38,435 bases of DNA from a virus. The notes under the pieces were generated by a model that saw only the letters and a program-made list of their open reading frames with translations, made no database searches and was not told the DNA's origin. The DNA lies in IMG/VR virus record IMGVR_UViG_3300044612_000314, positions 1 through 38,435 of that record. The stretch is one strand, 5' to 3'. Of the stretch, positions 1 to 38,435 are shown one piece after another. Every line of letters starts with the position of its first letter. Position 1 is the first letter of the stretch. A program made the translations under genes and the position numbers.

Positions 1-135
1 GTTAAGAACTTCGTGAGAGGATCTTTCTTATCTCCACGAACACGGCGAACATAATACTCACTATGTCTAGTATGAATACCAGAGGCAGAATTAACAAGTT
101 GAGACACAGTGCCGCTAGGTTTGACACAAGTAATC
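1..135. repeat. Terminal direct repeat, left copy
   Basis: Bases 1-135 match 38301-38435 at every position except one (C at 9, T at 38309). The reductase reading frame runs through both copies in register, so this looks like the overlap of a circular or circularly permuted assembly, not a packaging end. The unique genome would be about 38,300 bp. The mismatch falls in the third position of a lysine codon (AAG or AAA), so it is silent. Confidence 0.95.
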
Positions 136-1451
136 GCAGCAGACACAGGAATTCCCAAGCGTGTTGCAAACTCATTGTTGGTAGTAATGGAGACATCACG
201 TAAGTATTCAAGAGATTGCGTAGTGCTTTCACAGACCCTCCCCATCCAAGGATTATCTAAGATACCAGTTAATGACACACCCAAGAGACGCTCCTCCTCA
301 GTGTTCTTCTGCCAAATCTTACGAAGATATGGGAAGTGCGTTAGAGTGCTCTGGAACGTGCCTAAGATTGTGGCGATGCGTACTTTGTTAGCCAAGTCTG
401 CAACGGTATCCTCGGCCCGTACAACGACTTCTGTGAGGTTACAGAACTGATATGGGCGAAGGATGATTTCTGAGCAGGGGTTAGTACCAAAGTCGTAATC
501 TGAATCACGTCTCCCATTCTTTGTAGCCTGAGTTTTACTTGCTGCTCGTGAGAAGATTCCTCGCTCTCCAGAGTGACTGTTATAGAGGCTAGTCCACTCT
601 TGGAGAAACTGTCCGATATCGGGTTTACTAATGTAAGAAGCTGAGTTGTTAGCCAAAGCTCGTTGTGCGTTGTGTTCCCACCAGTTTCCACTCTTTGCGC
701 TCCTCATACGGTCATCTTCGAGATCAGACAGACTGATCATTGCACTCCTTCGTACTCCACCGACAACAACAACTTCCCCGATTTTACAGAGAAGATCATG
801 ACATTCGATTGATGTAAGTTTTCTACCCACTGCTCCTCTGAACTTGGCGATAGTGAACTTAAAAAGCTCATCCAAAGGTCCGGGACCAGAGGCACGTCCT
901 CCAAAAGTTTTGAGTCTGGCTCCTGCAGGTCGAATTCTATTAAGATCGTATTTTGCAACTTCCCCAGAATATAGTAAAGCGATGAGTTGGCGTAGTGCTT
1001 TGGCCCATCCTTCTTTTGAATCCGCAACCGAAATAGTAGTCTGAGAATCAAACAACTGATCCGGGACTTCAGGTAATTGATTAACATATTTATGCTCCAC
1101 AGAAAAGCCTACACCTGTACCACACAGGAGAATGTACATAGCCTCATCGAATGCTTTAGGGTCATCGATAGGCAGATAGCTGCAGTTATAACCAGCAGTG
1201 TTGTCACGGTCTAGTGCCTTGCCTGCGGTCATGATAGCCCTCATGGATGGCATAACATCCAGGTTCTTGACAGCACTGATAAGCTCTAGGCGTAGGTCAT
1301 TGTTAGGAGAGAACTTGTACTTCTCTTCCAAATGGTTAAACATAAAGGTAAAGTATCGGTCTACTGATTCTTCCCAGTGTTCACGGCGATTCTTCTCAGG
1401 CAGGAACCGACTGTATCGACTCTTTGCAATAAACTGTTGATAGTAATCCAT
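1..1451 (-). CDS. nrdJ: Class II (adenosylcobalamin-dependent) ribonucleotide reductase, N-terminal 483 residues; continues at 38300-37862
   Basis: Reduces ribonucleotides to deoxyribonucleotides using a B12-generated thiyl radical. The frame is open from an ATG at 1451 to the left edge and continues in register at 38300, giving a 629-residue protein, shorter than the roughly 740-residue Lactobacillus enzyme. Visible active-site features are Cys90 (YNCSYLP) and Cys337 (QFCNLTE) as the redox pair, and the NPCSEI loop at 324-329 with the thiyl Cys326, Asn324 and Glu328. No NrdB-like small-subunit gene is present, which fits a monomeric class II enzyme. It ends the leftward replication operon and would supply dNTPs independently of oxygen. 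Confidence 0.93.
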   Translation of the reverse strand, partial: MDYYQQFIAKSRYSRFLPEKNRREHWEESVDRYFTFMFNHLEEKYKFSPNNDLRLELISAVKNLDVMPSMRAIMTAGKALDRDNTAGYNCSYLPIDDPKAFDEAMYILLCGTGVGFSVEHKYVNQLPEVPDQLFDSQTTISVADSKEGWAKALRQLIALLYSGEVAKYDLNRIRPAGARLKTFGGRASGPGPLDELFKFTIAKFRGAVGRKLTSIECHDLLCKIGEVVVVGGVRRSAMISLSDLEDDRMRSAKSGNWWEHNAQRALANNSASYISKPDIGQFLQEWTSLYNSHSGERGIFSRAASKTQATKNGRRDSDYDFGTNPCSEIILRPYQFCNLTEVVVRAEDTVADLANKVRIATILGTFQSTLTHFPYLRKIWQKNTEEERLLGVSLTGILDNPWMGRVCESTTQSLEYLRDVSITTNNEFATRLGIPVSAAITCVKPSGTVSQLVNSASGIHTRHSEYYVRRVRGDKKDPLTKFL

Positions 1452-1456
1452 ATCTA

Positions 1457-1621
1457 TTATTCTTCCCAATTAACTAGCGACTCTAATCTGTCTGCTTTTT
1501 CTTCAATAATATCATCAAACCTTTCAACTATATCCTCTGAACGGATTGACAACTCCTCTATGAGCGTTAACTCATCCCATCTTTTCATTCGCTCCTTTAT
1601 CTCTTCTAATGTTAAGGCCAT
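1457..1621 (-). CDS. Small acidic protein, 54 aa
   Basis: A short gene between the glycosyltransferase-like gene and the reductase. It begins MALTLEEIKERMKRWDEL and carries an acidic, helical second half (SEDIVERFDDIIEEK). From memory, similar small proteins occur in many marine podoviruses and myoviruses, without assigned function. The ATG at 1621 is 4 bases from the upstream stop, and the stop is 6 bases before the reductase start, so it belongs to the operon. It could be a regulatory or adaptor protein; no catalytic motif is visible. Confidence 0.75.
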   Translation of the reverse strand: MALTLEEIKERMKRWDELTLIEELSIRSEDIVERFDDIIEEKADRLESLVNWEE

Positions 1622-1623
1622 AT

Positions 1624-1629
1624 ATTATA
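1624..1629 (-). promoter_or_regulatory. Extended -10 promoter candidate
   Basis: On the minus strand a perfect TATAAT is preceded by TGG, which makes an extended -10. The best -35 at 17 bp spacing (TAGCAA) matches only three of six positions. Transcription would start near 1617, just inside the 54-aa gene, so it could serve the reductase. An isolated -10 is weak evidence. Confidence 0.3.
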
Positions 1630-2614
1630 CCACACTTTTCTTAGGTTTGCTACGCTTTTTACTAACTACTTGTGGCAGATAGCTAACTGCCTTCTCTAGA
1701 CCAGCATCCCAGTCAGCATAGTGATCCCACCATACGGTAGTCATATTGTCGTACCAGTAGGTCTTCTCAGCAACAGGATACCATCTCCAACAGGCCATGT
1801 TCTCGTCACCTACTAGGTTCAGAGTCTTGACCCCAACACTTGCAGCACAGTGGGCAATAGCAGAATCCACAGATATAACGGCATCTAGTGTCTGGATTTT
1901 ATTTGCTGTTTCAACCCACTTAAAACTATCTAGGAACCCTTCCCCAACCTGTAAGGACACAAAGTCATACTCAGGGTGTCTTAGAACAAACTCATCTACT
2001 ACGTCTTTAGGAATCTGCTTTGCAGCCATGTTCCAAGACTTGTTATCAGTATTATAAAAGATACCTACCAAGGGTTTGCTGCGCTTAGGGGCCGTTATCT
2101 CAGGATTACGGTACAGACCCTCTGCGCCAAACCACCGCTCAACAGGCTCTGCAGGCAACAGACCATGCTCCATCAGCAGGTAGGGCATAGACATCATCTT
2201 GATCCTAAAGGACGATGGAGGACAGTCACGAGGGTTCTTACTGAACTCTAACCTAGTATCCATCCTTCGGAGAAGTGGTGCTATCTCGTCAGGGTAGACA
2301 CAGAAGACCTCGTTGGTTAGCTGCTTGATCATAGGAATGAATCGAGAGAACTGAATCATATCTCCCCAGCCAGCCTCTGACCAGATGATAACACTGCGTC
2401 CCTTGATGTTCTGTCCCGGCATCCATACCGTAGCTCTGTCGAAGTTATTTCTAGCCCCTGGGAACTTAGCATTAGGATTCCAGAAGGCATCAGGTAGAGA
2501 CCGAAGCTCGTGCAGTTTAAACCCGTTGGCCCAATCGCCTTTACGGATTAGGTTCTGCCCTTTCTTGTAGTCCCTATCTGCGTCACTCCAGTTTATCTTT
2601 AGTGTTCCAATCAT
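1625..2614 (-). CDS. Glycosyltransferase family 9-like protein, 329 aa
   Basis: Heptosyltransferase-like (GT-B) pattern: a GWGDMIQFSRFIPMI segment near residue 82 and a C-terminal ISVDSAIAHCAASVGVKTL segment followed by CWRWYP. In the family these line the donor and acceptor sites and the protein transfers a sugar. The ATG at 2614 is preferred to the TTG at 2629 because it follows a GGTGG stretch and shortens the overlap with the upstream gene. The target is unknown: phage DNA, a virion protein or the host surface are all possible. Its place among replication genes leans toward intracellular modification. Basic tail (KKRSKPKK). Confidence 0.72.
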   Translation of the reverse strand: MIGTLKINWSDADRDYKKGQNLIRKGDWANGFKLHELRSLPDAFWNPNAKFPGARNNFDRATVWMPGQNIKGRSVIIWSEAGWGDMIQFSRFIPMIKQLTNEVFCVYPDEIAPLLRRMDTRLEFSKNPRDCPPSSFRIKMMSMPYLLMEHGLLPAEPVERWFGAEGLYRNPEITAPKRSKPLVGIFYNTDNKSWNMAAKQIPKDVVDEFVLRHPEYDFVSLQVGEGFLDSFKWVETANKIQTLDAVISVDSAIAHCAASVGVKTLNLVGDENMACWRWYPVAEKTYWYDNMTTVWWDHYADWDAGLEKAVSYLPQVVSKKRSKPKKSVV

Positions 2615-2909
2615 AATACTTGCCACCAATCTTATCGTAGTTGTCTATCATGAACTCTAGGTAGTGCTTTGCCTTCTCAAGATCCTGCTTACCTGCTTTC
2701 TTGCGATGACGCTGCACATACTTAATCACATTGCAGGCCCAAGGGTCTAGGCCCCAGTCAAGGAAGACATCCCAAGACTGTATGTTAGTGCCCTTGTAGT
2801 GGTCTCCTCCAATCTGCTTAGTCTTGATATAGTCATCTAGCGTCTTGACATCGGCGTGTTTGCGGTAAGTCACATACCAGTCATTAGGTGTTGCGTTATC
2901 AATGCTCAT
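2583..2909 (-). CDS. DUF3310 protein (T7 gp1.7-like), 108 aa
   Basis: Contains the DUF3310 core: GGDHY at residues 34-38, a DPWACNVIKYVQRH segment, then GKQDLEKAKHYLEFMI. T7 gp1.7, which carries this domain, is a nucleotide kinase, so a role in nucleotide metabolism is plausible here next to the reductase. I see no classical Walker A motif, as is usual for the family. It overlaps the metallophosphoesterase end by 11 bases and the next gene's start by 32, indicating translational coupling. Confidence 0.82.
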   Translation of the reverse strand: MSIDNATPNDWYVTYRKHADVKTLDDYIKTKQIGGDHYKGTNIQSWDVFLDWGLDPWACNVIKYVQRHRKKAGKQDLEKAKHYLEFMIDNYDKIGGKYYDWNTKDKLE

Positions 2910-3666
2910 ACTTCTTCCTTAAATAGTTAAGAGAGACTGGCATCTCATCGAAGCTGCCGTTAGTTACTTCATGCAACAGCCATATACCACGCCAGTACTT
3001 GTTACCCTGACTACCTAGATAGTCCTCGTCATGAAGATAGCAGCAGCCACTAAAGAGGCCAGTGATCTGCGTACCATCAGCACGATTAGAGTAGGCTATC
3101 TGTCTGTTCTGCACATGGCCCATCACTGAGGACATATGCTTCTTAGCTAGTAGAGCCGCAGCAGAGGCTACAGCACGCCCCATAACGCCAGAAGTAAAAT
3201 AATGAGCGTACACAACCCCATCAATAACAACAGGTTCAAGGAACGGTACAACTTCCCAACCATGATGTTCGTAGTTAAGGTCGCTGAGACTAATAGTTCC
3301 ATCCAGTTTAGGGTCTCCTTCGACAGCTCTGGAAATTCTTTCTTCATGATTTCCAAGAGTGAGGACCATTCTTGGTTTGTACTGTCGTTCCTTGTTTCTC
3401 TTTGCTCGTTCATTATGTTCCTTAATAGGTGCTAACAACATCTCCATAGCTTTGTTAGTAACTTCGATATCAGTCTTGTACCGTCTGCCTTCAAAGGACT
3501 TCTTACCAACATCGTAGCTAGACAGGCTAGGCATATCTGCAAAGTCCCCAATCTGTACAATCACATCAGGTTTCTTCTCTACAAGATACTTGCCTACCCA
3601 TGTCAGATAACTAAGATCAACACCGTCCTTGACTTGGCAGTCGGGGATTATGGCATGAACAGTCAT
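2899..3666 (-). CDS. Calcineurin-like metallophosphoesterase, 255 aa
   Basis: Metal-binding blocks appear in family order: PDCQ at residues 8-11, QIGDFADM near 39-46, TLGNHEERI, then HYFTSG and MGHVQN. These coordinate two divalent metals for phosphoester hydrolysis. Substrate unknown; it may act on nucleotides or nucleic acid, as phage homologues sit among replication genes. The start ATG overlaps the upstream stop (TGATG). All expected ligands seem present, so the enzyme is probably active. Confidence 0.85.
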   Translation of the reverse strand: MTVHAIIPDCQVKDGVDLSYLTWVGKYLVEKKPDVIVQIGDFADMPSLSSYDVGKKSFEGRRYKTDIEVTNKAMEMLLAPIKEHNERAKRNKERQYKPRMVLTLGNHEERISRAVEGDPKLDGTISLSDLNYEHHGWEVVPFLEPVVIDGVVYAHYFTSGVMGRAVASAAALLAKKHMSSVMGHVQNRQIAYSNRADGTQITGLFSGCCYLHDEDYLGSQGNKYWRGIWLLHEVTNGSFDEMPVSLNYLRKKYEH

Positions 3667-3971
3667 CAGTTAGCGTCCTTGTCTTCGTTATCTAAAGGCT
3701 CTTCATGCACAGTTGCAATGTACTGATTAGGTCCAATAGTCTCAAACAAACCATCCCTCTCCATCTCATAAGGATCTTTTAGAACAACACGCTCCATCAC
3801 ACCGTTGTAGCCAGTAGCCTCCAAGAACTTACAGAACTCGTGGAGAATCGTAGGCCATGCAGTGAAGTCTGCAAAGTAGTGACGTGCCTTAACAGTCGTA
3901 GCCTCTGGGTATGTCGTAGGCTCTTCAGTGTCAAACTCAGAATCATAAATGAATCGATAAACTTTACTCAT
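3666..3971 (-). CDS. Hypothetical acidic protein, 101 aa
   Basis: I do not recognise the family. It starts MSKVYRFIYDSEFDTEEPTT, has aromatic residues through the middle (HYFADFTAWPTILHEFCKFLE) and ends in a charged tail. No signal peptide, membrane segment or Cys cluster. It overlaps the upstream nuclease gene by 8 bases and abuts the phosphoesterase start, so it is an ordinary operon member. The aromatic, acidic character could suit a protein-binding or DNA-mimic role, but that is speculation. Confidence 0.72.
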   Translation of the reverse strand: MSKVYRFIYDSEFDTEEPTTYPEATTVKARHYFADFTAWPTILHEFCKFLEATGYNGVMERVVLKDPYEMERDGLFETIGPNQYIATVHEEPLDNEDKDAN

Positions 3972-4305
3972 GCTTGCTCCTTAATAGTTCAAAAAAGTAC
4001 TCTGCGTCTACCACAGCCAGGGGCTTATCTCTGTTTTGTTTGATGATGCAAACAGGTTCGTATCCTCCTGCGTTTCCTCTGGCTTGTTCGTAATAACCGT
4101 ATACTGAGATAGCTGCTCTGGACTTGCATTCCAAACTAATTGGCAAGACCCGTCTGGCTGCTGGACTGAGTAGCAAATCCTCCCCGGAGACGCCCATACT
4201 AACTGAGCGAACATCGTCTGCCTCCAGATTGAACTTGGCTAGTATTAGATCTCTTACCCACTTTTGCAGGTGTCTTCCTTTGGACTTGGCGCTGCTCGGT
4301 TTCAA
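3964..4305 (-). CDS. PD-(D/E)XK nuclease, Holliday-junction-resolvase-like, 113 aa
   Basis: A short nuclease with the PD-(D/E)XK signature: Asp43 in GEDLLL, then Glu59-Cys60-Lys61 in ISLECKSR. The basic N-terminus (KGRHLQKWVRDLI) and later YYEQAR helix fit a resolvase-like core. It would resolve or trim branched DNA before packaging, the job done by T7 gp3. The start is TTG, supported by AAAGGA about 7 bases upstream; no in-frame ATG precedes the conserved region. It lies two genes downstream of the 5'-3' exonuclease. Confidence 0.75.
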   Translation of the reverse strand: MKPSSAKSKGRHLQKWVRDLILAKFNLEADDVRSVSMGVSGEDLLLSPAARRVLPISLECKSRAAISVYGYYEQARGNAGGYEPVCIIKQNRDKPLAVVDAEYFFELLRSKHE

Positions 4306-4555
4306 GTGTTATGTCCTTTCTTACTTTAATCCACTGCTTAGGTAGATGCATACGGGCATTGCTGTTGTCCATAGATACTGTATTAGCGATGCACAGTGCG
4401 TCATCTGTTTCGTCAATAATCCAACCAATGCTGTGACAGAGGTGAACTTCCGCTTTAACATCTTCTTGCCATTCCACATCTGCTACTGCGTCAACCCATT
4501 GGATGTACTGCAAAGGGCAGGTGACCAAATCTGGTTTTCGTCTCTTCGTATCCAT
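4199..4555 (-). CDS. Hypothetical protein, 118 aa
   Basis: No family assigned. The first 85 residues look folded, with alternating hydrophobic strands (VEWQEDVKAEVHLCHSIGW, then DDALCIANTV and LPKQWIKVRKDI). The last 30 residues are basic, polar and repetitive and are encoded in the stretch that overlaps the nuclease gene by 107 bases, so the tail is probably dictated by that overlap. The start also lies 73 bases inside the exonuclease gene. Confidence 0.65.
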   Translation of the reverse strand: MDTKRRKPDLVTCPLQYIQWVDAVADVEWQEDVKAEVHLCHSIGWIIDETDDALCIANTVSMDNSNARMHLPKQWIKVRKDITLETEQRQVQRKTPAKVGKRSNTSQVQSGGRRCSLS

Positions 4556-5187
4556 AACAATTGTCCATTCTCCAGTACTCGTTTATCATCGTTGTCGTAT
4601 GCTTCCAATACTGCTTTATACATATCGGCCTCAGTGAGACAGTCCTGAAGAATCTTCTCAGCTTTCTTTGGACCTACACCTCGAATGCCAACAATGTTAT
4701 CAACCCTATCGCCAGTCAATAGCTGCGTATAGAAATGTCTGATAGCTTGTTGGTCATCGATTAGGTACTTCTTATCCTTAATAAAATTATAATGCCAACC
4801 ACGAATCATGTCAAGGTCTTTATCGATAGACATGACGATATATTCCTCAATGTCTCCAATCTCATAAGCCTTGATACCGATAGCGTCATCAGCCTCTTGT
4901 CCTTCTACTACGATACAACCCCACGCCTTCTCAAGGTACTCTCGAATCAGCTCATAGTGTTTGGGCTTAGCTGCGGTACGGTTTCCCTTGTAAGGTGCGG
5001 TTACTGCTATGTCAGTCCTGTAGTTCTTCTTTCCTGTGAGATAACCCTGGTAGTCTCCTACATAGGGTTTCATCACTAGCTCTTCCATGAACTCAGCACA
5101 CCGTGCCAAGCAAATCTTGTCGCTAACATCCTCGGAAGCGAATCCGATTCGATAGCATACAATGTCGGCATCGATGAGTGCTAACAT
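4483..5187 (-). CDS. 5'-3' exonuclease, FEN/PIN family (T7 gp6 role), 234 aa
   Basis: Removes RNA primers and degrades DNA from 5' ends. The acidic metal-binding residues occur in family order: ALIDAD at 3-8, VEGQEADDAIG near 95-105, and SIDKDLDMI. A helix-hairpin-helix region follows (GDRVDNIVGIRGVGPKKAEKIL), used to bind DNA. Length is close to phage relatives. The start overlaps the preceding stop (TAATG). The 3' end overlaps the next gene by 73 bases, and a perfect sigma-70 promoter sequence lies inside this coding region. Confidence 0.9.
   Translation of the reverse strand: MLALIDADIVCYRIGFASEDVSDKICLARCAEFMEELVMKPYVGDYQGYLTGKKNYRTDIAVTAPYKGNRTAAKPKHYELIREYLEKAWGCIVVEGQEADDAIGIKAYEIGDIEEYIVMSIDKDLDMIRGWHYNFIKDKKYLIDDQQAIRHFYTQLLTGDRVDNIVGIRGVGPKKAEKILQDCLTEADMYKAVLEAYDNDDKRVLENGQLLWIRRDENQIWSPALCSTSNGLTQ
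4786..4814 (-). promoter_or_regulatory. Perfect sigma-70 promoter inside the exonuclease gene
   Basis: On the minus strand TTGACA (4814-4809) and TATAAT (4791-4786) are separated by exactly 17 bp. The sequence encodes exonuclease residues DLDMIRGWHYNF, so part of the match could be coding coincidence, but both hexamers are perfect. It would start near 4779 and feed the 118-aa gene, the nuclease, phosphoesterase and reductase. Confidence 0.6.
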
Positions 5188-5420
5188 TACTTCTTGAGAA
5201 ACGCAGCCATAGCTTCGAGTGCCTGTGCTGCCTGCTTCTTGCTGGAGAACTCGTTGTCATTGACAGTGACAGAACCATCAGAGGACACAGAGAACTTAAA
5301 GCAATCTGAACCCCATAGTGAACTAGGAACACCATCAACTTCTACCTCAAACACAGACTCTACTGGTGACACCTTAAAATTAAACTTAGGTGTTGGTGCT
5401 GCTGCTTTCTTTGCTGTCAT
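5187..5420 (-). CDS. Hypothetical protein, 77 aa
   Basis: I chose the ATG at 5420 because AAAGGAAAG lies just upstream and it avoids overlap with the SSB gene; a longer frame back to 5465 has no good ribosome site. The protein has a basic Ala/Lys N-terminus (MTAKKAAAPTPKF), a beta-rich middle (VFEVEVDGVPSSLWG and FKFSVSSDGSVTVND) and an Ala-rich C-terminal helix. No known domain is recognised. Its position between SSB and exonuclease suggests a replication accessory protein. Confidence 0.72.
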   Translation of the reverse strand: MTAKKAAAPTPKFNFKVSPVESVFEVEVDGVPSSLWGSDCFKFSVSSDGSVTVNDNEFSSKKQAAQALEAMAAFLKK

Positions 5421-5433
5421 CTTCTTTCCTTTC

Positions 5434-5844
5434 TTAGAGAACATCATCGGCTGTTTCAACGGCATCAGATCCTTCGTAGACTACTAGATCTGTAACGATT
5501 AGCTTGTTAATCCCAACCCCTACACCCTTCTTACCTTTGTACGAATACTCATAAGGCTTGAGCAGTGCAATCCCTTTAGACCCGTTACCAACCTTAGCTG
5601 TGATAGCGTTACCGTTGCTGTCCTCAGTCTTGATAGGATAGTTTACAGACTTAGCTGTAATGTACTGTCCCTTCTCAGGCTGACCTTCTTTGGTAAGAAC
5701 ATTCACACCCATGCTCGATAGAGCACCTACAGCACTTTTGGTAAGGTTACAGAGGTCTACCTGGTACTTCCCTGATAGCTGATTAGGCGTATCCAAGAAA
5801 GCCCACATAATCTCTGCCTGTACTTTAAGTGGTTTCAATTCCAT
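5434..5844 (-). CDS. Probable single-stranded DNA-binding protein (T7 gp2.5-like), 136 aa
   Basis: Assigned from context and composition. The protein is small and beta-rich, with an internal basic, aromatic segment (LLKPYEYSYKGKKGVGVGIN) and an acidic C-terminus ending ADDVL, the kind of tail SSBs use to contact polymerase and helicase. It lies between DNA polymerase and exonuclease, where pelagiphage-type genomes encode SSB. It has its own perfect promoter and an AAAAGGAG ribosome site, which fits a protein needed in large amounts. A diverged DNA-binding protein of another kind remains possible. Confidence 0.72.
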   Translation of the reverse strand: MELKPLKVQAEIMWAFLDTPNQLSGKYQVDLCNLTKSAVGALSSMGVNVLTKEGQPEKGQYITAKSVNYPIKTEDSNGNAITAKVGNGSKGIALLKPYEYSYKGKKGVGVGINKLIVTDLVVYEGSDAVETADDVL

Positions 5845-5874
5845 TTACATCTCCTTTTCTAAGTTACAAGTAAT

Positions 5875-5902
5875 ATTATAGCACATCAGTGGAAATTGTC
5901 AA
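5875..5902 (-). promoter_or_regulatory. Sigma-70 promoter for the SSB gene
   Basis: TTGACA (5902-5897) and TATAAT (5880-5875), 16 bp apart, with TGC before the -10 (extended -10). The site straddles the end of the 69-aa gene and the short gap before SSB. Predicted start near 5868, leaving a 24-base leader that carries AAAAGGAG. Both hexamers are perfect, in a mostly non-coding position. Confidence 0.8.
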
Positions 5903-6095
5903 CATCCTTTGGATCAGATTTCATATCCTGAAACATCGCCATCATATAGGCAGTGCTGAAGATACTCTTTAGCTCCTCCATATTCTGAACCGATGTCTGC
6001 ATATTGATAGTCTTGTCCTTCTTTATGTTGATAAAGACTACATCTTCCATGTCTTTCCAAAAACCATCTTCAAAGTCTAGTGGGTTTGTGCCCAT
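5886..6095 (-). CDS. Hypothetical acidic protein, 69 aa
   Basis: Unrecognised. It begins MGTNPLDFEDGFWKDMEDV and contains a Met-rich helix (FSTAYMMAMFQDMK). It starts inside the last 19 bases of the polymerase gene and is therefore probably coupled to it. Acidic overall, with no Cys motif or membrane span. It could be a polymerase partner, by position only. Confidence 0.68.
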   Translation of the reverse strand: MGTNPLDFEDGFWKDMEDVVFINIKKDKTINMQTSVQNMEELKSIFSTAYMMAMFQDMKSDPKDVDNFH

Positions 6096-7717
6096 GTTGT
6101 TCCTTTCTTGTATTCACCGTCTAGTGGGCAGCGAAGACCTAAGACTTCTCCTGCTTCCTTGATACTGCTTACTGCTAACTTACCTACTGCATCTGCATCT
6201 TCCTGACTGCATTCGATCTGCCACTCGTCATGAACATTAGCTACGAAGTGGGCATTAAGTTTCTGCTGCTGAATCTTACTGCTTAGTATGACCAAACCTT
6301 GCTTCATCACTATTGCACCAGCACTCTGCAGGAGTGTGTTAAGTGCTGCGTGTGCGGAACGAACTTGTAGTTTCCTACCGTCCAGACCTGGTAGCGTCCC
6401 TTGTTCTGATAAGCGTTCAACCTTTTCTCTAAGACTCTTGAGAGCAGGAGTGTTGCGAAGAAAATTACTGATGAGTTCCTGACCATCTTTTGCCGAACCA
6501 CCAACAATCTTCCCGATTTTGGCAGGCCCTGCACCGTAGAGTAAGGCATATATAAATGTTTTGGCTTGTGCCCTTGTTTCCAAACCAGCAGCGAGTTGGT
6601 TTTTCGTGTGTACATCGCCTTCAACGATTTCTTTTGCATAGCTTTCATCCTTCATATAGTGTGCCAACATCCGTAACTCAAGAGAACTAGCGTCTGCACC
6701 CACTAAGACATTACCATCATCTACTGTCCAGCAATCCCTACACTCGTGGCCCCAAGGACTGCTACTGCTGGGAACCTGAGCCATGTTCGGGCTGTGGTGT
6801 GTCATCCGTCCCGTGACTGCCCCATTGGTGATGACCTTACCGTGAACCCTGCGCTCGTCAGATACAAACTCAAGCCATGATTCAACCTGAGCCACCCGTT
6901 TCTGAATGAGTAAGTACTCTGCGATTCTCTTTGCCTCTGGAATATCAACTCCGTCAAGAACTGATTCGTCAACAATTACAGCTCCTTTCTCAGTGTGCTT
7001 AGTGGGTTTCCAGCCTTTCTCAATCAATCGCTTTGCTATCTGCTGGCGTGAACCAGGATTAAATACTTCAACATCATCCTTCAACTGCTTGCCTGTCTTC
7101 TCACTAAACCTTTGAGTGATAATAGGTGGGAAAATGGTTTGCAACTCCTCTTCAATGTCAGATAGCTTCCTCTTCCATTGTCCAAGCAGGCACTGGGCTT
7201 TCACAGTATCGAGTTTAAAGCCATGCTTCTCCTGCTTAGTAATGATAGCCTGCACCTTGTGCTCCAGTTCAATAGACTGCTCAGAGAATCCTTTCAGTTC
7301 CTGAAGCAAGTATAAATATAATTCACCACAAATGATTACATCCTCTTGACAGTACAGAATCATGTCATCTGTCAGGCCGCCCTCGAAATCGTCGTATTCC
7401 TTCTTGGTTCGGTTTACTAGCTTTGCGAGATTGGCTAGACTGTGTCCACCCTCTCTTGACGGGTTTGATAGTCTTGACATAACCAGTGTGTCCCGTACTT
7501 GGTTCAGTCTGATCGAAGTCTTCCAGACTCTGTTTAGGACGTGGCAGTCGAATGATATTCCGTTGTGAGCGATTATCAGCTTTGCCTGTTGAATAAACTT
7601 GTTGAAGTCTTGTGCGTTTGTCCATGTCTTTACTTCTTTAGTATCTAAATTATAGGTAGAGCAACACCAGATAGTGTTGTGTTTCAGGTTAGTCTCGATG
7701 TCAATTGCAACTCTCAT
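6077..7717 (-). CDS. Family A DNA polymerase with 3'-5' exonuclease, T7 gp5-like, 546 aa
   Basis: Replicative polymerase. Proofreading motifs: DIET at residues 6-9 (Exo I), HNGISFDCHVL (Exo II), and YCQEDVIIC (Exo III). Polymerase motifs: A, GADASSLELRMLAHYM; B, RAQAKTFIYALLYGAG; C, VANVHDEWQIE. The residue equivalent to E. coli Phe762 is Tyr, as in T7. At 546 residues it is much shorter than T7 gp5 (704), so the thioredoxin-binding loop and other insertions are probably reduced. It overlaps the methyltransferase gene by 17 bases. Confidence 0.96.
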   Translation of the reverse strand: MRVAIDIETNLKHNTIWCCSTYNLDTKEVKTWTNAQDFNKFIQQAKLIIAHNGISFDCHVLNRVWKTSIRLNQVRDTLVMSRLSNPSREGGHSLANLAKLVNRTKKEYDDFEGGLTDDMILYCQEDVIICGELYLYLLQELKGFSEQSIELEHKVQAIITKQEKHGFKLDTVKAQCLLGQWKRKLSDIEEELQTIFPPIITQRFSEKTGKQLKDDVEVFNPGSRQQIAKRLIEKGWKPTKHTEKGAVIVDESVLDGVDIPEAKRIAEYLLIQKRVAQVESWLEFVSDERRVHGKVITNGAVTGRMTHHSPNMAQVPSSSSPWGHECRDCWTVDDGNVLVGADASSLELRMLAHYMKDESYAKEIVEGDVHTKNQLAAGLETRAQAKTFIYALLYGAGPAKIGKIVGGSAKDGQELISNFLRNTPALKSLREKVERLSEQGTLPGLDGRKLQVRSAHAALNTLLQSAGAIVMKQGLVILSSKIQQQKLNAHFVANVHDEWQIECSQEDADAVGKLAVSSIKEAGEVLGLRCPLDGEYKKGTTWAQTH

Positions 7718-8330
7718 GTAGGTAGATCCCGTTTCCTATTGTGTTAAATATTTTATCATACTTTAGCAGTTTTAGCAAGTTATCGAAGTACTCTACCTTA
7801 CCGTGGTTCTCAACACAGATGACCTTTGGCCTACCTAACATCGTCTGTAGCACTGGGTAGTCCAGACCTTCTATGTCTATACACAATAAATCAGGGACAC
7901 CATACATATCAAAGAGACTATCAAGGGTTACAACTTTCACCTGTTTTACAGTTCTTATCTTAAACTCAGGATGGTTCTTGATAAACTCCAAGATAGTATC
8001 GTAATCAAAACTGTTCCTACCTGAGAAGTCATCGATCATAAAGAACTCTAACTCTCCAGCCACAACACCAACACCTACATTCAGTATCGTGTCTATCGGT
8101 CTATGATACTCAAAAGCCTTAATATGATTAGGGTTAGCCTCGACACAGACCCCTCTCCAGCCACGCTCATAGAGCAGGGCAGTGTTGCTGATGTTATAGG
8201 GATGGTGCGCCCCAACATCGAAGTATCTGCCGTTCTCGATACCTAACTTGTTAAAGACATTCAGTAGGATTAAGTCTTCCCCGAACTGCGAGTAAGTCCT
8301 GTCTCCGAATGCTTGATCAGGATGACTCAT
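7701..8330 (-). CDS. FkbM-family SAM-dependent methyltransferase, 209 aa
   Basis: Class I methyltransferase. The SAM-binding loop YFDVGAHHP is at 36-44, the acidic VEAN motif at 63-66, and the FkbM signature CIDIEGLDYPVL at 150-161. Family members O-methylate sugars and related small molecules. It sits between polymerase and primase-helicase, overlapping both by a few bases, so it is expressed with replication genes. Together with the GT9-like protein it suggests a glycan or nucleotide modification step. Substrate unknown. Confidence 0.85.
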   Translation of the reverse strand: MSHPDQAFGDRTYSQFGEDLILLNVFNKLGIENGRYFDVGAHHPYNISNTALLYERGWRGVCVEANPNHIKAFEYHRPIDTILNVGVGVVAGELEFFMIDDFSGRNSFDYDTILEFIKNHPEFKIRTVKQVKVVTLDSLFDMYGVPDLLCIDIEGLDYPVLQTMLGRPKVICVENHGKVEYFDNLLKLLKYDKIFNTIGNGIYLHESCN

Positions 8331-9913
8331 AGTTCCTCCACGATAGTCTCGCTCATGCGTCCAGTAATCCGATCATAGTAAAGACCACAGGCAGGGCCAG
8401 TCAGTCCACTGAATCGGTTCTTCAATACCCGTACCCTGGTTGTATGACGTTCTTTCAGGTCTTCAGCCTGTCCGTTACGCTCCAGACCCAGCACCATATC
8501 AGACAACTGACCAATCGATCCTGAGCCTCGTAGAGCAGACAGAGAGGTACTTGCACCTTCCTCGTGTCCTTTACCGTCAGGCCGTTTGAGATGCGAGACA
8601 CAGAACAGGGCAATACCAGTCTCTTGAACCACCATCCGCAGCTTGGTCATGATCTCGTCTAAGGCTTTTCGCTCGTCACCATTGTCTTGTGCAGATACCA
8701 CGATACTAACGTGATCAAGAAAAATATACTTGCAATCAAGGGCCTTAGCCATGAAACGAACCCGTGTGATAATGTTGTCGATTGCAGTAGAGCCAAAGTG
8801 ATCAAAAAGATACACACGACCAGTGCCCAGTGTAGCGTCAAAAGAATCTCGTAGTTCCTCATCTGTAACCTCAATATCAGGTAGGTGTAGTGGCTTGTTA
8901 GCGTGTAGGCTCATCAGGCTCTTAGCAGTGCGTTTGACAGACTCTTCCAAGAACAGCAGACCAATGTTGTCCTGAGTGTTATTGATGATATGATACACAA
9001 TCTCACGCAGAAACTGAGACTTTCCCAGCCCTGAGCCAGCCGTTATAGTCACCATCTCGCCTGTCCTGATGCCGTAGGTTAGGTCATTTAACCCACTGAA
9101 CGGGTAGTTTACATCAGACTTTTCTACTGGCTGGTTCACCAAATCCCACAATCCTGCACCATCAATGATTCCATCAGGAGTGAATCGTTCAGCCCTCCAC
9201 CACAGGTCTACGAAGTCTTTGTCTTTGTCCTCGTGGCAGTACTCGCAGGCATCTTTAATACCTGTGCGTCCCTTAAATATCTTGGCTTTAGTTCCAAGGA
9301 TTTCAGCCACCGCATTAGCCGCTCCTCTACCCGCATCATCGTTGTCAAAACAAATGACGATGTTCTCGAAGGAGTCGAGCCACTCATAATTCGCTTTAAT
9401 ATCTTGGACTGCGTTGCCTGCACCATTCCTAACAGAAACCACAGGATACTTAGAACCCAGCATCTGATATGCCGCCGCAGCATCGAACTCGCCCTCAGTA
9501 ATCGTGACATACTTACCTCCCTTATTAAACAGCTGCTGACCGAACAGTCCACCCTTGTTCCAGTCACCCTCGATGCTGAACCGCTTGTCTTCCATGTTCC
9601 TGCGCTTGAAAGCCACCAGCGTCTCTTCCTCGTTGTAGTACGGGAAATAGTAGTAGCCATCCTTGTTACCGATGCCATAGGTCTGACAGGTAGACCTAGT
9701 TAAGTTACGGTCTATAACCTGCTCATATGACAGATCATGCACATTAGTCACTTTAGTATTCACCTTAGTTAGTTTCTGCACTGGTTCCTCTGAGTTAGGA
9801 CTGCGTCTCGCTTTACCACAACTAAAGCACCTAGTGCCCCAATCATAGTAGGTCAATGCATCACTACTCCCACAATCAGGACAAGGCTGGTGTGCCTTTA
9901 ACTGTTCAGCCAC
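8327..9913 (-). CDS. Primase-helicase, T7 gp4-like, 528 aa
   Basis: Bifunctional replisome motor. A zinc-binding domain has Cys11, Cys14, Cys29 and Cys32. The TOPRIM primase core shows EGEFDAAAA at 140-148 and CFDNDDAGRG at 188-197. The RecA-type helicase has Walker A AGSGLGKS at 292-299, a Walker B-like IFLDHVS, then a VSHLKRP motif and a Gly/Ser-rich GASTSLSALRGS stretch. It unwinds DNA and lays down primers for the polymerase. The start is GTG with AAAGGAG seven bases upstream; the preceding small gene overlaps it by 8 bases. Confidence 0.96.
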   Translation of the reverse strand: MAEQLKAHQPCPDCGSSDALTYYDWGTRCFSCGKARRSPNSEEPVQKLTKVNTKVTNVHDLSYEQVIDRNLTRSTCQTYGIGNKDGYYYFPYYNEEETLVAFKRRNMEDKRFSIEGDWNKGGLFGQQLFNKGGKYVTITEGEFDAAAAYQMLGSKYPVVSVRNGAGNAVQDIKANYEWLDSFENIVICFDNDDAGRGAANAVAEILGTKAKIFKGRTGIKDACEYCHEDKDKDFVDLWWRAERFTPDGIIDGAGLWDLVNQPVEKSDVNYPFSGLNDLTYGIRTGEMVTITAGSGLGKSQFLREIVYHIINNTQDNIGLLFLEESVKRTAKSLMSLHANKPLHLPDIEVTDEELRDSFDATLGTGRVYLFDHFGSTAIDNIITRVRFMAKALDCKYIFLDHVSIVVSAQDNGDERKALDEIMTKLRMVVQETGIALFCVSHLKRPDGKGHEEGASTSLSALRGSGSIGQLSDMVLGLERNGQAEDLKERHTTRVRVLKNRFSGLTGPACGLYYDRITGRMSETIVEEL

Positions 9914-10076
9914 TTGTTACTCCTTTCATTTTTTCCTTCTCCATTAATTGTATCACATCTGCCATCACTTTTGCAACCCCTTGATCCAAGGACAGACGAG
10001 CCATAGCAGACACAGTGAACCAGTAGTGTGCTTCTTCTTGCATCTCAGCCATATATCGTTGTTCATCATCATTCAT
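9906..10076 (-). CDS. Small helical protein upstream of primase, 56 aa
   Basis: A short frame starting MNDDEQRYMAEMQEEAHYWF and ending KEKMKGVTSG. Its last bases carry the primase ribosome site (AAAGGAG) and its stop overlaps the primase GTG, so the two are translationally coupled. AAAGGAC lies upstream of its own ATG. Predicted all-helical, no known domain. It is the first gene after the 10190-10218 promoter and could be a primase-helicase regulator, by position only. Confidence 0.72.
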   Translation of the reverse strand: MNDDEQRYMAEMQEEAHYWFTVSAMARLSLDQGVAKVMADVIQLMEKEKMKGVTSG

Positions 10077-10201
10077 ACTAAATAGTCCTTTAAGTAGTTA
10101 ACTAGTTATTAAAGTAGTTATTAATAATAATTATCTTTTAAGTAATAAATAATAAATACTGTTTAGTTGCTTAATAATACTAAATAGTGATTTTAGCATA
10201 C
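10077..10201. other. AT-rich leader with repeats upstream of the replication genes
   Basis: Extremely AT-rich and non-coding. It holds a 12-mer direct repeat (ATACTAAATAGT at 10075-10086 and 10177-10188), AAGTAGTTA twice, 20 bases apart (10092-10100, 10112-10120), and a 15-mer TATTAATAATAATTA (10119-10133) that recurs at 13991-14005 in the late leader. It forms the 5' leader of transcripts from the promoter at 10190-10218. It could be a DNA-unwinding or protein-binding element, or simply a flexible leader. Confidence 0.7.
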
Positions 10202-10218
10202 TTAATAGTCCTTGTCAA
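10190..10218 (-). promoter_or_regulatory. Sigma-70 promoter for the replication operon
   Basis: Minus strand TTGACA (10218-10213), 17-bp spacer, TAAAAT (10195-10190; five of six), with TGC just before the -10 (extended). The -35 lies in the last codons of the 70-aa gene. Transcription from about 10183 would cover primase-helicase, methyltransferase and polymerase after a leader of about 107 bases. Confidence 0.78.
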
Positions 10219-10414
10219 GATCTAGTCCACAATGAGAATCGTTCTCATCTGAGTAGTCTTCCTCATGTGCTAAGTCAGACCTTTCAATGGTTTGTAAGTC
10301 TTCACTGACACTATTAAAACACCCGTTACACAGGTCAATAAACTCACCTGTATTAGCAGACTTCCTAGTAGCCTCATAATCACTGAGGTTTTTATTGCAA
10401 CTTAAGCATCTCAT
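10202..10414 (-). CDS. Zinc-ribbon-like protein with acidic tail, 70 aa
   Basis: Two CxxC knuckles, Cys3/Cys6 (MRCLSC) and Cys29/Cys32 (LCNGC), spaced as in a small zinc ribbon, followed by a strongly acidic tail (HEEDYSDENDSHCGLDLDKDY). A treble-clef or ribbon protein plus acidic tail could bind nucleic acid or host transcription proteins, though the partner is unknown. It overlaps the DUF1289 gene by 4 bases. Confidence 0.8.
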   Translation of the reverse strand: MRCLSCNKNLSDYEATRKSANTGEFIDLCNGCFNSVSEDLQTIERSDLAHEEDYSDENDSHCGLDLDKDY

Positions 10415-10605
10415 TTTCCGTCATCTCCATAAAGTTTGTTTAGTCTGTCCCTACATTGTACCATGATTCTGTCCTTCTCAAGGTCAGGTACTAGCGACCA
10501 GTCTAGGATCTCGTCTAAGCGCCTCCCGCACCCGTAGCATATACCCCACCCCTCGACCACCTGACAGATGCCCACACAGGGCGTTTTAGGGCTTCTCAGA
10601 GGCAT
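10411..10605 (-). CDS. DUF1289 family Cys-rich protein, 64 aa
   Basis: Matches the DUF1289 pattern: PCVGICQV, then GICYGCGRRLDEILDWS, with Cys10, Cys14, Cys23 and Cys26 as likely metal ligands. The family is common in proteobacteria; its function is poorly defined and a metal or Fe-S site has been assumed. Its presence in a phage suggests capture from a host and possible use in takeover. It overlaps the coiled-coil gene upstream by 20 bases and the zinc-ribbon gene downstream by 4. Confidence 0.82.
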   Translation of the reverse strand: MPLRSPKTPCVGICQVVEGWGICYGCGRRLDEILDWSLVPDLEKDRIMVQCRDRLNKLYGDDGK

Positions 10606-10780
10606 TATTTTTCCTCTCGTTGATCAGTTCAAAGTTTAACTTGGTGAGTAGCTCGTTAGTGTTCCTGAGTTCCTCCTCCAGTCTCTCTGTCCTAGCCCTA
10701 AGCATAAAGTTCTCACGCTCCAGTTCCGACACCATGTCGGGCAGTTCCACCTCATAAGGCACACCTGAAACTTTCACCAT
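10586..10780 (-). CDS. Coiled-coil protein, 64 aa
   Basis: After a short N-terminus (MVKVSGVPYEVELPDMV) the protein is a continuous heptad-like helix rich in Glu, Leu and Arg (ERENFMLRARTERLEEEL and on), ending in a polar tail. It probably forms dimers or binds another helix. GGGAGG lies 7-12 bases before its ATG, inside the 24-aa ORF. No enzymatic motif. Confidence 0.72.
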   Translation of the reverse strand: MVKVSGVPYEVELPDMVSELERENFMLRARTERLEEELRNTNELLTKLNFELINERKNNASEKP

Positions 10781-10855
10781 TTATTTGTCCTCCCAATATG
10801 ACCGAAGAAAGCCGAAGATAATAGAAAATAGCATCAATAGTAAGAAGTTAGTCAC
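10781..10855 (-). CDS. Membrane microprotein, 24 aa
   Basis: GTG start overlapping the upstream stop (GTGA). One hydrophobic segment, TNFLLLMLFSIIFGFL, followed by a charged end RSYWEDK. Its stop directly abuts the next ATG, and its last codons carry that gene's GGGAGG. It is either a genuine single-pass microprotein or a coupling ORF. The intact hydrophobic span favours the former. Confidence 0.5.
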   Translation of the reverse strand: MTNFLLLMLFSIIFGFLRSYWEDK

Positions 10856-10998
10856 TTTGAAGCCATCCAATAAAGTCCCACATTAGAGAACGCATATCCC
10901 GCATACACCACCAGCATAGGTAGGTTACCCTTGAACCCTTGCTCTCCTGCAATATAGGCGTATATGCACCCCGTCACTATAATGAGCCACGCAGACAT
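10852..10998 (-). CDS. Two-span membrane microprotein, 48 aa
   Basis: Begins MSAWLIIVTGCIYAYIAGEQ and ends YAFSNVGLYWMASK, giving two hydrophobic helices joined by a short polar turn (GEQGFKGN). The ATG overlaps the preceding stop (TAATG). No holin-type partner is adjacent and the true lysis genes are in the other arm, so this is more likely an early protein that acts on host membrane proteins. Function unknown. Confidence 0.65.
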   Translation of the reverse strand: MSAWLIIVTGCIYAYIAGEQGFKGNLPMLVVYAGYAFSNVGLYWMASK

Positions 10999-11270
10999 TA
11001 GAAGTCCCTCGGCTTATAGTTCTTAGCCTTCTCGATCAATGCCTTACTATGCAGACCGATTAAGAAATCCAAGTCCTTAAACACAGCATCGAGGCTAGTC
11101 TTAGTCCTAGCGTGCATCATATGATAGAGGATATACAATTCGTCTGTCTTCATATCGTCTATCACTTCCTGCAGTTCTGACACCTTATCCTCTAAAGCCT
11201 CTACTGCGCTGTAATCGATAGTGTTCTGATCCGCATCGTTCCAGTCATCATAGTTATATTCATTCATCAT
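10998..11270 (-). CDS. Hypothetical protein, 90 aa
   Basis: The acidic N-terminus (MMNEYNYDDWNDADQNTIDY) is followed by a coiled-coil-like helix (VEALEDKVSELQEVIDDMK) and a helical C-terminal half ending NYKPRDF. No recognised family. It overlaps the upstream 56-aa gene by 11 bases. It could be a dimeric regulator or adaptor. Confidence 0.72.
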   Translation of the reverse strand: MMNEYNYDDWNDADQNTIDYSAVEALEDKVSELQEVIDDMKTDELYILYHMMHARTKTSLDAVFKDLDFLIGLHSKALIEKAKNYKPRDF

Positions 11271-11430
11271 GTTCTAACCCTTCCTTGTTAAGTTCTATTG
11301 CAATGACTAACTCCTCGGCAAGTGTACGCCTACGCTCTACTAATACACCTGCAAAGTACCCTAGCCCGTAATGATCGAGGGCTTCCAATTCCATGACTAA
11401 CTCGCTAGCGTGTAGATCAATATTTTTCAT
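11260..11430 (-). CDS. Hypothetical helical protein, 56 aa
   Basis: Starts MKNIDLHASELVMELEALDH and ends IELNKEGLEHDE, with a central VLVERRRTLAEELV helix. Start and stop are both coupled to neighbours (ATGA overlap upstream, 11-base overlap downstream), which strongly supports expression. No domain recognised. Confidence 0.68.
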   Translation of the reverse strand: MKNIDLHASELVMELEALDHYGLGYFAGVLVERRRTLAEELVIAIELNKEGLEHDE

Positions 11431-11591
11431 GCTGTCTGATCCTCTCCTGTAATAATTTTATAATGACAACTGCTTGCATCAAATGCAGTCTGAATTGTGC
11501 CCAATGAATCAGCAAGATCTTGTGTTATCAAGAGAGCATCCTCGCTATTTGGATCTATTCCATCAAATTCTAAGACAATTTCAATCTTCAT
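11427..11591 (-). CDS. Hypothetical protein, 54 aa
   Basis: Short protein with an N-terminal strand (MKIEIVLEFDGIDPNSED), a helix (ALLITQDLADSLGTIQTAF) and an ending CHYKIITGEDQTA. It looks like a compact alpha/beta fold. Its start shares ATGA with the 22-aa ORF and its stop shares ATGA with the 56-aa gene. Function unknown. Confidence 0.66.
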   Translation of the reverse strand: MKIEIVLEFDGIDPNSEDALLITQDLADSLGTIQTAFDASSCHYKIITGEDQTA

Positions 11592-11656
11592 GACATAACC
11601 CCTATCAGTAAAAAGAAAATAAACAATACCATTAAAGCCTTCAGATTGTCAATCAT
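11588..11656 (-). CDS. Single-pass membrane microprotein, 22 aa
   Basis: Encodes MIDNLK followed by ALMVLFIFFLLIGVMS, a complete hydrophobic helix. It is linked by ATGA overlaps at both ends, with the peptidase stop and with the next start. Very short, so existence as a product is uncertain, but a random frame this short would rarely encode a clean transmembrane helix. Confidence 0.48.
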   Translation of the reverse strand: MIDNLKALMVLFIFFLLIGVMS

Positions 11657-12030
11657 AGCGTGATGAATCCCTCAATCTTAGACTGGCCTCTAGTCATATT
11701 GCAATCATATAACCTACCGTCAACGACAGCCATTGCGTGATTGCGCGTATAGACGATAAAGCGCCCCTTAGAGTGGGTTTTAATGAATTGGGCTAGGGTA
11801 ACCTTAGACATTGCGGAGAATCGCTTAGAGGCCCGATTAAGTCCCTTAGAGGCCATTTCCAATTGAAAGGGACTAACCCCTTCTCCCTTGTCCCTACCCC
11901 AATTGAAGAGCAAATCCCATGCTTCGCGGTAGGATACCCCGCCTGCTATAGATAGCGAAGTGACACCACAATCTCGGGATTCGCCCTTAATGGTTCCTCT
12001 GATTCTTTTAAGATCAATATAAATTTTCAT
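11653..12030 (-). CDS. Papain-like/C39-like cysteine peptidase candidate, 125 aa
   Basis: The pattern resembles small papain-fold peptidases: Cys21 in RDCGVTSLSIA starting a helix, then His98 in NHAMAVVDGRLYD in a beta hairpin, with Asp109 the likely third residue. The intervening VTLAQFIKTHSKGRFIVY also fits the fold. It could cleave a host or phage protein or act as an inactive binder. No signal peptide, so cytoplasmic. The ribosome site is weak (AAGGGG). It lies in the early-type cluster downstream of GP88. Confidence 0.6.
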   Translation of the reverse strand: MKIYIDLKRIRGTIKGESRDCGVTSLSIAGGVSYREAWDLLFNWGRDKGEGVSPFQLEMASKGLNRASKRFSAMSKVTLAQFIKTHSKGRFIVYTRNHAMAVVDGRLYDCNMTRGQSKIEGFITL

Positions 12031-12040
12031 AATAAGCCCC

Positions 12041-12130
12041 TTAGTCTAAATCCCATGGTTTAAAAATCATGATAACACCGGCACAGCCCAGCAATAGTAC
12101 TGCAATACTTGCATATTCCCACATTGTCAT
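12041..12130 (-). CDS. Single-pass membrane microprotein, 29 aa
   Basis: Short N-terminus MTMWEYA, then a hydrophobic stretch SIAVLLLGCAGVIMIF, then KPWDLD. GGGG is upstream of both this ATG and the next. It sits alone between GP88 and the peptidase candidate. It is one of four hydrophobic microproteins in this cluster. Confidence 0.52.
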   Translation of the reverse strand: MTMWEYASIAVLLLGCAGVIMIFKPWDLD

Positions 12131-12131
12131 T

Positions 12132-12776
12132 TTAAGCCCCTTTGATAGATAGAATTTTAATAACCTTCGACATCTTTTTCCCGTGTGCTGGGTAAGATAC
12201 TAGCGGAACGTCTTTAGAATAGCAAGCGCGGCAACCATTGCACCTGCCCTCATGCTCATAAGCCCTACACAAAAACCCCTTAGCCTGAGAGGGATCAGGG
12301 ACAATGACTGAGCCATGCTCCGAAGTATATTCGCCCATGACGCTATCCGAGGAAAAACGAACCATGACATTAGGGAGAGACTGCATCTTATCCAGTACAG
12401 CCTGAAACTTGGCAAACTTCCGCATTCTAGTCGGTAGCCAATGCTTTACCCATGGTGTTTGTTCCATTACTGATAGGATCTTCTCCGCTAGTCCTAAAGA
12501 ATACATATCGCCCGAATCAAACCAGCGAAAGTATCGTTGAGACTCTAGAGCATTGATCATGCGCTCTTCCCAATCACTGGCTTTCCAATCCTCTTGATTC
12601 TCTAACCTTGGCGCTTTTACATTAGAGAAGCGATAATTGCCTGTGGTGGCGTAACAGCCTGAGCAAGCGGCTACTAGTTCGCCGTTATCGCCTATTGAAC
12701 CGGGACAGGTATCGAGGGCCTGAAGTGACCATGACAGAATACCGTCAAGTTTTGAAGTCTTTGAGAGTTTTAGCAT
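12132..12776 (-). CDS. GP88 family protein, 214 aa
   Basis: Strong resemblance to the GP88 (gene product 88) family known from phages and some bacteria: TCPGSIGDNGELVAACSGCY, NYRFSNVKAPRLEN, RYFRWFDSGDMYSLGLAEKI, TPWVKHWLPTRM and NVMVRFSSD. Cysteines cluster at 24, 38 and 41, and again at 170, 179, 182 and 185, as if two metal or Fe-S sites exist. Alternating strand-helix blocks suggest a barrel-like fold. Function is not established. I infer a possible metal-dependent enzyme. First large gene of the leftward arm, so probably early. Confidence 0.85.
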   Translation of the reverse strand: MLKLSKTSKLDGILSWSLQALDTCPGSIGDNGELVAACSGCYATTGNYRFSNVKAPRLENQEDWKASDWEERMINALESQRYFRWFDSGDMYSLGLAEKILSVMEQTPWVKHWLPTRMRKFAKFQAVLDKMQSLPNVMVRFSSDSVMGEYTSEHGSVIVPDPSQAKGFLCRAYEHEGRCNGCRACYSKDVPLVSYPAHGKKMSKVIKILSIKGA

Positions 12777-12802
12777 TTTAGATCCTTGTTAGTTTGCCTA
12801 AG

Positions 12803-12818
12803 ACTGTCTCTCGACAGT
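12803..12818. repeat. Short inverted repeat between two leftward genes
   Basis: ACTGTC (12803-12808), loop TCTC, GACAGT (12813-12818). It lies in the 65-base gap between the 75-aa gene and GP88. There is no long T-run on either strand, so an operator, attenuator or RNA-processing hairpin is more likely than a full terminator. Confidence 0.5.
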
Positions 12819-12841
12819 TTCGCCTATTTAAGGCTCGTCAG

Positions 12842-13069
12842 TTAGGCTTGAGCGATTGTCTCGGTTAGTTCAGTTAGGTTAGTTAGGGCATTCTGTTCTA
12901 GCCTAACAAAGGCAGATTTCTGCGACTCTGTTGAGGCTTTAGCAATCCTATCACAATAAAATTTCCTGATGCCAATCTCGGCACATTGAAGGATTGAATC
13001 GAGTTCTGCCTCATCGATCTCGAGGGTTATCGTGCGTGTCTGTGGGTTTAGTTTTGCTGTGGTTTTCAT
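12842..13069 (-). CDS. Hypothetical small protein, first gene of the left arm, 75 aa
   Basis: Starts MKTTAKLNPQTRTITLEID, then a long helix rich in Glu, Ala and Gln, and ends LTELTETIAQA. It has AAAGGAAA just before its ATG. One Cys pair (Cys29, Cys39) but no CxxC. It is the first gene read leftward from the central control region, so probably expressed earliest. Function unknown. Confidence 0.75.
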   Translation of the reverse strand: MKTTAKLNPQTRTITLEIDEAELDSILQCAEIGIRKFYCDRIAKASTESQKSAFVRLEQNALTNLTELTETIAQA

Positions 13070-13165
13070 GGTGTTTCCTTTCGTGGTTTGTTTACTTCAG
13101 ACCACAGTATAAGCACAGAATTCCAGCCTTGGTACTAGGGAAAACCCTTATCTTGACAACTGTGC

Positions 13166-13198
13166 TCAGGTATTGCCTGCCTGTGGATAAATACCTGA
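13166..13198. repeat. Inverted repeat enclosing a perfect DnaA box
   Basis: Arms TCAGGTATT (13166-13174) and AATACCTGA (13190-13198) are perfect complements with a 15-base loop. The loop and first arm base contain TGTGGATAA (13182-13190), the reverse complement of the E. coli DnaA box TTATCCACA. This may be a DnaA-regulated site or part of an origin; it could also be a repressor operator. Confidence 0.65.
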
Positions 13199-13402
13199 CA
13201 AGGGAACAAGGTCAAATCGGGCTGGAACCCGCATGGATATTAGAAAAACCGCTGGTGACCCTTAGTTGATACCTGCCTAGCCTAAACAGAGAAAACCTGT
13301 CCTAAGGCTTTCTAGTGAGTTTTAGAAGTATGTATATCTATACAGTACTGGTTACTGGTTATTTAGTGATCAGTAACGCACCTGATTGGTGCAATAGTTT
13401 AT

Positions 13403-13471
13403 GACTATGGATTGCATAGGTTTAGACTATGGCTGCATAGTGTCAGGTTAGTGTCAAGGTAGTGTTACAGG
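13403..13471. repeat. Direct and tandem repeats, iteron-like
   Basis: GACTATGG followed by ATTGCATAG (13403-13419) recurs as GACTATGG plus CTGCATAG (13425-13440), 22 bases apart. Three tandem units follow at 13438-13448 (TAGTGTCAGGT), 13449-13459 (TAGTGTCAAGG) and 13460-13471 (TAGTGTTACAGG), about one helical turn each. TGCATAG occurs again at 13514-13520 and 13588-13594. Confidence 0.65.
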
Positions 13472-13501
13472 GTGCACAATAGACACTCTCACTGCACAAC
13501 C

Positions 13502-13534
13502 TGGCATGATTCTTGCATAGCAATTACTGTGCCA
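13502..13534. promoter_or_regulatory. 33-bp dyad resembling two face-to-face sigma-54 promoters
   Basis: TGGCA, 6 bases, TTGC, ATA, GCAA, 6 bases, TGCCA: exactly symmetric about 13518. Each strand matches the sigma-54 -24/-12 consensus with the right GG-N10-GC spacing (plus: TGGCATG-N4-TTGCA; minus: TGGCACA-N4-TTGCT). It may therefore be one or two RpoN promoters, or simply the operator of a dimeric regulator that happens to resemble them. Confidence 0.45.
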
Positions 13535-13548
13535 AGCCTGATCAGCAC

Positions 13549-13566
13549 TGTTGCGTAAATACAACA
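13549..13566 (+). repeat. Recurrent 18-mer, degenerate copy
   Basis: TGTTGCGTAAATACAACA matches 15 of 18 positions of the hairpin after the 18034 promoter (18071-18088) and resembles 13896-13913. The outer TGTTG/CAACA arms remain complementary. No clear sigma-70 promoter lies directly upstream, but the sigma-54-like dyad ends 15 bases before it. Confidence 0.5.
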
Positions 13567-13607
13567 CTATTCATTTATGCGTATATCTGCATAGACGGGG
13601 GGAGGAG

Positions 13608-13646
13608 GTGTTGTGTAGTCTTAATTTTATGAGGACCCTACAACAC
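13608..13646. repeat. Inverted repeat with GTGTTGT/ACAACAC arms
   Basis: GTGTTGT (13608-13614) and ACAACAC (13640-13646) are perfect complements around a 25-base loop. The arms resemble the TGTTGTA/TACAACA half-sites found elsewhere in the genome, suggesting another copy of the same binding site or RNA element. A G-rich purine run immediately precedes it. Confidence 0.45.
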
Positions 13647-13820
13647 TGATGAGAAGGCAAAATAGACCCTATATATGGGCTAAATTGTCTATAAAATTAC
13701 TAGATGTGGTAGTGCTATAAAGTCCTTATAAATCAATAACTTACATCTGTGCAGTACACCCTTGCAGATCTTAACTAAAAAGGACAGTGCTTATTCCTTC
13801 GTAATACCCAGAAGAGACGC

Positions 13821-13842
13821 CCCTCTTAAGCCCTAAAGAGGG
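13821..13842. repeat. Inverted repeat upstream of the main late promoter
   Basis: CCCTCTT (13821-13827), loop AAGCCCTA, AAGAGGG (13836-13842): a perfect 7-bp stem 19 bases before the -35. No T-run follows on either strand, so it is more likely an operator or insulating hairpin than a terminator. Confidence 0.5.
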
Positions 13843-13861
13843 ACAGAACAGTAGAAAAGAC

Positions 13862-13890
13862 TTGACAAATCTCTAAAAATATGCTATAAT
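13862..13890 (+). promoter_or_regulatory. Perfect sigma-70 promoter for the rightward arm
   Basis: TTGACA (13862-13867), 17-bp spacer, TATAAT (13885-13890), with TGC before the -10 (extended). Predicted start about 13897, giving a leader of about 184 bases before the terminase small subunit gene. Lies in non-coding DNA. It is the strongest candidate for driving packaging and portal genes with host RNA polymerase. Confidence 0.88.
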
Positions 13891-13894
13891 ATTC

Positions 13895-14040
13895 ATGTAG
13901 TAGAAAAACAACAAGAACTAACTATATAGATCTGAGCAGTTGATCGCTTAAGAAGTTACTAGTAACAACTAGTCATCTAAGAAGGAATATTATTAATAAT
14001 AATTACTAGTTACCTTCTAAACAGTTATATCCTACTACAT
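13895..14040 (+). promoter_or_regulatory. Highly structured 5' leader of the rightward transcript
   Basis: ATGTAGTAG (13895-13903) pairs perfectly with CTACTACAT (14032-14040), closing the leader. Within it are the 12-bp palindrome GTTACTAGTAAC (13955-13966), AGAAGG (13980-13985) pairing with CCTTCT (14013-14018), and the AT palindrome ATTATTAATAAT. An RNA this rich in nested complementarity may control stability, RNase processing or timing; alternatively the palindromes are DNA-binding sites. Confidence 0.55.
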
Positions 14041-14080
14041 ACAAAAACAAATGATGTAAAACTATATAGAGGAGAATTTA

Positions 14081-14497
14081 GTGTCAAACACTGAACCTCT
14101 GTCTGATGTGTCTGTGTCCCCTTCAAAGAGGAAACGTGGCAGACCTCGTAAGGCAGACATTGAAGCCAAGAAGAATAGAAATGCAGTAGGAAGACCTCCT
14201 GGAGAGGCCGCTAGGATAAAAGAATTCTATGCTCGTTTACTGTCCACCAGTGGTGAGAAGGTAATTGAGACTGTACTTAGGAAGGCGATGGATGATCAGG
14301 ATAAGGATCAGGTTGCCTGTCTTAAGATGTGTATCGATAGGCTATTGCCTCTAAGCCACTTTGAGAAGCAGGGACAGGGCAGGTCTAACGCAATACAGGT
14401 ACAGATTGTTACTACTGGTACACCCCAGATAGCTGCAAGAGAAGCTGAACAGATTGACTATGAAGTAATTGATGTAGACCCTGAGGAGACCAATTAA
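14081..14497 (+). CDS. Terminase small subunit with AT-hook, 138 aa
   Basis: Recognises the packaging site and presents DNA to the large subunit. The N-terminus has an AT-hook (KRKRGRPRKADIE) and a second, weaker copy (VGRPPGE), followed by a helical core (ARIKEFYARLL, ETVLRKAMDDQ, CLKMCIDRLLP) and an acidic C-terminus. GTG start with AGAGGAG upstream. The 1-base overlap with the large-subunit ATG supports the assignment more than the sequence alone. Confidence 0.82.
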   Translation: MSNTEPLSDVSVSPSKRKRGRPRKADIEAKKNRNAVGRPPGEAARIKEFYARLLSTSGEKVIETVLRKAMDDQDKDQVACLKMCIDRLLPLSHFEKQGQGRSNAIQVQIVTTGTPQIAAREAEQIDYEVIDVDPEETN

Positions 14498-15759
14498 TGG
14501 CAAACCTTAGAGTCGAACTACATCCTAAACAGACGGAAGTATTTAATGATAATCACCGTTTTAAAGTGGTTGCTGCAGGACGAAGATTTGGAAAGTCTCG
14601 TCTCGCTGCTTGGACCCTCATCATTGAGGCACTAAAAAGTAAAGAGAAGGATGTATTCTATGTTGCTCCTACTTTTCAGCAAGCTAAAGACATTATGTGG
14701 ACGGTTCTTAAGGAACTTGGACATGAAGTTATCAAAAATGTTCACGAGAATACGGCGGTAATAACTTTAGTAAACGATAGGAAGATTTACCTAAAAGGGT
14801 CTGACCGTCCAGATACAATGCGAGGTGTGGGTCTAGCGTATGTCGTGATTGACGAGTATGCTGACATGAAGCCCCAAGTGTTCGAGCAGATCCTTAGACC
14901 AGCATTAAGTGATGTAAAGGGTGGAGCACTGTTCATTGGAACCCCAAAGGGCAGGAATCACTTCTATGAGTTGTACCAGATGGCCCAAAAGGATGAAGAT
15001 GAAGATTGGTCCTCGTTTCACTTTACTTCTTTTGATAACCCTCTACTCGATCCTAAAGAGATTGAGGCGGCAAAAAAGTCAATGTCTTCCTTCAGTTTTA
15101 GACAGGAATACCTTGCTAGTTTCGAAGCCGCTGCATCAGACCTATTTAAGGATGAATGGATTAAGTATGTTGATTCTGATGATCTGCCTGATGACGGTGC
15201 TTATTACATCGCTGTTGATTTGGCTGGCTTTGAGGATGTAAGCAAGCAGGCTAGCAACAAGAGGAAGAATCTTGATGAGTCTGCGATAGCTGTGGTTAAG
15301 GTTTGTCAGGATGGTTGGTTTGTAGATACTATAGTGGCGGGTCGATGGGATATCAAAGAAACAGCTTTAAAAATATTAGACACAGCAAAAAGTTACGATG
15401 TCAGATTAATAGGTATAGAGCGGGGAATGGCAAAGAATGCCGTACTCCCGTACCTACAAGACTTGATGAGGAGGAAGAACTATTTCTTGTCAGTGATAGA
15501 TCTGACTCATGGCAACAAGAAGAAGACGGACCGTATAGTATGGGCTTTACAGGGTCGCTTCGAACATGGAAGGATTAGTTTAGTTAGAGGCGAGTGGAAT
15601 AAGCAGTTTGTGGATCAGCTTCTAAACTTTCCTAACCCACAGGTCCATGATGACTTAATTGATGCCTTAGCCTACATCGATCAGATCGGTATCACAGAGT
15701 TTGTAGGCGTACTAGATGAAGAAGAATACGAAGCCTTGGATGACATATCAGGATACTAG
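14497..15759 (+). CDS. Terminase large subunit, 420 aa
   Basis: Packaging motor. ATPase: Walker A GRRFGKS at 28-34, Walker B VVIDEYAD at 116-123 with catalytic Glu120, and coupling motif FIGTPKG near 146-152. RNase H-like nuclease: Asp241 (AVDLAG), Glu308 (GIERG), and Asp385/386 (HDDLIDALAY). Length is typical of the Terminase_6 type. All key residues are present. Confidence 0.96.
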   Translation: MANLRVELHPKQTEVFNDNHRFKVVAAGRRFGKSRLAAWTLIIEALKSKEKDVFYVAPTFQQAKDIMWTVLKELGHEVIKNVHENTAVITLVNDRKIYLKGSDRPDTMRGVGLAYVVIDEYADMKPQVFEQILRPALSDVKGGALFIGTPKGRNHFYELYQMAQKDEDEDWSSFHFTSFDNPLLDPKEIEAAKKSMSSFSFRQEYLASFEAAASDLFKDEWIKYVDSDDLPDDGAYYIAVDLAGFEDVSKQASNKRKNLDESAIAVVKVCQDGWFVDTIVAGRWDIKETALKILDTAKSYDVRLIGIERGMAKNAVLPYLQDLMRRKNYFLSVIDLTHGNKKKTDRIVWALQGRFEHGRISLVRGEWNKQFVDQLLNFPNPQVHDDLIDALAYIDQIGITEFVGVLDEEEYEALDDISGY

Positions 15760-15767
15760 GAGATAGC

Positions 15768-16028
15768 ATGGACTACGAAATGATGAAAGAACAAGAAGAG
15801 ATGGTTCCACTAAACTGGGACTCTCTAATTAGCAACGAAGGCGTATTTGAGGCAATCAAGGAAGAGTTAGATGCTCTGTCCCCTTATTGCATGATGAAGA
15901 TTATCACTGCAGCCAAGGGTGAGGGCTTAAAAGACGCACAAATCTTTAAGCCTATGACCAAGGAAGTAGAAGTAGAGTACGAGGAATTAGAAGGTAGTGA
16001 CCCATTTGGTGATACCACTGAGGACTAA
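15768..16028 (+). CDS. Hypothetical acidic protein, 86 aa
   Basis: Unrecognised protein between terminase and portal, starting MDYEMMKEQEEMVPLNWDSL and ending GDTTED; strongly acidic throughout. AGGAG precedes the ATG. Its place suggests a head-assembly or packaging accessory, but no domain supports this. Confidence 0.75.
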   Translation: MDYEMMKEQEEMVPLNWDSLISNEGVFEAIKEELDALSPYCMMKIITAAKGEGLKDAQIFKPMTKEVEVEYEELEGSDPFGDTTED

Positions 16029-16030
16029 AC

Positions 16031-18028
16031 ATGGCTGATTTTAAAGAAGATCCTATTTCTGAAGCAGATCGTGCTCTAGTTGAGTACGTTACTACTCACT
16101 GTGATCGCTGGCGTGAGTTCAAGGAAGTAAACTACGAGAAGAAGTGGGATGAGTACGAGCGTCTATACTACGGTATCTGGTCTGATGAGGACAAGACCCG
16201 TGAGTCTGAGCGTTCTAAGATTGTGTCTCCTGCTATCCGTCAGGCGGTAGAGAACAAAACCTCAGAGATTATGGAGGCTACCACAGGTCGTGGTGAGTTC
16301 TTTGAGCTGCAAGACAATGCAATGGACGAGAACCAGATGTCTGTTGACGTTGAGATGATTAAAAAGCAGCTCCACGAGGACATGAAGAAGACTAAGACCG
16401 ATAAGGTTTGGTCTGAGGTGGATCGTAACGCCGAGGTCTATGGCCTTGGTATCGCTGAGATTCAGGTTAAGACACAGCTTGAGATGGTTCCTACCATGCA
16501 ACCACTACCAGGTGGGCAAGGAGCAGCTATCGGTGTCAACGAGACAGAGCGTGTTATTGTCCCTACCAAGTCAATCCATCCTCGTAACTTCCTCTGGGAC
16601 CCTAACTCAGACACGATTGATGATGCTTTGGGTGTGGCTGTCGAGGAATACACTAGCCTATTTAAGGTCGTACAAGGGATTGAGAATGGGGTCTATCGGA
16701 AGGTTAATATTGGTCCTGAGTATAGTGATAATAGTCTTGAGCCAACACAGTTGGATACACTCTATGAAGAAGATAAGGTCCGTATCCTCCGTTATTACGG
16801 CTTAGTTCCTCGTGAGTTCTTAGAGACTGTAGAGAATAATGGTGCTGAGGTAGCAGTTCTGTTTCCTGAAGACAGCCAAGCAGCAGACTACCAAGATCTG
16901 GTAGAGGCTGTAATCGTTATCGGTAACAACCAGTACCTGCTGAAAGCTGAGGCTAATCCGTACATGATGAAGGATCGGCCTATTGTAACCTACACACCAG
17001 AGAAAGTCCCTGGTCGCTTAGTGGGTATCGGCACAGTTGAAAAGGGCTACAATATGCAAAAAGCTATTGACGCTCAACTCCGTAGTCATCTGGACTCTTT
17101 AGCACTGACTACGGCTCCTATGATGGCAGCAGACGCTACAAGGCTCCCTCGTGGTGTAAACTACAAGGTCCAACCTGGAAAGACCCTGCTTACCAACGGT
17201 AATCCTAACGAGATCCTGTTCCCATTTAAGTTTGGGTCTACGGACGCAGGCAACATTACCACCGCCCAGCAGTTTGAGGTGATGCTCCTTCAGGCTACAG
17301 GGACCCTAGATAGTCAGGCGATGACCCGCTCTGTGGCCCAAGGAGAGGCTGGTGGAGCTTCTATGTCCCTTGCTATGTCTTCTATCATTAAGAAGAATAA
17401 GCAGGCGCTCATGAACTTCCAAGATGACTTCTTGATCCCTCTGATTAAGAAGGTAGCCTACCGCTATATGCAGTATGACCCAGAGCGTTACCCTAGCCGT
17501 GACTTCACCTTTGTCCCTGCCAGCACCCTTGGCATGGTAGCTAGGGAGTACGAGCAGCAGCAGTTCATTGGATTGCTCCAGACCCTTGGTCCTGACAGCC
17601 CTGTCCTGCCCTTGGTCTTAAAAGGCATCATCAAAGGCTCCAGCCTGTCTAACAAGGAAGAGCTTTCGGCTGCTTTGGACCAGATGAACCAGCCTGATCC
17701 AGCCCAACAACAGATGGTAATGGCCCAACAGGAGGCTCAAATTGGACTTCTACAGGCCCAGATTGCTGAACTGCAGGGTAGAGCACAGGAAAGTCAAGCC
17801 AACGCCCAGGAGAGCCTTGCAAAGGCCCAGAAAACCAGTGTTGAGACCCAGCTCATGCCTGAGAAGATGCGGATTGATGTGATTCAGGCTTCTTCTACTA
17901 ACCTTTCGAACGAGACTACGGATGACTTTGAGCGCAGGATCAAGCTTGCCAACGTAATCCTGAAGGAACGGGAGCTAAAAACCAAGGAAAACATCGTAGA
18001 AGCACAAATGAACAAAAAAGTACAGTAA
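16031..18028 (+). CDS. Portal protein, P22/SU10-like, 665 aa
   Basis: Forms the dodecameric ring through which DNA enters and leaves the head. The N-terminal region (KKWDEYERLYYGIW, SKIVSPAIRQAVENKTSEI) and central VGIGTVEKGYNMQKAIDAQL resemble large podovirus portals. The C-terminal 130 residues are a Gln/Ala-rich coiled coil (QQQMVMAQQEAQIGLLQAQI, then GRAQESQANAQES), consistent with a barrel or crown reaching into the head. Length matches P22-type portals (about 700), longer than T7 gp8. Confidence 0.9.
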   Translation: MADFKEDPISEADRALVEYVTTHCDRWREFKEVNYEKKWDEYERLYYGIWSDEDKTRESERSKIVSPAIRQAVENKTSEIMEATTGRGEFFELQDNAMDENQMSVDVEMIKKQLHEDMKKTKTDKVWSEVDRNAEVYGLGIAEIQVKTQLEMVPTMQPLPGGQGAAIGVNETERVIVPTKSIHPRNFLWDPNSDTIDDALGVAVEEYTSLFKVVQGIENGVYRKVNIGPEYSDNSLEPTQLDTLYEEDKVRILRYYGLVPREFLETVENNGAEVAVLFPEDSQAADYQDLVEAVIVIGNNQYLLKAEANPYMMKDRPIVTYTPEKVPGRLVGIGTVEKGYNMQKAIDAQLRSHLDSLALTTAPMMAADATRLPRGVNYKVQPGKTLLTNGNPNEILFPFKFGSTDAGNITTAQQFEVMLLQATGTLDSQAMTRSVAQGEAGGASMSLAMSSIIKKNKQALMNFQDDFLIPLIKKVAYRYMQYDPERYPSRDFTFVPASTLGMVAREYEQQQFIGLLQTLGPDSPVLPLVLKGIIKGSSLSNKEELSAALDQMNQPDPAQQQMVMAQQEAQIGLLQAQIAELQGRAQESQANAQESLAKAQKTSVETQLMPEKMRIDVIQASSTNLSNETTDDFERRIKLANVILKERELKTKENIVEAQMNKKVQ

Positions 18029-18033
18029 AATAC

Positions 18034-18062
18034 TTGACAAAACCCTAAAGTTGTGGTATAAT
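18034..18062 (+). promoter_or_regulatory. Perfect sigma-70 promoter for scaffold and capsid genes
   Basis: TTGACA (18034-18039), 17-bp spacer, TATAAT (18057-18062), with TGG before the -10 (extended). Located in the gap after the portal stop. Predicted start about 18069. It would boost the scaffold and major capsid genes, which are needed in many copies. Confidence 0.88.
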
Positions 18063-18070
18063 TAATACAT

Positions 18071-18088
18071 TGTTGTAGAAATACAACA
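18071..18088 (+). promoter_or_regulatory. 5'-terminal hairpin with GAAA loop
   Basis: TGTTGTA, GAAA, TACAACA: a perfect 7-bp stem capped by a GNRA-type tetraloop, beginning about +3 of the predicted transcript. A related 18-mer (16 of 18 positions) occupies the same place after the 13862 promoter. Likely an mRNA-stabilising hairpin or an operator overlapping the start site. Confidence 0.65.
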
Positions 18089-18109
18089 CAGTCCTTATAA
18101 GGAGAAACT

Positions 18110-18340
18110 GTGGACAAAGAATTACAAGCCTATTATGAGGCTAGATTTGACATGATGGCCTCTAAGGGCTGGAAAGACCTCTTAGAAGACCTTCAAAAGG
18201 TAGCTGAAGTGTCAAGGGATTTAGACAGGTGTACCAGCGTAGAGGATCTGTACTACGCCAAAGGACAGCTAGACATCCTAAACTTCATTCTTAAGCTCAA
18301 GCAAGCGTCTGAGGATGCTTACGAGGAGCTAACAGCATGA
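18110..18340 (+). CDS. Hypothetical helical protein, 76 aa
   Basis: GTG start with AAGGAG upstream. All-helical: DLLEDLQKVAEVSRDLDR and LDILNFILKLKQASEDAYEEL. Similar short proteins are often found just before the capsid genes of marine podoviruses, from memory, without known role. Overlaps the next gene by 4 bases (ATGA). Confidence 0.78.
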   Translation: MDKELQAYYEARFDMMASKGWKDLLEDLQKVAEVSRDLDRCTSVEDLYYAKGQLDILNFILKLKQASEDAYEELTA

Positions 18341-18570
18341 AGCGGATATTTGAATTTAGGTGTGCAAAGGCACATCTTACAGAGAAATTGGTAGACGATG
18401 AGACACGCAGCATAGACTGTCCTCATTGTCACAATGAAGCTTCTCGTATTATCTCGTCACCCAGAATCAGGCTAGAGGGCATCACAGGTGCGTTTCCTTC
18501 AGCGGCTGATGCATGGGCTAGAAAACACGAGCAAGCAGCAAGGGCCTATCAAAAGAAAAGCGAGAGCTGA
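18337..18570 (+). CDS. FmdB-like zinc-ribbon protein, 77 aa
   Basis: Resembles phage FmdB-type zinc ribbons: FEFRCAKAHLTEK near 6-18 gives Cys and His, and DCPHCHNEASRIISSPRIRLEG supplies the second Cys pair, followed by an FPSAADAWARKHEQ helix. The first knuckle has Cys and His in place of the usual CxxCG, so metal binding may be altered. It lies before the scaffold gene, where such proteins are common. Confidence 0.75.
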   Translation: MKRIFEFRCAKAHLTEKLVDDETRSIDCPHCHNEASRIISSPRIRLEGITGAFPSAADAWARKHEQAARAYQKKSES

Positions 18571-18621
18571 TCCGATGGGTATTTTTAATTTCCTAGAATC
18601 CGTTGTGGACAGGAGGATAAT

Positions 18622-19428
18622 GTGGCAGAACTAATCGACACGCAAGAAGAGTTATTTGATGCAGCAGATATTAAACAGGCAGATGAGCCTCAAGTAGAGC
18701 AAACTCAAGAGCCAGTAGCACAGGAGGAAACTGAAGAGGTTCTTCCACCCAAGTACAAGGGCAAGAGTCTTGATGAAATTGTCAAGATGCACCAAGAGGC
18801 TGAGAAGCTTATTGGTAGACAAGCTCAAGAAGTTGGGGAAGTGCGGAAACTTGCTGATGAACTCATTAAGCGACAACTCGACACTAAACAAGAGGTTCCT
18901 GCCGCAAAAGAAGACGAGATCGATTTCTTTGAAGATCCAAAGAAGGCAGTAAATAAGGCAGTAGAAACACATCCTGCTATTTTAGAGGCAAGGCAACAAA
19001 CCTTGGCTTTAAAACAGCAGCAGACGCTGACTAAGTTACAACAGGACTTTCCTGACTTTCAGCAGACAGTAGCTGATCCCTCTTTTGCAGAGTGGATTAA
19101 AGCCTCACCAGTGCGTATGCGGTTGTATGCTGCGGCTGATGCAGACTTTGACTTTGATTCAGCGGCTGAACTGTTGACAAGCTGGAGTTATGTTAAACCT
19201 AAAGCAGCCCCTGTGCAGCAGGCAGTTCCTTCGCAAGAAGCGAGAGCGGCACAGAAGGCAGCAGTCAAGGCAGCGACTGTAGATGTTGGTTCTAACTCTG
19301 TTGGAAATACTTCTTCTAAGGTTTATCGAAGAGCGGATCTAATCCGACTACAATTGGAAGACCCAGACCGATATATGCAACTACAAGATGAAATCATAGC
19401 TGCGTACTCCGAGGGTCGAGTTAAATAA
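18622..19428 (+). CDS. Capsid assembly scaffolding protein, 268 aa
   Basis: GTG start with AGGAGG (18611-18616) five bases upstream. The N-terminal third is very acidic and Gln-rich (EEVLPPKYKGKSLDEI follows), the middle is helical and coiled (LKQQQTLTKLQQDFPDF), and the C-terminus is a short conserved helix (RRADLIRLQLEDPDRYMQLQ) ending basic, as expected for contact with the coat protein. It immediately precedes the capsid gene. Confidence 0.88.
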   Translation: MAELIDTQEELFDAADIKQADEPQVEQTQEPVAQEETEEVLPPKYKGKSLDEIVKMHQEAEKLIGRQAQEVGEVRKLADELIKRQLDTKQEVPAAKEDEIDFFEDPKKAVNKAVETHPAILEARQQTLALKQQQTLTKLQQDFPDFQQTVADPSFAEWIKASPVRMRLYAAADADFDFDSAAELLTSWSYVKPKAAPVQQAVPSQEARAAQKAAVKAATVDVGSNSVGNTSSKVYRRADLIRLQLEDPDRYMQLQDEIIAAYSEGRVK

Positions 19429-19451
19429 CTTAATCATTTGGGAGATTTAAA

Positions 19452-20369
19452 ATGCCTTTAGGTACTAATAACGTAACCGTAACAACAGCAGCCAAGTTTA
19501 TTCCTGAGATTTGGAGCGATGAGATTGTCGCTGCATACAAGAAGAACCTGGTTCTCGCTAACGTCATCAACAAGATGAACTTCCGTGGTAAGAAAGGTGA
19601 CACTGTTCACGTTCCTAAGCCCACCCGTGGTTCTGCTTCTGCTAAGGTTGCTTCTTCTCAGGTTACCCTGATTGCTGCGACTGAAGACGAGGTAGTAATC
19701 AATATCGATAAGCACTTCGAGTACAGCCGTTTGATCGAAGATATCGTCTCTGTACAGGCTCTTGCCTCGTTACGCCGTTTCTACACGGATGACGCTGGTT
19801 ACGCTTTGGGCGTACAGACCGATTCAGACATCTGGACACTGTTCAAGTCTATCGGTAACGGTAACGGCTCGTCCTACCAGAACTCTGGTGTTTATGAGTT
19901 TAGCGCCACCACTGCTGTCGCTTATGACGGTACGGTTGGTTCTGCATTCAATGACGCTGGTTTCCGTAAGGCTATTCAGATCCTTGACGATGCTGATACG
20001 CCAATGGATGGTCGTTCTTTTGTCATCCCGCCTGTTCTGCGTAACACCTTAATGGGTACAAACCGTTACACCGAGCAAGCCTTTACTGGTGAGGTTGGTG
20101 CAGCTAACACGATCCGTAATGGTCGGGTTGGTAACCTCTACGGTATCGAAGTCTACATCAGCTCCAATGCTCCTTCTCTGGAGACGGGTGCTGCTCGTTT
20201 GGCTGGTCTGTTCCATCGTGATGCCTTCACGTTGGTTGAGCAACTTGGTGTTCGCTCACAGACTCAGTACAAGCAAGAGTGGCTTGCTGATCTGTTGACC
20301 GCTGACACATTGTACGGTGTTAAGACTGTCCGTACCGATGCAGCAGTTGGTCTAGTAGTTCCTGCCTAA
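19452..20369 (+). CDS. Major capsid protein, 305 aa
   Basis: Probable HK97-fold coat protein. It starts MPLGTNNVTVTTAAKFIPEI, followed by FRGKKGDTVHVPKPTRG and DEVVINIDKHFEYSRLIEDI, patterns typical of podovirus capsids. The codons look uniform and optimised, as in a highly expressed gene. It follows the scaffold and ends 20 bases before a strong terminator, which fits its high output. Confidence 0.92.
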   Translation: MPLGTNNVTVTTAAKFIPEIWSDEIVAAYKKNLVLANVINKMNFRGKKGDTVHVPKPTRGSASAKVASSQVTLIAATEDEVVINIDKHFEYSRLIEDIVSVQALASLRRFYTDDAGYALGVQTDSDIWTLFKSIGNGNGSSYQNSGVYEFSATTAVAYDGTVGSAFNDAGFRKAIQILDDADTPMDGRSFVIPPVLRNTLMGTNRYTEQAFTGEVGAANTIRNGRVGNLYGIEVYISSNAPSLETGAARLAGLFHRDAFTLVEQLGVRSQTQYKQEWLADLLTADTLYGVKTVRTDAAVGLVVPA

Positions 20370-20389
20370 GGCTTTATAAGCTAGTGGCT

Positions 20390-20420
20390 CTCCTCAGCCT
20401 CACAAGGGCTGGGGAGTTTT
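20390..20420 (+). terminator. Rho-independent terminator after the capsid gene
   Basis: CTCCTCAGCC (20390-20399) pairs along 10 bp (one T-G wobble) with GGCTGGGGAG (20407-20416) around TCACAAG, followed directly by TTTTCTT. A textbook intrinsic terminator. Because no clear promoter follows, it probably acts partially and lowers tail-gene expression relative to capsid. Confidence 0.9.
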
Positions 20421-20445
20421 CTTAAGCAGATACTGTCTGTTTAAG
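20421..20445 (+). repeat. Second hairpin after the terminator
   Basis: CTTAAGCAGA (20421-20430) pairs with TCTGTTTAAG (20436-20445) over 10 bp with one wobble, around a 5-base loop. It begins right after the terminator T-run. It may be an RNA-processing site that protects or trims the downstream tail transcript. Confidence 0.6.
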
Positions 20446-20464
20446 CAAACTAAACGGAGATTAA

Positions 20465-21832
20465 ATGGCAATCTATCGTGGTCCTGGTGGTCCAGGCGAT
20501 GCAACAGCAGATGCAGCCAACGCCGCTGCCCTAGCCCTACAGTACGCTTCTCTAGCTGCTGATAGAGCCGCTGACGCTGCTGACAGTGCTGATGCCGCTG
20601 AGAACGATTCTACTGGCGCAATCGCTGCTGCGACTGCTGCTCAGGCTTCTGCGGCTGCTGCACTAGCTGCTCAACTTGCGGCAGAAACTGCAGAGACTAA
20701 TGCAGAGACTGCAGAAACTAACGCACAAGCTGCTTCTACAGCATCTATTAACTTAGCTAACGGGTTTAATGTATCCGCTACTACGCTAAGTCCTGGCTCT
20801 TCTGCTACTGCTGCATTTAATAATACTACTTATCAACTCTCTTTAGGTTTACCTAGAGGTGATGTAGGCGCTACAGGGGCCACAGGAGCTACTGGTGCAA
20901 CTGGAGCCACAGGTGCTGCAGGACCAGCCAACACTCTGTCTATTGGCACAGTTACCACTGGCACTGCAGGATCAAGTGCTAATGCAACTATCACTGGTAC
21001 TTCTCCTAGTCAGACACTAAACCTAACCATCCCTCGTGGTGATACTGGAGCCACTGGAGCAACGGGTGCTACAGGTGCAACAGGTGCTGCTGGAACCGCT
21101 GCAACGATTGCAGTAGGCACTACCACAACTGGTGCTCCCGGATCTAATGCGGCAGTAACCAACTCTGGTACTAGTTCTGCTGCTGTATTTGACTTTACTG
21201 TGCCTGCTGGTGCTACAGGCGCAACAGGTGCTACGGGAGCTACAGGAGCCGCAGGAGCTGCTGCTACGATTGCTGTAGGTACTACGACAACTGGATCTCC
21301 AGGCTCTAGCGCAACAGTAACTAACTCAGGCACTAGCTCTGCAGCAGTATTTGATTTTAGTATTCCTGCTGGACAGGGTGTGCCTATTGGCGGTACAATT
21401 AATCAAGTATTACAGAAGAATAGTTCTACTAACTATGATACTTCTTGGGTTACTCTCTCAACAGGCACATCAGTAAATATTTCTAATGACACAAGTACAG
21501 CTTCTGATCTGTATCCTACATTCTTAGGAGCTACTACAGGTACTGCGTCAACGATCTACACTGGTAATGCTAAGTTACTTTATAAGCCTTCTACAGGTGA
21601 GTTTAAATCAGAGGCTTTAGTAGCACAGAACGGTATCTTTGTACACTCACAGACCATTGACTCTAGCTATACAATTCCTACTGGTTTTAATGGTATGAGC
21701 ATGGGTCCAATAACTGTAGCGTCTGGTACAACGATTACAACTGACTCTGGCGCTAACTGGTTAGTCAGTCCTTTAGGCGGTAACATAACAACAGGTAAAG
21801 CGATAGCTATGGCTATTGTATTCGGAGGTTAA
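20465..21832 (+). CDS. Collagen-like tail fibre protein, 455 aa
   Basis: The N-terminal 95 residues are an Ala-rich coiled coil ([16 protein letters not shown]). Then four related modules of about 55-60 residues follow, each ending in a P-G-D or PAG turn, separated by collagen-like GAT triplet runs at about 134-152, 194-209 and 249-262. The last two modules share [14 protein letters not shown]. The C-terminal 150 residues look like a receptor-binding or trimerisation domain. A structural fibre that probably forms a trimeric stalk. First gene after the terminator. Confidence 0.8.
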
Positions 21833-21833
21833 T

Positions 21834-22193
21834 ATGGCAGCACCTAATATCGTAAACGTAACAACTATTACTGGTAAGACAGTTGGATTGGCTCTGACCA
21901 CTTCATCGGCTGATGTTGTGACTAACTCAGCAGCCAGCGGCAAGGTTTTTAAGATCAATGCAATCTATGTATCTAACGTAGATGGAGTCAATAATGCTAC
22001 TGCTACCGTTGCTTTCTATAACGCAGACAACACTACATCATATGAACTAGCGCATACTATTACAGTTCCAGCAGATGCAACTTTAGACATTCTTAGCAAG
22101 CCTATCTATCTTGAAGAAGGTGACAAGATTACAGCCTTGGCTTCTGCTGCAAGTGACTTAGAAATTATTGTGTCATACGAGGAAATTTCTTAA
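21834..22193 (+). CDS. Virion structural protein, probable, 119 aa
   Basis: ATG at 21834 is chosen over TTG 21816 because GGAGG sits 5 bases upstream. Beta-rich sequence (NIVNVTTITGKTVGLALTT, then ATVAFYNADNTTSYELAHTI). Similar small proteins accompany fibres in marine phages, from memory. It overlaps the next start (TAATG). Confidence 0.68.
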   Translation: MAAPNIVNVTTITGKTVGLALTTSSADVVTNSAASGKVFKINAIYVSNVDGVNNATATVAFYNADNTTSYELAHTITVPADATLDILSKPIYLEEGDKITALASAASDLEIIVSYEEIS

Positions 22194-23134
22194 TGGGTCG
22201 TAGACATAATGGTGGTGTTATTGGTGTTCGCAATACCACAACTTCATCTACTGCTACGGGACGCTTCTCTCTTAATGAGGTATTAGAAGCTCAACTAGGA
22301 TCTATTTGGCCTGTAACTGCAAACAATCCTACTAGCGTAGAGTATTTGGTTGTTGCTGGTGGTGGAGGAGGTGGCACAAACGGCGGTGGTGGCGGTGCTG
22401 GTGGATACAGAACAGCCTCTGGTTTTAGTGTAGTAAAAGGCACATCTTACACAGTTACCGTTGGTAGTGGAGGAGCAGCTGCGACGGCTGGGTCAAACTC
22501 AGTATTTAGCTCAATTACCTCTGCTGGCGGTGGTCTTGGAGGCGGTGAAGGCGCTGCTGGTGGAAGCGGTGGTTCTGGTGGTGGTGGTAGCGGACAAAAT
22601 GGAACTGGTTCTTTAGGCGCTGGTGGCGCAGGAAACACACCTTCAACCTCGCCAGCCCAAGGAAGCGCTGGAGGAACTGGTGGTGCATATAGTTCCGGCG
22701 GGTACAACCGAGGTGGTGGTGGAGGGGGTGCTTCAGCCGTTGGTCAAGCAGGTTCTACAAACGCAGGAGGCAATGGCGGGGCTGGTTCTTCTAGCAGTAT
22801 TAGCGGATCTAGCATTACTTATTCTGGTGGTGGAGGCGGCGGTCTTGATTGGCGTATAACAGCTACCGCAGGGAGCGGCGGCGCGGGTGGCGGCGGCACA
22901 GGATCAAGCAATGCAGGAGCAGGTAACGGAACCGCTAATCGTGGTGGCGGTGGTGGAGGGGGTGGTTATGATACGGGGTTTGTTCCTGGCGGCAGCGGCG
23001 GTTCTGGTATTGTAATTGTTCGCTACGCAGATAGCTTTGATGCTGCTGTGTCCACTACTGGATCTCCTACTGTTTCTGTTTCTGGAGGCTTTAGAGTTTA
23101 TACATGGACTGGTAACGGTTCAATTACTTGGTGA
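22193..23134 (+). CDS. Glycine-rich tail adhesin, 313 aa
   Basis: After a 45-residue N-terminus comes YLVVAGGGGGG and a long Gly-dominated body with many GGGGG runs (about 58-275), then GSGIVIVRYADSF and a short beta C-terminus. The pattern recalls phage adhesins that stack polyglycine-II helices (as in S16 gp38) and is found at fibre tips. Probable receptor-binding tip. Repetitive DNA could let it vary by slippage or recombination. Confidence 0.75.
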   Translation: MGRRHNGGVIGVRNTTTSSTATGRFSLNEVLEAQLGSIWPVTANNPTSVEYLVVAGGGGGGTNGGGGGAGGYRTASGFSVVKGTSYTVTVGSGGAAATAGSNSVFSSITSAGGGLGGGEGAAGGSGGSGGGGSGQNGTGSLGAGGAGNTPSTSPAQGSAGGTGGAYSSGGYNRGGGGGGASAVGQAGSTNAGGNGGAGSSSSISGSSITYSGGGGGGLDWRITATAGSGGAGGGGTGSSNAGAGNGTANRGGGGGGGGYDTGFVPGGSGGSGIVIVRYADSFDAAVSTTGSPTVSVSGGFRVYTWTGNGSITW

Positions 23135-23137
23135 TAT

Positions 23138-23500
23138 ATGGCACACTTTGCAAAACTTGATGAAGATAATAATGTGCTAGAGGTTCATGTTGTAAATAAC
23201 ATGGAACTGTTAGACGTAAATGGTACTGAGCATGAGTCTATTGGAGTTGCATTTTTGATAGGCTGGTCTGGTGGTTATCCGTACTGGAAGCAAACCAGTT
23301 ACAACGGAAACATTCGTAAGAACTTTGCAGGCATCGGTTATACCTATGACCCTGTACGAGATGCGTTCATACCACCAAAGCCGTATGCGTCATGGGTGCT
23401 AAACGAGACAACCTGCCTATGGGATGCTCCTGTTGCCTACCCAGCAGACGGTAAGCGTTACTCATGGAATGAGGCTACAACTAACTGGATAGAGGTATAA
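23138..23500 (+). CDS. Conserved phage structural/fibre-associated protein, 120 aa
   Basis: A type well known in cyanophages and other marine phages: MAHFAKLDEDNNVLEVHVVN, then RKNFAGIGYTYDPVRDAFIP, PKPYASWVLNETTCLWDAPV and a final YSWNEATTNWIEV. Role not established; a virion or fibre accessory is likely. All blocks of the family are intact. Confidence 0.8.
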   Translation: MAHFAKLDEDNNVLEVHVVNNMELLDVNGTEHESIGVAFLIGWSGGYPYWKQTSYNGNIRKNFAGIGYTYDPVRDAFIPPKPYASWVLNETTCLWDAPVAYPADGKRYSWNEATTNWIEV

Positions 23501-23503
23501 ACT

Positions 23504-23935
23504 ATGGCGATTGCAATTAATGGTGGATCAACTAATTTCGTATCTACGATCTCAGCCTCTCCATCGGCTAACCGTACTGTTACAGTCCCTGATGCTACCT
23601 TCACAGTAGCTGCCTCAGACGCTGTACAGACCTTCTCAGCTTCACAGCGTGGCACAGTCACTACGGACAATGATGGTTCATTCGACATGAATGTAACTAA
23701 CAACTTTAAGTGCACACCAACAGGTAGTTTTACATTGACCTTTACTAACATCACTGCTGGTCAGTCTGGGTTTATCTTGCTAGTCAACGGATCTAACTAC
23801 ACAGTATCTGCCCATGCTAACACCAAGGTAGCTACTGGTGCTTTGACTACCTTGTCAGCCACGGGTACATACCTGCTTAGTTACTTCTCTGACGGTACTA
23901 ACGTGTTTGTAGTTAACTCTGGAGCACTAGCTTAA
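23504..23935 (+). CDS. Fibre-associated structural protein, 143 aa
   Basis: Starts MAIAINGGSTNFVSTISASP, a beta-rich, Thr/Ser/Gly-rich protein with FTLTFTNITAGQSGFILL and GTYLLSYFSDGTNVFVV. Resembles short domains found in phage tail proteins. No enzymatic motif. Overlaps the next start (TAATG). Confidence 0.7.
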   Translation: MAIAINGGSTNFVSTISASPSANRTVTVPDATFTVAASDAVQTFSASQRGTVTTDNDGSFDMNVTNNFKCTPTGSFTLTFTNITAGQSGFILLVNGSNYTVSAHANTKVATGALTTLSATGTYLLSYFSDGTNVFVVNSGALA

Positions 23936-26349
23936 TGGCTGTTCTACCTACGGGCATTGGCCCAGTCACAGGCTATAACATAGAGCGCAGCCTGCGGTTT
24001 AACTCTGCAGACACGGCTTATCTAAATAGGACTCCCGGCTCTACAGGCAATCGGCGCACTTTCACTTTCAGTTTTTGGGTAAAGCGAAGTACGCTAGATA
24101 CAATTCAAACATTTTTTCAATCGCAAGATGATAACACAGTAGCTGCAAATTCTCTTGGGGTAAGGTGGCAAAATACAAATGCTTTTGAAATATATGAGTA
24201 TTCATCTGCTTACAGAATTCAACTAACAACAACCCAAGTATTTCGTGATCCTTCTGCTTGGTATCACATTGTTGTAGCAATAGACACAACTCAAGCAACA
24301 GCATCGAATCGGGTAAAACTATATGTAAATGGCTCACAAATTACGGCATTTGGGACTGCAACATACCCAACGCAAAACACCGATTTGTTTTGGAATGTAT
24401 CTGGACAAGCGTGTTTTATTGGTAGATATTTTAACGGAACAACTGCTCTTTACTATCTAAACGGCTACATGACCGAGATCAACTTCATTGACGGTCAAGC
24501 CCTAACCCCATCCAACTTTGGTGAAACAGATACCAACACAGGCGTATGGAAGCCTAAAGCCTACTCTGGCACATACGGTACTAACGGGTTCTACCTCAAG
24601 TTTGCAGATAACTCAGGCACTACTAGCACAACGCTAGGCAAGGACAGTTCAGGCAACGGTAACAACTGGACACCAAATCTATTCTCTGTAACCGCTGGTA
24701 CTGGCAATGACTCCTTAGTAGACTCGCCAACATCCTATGGAGGCGATACTGGTGCTGGTGGTGAGGTGCGTGGGAATTACTGTACTTGGAATCCTCTTAA
24801 AAATTCAACTACATTGTCTGATGGAAACCTTAGATCATTCAATAGTTCAACAACACAATGGTTAGGCGTTGTTGGTACTTTTGGTATGACATCAGGAAAG
24901 TGGTATTGGGAATGTACTCCAACGGTAGCAGCTACGGTAATAATCGGATTGGCAAATTCTTCGTATTCCACAGGGGGACACCCCGGCTCGGACGCAAATA
25001 GTTGGGGATATTATTCTGCTAACGGAAACAAGTATTTTAATAATTCTGGAACTTCGTATGGTGCAACTTATACAGCCAATGATGTTATTGGTGTTGCGTT
25101 TGATGCCGATGCAGGGACACTAACTTTTTATAAAAACGGAGTAAGTCAAGGTACGGCTTATTCTAGCCTGACGAGTGGCCCGTACTTCCCAGCGGTTGGG
25201 GTTTTGAACAGCCAAATTCTGTTTATAAACGCAGGTCAACGCCCATTCCAAAAGTGGAACGGTTCAGCCTATGTAGCAAACACCGCTCCCTCTGGCTTCA
25301 AAGCGCTCTGCACACAGAATCTACCTACGCCGACCATAGGTGCTACTAGCACGACACAGGCAGGGAAGTATTTTAATGCTGTGACATATACAGGTAATGG
25401 AACTGATGGCAGAGCAGTTACTGGCGTTGGGTTTAATCCTGACTTGGTTTGGGTAAAAGGAAGATCAAACGCTGGAGCTAACGTGTTGGCTGATGCTGTT
25501 AGAGGTTCAGATAAAAATTTATATACAAACCTAACTGACGCAGAAACAAACCCAATAACGGGTGCGTCTGGTGGTGGTATCGGAACTGTAACTACTGATG
25601 GTTTTGTGCTTGAGCAAGGCACAGTAAACATGGACTTAGTTAATACCAGTGCCCGTACCTATGTCGCATGGAACTGGAACGCTGGCGGGTCTAACGCTAC
25701 CAACACCTCTGGCACTATAACCAGCACAGTCAGGGCGAATACGACTGCTGGGTTCTCGATTGTTACTTATGATTCAAACCCATCAGGTACAGTTGGTCAT
25801 GGATTAGGTGCGGTTCCAAAAATGATTATTGAAAAGAAAAGGGATGTATCCTCTGATTGGCTTGTTGGTCATAGTTTAGTTGACGGAAGTTGGGATTATT
25901 TAAGACTTAATCTAACCGATGCAAATGCAAACGCCGCAGTAGCAGCCCCAACTTCAACTGTATTTACACCAAACGCAAGCGGCGATAGCATGGTGGCATA
26001 CTGCTTCGCACCAGTACCGGGGTATAGCGCCTTTGGAAGTTACACGGGCAATGGTTCTACGGATGGGCCTTTTGTGTATACGAACTTCCGTCCTAGGTAT
26101 GTGATGGTGAAACGGACAGACACAACTGGAGCATGGGTCATTTGGGACTCCGCAAGAGACACTTACAACGCAGCAGAAAAAGGACTTCTTGCAAACGCTT
26201 CAAACGCAGAAGATACAACTAACTACATTGATTTTTTATCTAATGGTTTCAAACTAAGAAATACATTTGGTTCACAAAACGCTTCTGGCGGCACATACAT
26301 ATACGCAGCCTTTGCCGAGGTTCCAACAAAATTTAGCCTTGCTCGATAG
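23935..26349 (+). CDS. Multidomain receptor-binding protein (LamG and SPRY-like), 804 aa
   Basis: Residues about 18-200 look like a concanavalin/laminin-G domain (RTFTFSFWVKRS, AWYHIVVAIDTTQ, VKLYVNGSQI, INFIDGQALTP). Residues 318-445 resemble B30.2/SPRY (GKWYWECTPT, DVIGVAFDADAGTLTFYKNG). The C-terminal part (about 480-800) has YTGNGTDGRAVTGVGFNPDL and related blocks (DUF7483-like) seen in marine phage fibres. Probable main host-binding protein. Base composition changes along the gene, with AT-rich stretches at about 24060-24460, 24785-25215 and 25370-25620. Confidence 0.78.
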   Translation: MAVLPTGIGPVTGYNIERSLRFNSADTAYLNRTPGSTGNRRTFTFSFWVKRSTLDTIQTFFQSQDDNTVAANSLGVRWQNTNAFEIYEYSSAYRIQLTTTQVFRDPSAWYHIVVAIDTTQATASNRVKLYVNGSQITAFGTATYPTQNTDLFWNVSGQACFIGRYFNGTTALYYLNGYMTEINFIDGQALTPSNFGETDTNTGVWKPKAYSGTYGTNGFYLKFADNSGTTSTTLGKDSSGNGNNWTPNLFSVTAGTGNDSLVDSPTSYGGDTGAGGEVRGNYCTWNPLKNSTTLSDGNLRSFNSSTTQWLGVVGTFGMTSGKWYWECTPTVAATVIIGLANSSYSTGGHPGSDANSWGYYSANGNKYFNNSGTSYGATYTANDVIGVAFDADAGTLTFYKNGVSQGTAYSSLTSGPYFPAVGVLNSQILFINAGQRPFQKWNGSAYVANTAPSGFKALCTQNLPTPTIGATSTTQAGKYFNAVTYTGNGTDGRAVTGVGFNPDLVWVKGRSNAGANVLADAVRGSDKNLYTNLTDAETNPITGASGGGIGTVTTDGFVLEQGTVNMDLVNTSARTYVAWNWNAGGSNATNTSGTITSTVRANTTAGFSIVTYDSNPSGTVGHGLGAVPKMIIEKKRDVSSDWLVGHSLVDGSWDYLRLNLTDANANAAVAAPTSTVFTPNASGDSMVAYCFAPVPGYSAFGSYTGNGSTDGPFVYTNFRPRYVMVKRTDTTGAWVIWDSARDTYNAAEKGLLANASNAEDTTNYIDFLSNGFKLRNTFGSQNASGGTYIYAAFAEVPTKFSLAR

Positions 26350-26358
26350 GAGTAACAA

Positions 26359-26880
26359 ATGTTTCAACTCAATGGCAACCCAATCTCAATAGATTCTGAA
26401 GTAACAGTTAATGGTATTCGTTACCCACACCTGCGTGACCCTGCTTTGCGTGAGCAACTAGGTATCGTAGAAGTAGCAGACCCTGAGAATTTTGACCAGA
26501 GATTCTATTGGGGCGTAGGCAATCCTAAGCTGCTCGATGACCGTGAGGAAGTAGACCAGGATGGTAACCCTATGTACGTCAAAGTCTTGGGTGAAGTCGA
26601 CGGTGAACCTGCGATGGTTGACTCCACAGAGCGTCTTGTTACCAAAGGACTTAAGAGCCAATGGACTGCACAGGTTAAGGACACAGCAGGTAAGTTACTA
26701 GCTCAGACTGATTGGATGGTAGTCCGCAAGGCAGAGAGAAACATTGATGTACCTGCTGCTGTAGCTGCTAAGAGAGCTGCTATCGTGGCTGAGTGCGATA
26801 GGTTAGAGGCTGCTATTGCAGGCTGTGCAGATGTAGAAGCATTGATTGCTGTAATCGGTAACCAAAACTGGGGTGAATAA
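26359..26880 (+). CDS. Tail fibre assembly/chaperone-like protein, 173 aa
   Basis: N-terminus MFQLNGNPISIDSEVTVNGI, then a beta middle, and a helical C-terminus (VAAKRAAIVAECDRLEAAIA). The segment LLAQTDWMVVRKAERNIDVP closely resembles fibre assembly proteins, which help fold fibres and are usually encoded just after them, as here. Confidence 0.72.
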   Translation: MFQLNGNPISIDSEVTVNGIRYPHLRDPALREQLGIVEVADPENFDQRFYWGVGNPKLLDDREEVDQDGNPMYVKVLGEVDGEPAMVDSTERLVTKGLKSQWTAQVKDTAGKLLAQTDWMVVRKAERNIDVPAAVAAKRAAIVAECDRLEAAIAGCADVEALIAVIGNQNWGE

Positions 26881-27047
26881 TGTCATCAGCAGACCAAGTC
26901 AAAGGCCAGCTAGATACCCATGAGGCAGTATGCGCTGAACGCTATGCAGGCATCAACGCTAGGTTAAAGAGATTAGAGCAGATCCTGCTAGGCACTACTG
27001 GTTTTATCGTAGTTCTGTTACTCAGTTTAGTTCTTAAAATAGGTTAA
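26880..27047 (+). CDS. Small membrane protein, XhlA-like, 55 aa
   Basis: Soluble helix (DQVKGQLDTHEAVCAERYAG, then LKRLEQIL) followed by a single membrane span GFIVVLLLSLVL ending in KIG. This resembles XhlA-like phage proteins implicated in lysis or membrane anchoring. Overlaps the previous stop (TAATG). The holin is far downstream, so it may instead be structural. Confidence 0.68.
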   Translation: MSSADQVKGQLDTHEAVCAERYAGINARLKRLEQILLGTTGFIVVLLLSLVLKIG

Positions 27048-27048
27048 T

Positions 27049-27396
27049 ATGAGCAGAAAAGTCTCCGCAGTTACAACTAAAACTACTACTACTAAGGAAA
27101 CTATTCTTACAGTACCTACTAAGAATACTGGTCTTTGGCAGATGATGTACATTATTAGTCTTACTGGTAACGATACTCCGAAGGTCTACTGGTATGACTC
27201 TTCTACCAACACTGAGTACTTTATTGTTGGCGGTAAGAACTTAGGCGCTGGTGAGTTTATTCTACTAGATGGTAACACAGAAGTAGTACTGCAGGCTGGT
27301 GATGAGATTCGAGTACAAAACTCAGGTACTCAGACAGTAACCTACATAGCAACTGTAGAGTTCATGCCTGAGATGACAGTTCAGTTCCAATTCTAA
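27049..27396 (+). CDS. Virion structural protein, probable, 115 aa
   Basis: Thr-rich N-terminus (VTTKTTTTKETILTVPTKNT), then a beta-rich body (YIISLTGNDTPKVYWYDSST, LQAGDEIRVQNSGTQTVTY). Related to small fibre-associated proteins; similar in style to the 119-aa protein at 21834. Function unknown. Confidence 0.68.
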   Translation: MSRKVSAVTTKTTTTKETILTVPTKNTGLWQMMYIISLTGNDTPKVYWYDSSTNTEYFIVGGKNLGAGEFILLDGNTEVVLQAGDEIRVQNSGTQTVTYIATVEFMPEMTVQFQF

Positions 27397-27406
27397 GGAG
27401 AATAGT

Positions 27407-27574
27407 ATGCCAATGGTAGACGGAAAGAAATACCCTTACACTAAGAAGGGCAAACAAGCAGCAGCTTCTGCAAAGATCAGCAAGCTTCGTAAAGAAGGTA
27501 TGCCACAGAAACAAGCAGTAGCTGTTGGACTAGCTATGACTGGGATGTCTAAGAAGAAGAAAGCAAAGAAATGA
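27407..27574 (+). CDS. Small basic protein, 55 aa
   Basis: MPMVDGKKYPYTKKGKQAAA, then a helical KISKLRKEGMPQKQAVAVGL, ending KKKKAKK. Very basic, so likely nucleic-acid-binding, and probably a packaged or head-associated protein. AAGGAG lies upstream. The next gene overlaps by ATGA. Confidence 0.72.
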   Translation: MPMVDGKKYPYTKKGKQAAASAKISKLRKEGMPQKQAVAVGLAMTGMSKKKKAKK

Positions 27575-27714
27575 AACAAGGTCTCTATTCTAACATATGG
27601 GCTAAACGCAAACGGATAGCAGAGGGTTCTGGTGAGAAGATGCGTAAGGTAGGCTCTAAAGGCGCACCCACTGCTAAGGCATTTAAACAAGCTAAGAAGA
27701 CTGCGAAGAAATAA
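27571..27714 (+). CDS. Small basic protein, 47 aa
   Basis: MKQGLYSNIWAKRKRIAEGS, then GEKMRKVGSKGAPTAKAFKQ, ending AKKTAKK. Resembles a short basic protein repeatedly seen in cyanopodoviruses and relatives, by memory; role unknown. It is coupled to both neighbours (ATGA and TAATG overlaps). Confidence 0.75.
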   Translation: MKQGLYSNIWAKRKRIAEGSGEKMRKVGSKGAPTAKAFKQAKKTAKK

Positions 27715-27959
27715 TGGTAAAGAAGGTATATCAGAACCCTGAAGGCGGTTTAAACGCTAAAGGCAGGGCTTACTTCAAGGCCAAGGAAGGTGCTAACCTG
27801 AAGCCTCCAGTGTCCTCTAAAGAGGCTGCAAAGTCTCCTAAGAAGGCTGCTCGTAGGAAGTCATTCTGTGCTCGTATGAGTGGTGTACCAGGGCCTATGA
27901 AGGATGAGAAGGGCAGACCAACAAGGAAAGCATTGGCACTTAGGAAATGGGATTGCTAA
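27714..27959 (+). CDS. DUF6321-type basic protein, 81 aa
   Basis: Recognisable by GLNAKGRAYFKAKEGANLKP, RRKSFCARMSGVPGPMKDEK and GRPTRKALALRKWDC. Widespread in marine phages beside small basic proteins. Two Cys residues (in FCARM and the terminal WDC). Function not known. Confidence 0.82.
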   Translation: MVKKVYQNPEGGLNAKGRAYFKAKEGANLKPPVSSKEAAKSPKKAARRKSFCARMSGVPGPMKDEKGRPTRKALALRKWDC

Positions 27960-28616
27960 ATGGCAAACAAAACTTATCTAGAACTTGTCAATGATGTGTT
28001 GATTAGGCTTCGTGAGAACGAGGTTACTTCTGTCAATGACACCTCATACTCCAAACTAATTAGCAAGTTCGTTAATGACGCTAAGAGGCAGGTAGAAGAT
28101 GCATACAATTGGAATGCTCTGTCTGAAACTATTACTGTCTCTACTACTGCTAACTTGTTTAACTACGTCCTCACTGATGCTGGTATTCGATTTAGGGTCT
28201 TTGATGTTCTGAATGACTCTAGCAACTGGTTCTTGAACAATGCTGCAACGCAAGAGATGGATGCTTGGTTCTTGGTTAATACGCCTGAGTATGGCTCTCC
28301 TCGGTACTACAACTTTAACGGTGTAGACAGCAATGGTGACACACAGGTAGACTTGTACCCAATCCCTGATGCTAACTACATTATTAACTTTAACGTGATT
28401 AAGCCACAGGCACAACTAGTTCTTAACTCAGACCAGATCAAGGTTCCTGACGAGCCTGTCATCTTCTTGGCCTATGCTAAGGCACTGGCAGAGCGTGGAG
28501 AAGATGGTGGACTAAGCAGCTCTGAGGCTTATGCGCTGTATCAGACATCCTTGGCAGACCATGTGTCGGTTGAGGGTAACAAGTATCCTGATGAATTTAC
28601 TTGGACACCTACTTAA
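27960..28616 (+). CDS. Head-to-tail adaptor protein, P22 gp4/SU10-adaptor-like, 218 aa
   Basis: A mostly helical protein beginning MANKTYLELVNDVLIRLREN and SYSKLISKFVNDAKRQVEDA, followed by a beta-rich middle (INFNVIKPQAQLVLNSDQIK) and a helix (EPVIFLAYAKALAERGEDGG). This matches adaptors that dock beneath the portal. It sits directly before the nozzle gene, as expected. Confidence 0.78.
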   Translation: MANKTYLELVNDVLIRLRENEVTSVNDTSYSKLISKFVNDAKRQVEDAYNWNALSETITVSTTANLFNYVLTDAGIRFRVFDVLNDSSNWFLNNAATQEMDAWFLVNTPEYGSPRYYNFNGVDSNGDTQVDLYPIPDANYIINFNVIKPQAQLVLNSDQIKVPDEPVIFLAYAKALAERGEDGGLSSSEAYALYQTSLADHVSVEGNKYPDEFTWTPT

Positions 28617-30469
28617 TGGCATCTCCATCACAAACAGCTAGTATCGCAGCACCAGGATTCTTTGGACTAAACATCCAAGAGTCTGCAGTGTCTCTGTCTT
28701 CTGGCTTTGCGCTAGAGGCTAACAACTGCGTGGTTGATAGGTATGGTCGTATTGGTGCTCGTAGGGGTTGGACACCTGTGAACTCTGCTGTCAACACAGA
28801 CTTAGGCGCTGCTAACCCAGTAGAGTTCATGTTTGAGTTAACGGATAACGGGTCTAGTCAGTTCCTTAGTGCTGGTAACAATAGACTGTTTACTGGTACT
28901 ACCACGATGACTACCAAGACTGTACGCAACCAAGCTAACAGTGCAGACTTAGCCTACACAATCACTGGAAACAACTGGCAGGGAGCTGCTCTGCCCTACG
29001 GTGATGGTTCTGACGCAGAGCCTCATGCCTACTTGGTTCAGTCTGGGCATCCTATGCTAGCGTACCATCGTATGGCTACTCCAGGGACTGGTGCTACCTT
29101 CACAGTCTCTACTGTCTCTGGCGGCGCTATAACTGCCTTGACAGTGACTGCTGCTGGATCAGGCTACAATGTAGGAGACATCCTTACCCTGTCTGGTGGA
29201 ACCACTGCTGCTACCGTTACTGTGGCTACCTTGTCTGCTACAGGTGTGGCTACTGTAACTATTACCACTGGTGGGGCAGGCTATTCAGTATCTGATGCTC
29301 TGACTAGTACAGTAACAACCACTGTTAATCCACACTCTCACACAGGCTCATTTGGCTTCCAGCGGCTCGGTGACATAGGGACAATGCCTTTGGGGTATTC
29401 TGTAGGTGACTTCGCTCCTAACTGCGCTCTAGCGGCTTATGGACGTATATGGGTTGCAGACATTGCTGGAGACCCACAGACAGTATACTTCACTCGCTTA
29501 CTAGACGGATCAGACTTCCAAGGTGGAGACTCTGGATCTCTGTCCTTAAACGCTGTCTTTCCTAACACAGACAAGATAGTGGCTATTGCAGCGCACAACG
29601 GATTCCTTATTATCTTTGGTCGTAATAACATCGCTGTCTATGCTAACCCAATCGATGTGACTACATTGGTCTTAGCAGACTATATTCCTAATGTGGGCTG
29701 TATCGCTAGGGACTCTGTTCAGAGCACTGGTACAGATATTATCTTCTTGTCTGATTCTGGGGTTAGAAGCCTTCAGCGGGTTATTCAGGAGAAGTCCTTA
29801 CCTATGCGGGATATCTCTAAGAATGTTCGAGATGACCTTATGACTAGTGTGGCCTCTGAGACAGCAGCTAATATCAAGTCTGTCTACTATGACAGGGATG
29901 CTTTCTACCTGCTAACCTTACCAACAACTAAGTCGGTCTACTGCTTTGATATGAGGACTCCTCTGCAGGATGGGGCTGCTAGGGCTACTACTTGGACCGC
30001 TATAGAGCCTAAGTCCCTTATCGTGACTAACTCCAAAGATCTATACCTTGGTAAACCTGGGTATATAGGCAAGTACTTTGGACATACTGACAACGGGGCT
30101 GATTATCGGTTTAGCTACTATACCAACTACTTTGACTTTGATCAGCCTACCATAGAGAAAATCATGAAGCAGATTGGCTTTGTGGTTATTGGTGGTTCTA
30201 ACCAGAACGTGGCTGTTAAGTGGGGCTTTGATTATAACGAAAATTACTTTGCTTTTACGAAAAAGCTTGACACTTCGGTAGTTTACGAGTATAATATAGG
30301 GGAATACAATATTGCTGAGTTCTCAGACGGTATTGTCCTAGATAAGTTTAAGATACAGGCTGGAGGTACAGGGTCTGTTATGCAGATTGGACTAGAGGCT
30401 GAGATCAATGGTAACCCCATCTCTATTCAAAGGATTGACATCTATATTAAACAAGGAAAACAAGCATGA
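28616..30469 (+). CDS. Tail nozzle/hub protein (P22 gp10-like role), 617 aa
   Basis: I chose ATG 28616, overlapping the adaptor stop (TAATG), over the TTG at 28601. The N-terminus (SIAAPGFFGLNIQESAVSLS, then EANNCVVDRYGRIGARRGW) is characteristic of podovirus nozzle proteins that close the tail tube. The beta-rich body includes a repeated Gly/Thr section at about 160-235. The gene also hides a perfect sigma-70 promoter near its 3' end. Confidence 0.8.
   Translation: MASPSQTASIAAPGFFGLNIQESAVSLSSGFALEANNCVVDRYGRIGARRGWTPVNSAVNTDLGAANPVEFMFELTDNGSSQFLSAGNNRLFTGTTTMTTKTVRNQANSADLAYTITGNNWQGAALPYGDGSDAEPHAYLVQSGHPMLAYHRMATPGTGATFTVSTVSGGAITALTVTAAGSGYNVGDILTLSGGTTAATVTVATLSATGVATVTITTGGAGYSVSDALTSTVTTTVNPHSHTGSFGFQRLGDIGTMPLGYSVGDFAPNCALAAYGRIWVADIAGDPQTVYFTRLLDGSDFQGGDSGSLSLNAVFPNTDKIVAIAAHNGFLIIFGRNNIAVYANPIDVTTLVLADYIPNVGCIARDSVQSTGTDIIFLSDSGVRSLQRVIQEKSLPMRDISKNVRDDLMTSVASETAANIKSVYYDRDAFYLLTLPTTKSVYCFDMRTPLQDGAARATTWTAIEPKSLIVTNSKDLYLGKPGYIGKYFGHTDNGADYRFSYYTNYFDFDQPTIEKIMKQIGFVVIGGSNQNVAVKWGFDYNENYFAFTKKLDTSVVYEYNIGEYNIAEFSDGIVLDKFKIQAGGTGSVMQIGLEAEINGNPISIQRIDIYIKQGKQA
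30267..30295 (+). promoter_or_regulatory. Perfect sigma-70 promoter inside the nozzle gene
   Basis: TTGACA (30267-30272), 17-bp spacer, TATAAT (30290-30295), reading rightward in codons for KLDTSVVYEYNIGEYN. Predicted start about 30302. It would drive the collar fibre, the Cys-cluster protein, the ejection proteins and the lysis genes. Coding coincidence cannot be excluded, but both hexamers and the spacer are ideal. Confidence 0.65.
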
Positions 30470-30501
30470 GTAACTTAGCAGTTGTAGAGAAGACTATTTG
30501 A
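30466..30501 (+). CDS. Minute ORF, 11 aa, before the collar gene
   Basis: ATG overlaps the nozzle stop (ATGA) and is preceded by AAGGAAAAC; it reads MSNLAVVEKTI and stops. It may be a leader or coupling peptide or the remnant of a longer gene. It ends 4 bases before the AAGGAG that serves the collar gene. Confidence 0.3.
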   Translation: MSNLAVVEKTI

Positions 30502-30517
30502 AACAAGGAGAATAAAA

Positions 30518-31201
30518 ATTAGCAACTATGTAAAAGCTACTAACTTTGCTGTTAAGGACGGTTTAGCCACTGGTAACCCAGCCAAGATTATCAAGGGAAC
30601 AGAGATTGATACCGAGTATAACGCTATTGCCTCTGCTATCTCGTCTAAGGCAGACCTAAACAGCCCTACCTTTACAGGGACTCCAGCAGGTCCTACAGCC
30701 TCTGCAGGTGCTAGTACTACTCAACTAGCTACCACGGCCTTTGTAACCACTGCTATAGCGACTGCTACGGCTGCTCTTGTGCCTGCTGGTATGATCATGA
30801 TCTGGTCTGGTTCAGTAGGTTCTATTCCTTCTGGATGGACTCTCTGTAACGGCTCTAATAGCACCCCAGACCTACGGGATAAGTTTATTATAGGTGCTGG
30901 GTCAACCTATGCTGTTGGTGGTACTGGTGGTTCTGCTAACGCTGTAGTGGTTGATCACACCCACACAGCAACAACTGACACGGCTGCTGCTCACACACAC
31001 GCTGTTCCAACAAACTCTGTTACTGGTCCTGGTAATAATGGTGGTGGTAGGTTTGTTAATGGAGACAATGCTGGAGGCAACGTCAACACTACCTCTGGCG
31101 GCGCACACTCACACTCAGTTACTGTTGCTTCGGCTGGTGTCTCAGGTAACAACGCTAACCTGCCTCCATATTATGCTCTTTGCTACATTATGAAGACCTA
31201 A
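30518..31201 (+). CDS. Tail-collar-domain fibre protein with apparent ATT start, 227 aa
   Basis: The frame opens after a stop at 30485 and reads ISNYVKATNFAVKDGLATGN, typical of the first residues of phage fibre proteins (which normally begin MSNY). The codon there is ATT, seven bases after AAGGAG; the next usual start (GTG 30779) would delete 87 residues. Domains: attachment region, KADLNSPTFTG repeat, collar domain (SIPSGWTLCNG near 111) and a His-rich tip with HTHT, HTHA and HSHS motifs, like metal-binding fibre tips. Confidence 0.8.
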   Translation: MSNYVKATNFAVKDGLATGNPAKIIKGTEIDTEYNAIASAISSKADLNSPTFTGTPAGPTASAGASTTQLATTAFVTTAIATATAALVPAGMIMIWSGSVGSIPSGWTLCNGSNSTPDLRDKFIIGAGSTYAVGGTGGSANAVVVDHTHTATTDTAAAHTHAVPTNSVTGPGNNGGGRFVNGDNAGGNVNTTSGGAHSHSVTVASAGVSGNNANLPPYYALCYIMKT

Positions 31202-31452
31202 TGTATAAAGTAATACCAATAGTAAGTGAAACAAATTTAAAGTTTAATTGTAACCAGTGTGGTCTGTGTTGTAAGGCACTAAACTGTCAGTATTTAACAA
31301 AAGATAATCTTTGTTCTATTTATGAAACTAGACCATTAATTTGTAACATTGAAAGAGGATACGAAGAAGTGTTTAAATCACAGATGAGTAAGAAGGAATG
31401 GTTTAGTATTAATGAACAATATTGTAACATCTTGAAAGCACAGGAGAAATAA
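31201..31452 (+). CDS. YkgJ-like Cys-cluster protein, 83 aa
   Basis: CxxCxxCC motif (CNQCGLCC at 17-24) with further cysteines at 29, 38, 48 and 75, and the family-like IYETRPLICN. The YkgJ family binds Zn or Fe and has no clear function. ATG 31201 overlaps the collar stop. AT-rich codons contrast with the neighbours, suggesting a recent insertion. Lying between fibre and ejection genes, it is an accessory gene, possibly a sulfur or metal handling or takeover protein. Confidence 0.82.
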   Translation: MYKVIPIVSETNLKFNCNQCGLCCKALNCQYLTKDNLCSIYETRPLICNIERGYEEVFKSQMSKKEWFSINEQYCNILKAQEK

Positions 31453-31453
31453 T

Positions 31454-32521
31454 ATGGCATGGCCTGTAATAGCTGCAGCAGCAGCAACTTTAGGAGGCTC
31501 TTATTTGGCAGGTAAGTCTGCTGAAAAAGCCGCCAATACTGGCGCAAACGCACAACTACAAGCTGGTAGAGAAGCTACTTCAGCCTCTGCCTTTAGACCA
31601 ATAGGACTAACTACTAGGTTTGGTTCTAGTAACTTTACTATGGGCACGGATCAGTACGGTAATCCTATAGTTACAGAAGCTGGTTATACCCCATCTGCAG
31701 AGATTACCGACCTTCAAAACAGACTATCTGCTTTGTATAAAGATAGCTTCGGTCAGGCTGAACAGGCTCAAGCACTAGGCGCTCCTATGGGGGTTGCTGG
31801 TCAAGGACTGTTTAACTTAGGTCAGCAGTACTTAGCCCAGTCTCCTGAGCAAGCTCGTCAACAATACATAGCAGAGCAACAGAATCTGCTTAGAGCACCT
31901 CGTATGGAAGAAGAGCAACGGTTAGCTGCCTCTGTCTTTGGTCGTGGCCGTTCTGGTCTGAACGTAGGTGCTGCTGGACAGCCTGAACTAGCTGCTTTAG
32001 CAAACGCTCGTAGACAACAAGATTTAGCATTGGCTGCTCAGGCTGAACAAGCCGCTCAACAGCGTCTTGGCTTTGGTGCTGGTTTGTTTAGCACTGGTGG
32101 TGCTTTGATTGGTAATCAGTATGCTCTACAGAACCAAGCACTGGCTCCGTTCCTCACTCAGTTCGGTGCTCAACAGGGCCTTGAGCAAGCAGCTCTACAG
32201 CCTCTTGAGATTGGTGCTAACTTAGGCGGCAGGAACGTCAACACTGCTGGCGCTAATGCTCTGCTGCAAAGCGGTCTTGGAGCTGCTAATACACGCTTAC
32301 AAGGTAGTCTGGTTGGTCCGTCACTGACAGCTAATGCACTATCTAAAGTTAACTACGAGAACCTGTTTAATAAGCTGATGGCTCCTAGGACTTCTCCGGG
32401 GCTTTATGGTGGAACTAGTGGTAGTGGTTTTGCTTATAATCCTGATATTGATACAGACGGTGGATATTACGGAAGTTCTTCAGGATTTGAAAATATGAGT
32501 GGTGGTTACAGCCCTTACTAA
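31454..32521 (+). CDS. Ejection/internal virion protein, 355 aa
   Basis: Starts MAWPVIAAAAATLGGSYLAG (short hydrophobic stretch), followed by a Gln/Ala-rich helical body (FGQAEQAQALG, EQARQQYIAEQQNLL, RRQQDLALAAQAEQAAQQRL) and a Gly/Tyr-rich, flexible C-terminus. Such proteins are packaged and injected into the host cell envelope. AGGAG precedes the ATG. Assigned by composition and place. Confidence 0.72.
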   Translation: MAWPVIAAAAATLGGSYLAGKSAEKAANTGANAQLQAGREATSASAFRPIGLTTRFGSSNFTMGTDQYGNPIVTEAGYTPSAEITDLQNRLSALYKDSFGQAEQAQALGAPMGVAGQGLFNLGQQYLAQSPEQARQQYIAEQQNLLRAPRMEEEQRLAASVFGRGRSGLNVGAAGQPELAALANARRQQDLALAAQAEQAAQQRLGFGAGLFSTGGALIGNQYALQNQALAPFLTQFGAQQGLEQAALQPLEIGANLGGRNVNTAGANALLQSGLGAANTRLQGSLVGPSLTANALSKVNYENLFNKLMAPRTSPGLYGGTSGSGFAYNPDIDTDGGYYGSSSGFENMSGGYSPY

Positions 32522-32532
32522 AGGAAATACAA

Positions 32533-33687
32533 ATGGCAATTGAAACTTTATTTGGTCCCTCTGTAGCAGACGTACAAGAGCTGCGTAGGCTACAGCAAGA
32601 GCGAGAGATAGCTGGTGCAGGCGGTCAGTTTGGTGTCTTTGCTCCTCTATATCAGGCTGGTCTTAGGTTCGGTAATCAGGCTGTCCAAGGCGTAAATACG
32701 CTTATGGGTGCTCAGGACCCTATGCTTAAGAAAGCTACTGATATCCAGTCTATACTTAGTCAGTATCAGGACCAAGACTTGACTAATGCTGATGTTCTTA
32801 CGAAGATTTCAAAAGACTTAGCTGGTAAAGGCTATGCTGCTGAGTCTATAGGACTTGCTCAAGAAGCAGTAAAATTTAGAAAAGAGCGTAAGTTTACTAC
32901 TGTTGCTCCCGGAGCTACTGTCTTAAATGAAAAGGGAGAAGTAGTATACGAGGCTCCTAGTGCTGAAAAGATGGTTAAGACCCCTGCAGACTTTGCTGCT
33001 GCTGGTAAAGAGCTTGGCTTTGGTGTTCGTGCCAACATTGGTGAGTATAGCCAACAAGAAACACAAGCTATCAACAACCTACTCGAAAGCAGAGGAATTA
33101 AACGTGCTGAAGCAGGTGTTCCTAGATCTGGTGAAGTTAAAATAACTGATCTGTCTGTTGCTAATAAATTGGTAACTGATCTTACTGGGGCATCTAAAGA
33201 TAGATTAAATACTGTTAATCTTGCTAAAACGCAGTTGGCTTTAGCTAAAAAAGGAGAAGGTGCTGCCTTACCACAGCTTCAGCGACAGCTAGTTAAGTTA
33301 GTTGGGGACAGCCAGATTGGTCAGGGTGAGGTTAGGGACGCACTAGGCTCTTCTGGTATTGTTGGGGATACGATTAGTGCTGTTAATAAGTTCATGACTG
33401 GTGTCCCAACGGTAGATAAACTAAATTCTGTTGAGCAGGTTATTAATGCCTTAGAAAACATTAATGCACAGGCTTTCAATAAAGGAAGAACACAAGCAGA
33501 AACAGTCTTAGCAGAAGCAAAATTACCAGAAGGTACTAGAAAAGCGTTACTCCCTCCTGCCTATAAAACTGCTGCAGAAAAGAAAGACTCAAAACAAGGC
33601 GGTAAGTTTACTGAAGGTAAGATATACGTTGATGCCAAAGGTAACCGTGCTCGATATGTTAATGGAAACTTTGTTTCTGTAGAATAA
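32533..33687 (+). CDS. Ejection/internal virion protein, 384 aa
   Basis: Largely helical, beginning MAIETLFGPSVADVQELRRL; contains FRKERKFTTVAPGATVLNEK, a Gln/Leu-rich central helix and a basic C-terminus (GGKFTEGKIYVDAKGNRARY). AAAGGAAA precedes the ATG. Second of three consecutive ejection-type genes. No enzymatic motif (no lysozyme or transglycosylase signature) is visible. Confidence 0.68.
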   Translation: MAIETLFGPSVADVQELRRLQQEREIAGAGGQFGVFAPLYQAGLRFGNQAVQGVNTLMGAQDPMLKKATDIQSILSQYQDQDLTNADVLTKISKDLAGKGYAAESIGLAQEAVKFRKERKFTTVAPGATVLNEKGEVVYEAPSAEKMVKTPADFAAAGKELGFGVRANIGEYSQQETQAINNLLESRGIKRAEAGVPRSGEVKITDLSVANKLVTDLTGASKDRLNTVNLAKTQLALAKKGEGAALPQLQRQLVKLVGDSQIGQGEVRDALGSSGIVGDTISAVNKFMTGVPTVDKLNSVEQVINALENINAQAFNKGRTQAETVLAEAKLPEGTRKALLPPAYKTAAEKKDSKQGGKFTEGKIYVDAKGNRARYVNGNFVSVE

Positions 33688-33696
33688 GGAATAAAT

Positions 33697-36315
33697 ATGG
33701 CTTTTGATCCAACTACTGCAAAAGAAGTTAGTTTTGATTCTAGCACAGCCGTATTTGATCCAGCAAGTGCTGCGTTAGAAGATGATCAAGCTAAGGCAAA
33801 GGTAACTGGTTTTCAGTACATTGCTAATCAGGCAAAGCTTGGTCTAGTAGATACTCCTGTCCTTGCTGAGGCTTTGATTGATACTTTTGTAACAGATCCT
33901 TTTAAGAAACTATATTCAACTGTTACTGGAAAACCTGATACAGCTCCCGGTGGTATTGCTGAACGGTTTGGTCGTAATATACAGAGGCTTCAGAAAGCAG
34001 GCGCAGAGCTTGTGGGAGCACAGCCACAGATGAAAGCCCCTGATGTTCTTAGTGGTATTGTAGGCTCAGGTGCTCGTGCTGCTACAGATCCTTTAGGTTA
34101 CTTAGGTGCTCCGCTAAAAGCAGCCCCTGCGGTCGGTAGAGCTACTGGTTTGTTCACTGTTGGAGGCACTGCTGAAGTAGGTGGTTTGGTCGGAGAACAA
34201 GCAGAAAAGGCAATTACAGGAGAGGACACAGGTGTGGGCCGTGCTGTTGGTTCTATCGCTGCCGCTATTAAAGGTGCTCCTTTGGCTGCTGCAGTAGGAG
34301 AAGGCGTGGCTGGGACAGGCAATGTTGCAAAACAAGTTTACGACAAATACAAAGCATTTAAGACAGACCCAGATGCTGCTAATCAAGCCTATGCTACAGG
34401 AGCCGCAAAACGACTATTAAACATCATTGCTAAAGAACAACCAGGAGAAAAGTTAGATGATGTTGTAACAGAGTTCAATCGTATTAGCAATGTGATAAAT
34501 AAAGATGAACTACCTTTAATGGTGGCAATGGCAGATAACCCTGCTGTTCGTCAACAAGTTGCTAGACTTGCTAAATCTAACCCAGACTTTCGTAACAGGG
34601 TTAATATTGAGTTACAGAACGTAGCTTCTAATATTGATAGACGAGCCGATGTGTTATTTGGTCAGCGGTATGCCCCTGTTCAGGGCGTAGAAACTATTGA
34701 TGTATCAAACGCTATTCGGCGTAGGGAAGCTATTGACGATCAGATTGACAAGTTAGCTACAAGACTCGATACTGGTGTTGACGAGGCTGTCATTGGCAGG
34801 GCTGTAACAAATCTAGTAGATGCCCGTCTTAAAACAGTTACAGCTGAGATGACTCCTGTTTATGATTCTATTCTCCTAGAGGCTAAAAAGGCTGGCGCTA
34901 AACTACCAGAAGACTCTGTTCGAAATGTGTACAACTTCGTTGCTGCTAACAACATCAGAGATATCTTTGGTAAAGGTACAGCAGTAGACAAGAAGATTAT
35001 GAAGGAATGGGGTCCATCAGATATTGGCTTTGCACCTGTTGGTTTTGAGCAGGTAGACTCTCTTAAGCGTGAGATCAATAGACTACAGAGAGGAAAACTA
35101 ACTCGTGATGAGTCCCGTAGACTAGACCAATTAGAGGATGTCCTAAATGCAGAACGAAGAAACATTCCTGGTGAGTTTAATCAGCGATTAATTGATGCTG
35201 ACAAAGCTTACTACGAAAAGGTAGGTGTTCCTTTTAGTGCTCAGGGTATTAAGGACATTGACTCTAAGAAGTATGCTGAGCAAGTGGCTCCAGTAATTAT
35301 CAAGAATGGTTCTGCCTTGCGTCAGTTTATGAATGCTGTTGGTGATGAGGCGGCTATGCCGATAACCAGAAATGCTATCTTAGCGGATGCTTATAGTCAG
35401 TCTGTTAAGGACGGTGTGGTAAATCCTGTTGCACTGCGAAAATACATTAGTAAGAAGGATGATGTTCTGTCACAGGTTCCTGGTGTTCGTCAAGAGTTAG
35501 AAAGAGCTGCTATCGATCAGAGCGTATTAGCCTTAGAAAAGAAGCGTATTGACGATGCTGTTAAGGTAGCTAATCAACGCATTGCAGATAACTTTGTAAC
35601 GTCTGTTAGGGATTCTTCAGGAGCTTCTGTCCCTAATTACCAACAAGTAACTAATCGGATGTTCAATGACCCTCTGTTCTTCCAGAAGATTAAGAAGGAC
35701 TTAGGAGACTTGGACGCTGCTTCAGCCAATGCCGTTCGTCAATCTATTAGAGCTGAGATAGTTAACACAGCCCGTAATAGTTCTGAAGGCGGTATTGCTT
35801 TTATTACTAACCCTAAGAATGCTAAGGTTGTTAATGAAGTCTTTGGTCCGGGTTATAGTAATGCAGTCAAAGACGTACTAAAACTCTCTGATGCTGTTAA
35901 TAAAGCAGACATTAGTAAACTTTCAGCAGTTATTGAAAGGTCTGAACTAGATGCTTTAGCTAAGATTGTTCCCGGACTTGACGTTCCTTTTGTAACTTCT
36001 ACTCTTAGGGATAGAATTGCTAGTGTGCCTCAGAAGGTAGTTCGTTTAGCTACAAGGGTGAACACAGCTCAGTTAGGAGATGCCACAGACAAGGCAATTG
36101 CTGATCTGCTACTTGACCCACAGGGAGTAAAAGCATTACAAAAGACTGCTAAGGAAATAGACTTTAGTTTAAATAATCCTTTGTCTGTTAAGAAATATAC
36201 GAATACTTTAAAATCTATACTTCCTCAGTATATGTATGTTGGTGGAAAAGAAGCTGTTGCTCAAGAACCTGAAGCACCACAAGAAGAGATGGTATTCGGC
36301 GGTTTCGAGGAGTAA
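33697..36315 (+). CDS. Large ejection/internal virion protein, 872 aa
   Basis: The largest protein. N-terminal 120 residues are mixed, about 110-210 is Gly/Ala-rich and weakly hydrophobic (SGARAATDPLGYLGAPLKAA, then LVGEQAEKAI), and the rest is helical. No transglycosylase motif as in T7 gp16. Probably crosses or coats the host membrane during DNA entry. Third of the ejection-gene set and adjacent to the lysis genes. Confidence 0.72.
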   Translation: MAFDPTTAKEVSFDSSTAVFDPASAALEDDQAKAKVTGFQYIANQAKLGLVDTPVLAEALIDTFVTDPFKKLYSTVTGKPDTAPGGIAERFGRNIQRLQKAGAELVGAQPQMKAPDVLSGIVGSGARAATDPLGYLGAPLKAAPAVGRATGLFTVGGTAEVGGLVGEQAEKAITGEDTGVGRAVGSIAAAIKGAPLAAAVGEGVAGTGNVAKQVYDKYKAFKTDPDAANQAYATGAAKRLLNIIAKEQPGEKLDDVVTEFNRISNVINKDELPLMVAMADNPAVRQQVARLAKSNPDFRNRVNIELQNVASNIDRRADVLFGQRYAPVQGVETIDVSNAIRRREAIDDQIDKLATRLDTGVDEAVIGRAVTNLVDARLKTVTAEMTPVYDSILLEAKKAGAKLPEDSVRNVYNFVAANNIRDIFGKGTAVDKKIMKEWGPSDIGFAPVGFEQVDSLKREINRLQRGKLTRDESRRLDQLEDVLNAERRNIPGEFNQRLIDADKAYYEKVGVPFSAQGIKDIDSKKYAEQVAPVIIKNGSALRQFMNAVGDEAAMPITRNAILADAYSQSVKDGVVNPVALRKYISKKDDVLSQVPGVRQELERAAIDQSVLALEKKRIDDAVKVANQRIADNFVTSVRDSSGASVPNYQQVTNRMFNDPLFFQKIKKDLGDLDAASANAVRQSIRAEIVNTARNSSEGGIAFITNPKNAKVVNEVFGPGYSNAVKDVLKLSDAVNKADISKLSAVIERSELDALAKIVPGLDVPFVTSTLRDRIASVPQKVVRLATRVNTAQLGDATDKAIADLLLDPQGVKALQKTAKEIDFSLNNPLSVKKYTNTLKSILPQYMYVGGKEAVAQEPEAPQEEMVFGGFEE

Positions 36316-36318
36316 TCC

Positions 36319-36759
36319 ATGAGTGAACCAGTAACACAAGCTGCCAAGGCTGCTGTCTCTGGCATTAGGGAAGCTTTAGCCGTAGGGAAGGAACTTGAGT
36401 CTGTTACTAAGGACATTCAAGACCTTGGTAAGTCTGAGATCCAAGCTAGAGATGCCTACCGCCGTAAGCAAAAGAAGAGACCATCAGATACTTCTGTCTT
36501 CTCTGCTGTCGAGGAGTGGCGTGGCGTATACGAGATAAAGAAGCTACAAGACGAACTTAAGCAGGATATCATTGAGAAGCATGGTCAGGCTGCTTGGGAA
36601 GAGGTAGAGGTCATCCAGCAAAGAATCCTTAAGGACAACAAGGATTTAACTGATGAGTTTGGTAGAGACCTACACAAGCTTGCAATGCTCAAGTGGTACT
36701 GCTTTATAACTGCTTTCATCCTAGTTAGTTTTGCCTATGTCATGGGCTATAAGCCTTAA
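36319..36759 (+). CDS. Membrane-anchored coiled-coil protein, 146 aa
   Basis: Helical and charged (VGKELESVTKDIQDLGKSEI, then EEWRGVYEIKKLQDELKQDI), with one C-terminal membrane span (YCFITAFILVSFAYVM) before GYKP. Placed just before holin and endolysin, so it may belong to the lysis cassette, perhaps a spanin-like or holin-accessory protein, though the span is C-terminal whereas classical spanins have it N-terminal. It has 146 residues and no signal peptide. Confidence 0.7.
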   Translation: MSEPVTQAAKAAVSGIREALAVGKELESVTKDIQDLGKSEIQARDAYRRKQKKRPSDTSVFSAVEEWRGVYEIKKLQDELKQDIIEKHGQAAWEEVEVIQQRILKDNKDLTDEFGRDLHKLAMLKWYCFITAFILVSFAYVMGYKP

Positions 36760-36768
36760 GGAGTTGCT

Positions 36769-37272
36769 ATGCTGTCCCTAATATCTACACTTGGCGGTCT
36801 GCTTATCTCTGGTCTACCTAGAGTCTTAGACTTCTTTCAGGACAAGAACGATAAGAAACAAGAACTAGAGCTAGCTCGTATCCAGACTGAACGTGAACTA
36901 GCTCTGGCTGAGAGGGGCTTCATAGCCCAGCAAAAGATTGAGGAGATTAGGACTGATCAGGTGGCTATGCAGTCTGAGGCACAGATGACCGTAGCAGCCC
37001 TAGATCACGACAAGAAGGTCCTCGATAAGGCTTCCAAGTGGGTGGTTAACTATGTAGGCACAGTAAGGCCTACAGTGACCTATCTGTTCGTCCTAGAGCT
37101 AATAGCTATCAATGCTTGGCTAGCTTGGAACATCTTCACTATGCCCGGATTAGTGGCCTCTGTGGGCGATCTAGAGAAGGTAGCTGAGTTGATCTTCTCC
37201 TCCGATGAGATGGCTATGCTGGGCGGTATCATAGGATTCTGGTTTGGCTCTAGGGGCTGGGCTAAGAAGTGA
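36769..37272 (+). CDS. Holin, 3TM superfamily-like, 167 aa
   Basis: N-terminal hydrophobic segment (1-18), a charged coiled coil (about 22-85), then TVRPTVTYLFVLELIAINAW (98-117) and a final span with GGIIGFWFGSRGWAKK. The VRPxxTYLF and GFWFGSR motifs match the Holin_3TM family. AAGGAG precedes the ATG. Its end overlaps the endolysin GTG. It likely makes the membrane lesions that release endolysin. Confidence 0.85.
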   Translation: MLSLISTLGGLLISGLPRVLDFFQDKNDKKQELELARIQTERELALAERGFIAQQKIEEIRTDQVAMQSEAQMTVAALDHDKKVLDKASKWVVNYVGTVRPTVTYLFVLELIAINAWLAWNIFTMPGLVASVGDLEKVAELIFSSDEMAMLGGIIGFWFGSRGWAKK

Positions 37273-37769
37273 AGGTAAGTAAGGAATGCATAGAAGGGAT
37301 AAAGAAAGATGAAGGAGTACGACTTCGTCCCTATCGCTGTCCTGCTCTACTGTGGACTGTTGGTGTTGGGCACGTTATTGATCCTTACCATATAAGGACA
37401 CCATTCAATGAACGCAAAGGACTTAGTATCCCTGATGGGTGGGATAGAGTTTTATCAATGGCTGAAGTGGATAGAATCCTCGCAGAAGACTTGGCTACAT
37501 TCGAGAGAGGTGTGCTTAGACTATGCCCTACAGGACTTACCCAAGGTCGCTTTGATGCCTTGGTTAGCTTTAGCTTCAATGTGGGGCTGGGAAACCTGCA
37601 AAGATCCACGATAAGGATGAAGCACAACCGTGGGGACTTTGAAGGGGCTGCTGAGGCGTTTATGGCATGGACCAAAGCTGGCGGTAAAGAGCTACCAGGA
37701 TTAGTTAAACGCCGCAAGCATGAGAGAGCTATGTACTTAGTCCCAACTACAGAGAACTCTGAGGAATAA
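37269..37769 (+). CDS. Endolysin, GH24 lysozyme (T4/P22 type) with Cys at the Asp position, 166 aa
   Basis: Cleaves peptidoglycan glycan strands. The catalytic pattern Glu-8aa-Asp/Cys-5aa-Thr is present as Glu15, Cys24, Thr30 (KDEGVRLRPYRC, then LLWTVGVGH). The Asp of T4 lysozyme is Cys here, a variant known in the family. GTG start overlapping the holin stop. It has no N-terminal signal-arrest segment, so holin release is expected. The last 33 bases overlap a leftward gene. Confidence 0.9.
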   Translation: MKVSKECIEGIKKDEGVRLRPYRCPALLWTVGVGHVIDPYHIRTPFNERKGLSIPDGWDRVLSMAEVDRILAEDLATFERGVLRLCPTGLTQGRFDALVSFSFNVGLGNLQRSTIRMKHNRGDFEGAAEAFMAWTKAGGKELPGLVKRRKHERAMYLVPTTENSEE

Positions 37770-37862
37770 GAAGTCTACCACTAGGTAGTTTATTCCCTCC
37801 TCTGGGTCGTGGACGTACTCTGCTCCACACATAATTCCACAGATAAAGTTAAGTTCGATCAT
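37737..37862 (-). CDS. Small hydrophobic protein after the reductase, 41 aa
   Basis: MIELNFICGIMCGAEYVHDP, then EEGINYLVVDFLFLRVLCSW. From memory, similar small proteins (MIELNFxxGxMxGxEY pattern) occur in marine phages. The start overlaps the reductase stop (an in-frame ATG also exists at 37865). Its C-terminal codons overlap the endolysin 3' end antisense by 33 bases. Amphipathic or weakly membrane-associated; role unknown. Confidence 0.62.
   Translation of the reverse strand: MIELNFICGIMCGAEYVHDPEEGINYLVVDFLFLRVLCSWD
37763..37796. terminator. Possible bidirectional terminator hairpin
   Basis: GGAATAA (37763-37769, including the endolysin stop) pairs with TTATTCC (37790-37796); inside, CTACC (37775-37779) pairs with GGTAG (37784-37788) around ACTA. 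TTTATT follows the inner stem on the plus strand. It sits where the two arms converge, so it may stop both transcripts; it also lies within the small leftward gene. Confidence 0.5.
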
Positions 37863-38435
37863 CATATTTCACAATGCCCCGCTACGCAGGCTAGGGTCTG
37901 CGCTCCCTCTACGTTGTCCTCTTCTTCCTTAAGATTATCCCACACAATCTCTGTAGGCATCTTTGAAAGAAGCTCCTCGTACTGCTCTTTAGTACACTCC
38001 TCGTAAGGTGCTTGTCGATAAGAGCCTCCATCCCAAGGCAGGAAAGAGATACCACTAATCTCATCGAAGTTCCTCCACACCCACGCTCCTACGTCCATCC
38101 ACTCATCTTCCTTGACAGAGATGGTGACAGATGGTTTATGCTCACACCAGTGTCGCTGATACATTAGCCACAGGTCTAGGTGCTGCATAGCTGTTAAGTC
38201 CACACGAGTACGAGAAGACTCTGGTGCTTTCACTGGGAAAGAAAACACCGCAGTGCTGTCTGGCCTCATGACACAGTCCTCTGTAGGAATGCCTGAGTCT
38301 GTTAAGAATTTCGTGAGAGGATCTTTCTTATCTCCACGAACACGGCGAACATAATACTCACTATGTCTAGTATGAATACCAGAGGCAGAATTAACAAGTT
38401 GAGACACAGTGCCGCTAGGTTTGACACAAGTAATC
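37862..38435 (-). CDS. nrdJ: Class II ribonucleotide reductase, C-terminal part (continues from 1-1451)
   Basis: Continues the reductase frame from residue 484 of the whole (with the repeat also containing part of 438-484) to a TGA at 37862. The last residues, CVAGHCEI, contain Cys622 and Cys627, the mobile pair that re-reduces the active-site disulfide in class II enzymes. WLMYQRHWCEHKPSVTISVK and SGISFLPWDGGSYRQAPYEE belong to the barrel C-terminus. No break or frameshift: together the two pieces form a complete gene. Confidence 0.92.
   Translation of the reverse strand, partial: ITCVKPSGTVSQLVNSASGIHTRHSEYYVRRVRGDKKDPLTKFLTDSGIPTEDCVMRPDSTAVFSFPVKAPESSRTRVDLTAMQHLDLWLMYQRHWCEHKPSVTISVKEDEWMDVGAWVWRNFDEISGISFLPWDGGSYRQAPYEECTKEQYEELLSKMPTEIVWDNLKEEEDNVEGAQTLACVAGHCEI
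38301..38435. repeat. Terminal direct repeat, right copy
   Basis: Copy of bases 1-135 with T in place of C at the ninth base. The overlap lets the linear window be joined into a circle of about 38.3 kb. It lies wholly inside the reductase coding sequence, so it is unlikely to be a packaging repeat of the T7 kind. Confidence 0.95.

Follow-up and report, generated by a model that had tools for sequence, protein, structure and literature searches.

Does the dense run of very short genes at the head of one phage arm encode a single machine, or is it a place where separate genes are kept? The locus lies in IMGVR_UViG_3300044612_000314, a 38,435-nt record of an uncultivated virus that was analysed over its whole length (the window). 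The window represents a podovirus-type phage with two divergent arms. An earlier sequence-only reading saw 14 leftward genes in 3.2 kb and proposed a host-takeover module in which a putative protease, metal-binding proteins and membrane peptides occur together. The dense cluster stands, while the count becomes 15 candidate minus-strand genes across 9906-13069 in the ORF list. Our best explanation, which we regard as about evenly balanced between right and wrong, is the head of a leftward, replication-side operon with a largely constant half and an exchange zone, in which a GP88 protein and a peptidase candidate (pep) would be independent passengers with proposed activities of their own.

A compact, proposed operon head of short genes

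The genes from 9906 to 12776 leave little room between them, with a coding fraction of 98%. Overlaps of 1-20 bases, as first described, occur at 9 of 15 junctions (the primase junction counted as the last), several of them of the ATGA, GTGA or TAATG type, and such tight packing of short genes would probably couple their translation. The position at the head of the leftward (replication) arm is confirmed as well: this arm runs opposite to the packaging arm, and in all 50 distinct GP88 loci with a homologue of one TerL protein within 3 kb, that homologue lies on the opposite strand. An example protein of that group matches the terminase large subunit. From this position, an early role in host takeover is plausible for the cluster.

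The downstream anchor is a primase-helicase (8327..9913, minus strand; phrog_239, 2.3e-183), whose DNA is 68-70% identical over about 220 bases to that of cobaviruses and Zobellviridae (SIO1, P12053L, MEP401/402). Cobaviruses are described with two arms of opposite direction, as in the window (PMC6775973). MEP402, a Zobellviridae record, also carries a homologue of the window gene zn70 directly before its primase, but unlike the window it has other genes before zn70, including a glutamine amidotransferase. The search for a close named relative of the window's TerL found none. The best explanation reads the phage as podovirus-type and its primase as Zobellviridae-like, with the family placement provisional.

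Purifying selection acts on all 13 small genes that could be tested, with pN/pS values of 0.06-0.50 against 4 to 10 near relatives, the number varying by gene. A shifted-frame control gave 1.5-3.4 (three genes, window versus locus L002 only). These 13 of the 15 genes are real, and the earlier expectation that the small ORFs persist in relatives holds for them. It fails for orf75 (12842..13069, minus; 75 aa), the first ORF of the leftward arm, which occurs in 0 of 21 clade loci, and for o54 (11427..11591, minus; 54 aa), found in 1 of 21 (L004, 39% identity). The DUF1289 protein and m24 are weaker cases because their pN/pS is near 0.5. By this selection test, phage genes of 22-48 aa, easily missed by annotation, can be real.

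A largely constant block and an exchange zone

On its primase side the cluster is largely constant, and the order o90-m48-m24-cc64-DUF1289-zn70-o56b precedes the primase-helicase, all on the minus strand. It opens with o90 (10998..11270; 90 aa; 17/21 clade loci; pN/pS 0.15), followed by m48 (10852..10998; 48 aa; 19/21; 0.44), a hydrophobic microprotein that has a wider family and exchanged alleles. The hydrophobic m24 (10781..10855; 24 aa; 17/21; 0.46) begins at a GTG suggested by its homologues, which overlaps m48 as GTGA. Next come cc64 (10586..10780; 64 aa; 19/21; 0.13), coiled-coil-like with the leader MVKVSGVPYEV, and the DUF1289 protein (10411..10605; 64 aa; 18/21; 0.50). zn70 (10202..10414; 70 aa; 20/21; 0.36) is zinc-ribbon-like, with a DUF7685 match of 0.0011 that lies below the cut-off, and it is a frequent neighbour of this primase type, present in 32 of 42 primase-anchored loci. 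The last gene, o56b (9906..10076; 56 aa; 20/21; 0.33), overlaps the primase start. Gaps in the block thus include o90, m24 and DUF1289. Between zn70 and o56b lies m22b (10131..10199, minus; 22 aa; pN/pS 0.44), weakly hydrophobic and found at this position in 9 of 21 clade loci; L256 and L266 each give a weak match that lies elsewhere.

The DUF1289 protein has a four-Cys cluster and belongs to PF06945, scoring 56.1 bits against a Pfam cut-off of 27 (3.4e-15). E. coli YdhL, a DUF1289 protein, is listed among the hits of a screen in which overexpression was tested for resistance to oxidants (PMC8228696), and DUF1289 is also named for a phage ORF (PMC8451122). Ten proteins, nine of the 15 in the cluster plus the methyltransferase at 7701, gave 0 matches at E 0.1 to the known or candidate anti-phage defence families of PADLOC; NCBIfam, with 10 proteins, gave none above a curated cut-off.

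The other half, beside the divergent promoter region, would act as an exchange zone for accessory genes: orf75, GP88, m29a, pep, m22a, o54 and o56 are exchanged between close relatives. m29a (12041..12130, minus; 29 aa; 14/21; pN/pS 0.07) is hydrophobic by hydropathy and ends in a conserved KPW, and o56 (11260..11430, minus; 56 aa; pN/pS 0.11) occurs in 7 of 21 clade loci. m22a (11588..11656, minus; 22 aa; 0.26), hydrophobic and overlapping pep by ATGA, is present only in the 5 of 21 clade loci whose pep is near-identical. Of the hydrophobic microproteins first listed, those of 22, 24, 29 and 48 aa are upheld; the number four is not, since the weaker second 22-mer, m22b, adds a fifth. Their likely location is the membrane.

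The exchange shows in gene content and in identities. L255 and L268 have primases 96-97% identical, yet GP88 is not detectable in the stretch covered, while L007 and L009 have GP88 and pep was not detected. GP88 is 67-69% identical in some phages whose primases are only 38-40% identical to the window's, and only 32-33% identical in L263-L266 (primases 71-80%) and L258 (primase 84%). In phages of this kind, the exchange zone appears to mark the spot at which swappable accessory genes are carried.

GP88 as a radical-SAM-like candidate

GP88 (12132..12776, minus; 214 aa; pN/pS 0.09) belongs to PF17338, scoring 100.8 bits against a Pfam cut-off of 24.4 (1.4e-28). This widespread viral family, named by gene number only, counts at least 600 relatives among viral contigs, and some of its named members come from archaeal viruses. 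Seven cysteines are conserved, arranged as C24-X13-C38-X2-C41 and C170-X8-C179-X2-C182-X2-C185. CX13CX2C and a C-terminal set are each present in 74 of 74 sequences of the folding alignment, which was selected from fetched loci, bearing out the two Cys clusters noticed initially. The conserved motifs FRW-D--GD, HW-PT and R-S fall at predicted strands.

The structural model (pLDDT 90.1) points towards radical-SAM enzymes. In VIA-align, the first 17 rows, with Z from 6.4 to 4.7, are proteins that we take to be radical-SAM enzymes by title or by the identity of the protein, among them SuiB, EpeE, viperin-like, LAM, ChlB, SkfB, BtrN and NifB; the next row, at Z 4.5, is unrelated. The top Z of 6.4 is below 8, the level that VIA-align treats as clear. 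BFVD returns GP88, DUF7227 and Gp37-Gp68 matches first, and below them named radical-SAM and Fe-S phage proteins recur at non-significant scores. Foldseek against the PDB gave a hexosaminidase as its best match (E 0.051) and none at or below 0.001, and a PDB sequence search gave chance-level matches only.

Profile comparison ties GP88 to DUF5131, the phage Gp37-Gp68 family (PF07505), with an hhalign P of 5e-5 and a probability of 67% (15 of 22 DUF5131 loci used), and one DUF5131 protein exceeds the GP88 profile cut-off. The window's GP88 shares with DUF5131 a C..CYA motif and, as read, the order of strand motifs; the Pfam names of both families give no function. DUF5131 differs in its CX6CX2C spacing (14 of 15 aligned), and its sequences, as read, show no counterpart of the C-terminal Cys set. 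For neither family did hhalign find a link to canonical radical SAM, represented by 28 sequences from 28 of 30 loci (probability at most 1%, and 0.5% for GP88), and GP88 had no Pfam match to PF04055 at E 1. We therefore call GP88 radical-SAM-like and related to DUF5131/Gp37-Gp68, a label drawn from sequence and model, and do not file it as a member.

GP88 resembles radical-SAM enzymes in having three cysteines near the first strands, with SuiB and EpeE as its best structural matches, and resembles enzymes with auxiliary clusters in its second Cys set. Canonical enzymes differ in their CX3CX2C motif, which is absent from GP88, where CX13CX2C replaces it in every aligned row, and in their lack of profile similarity. 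QueE, described as a radical-SAM enzyme with CX14CX2C, provides a precedent for non-canonical spacing (PMC4389238); this minimal-core enzyme resembles GP88 in Cys spacing, though the structural rows do not include it. For phages in general, radical-SAM annotation has already been published (PMC10783043).

Under the best explanation, C24, C38 and C41 would bind a [4Fe-4S] cluster and C170, C179, C182 and C185 a second one, SAM would be used in a small radical-SAM-like barrel, and the enzyme may act early in infection by altering a molecule of the host or the phage. The alternative of a structural or nucleic-acid-binding protein, with cysteines that hold zinc or a non-catalytic cluster, would suit the small size and the lack of a canonical motif or profile match. 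A SAM-binding barrel agrees better with the motifs conserved where strands are predicted and with a structural list that consistently names radical-SAM enzymes, and we consider the non-enzymatic reading rather unlikely. If GP88 is a radical enzyme, a set of 'hypothetical' genes heading phage operons becomes biochemically testable.

By title and the start of the abstract, no publication on the GP88 family was found in a literature collection with few subscription papers and preprints. The term gp88 mostly retrieves progranulin, and in the few phage papers it is a gene number. The gp88 of Cabrinians is termed an endonuclease (PMC4742673); the Gp88 of ICP1 is an origin-directed nuclease, described with no reference to PF17338 or radical SAM (PMC8263062).

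A peptidase candidate and its pairing with GP88

The gene pep (11653..12030, minus; 125 aa; pN/pS 0.06) matches phrog_3754 (2.3e-12), and C21, H98 and D109 are invariant in all 56 sequences of its folding alignment. Its model (pLDDT 88.2) has C39 domains of ComA and PCAT as the top VIA-align rows, at Z 8.7 (3.3 A over 106 residues for the ComA domain), and many more papain-like folds among the 50 rows listed; its fold neighbours also include a papain-fold protein that lacks the catalytic Cys. The predicted fold and the invariant Cys, His and Asp are shared with C39 domains (ComA, PCAT1) and staphopain. Unlike C39 domains, pep is a stand-alone ORF, with neither the ABC-transporter fusion typical of PCAT nor a Pfam C39 match (no Pfam match at all at E 1). 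Foldseek gave none at E 0.001 (best E 0.012), and the PDB sequence search no match. The peptidase first suspected here is thus retained as a candidate, a stand-alone papain-like cysteine peptidase of predicted C39-type fold, which separately from GP88 may cleave a host or defence protein. Structure prediction, suggested earlier for each product, delivered in part: radical-SAM-like matches for GP88 and the C39 fold for pep. Relatives of pep in two Pseudomonas phages are named 'peptidase' (3 of the 40 rows listed).

Conserved co-occurrence of GP88 with a papain-like gene had been proposed as support for a module. Among the 42 of 80 primase-anchored loci with at least 3 kb upstream, 6 have both genes, 9 GP88 only, 4 pep only and 23 neither; the pairing is not significant (Fisher p 0.13), although at an odds ratio of 3.8 a slight association may exist. 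A first pep-anchored count of 30 in 75 loci seemed strong, but it contains contigs more than once and relies on an alignment to which GP88 loci contributed. Once repeats are collapsed and 2 kb upstream is required, GP88 lies within 5 kb in 20 of 55 distinct loci, on the same strand in 20 of 20 and upstream in 18 of 20. This link follows phage lineage, because GP88 is present in 15 of the 19 loci with this primase type versus 5 of the 36 without it.

A joint takeover module would have GP88 and pep work in concert with the metal proteins and the membrane microproteins. It could draw on that co-occurrence with its shared strand and order, and on the joining of cc64 to DUF1289 in L264 and L265. 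Against it stand the way the pep sample was drawn, the primase-anchored result, close relatives that lack GP88 (L255/L268) or pep (L007/L009), and pep of different subfamilies on either side of GP88. It was rejected as the best reading on GP88-, pep- and primase-anchored samples, and we judge it improbable. The joint system of protease, metal proteins and membrane peptides is unsupported because GP88 and pep assort without significant pairing; the two are swapped in and out separately among relatives, and are therefore probably individual tools and not one joint machine.

A phage RiPP-like pathway would make GP88 a radical-SAM peptide maturase, pep a C39 leader peptidase and a neighbouring microprotein the precursor. 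The nearest folds of GP88 include the RiPP maturases SuiB, EpeE, ChlB and SkfB, those of pep include PCAT/C39 leader peptidases, and 22-29-aa ORFs adjoin both genes. The canonical leader cut site is given as GG, GA or GS (PMC10885120), and it occurs in 0 of the 5 microproteins. These resemble membrane peptides, GP88 lacks a consistent pairing with pep, and the cluster ORFs include no exporter; the pathway has the slightest probability of all the readings weighed here. Barely more probable is a bolder reading: GP88 as a virus-borne minimal radical-SAM-like family (CX13CX2C plus a second cluster) of bacterial and archaeal viruses, passed between phages at replication-arm heads, which here might modify small peptides, or proteins of the host, for the neighbouring free C39-type protease to cut. 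We know of no description of such a peptide-modifying takeover pathway.

The microprotein m29a was also considered as a general GP88 partner and rejected: its model matched nothing beyond the clade except one weak hit, and it occurs without GP88 in L255 and L268. Neighbour clustering covered 188 distinct GP88 loci, of which the early GP88 and pep scans supplied 72 and some were fetched via pep or primase. Besides the primase, no conserved large same-strand partner was seen in these loci. The neighbours are zn70 (56), o56b-like (40), primase (37) and pep (36); the opposite strand carries TerL (50) and a small ORF with no PHROG match (52).

Gene content of the leftward cluster

The opening 3.2 kb of the leftward arm (9906-13069) hold a dense gene cluster that is real and mostly conserved. 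The sequence-only reading had described a dense cluster of fourteen genes; the density stands, and the count is corrected to 15 open reading frames. Neighbouring genes overlap by 1, 4, 8, 11 or 20 bases at nine of 15 junctions, a total that includes the junction with the primase-helicase gene (8327-9913). The 24-residue microprotein m24 starts at a GTG at 10855, in agreement with its homologues.

Presence was counted across 21 loci of one related clade, fragments among them, and pN/pS was computed against 4 to 10 close relatives. The genes zn70 and o56b occur in 20 loci each, m48 (pN/pS 0.44) and cc64 in 19, the PF06945 gene DUF1289 (0.50) in 18, and o90 and m24 (0.46) in 17. Further upstream, the microprotein m29a (0.07) and the 214-residue PF17338 protein GP88 (0.09) are found in 14, the papain-like peptidase candidate pep (0.06) in 10, o56 in seven and m22a (0.26) in five. 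The microprotein m22b (0.44) is in place in nine loci, with two further weak matches elsewhere; across the 21, two frames lack support, o54 having one weak relative only and orf75 none. A wrong-frame control on three genes, comparing the window with locus L002, gave pN/pS of 1.5 to 3.4. Hydropathy marks m29a, m22a and m24 as clearly hydrophobic and m48 as moderately so, with m22b only weakly hydrophobic.

A constant block and an exchange zone ahead of the primase

Gene maps of five relatives place o90-m48-m24-cc64-DUF1289-zn70-o56b ahead of the primase, with a variable block upstream. Two loci whose maps omit m24 for technical reasons, L002 and L268, have it by homologue search, as L006 has o56b, and single genes of the constant block are absent in more distant clade members. 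Primase identity to the window is 96-97% in L255 and L268; both loci carry m29a, and GP88 is not detectable in the available stretch of each. A different peptidase of pep's family is present in L006, directly upstream of GP88, and in L268; L264 combines a GP88 of the 33% type with yet another peptidase. Relative to the window, L015 and L019 show 67-69% identity in GP88 and 38% in the primase, L263-L266 show 32-33% and 71-80%, and L258 shows 32-33% and 84%. This pattern indicates that GP88 passes between phages. Read as an exchange zone that heads an operon, the cluster is an arrangement familiar among phages.

The proposal that GP88, the peptidase, metal proteins and membrane proteins form a single joint system is unsupported. 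In the least biased sample, anchored on the primase, 42 of 80 loci had at least 3 kb upstream: six held both GP88 and pep, nine GP88 only, four pep only and 23 neither (odds ratio 3.8, Fisher p 0.13). With at least 4.5 kb upstream, the counts were five, six, three and 12 (p 0.22). GP88-anchored loci, many with short flanks, held pep in 12 of 80 cases, and HTVC027P-type GP88 loci in 0 of 80. Anchoring on pep recovered GP88 in 30 of 75 loci. Once repeated contigs had been collapsed and 2 kb of upstream sequence was demanded, the figure was 20 of 55, with both genes always on one strand. These anchored counts leave no more than a tendency at lineage level, in which GP88 followed by pep is the order that recurs. 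Members of the zn70 family occur in 32 of the 42 primase-anchored loci, and Methylophilales phage MEP402 likewise has a zn70 homologue directly ahead of its primase.

The MEP402 pre-primase zone (L393, 1616-4128) carries another kind of passenger, a 548-residue hypothetical protein and a putative glutamine amidotransferase. The m48 gene (10852-10998) comes in two or more alleles that share about 44% identity and replace one another among phages closely related in other respects (L004-L007, L255); a related family appears in more distant loci, sometimes downstream of the primase.

The cc64 and DUF1289 products are one protein in L264 and L265, and the cc64 leader is fused to DUF1289 in L263; these fusions hint that both work together. 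No mechanism was found for DUF1289; an excerpt of one report has E. coli YdhL, a DUF1289 protein, coming up in an oxidant-resistance overexpression screen (PMC8228696). The leader MV(K/R)VSGVPYEV, which opens cc64 in the window (10747-10780), also precedes the joined cc64 and DUF1289 in L264 and L265 and heads a ThyX-type thymidylate synthase in L266 (PF02511, 2.6e-42), a single N-terminus on the unrelated bodies of cc64, DUF1289 and this enzyme.

Predicted folds of GP88 and the peptidase candidate

All seven GP88 cysteines are invariant across 26 sequences, namely the window's own and others at 67-99% identity to it. Among more diverse members, CX13CX2C and the C-terminal cysteine set are each present in 74 of 74, the latter with one common span in 71. 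The former spacing is similar to the CX14CX2C of QueE, a minimal-core radical-SAM enzyme according to an excerpt of PMC4389238. The AlphaFold2 model of GP88 (mean pLDDT 90.1, pTM 0.88) matched nothing in the PDB at E <0.05 by Foldseek, the top hits being a hexosaminidase and the RiPP maturase SkfB. VIA-align over Foldseek's best 1000 chains placed radical-SAM proteins in its top 17 rows (Z 6.4 to 4.7; next, unrelated, Z 4.5), some of which we take to be such enzymes and the rest of which are so titled; SuiB aligned over 151 residues at 5.7 A and EpeE over 148 at 4.7 A. Radical-SAM enzymes carry GGE and fourth-strand motifs, and the strand-end motifs (F/H)RW(F/H)D(S/A)GD and R.S of GP88 may be the SAM-binding counterparts of the GGE region and fourth strand, respectively.

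Against viral models, GP88 gave 16 matches at E <=0.001, the named ones being GP88 proteins (including members from Nitrosopumilus spindle-shaped virus and Halogranum tailed virus 1), one DUF7227 and one Gp37/Gp68-like protein; several lower, non-significant rows are named radical-SAM or Fe-S proteins. Profile comparison related GP88 to DUF5131 (PF07505; P 5e-5, probability 67%), with radical SAM, a TIM-barrel control and the primase at <=1% each, and the GP88 model scored the DUF5131 protein L335 at 1.3e-7, above its cut-off. Because neither the canonical motif nor a profile match was found, GP88 is not assigned to the radical-SAM superfamily. In our reading, it is nevertheless predicted to work like a radical-SAM enzyme; the evidence for such a build is new, and DUF5131 probably shares it. 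In one environmental phage the neighbour of GP88 is annotated as an antirestriction protein, and in several others GP88 lies close to an end of the deposited record, a boundary that can be arbitrary, surroundings compatible with a putative role against host defences.

In pep, C21, H98 and D109 are kept in 56 sequences. The closest solved folds to its model (pLDDT 88.2) are C39 peptidase domains: VIA-align gave ComA (Z 8.7, 3.3 A, 106 residues) and the double-glycine protease 6mpz (Z 8.7), then PeiR and staphopain and, lower down, Josephin-type enzymes, and Foldseek ranked PCAT1 first (E 0.012, probability 0.99). C39 domains cleave leaders after GG, GA or GS, as an extract of PMC10885120 states, and all window microproteins lack such a site. 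At E 0.01, relatives of pep occur in 163 phage records, 148 from Pseudomonas phages; among the matches listed, two phages have one annotated as a peptidase (3 of 40 rows).

The phage and its divergent arms

The window spans the whole 38,435-base virus record, and gene content suggests a podovirus-type phage. The scanned proteins place TerL, portal, scaffold, major head and tail genes on the rightward arm, and those for primase-helicase, DNA polymerase, an exonuclease and an SSB-like product on the leftward arm. The primase DNA resembles primases of SIO1, P12053L and Lentibacter phages. Because TerL has no close named relative (27-48% identity among the 12 matches listed), the putative label Zobellviridae-like is limited to primase and zn70. 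A glycosyltransferase family 9 (heptosyltransferase-like) gene lies at 1625-2629 (-), and an FkbM-type methyltransferase gene (7701-8330, -) sits between primase and DNA polymerase.

The gap between orf75 and the first rightward frame measures about 1.0 kb. Ahead of the leftward arm there is no exact TTGACA-N16/18-TATAAT site, the best being a 9/12 match at 13535-13506. The window holds five exact sites, at 13862 (+), 18034 (+), 30267 (+), 5902 (-) and 4814 (-). Of the 16 clade loci scanned, 15 have such a site on the strand opposite the leftward arm, and 11 match the 13862 site letter for letter over 29 bases. Terminator-like sites number three (two being the same stem) against 1.1 expected, and one such stem lies on the minus strand at 13818-13845, within the divergent region.

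Follow-up and report, generated by a model that had tools for sequence, protein, structure and literature searches.

Facing sigma-54 consensus elements amid host-regulator-like sites in the divergent control region of a phage genome, and their recurrence in unrelated viruses

The window, by which we mean the whole stretch of DNA analysed here, is an IMG/VR virus record of 38,435 bases with two divergently oriented gene arms. The leftward replication arm encodes a primase-helicase, a PolA-type polymerase, an exonuclease, a RusA-like resolvase, and an SSB-like protein, and the rightward packaging and structural arm encodes TerS-like, TerL, portal, head, and tail proteins. The two arms are separated by a control region, in the middle of which lies a 33-bp dyad. 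The bordering genes and the promoter-like elements of this region are as follows.

12842-13069, minus strand: first leftward gene, 75 aa, without family match
13070-14080, non-coding: divergent intergenic control region of 1,011 bases (leftward gene starts reach 13069, the rightward TerS gene starts at 14081)
13502-13534, both strands: 33-bp dyad TGGCATGATTCTTGCATAGCAATTACTGTGCCA, two facing sigma-54 -24/-12 elements with 3 bp between them
13502-13516, plus strand: rightward sigma-54 core TGGCATGATTCTTGC, predicted start at about 13528
13520-13534, minus strand: leftward sigma-54 core TGGCACAGTAATTGC, predicted start at about 13508
13862-13890, plus strand: sigma-70 promoter of the right arm, with the perfect sequence TTGACA-N17-TATAAT
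14081-14497, plus strand: small terminase-like gene, 138 aa, with an AT-hook-like stretch, assigned to TerS because of its position and of the similarity among relatives
14497-15759, plus strand: large terminase gene (phrog_2, E 1.3e-47)

No nucleotide relatives of the window were found in INPHARED, and the Rfam and tRNA scans gave no matches. The nearest primase-helicases are those of Pelagibacter phages (54%), which says little about the host. Among the remaining genes of the leftward arm are those for a product with a weak glycosyltransferase-9 match (1625-2629), an FkbM-type methyltransferase (7701-8330), and a DUF1289 protein (10411-10605). The control region also contains a minus-strand terminator-like hairpin directly upstream of the perfect sigma-70 promoter (13818-13845), and an imperfect inverted repeat GTGTTGTGTAG..CTACAACAC at 13608-13646 with TACAACA repeats near it; relatives carry AAATACAACAYTGG.

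The layout of the dyad is TGGCA (13502-13506)-TGATTC-TTGC-ATA-GCAA-TTACTG-TGCCA (13530-13534), in exact agreement with the sequence and coordinates given in an earlier, sequence-only reading of this DNA. The exact symmetry proposed there holds for the 18 named positions and fails in the two N6 stretches, which are non-complementary, while the GG-N10-GC spacing is indeed present on both strands. In the whole 38.4 kb the pattern TGGCA-N6-TTGCW occurs without mismatches only twice, as the two arms of the dyad, and two exact TGGCAYRNNNNTTGC sites were obtained in none of 3000 Markov shuffles of the 1-kb intergenic region. Across the window and the loci L006, L060, and L094 the dyad is 97% identical.

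The consensus core of sigma-54 promoters is TGGCAYR-N4-TTGC, and both this core and the GG-N10-GC spacing are exact in each arm. A motif of the same shape was obtained by ChIP in E. coli (PMC4591121). A search with the 18 fixed positions of the dyad, the rest being left free, retrieved 107 IMG/VR contigs with 83 distinct sequences. In the half-site contexts of these distinct dyads, TGGCA is followed by C or T in all 186, the next position is A or G in about 99%, and the flank is a pyrimidine in 77%. The search had left these positions free, and their succession of Y and R matches the sigma-54 consensus rule. In 575 kb of TerL relatives, fetched by TerL similarity only, exact TGGCAYR-N4-TTGC occurs 31 times, compared with 0-2 occurrences for altered spacings, 0-1 for other base classes, and one for the reversed motif. 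These results support the proposal that both arms are sigma-54 elements. Because the motif reproduces the sigma-54 rules and turns up repeatedly in viruses that are unrelated and have no regulator gene in common, we consider recognition of the dyad by RpoN very likely.

With Y and R fixed as well, a scan of 84,980 genomes of bacteria and archaea (257 Gb) detected the dyad in only two contigs. One of these matches (L302) adjoins a Zot gene and belongs to an inovirus prophage, and the other (L301) adjoins an ORF that was judged TerS-like by eye only. We conclude that the element is confined, or almost confined, to viruses; its recurrence there, as against two cellular contigs, is far beyond chance. 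It is present in podophage-like contigs, a Pakpunavirus, T5-like vibriophages, a 354-kb contig, and the inovirus prophage, which are unrelated viruses. Its carriers include vibriophages in culture (about 290 records) and a Pseudomonas phage. In large phage records the sigma-54 sites concentrate in one short region. BLAST with arrays or pooled dyads was too insensitive for such a degenerate motif, and one BLAST result was excluded, as the query had included the vibriophage's own dyad. To our knowledge, sigma-54 has hardly been linked to phage control so far. The opinion of the sequence-only reading that its promoters are unusual in phages has to be abandoned at the level of sites, as sigma-54-like sites are widespread in them.

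The paired sites have a tight geometry. Facing pairs are separated by 3-7 bp, never by 0-2 bp and seldom by more; after strict thinning, 36 of the 64 facing gaps of up to 31 bp fall in the range of 3-7 bp, where 10 were expected. The gaps of back-to-back pairs peak at 5-10, 16-20, and 26-30 bp, which corresponds to a period of 10.5 bp (R = 0.47, the maximum of 2000 random sets being 0.40). Regular arrays occur in L001, L004, and L011, and six tandem sites of the same direction lie within about 300 bp in L225.

Sites resembling those of several host regulators accompany the dyad. They were absent from the sequence-only reading, as was the perfect sigma-70 promoter, and they alter the picture.

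13182-13190, minus strand: DnaA-box-like TTATCCACA (202 of 3000 shuffles, not significant alone)
13328-13347: LexA-like box GTATGTATATCTATACAGTA, 16 of 20 positions with one core mismatch (21 of 3000 shuffles, weak by itself)
13377-13393: NtrC-like enhancer CGCACCTGATTGGTGCA, 12 of 14 positions with 2 mismatches, about 140 bp upstream of the predicted rightward sigma-54 start (7 of 3000 shuffles)
13394-13430: OxyR-like site ATAG-N7-CTAT-N7-ATAG-N7-CTAT, 16 of 16 positions, also in L006 and L060 (even 2 mismatches were reached in just 3 of 3000 shuffles)
13731-13743, plus strand: IHF-like site AATCAATAACTTA (197 of 3000 shuffles, not significant alone)

The best NtrC, OxyR, LexA-like, and sigma-54 sites of the whole 38 kb are all inside the 1-kb intergenic region. 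The NtrC-like site is 100% identical in four close relatives; the support that site conservation in L006, L060, and L094 provides is modest, because these are similar to the window overall (85-89%). An IHF-like site about 200 bp to the right of the dyad, similar to that of the window, is present in L006, L060, L110, L115, L112, and L146, and IHF-like and sigma-54 sites tend to be found together (Fisher p = 0.002).

Of all 4+4 inverted repeats ranked, with no prior selection of motifs, near 141 independent dyads, GCAC-N7-GTGC with its concentric registers and ATAG-N7-CTAT stand out. We take the former to be the core of the NtrC enhancer TGCACCA-N3-TGGTGCA and the latter to be an OxyR element. 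GCAC-N7-GTGC also ranks first among 4352 inverted repeats in the TerS-upstream regions of TerL relatives, which were chosen by no sigma-54 criterion: it occurs 19 times upstream of TerS and not once in 4-5 times more sequence, the reversed control giving none, and the corresponding numbers for NtrC sites with up to 2 mismatches are 20 and 0. In known-motif scans, which used consensus sequences mostly from E. coli, the motifs of NtrC, Fur, LexA, IHF, and DnaA are enriched 6-11 fold near dyads (NtrC 11-fold) and likewise in the TerS-upstream regions chosen without any motif; no enrichment was found for CRP, FNR, PhoB, PurR, MetJ, TyrR, and others. At the level of sequence, the clustering of host-regulator-like sites is statistically robust. 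With respect to sigma-54 sites, those of NtrC favour neither side (28 vs. 28) nor any helical phase. A further repeat, TAAG-N4-CTTA, is strongly enriched upstream of TerS in the TerL relatives (13 vs. 1, reversed 0) and matches no regulator site known to us.

In the window, both arms of the dyad read outward, in the direction of gene starts. As a check, the sequence-only reading had named the conservation of GG and GC in related phages; there the core and its degenerate positions are kept, and the leftward arm is lost in some. A single rightward arm, without the full dyad, is kept upstream of TerS in L112, L135, L138, L139, L146, and L147, some of which are near copies, and in L112 the leftward arm has decayed. 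In six relatives, also including near copies, a leftward site stands directly after a left-arm stop codon and reads with the leftward genes. A near-consensus sigma-54 element precedes three or four genes of L189, at about 40 nt from the start codon. With gene calls that are crude for small genes, most dyads are flanked by divergent genes (87 divergent, 40 codirectional, and 9 convergent), and the direction bias of single sites is weak: over all loci they read with genes in 132 cases and against them in 101, those of L230, L294, and L247 pointing against genes. Sigma-70 promoters are enriched 200-400 bp outward of dyads.

Three of these loci have peculiarities of their own. In the intergenic regions of L189, each stop codon is followed by a reverse sigma-54 site and the next gene is preceded by a forward near-consensus site, with a conserved TCCGGATAGG element between the two. 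In L230 (2055-6025), paired sigma-54-like sites face away from small leftward genes, beside CTGCCATTTTGGCAG palindromes, and lie about 32-33 nt upstream of the sigma-70 -35 boxes of those genes. In L294 (706-860, 2511-2711, and 4425-4617), Fur boxes TGAGAATCATTCTCA alternate with tandem GCAA-N4-YRTGCCAAA..TTTACRTAACTC upstream of sigma-70 promoters.

The most likely function of the dyad, although we would put it somewhat short of an even chance, is that of a two-way pair of sigma-54 promoters activated by host NtrC. In its favour count the sigma-54 consensus at the free positions of the dyads, the NtrC motif upstream of TerS and near dyads, the association of IHF-like with sigma-54 sites, the single arms and leftward sites kept in relatives, the gene-proximal elements of L189, and the placement of most dyads between divergent genes. 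The overlapping opposed -24/-12 elements would let the host sigma-54 RNA polymerase load either way in the middle of the control region. Under nitrogen stress, the closed complex would be opened by host NtrC, which would bind the putative upstream enhancer site at 13377-13393 and be assisted by IHF-induced bending. RNA would then start rightward at about 13528, into the packaging and structural arm, or leftward at about 13508, into the replication arm, and this would constitute a stress-driven second promoter set beside the ordinary sigma-70 promoter. The facing elements, which the sequence-only reading took for interfering promoters, are real as sequence matches, but the transcripts predicted from them would not collide, because the two starts point away from each other; any competition would be for RNA polymerase binding only, and the switch between the arms that was suggested there stays conjectural. 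We infer RpoN binding, NtrC activation, and two-way transcription rather than observe them; the binding is very likely, whereas the chain as a whole is given somewhat less than an even chance.

In the case of glnAp2, the NtrC site is located near -140, and the like placement of the NtrC-like site of the window may, by analogy, count in favour of a promoter. The dyad further resembles this NtrC-activated promoter in its exact TGGCAYR-N4-TTGC core and in the IHF-like sites near it; it differs in that its elements face each other at 3-7 bp, that it is found in phages and known from sequence alone, and that the side and phase of NtrC sites vary. Bidirectional sigma-70 promoters of bacteria, with symmetric elements and measured transcription, have been described by Warman et al. 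(PMC12825309). There, as predicted for the dyad, symmetry admits polymerase in two mutually exclusive orientations with divergent output, whereas the symmetry of the dyad lies in sigma-54 elements and its starts are predicted only. Cyanophages carry sites of host nutrient regulators: those of NtcA (PMC3037559) and those of PhoB, whose boxes were examined in gel-shift assays (PMC10976474). Phage DNA with sites for host nutrient-stress regulators is common to these cases and ours, although the cyanophage sites are single boxes at phage promoters, for other regulators and in other hosts, and not clusters of global regulator sites combined with sigma-54 dyads.

Several observations count against a plain promoter. 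Single sites point with genes only weakly more often than against them, and NtrC sites keep to no fixed side or phase. The fixed facing gap, the back-to-back period, and the arrays are not what a plain promoter needs, and the LexA, Fur, and OxyR sites of the same regions have no link to sigma-54. Neither the phage-encoded activator domain PF00158 nor the sigma-54 DNA-binding domain PF04552 was found in the 18-20 dyad records searched, and PF00158 had no match in the window. With a confidence only slightly lower than for the two-way promoter, we consider that the dyad may belong to a virus-specific control hub of many unrelated phages, at which several of the host's global regulators would be sensed or sequestered simultaneously. 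Such a hub would consist of facing or arrayed sigma-54 elements in fixed helical geometry together with consensus NtrC, OxyR, Fur, LexA, IHF, and DnaA sites, placed between divergent early sigma-70 promoters.

The strongest alternative to the two-way promoter, less probable but to be taken seriously, is that the region only binds: high-affinity sites for sigma-54 polymerase, NtrC, OxyR, Fur, LexA, IHF, and DnaA would act as a decoy or hub without any sigma-54 transcription, either titrating these proteins as phage copies rise or forming a nucleoprotein block between divergent sigma-70 promoters. The selective enrichment of regulator motifs near dyads and upstream of TerS is consistent with this, and so are the dense arrays with their helical phasing, the near-perfect sites such as the OxyR site of the window, and the weak gene-direction bias. 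The sites lie 200-350 bp from sigma-70 promoters, and since these promoters are 200-400 bp outward, the LexA-, Fur-, and OxyR-like sites in the middle of the regions would not regulate them in the usual manner. The first-step-transfer DNA of phage T5 is likewise an early region of divergent control that bears consensus sites of host proteins, namely LexA, Fur, and DnaA; unlike the dyad phages, T5 shows no exact sigma-54 half-site over the 14 kb covered. However, the window has one site of most kinds, which would titrate little unless copy number is high, and binding alone leaves unexplained both the leftward sites that read with left-arm genes in the relatives and the gene-proximal sites of L189.

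In T5 (L380, AY543070.1, 6.1-6.2 kb and 9.4-9.7 kb), the first-step-transfer LexA boxes are unique to the terminal repeats within the genome, DnaA boxes are present, and four Fur-like boxes lie within 160 bp of the injection stop signal.

That the dyad is an operator for some other dimeric protein of phage or host, with a half-site that resembles the sigma-54 consensus, seems improbable to us. The facing gap and the back-to-back phasing do suggest small proteins placed side by side, and a single dyad presumably cannot seat two RNA polymerases; yet the motif copies sigma-54 even at the degenerate positions and in the flanks, and it occurs in unrelated viruses. Clustering of the ORFs at 221 dyad loci revealed no shared regulator, the recurring neighbours being TerL (100) and TerS (74). 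An operator of a phage-encoded regulator was rejected as a candidate, as only terminase genes recur widely at these loci. More doubtful still is a silent sigma-54 polymerase that would block the path of sigma-70 transcription or repress it locally: sigma-54 holoenzyme does bind DNA in a transcriptionally inactive state (PMC4591121) and no activator gene was found in the phage records searched, but the sites lie upstream of the main sigma-70 transcripts and not within them. Selection of the palindrome as a hairpin or terminator, like a dyad arisen by chance, can be dismissed as most improbable, for although a hairpin can be drawn (-8.9 kcal/mol) and the minimum facing gap of 3 equals the minimum loop, the fold z-score is just -1.06, the element is widespread in viruses, and in 112 thinned dyads the two arms agree less often than expected by chance (201 identities vs. 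256 +/- 12), which means that the palindrome itself is not selected and the hairpin is not the point. An RNA hairpin or terminator was thus rejected on its anti-correlated arms, its z-score, and the lack of an Rfam match.

If RpoN and NtrC act at the dyad, as the two-way promoter would have it, phage expression would be wired to the nitrogen state of the host, which bears on phages in starved natural populations; more generally, the phage may read or tie up host stress controls. The geometry of the dyad, together with its extreme scarcity in cellular genomes, suggests that viruses use sigma-54 in a manner not seen in bacteria. In a limited set of literature we found no paper that deals with sigma-54 as a means of controlling phages or with phage DNA as a decoy of host regulators, which does not prove that such work is absent, and as far as we searched, the facing sigma-54 pair, its fixed geometry, and its mixture with sites of several global regulators are undescribed. 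With vibriophages in culture and a Pseudomonas phage that carry the element, the question is directly testable.

In the cultured T5-like vibriophages, as seen in Vibrio phage D419 (L299, OZ195672.1, 103.2-107.2 kb), the early divergent region holds all five exact sigma-54 half-sites of the genome and all five DnaA boxes TTATCCACA, together with three LexA boxes and two perfect CRP-like sites.
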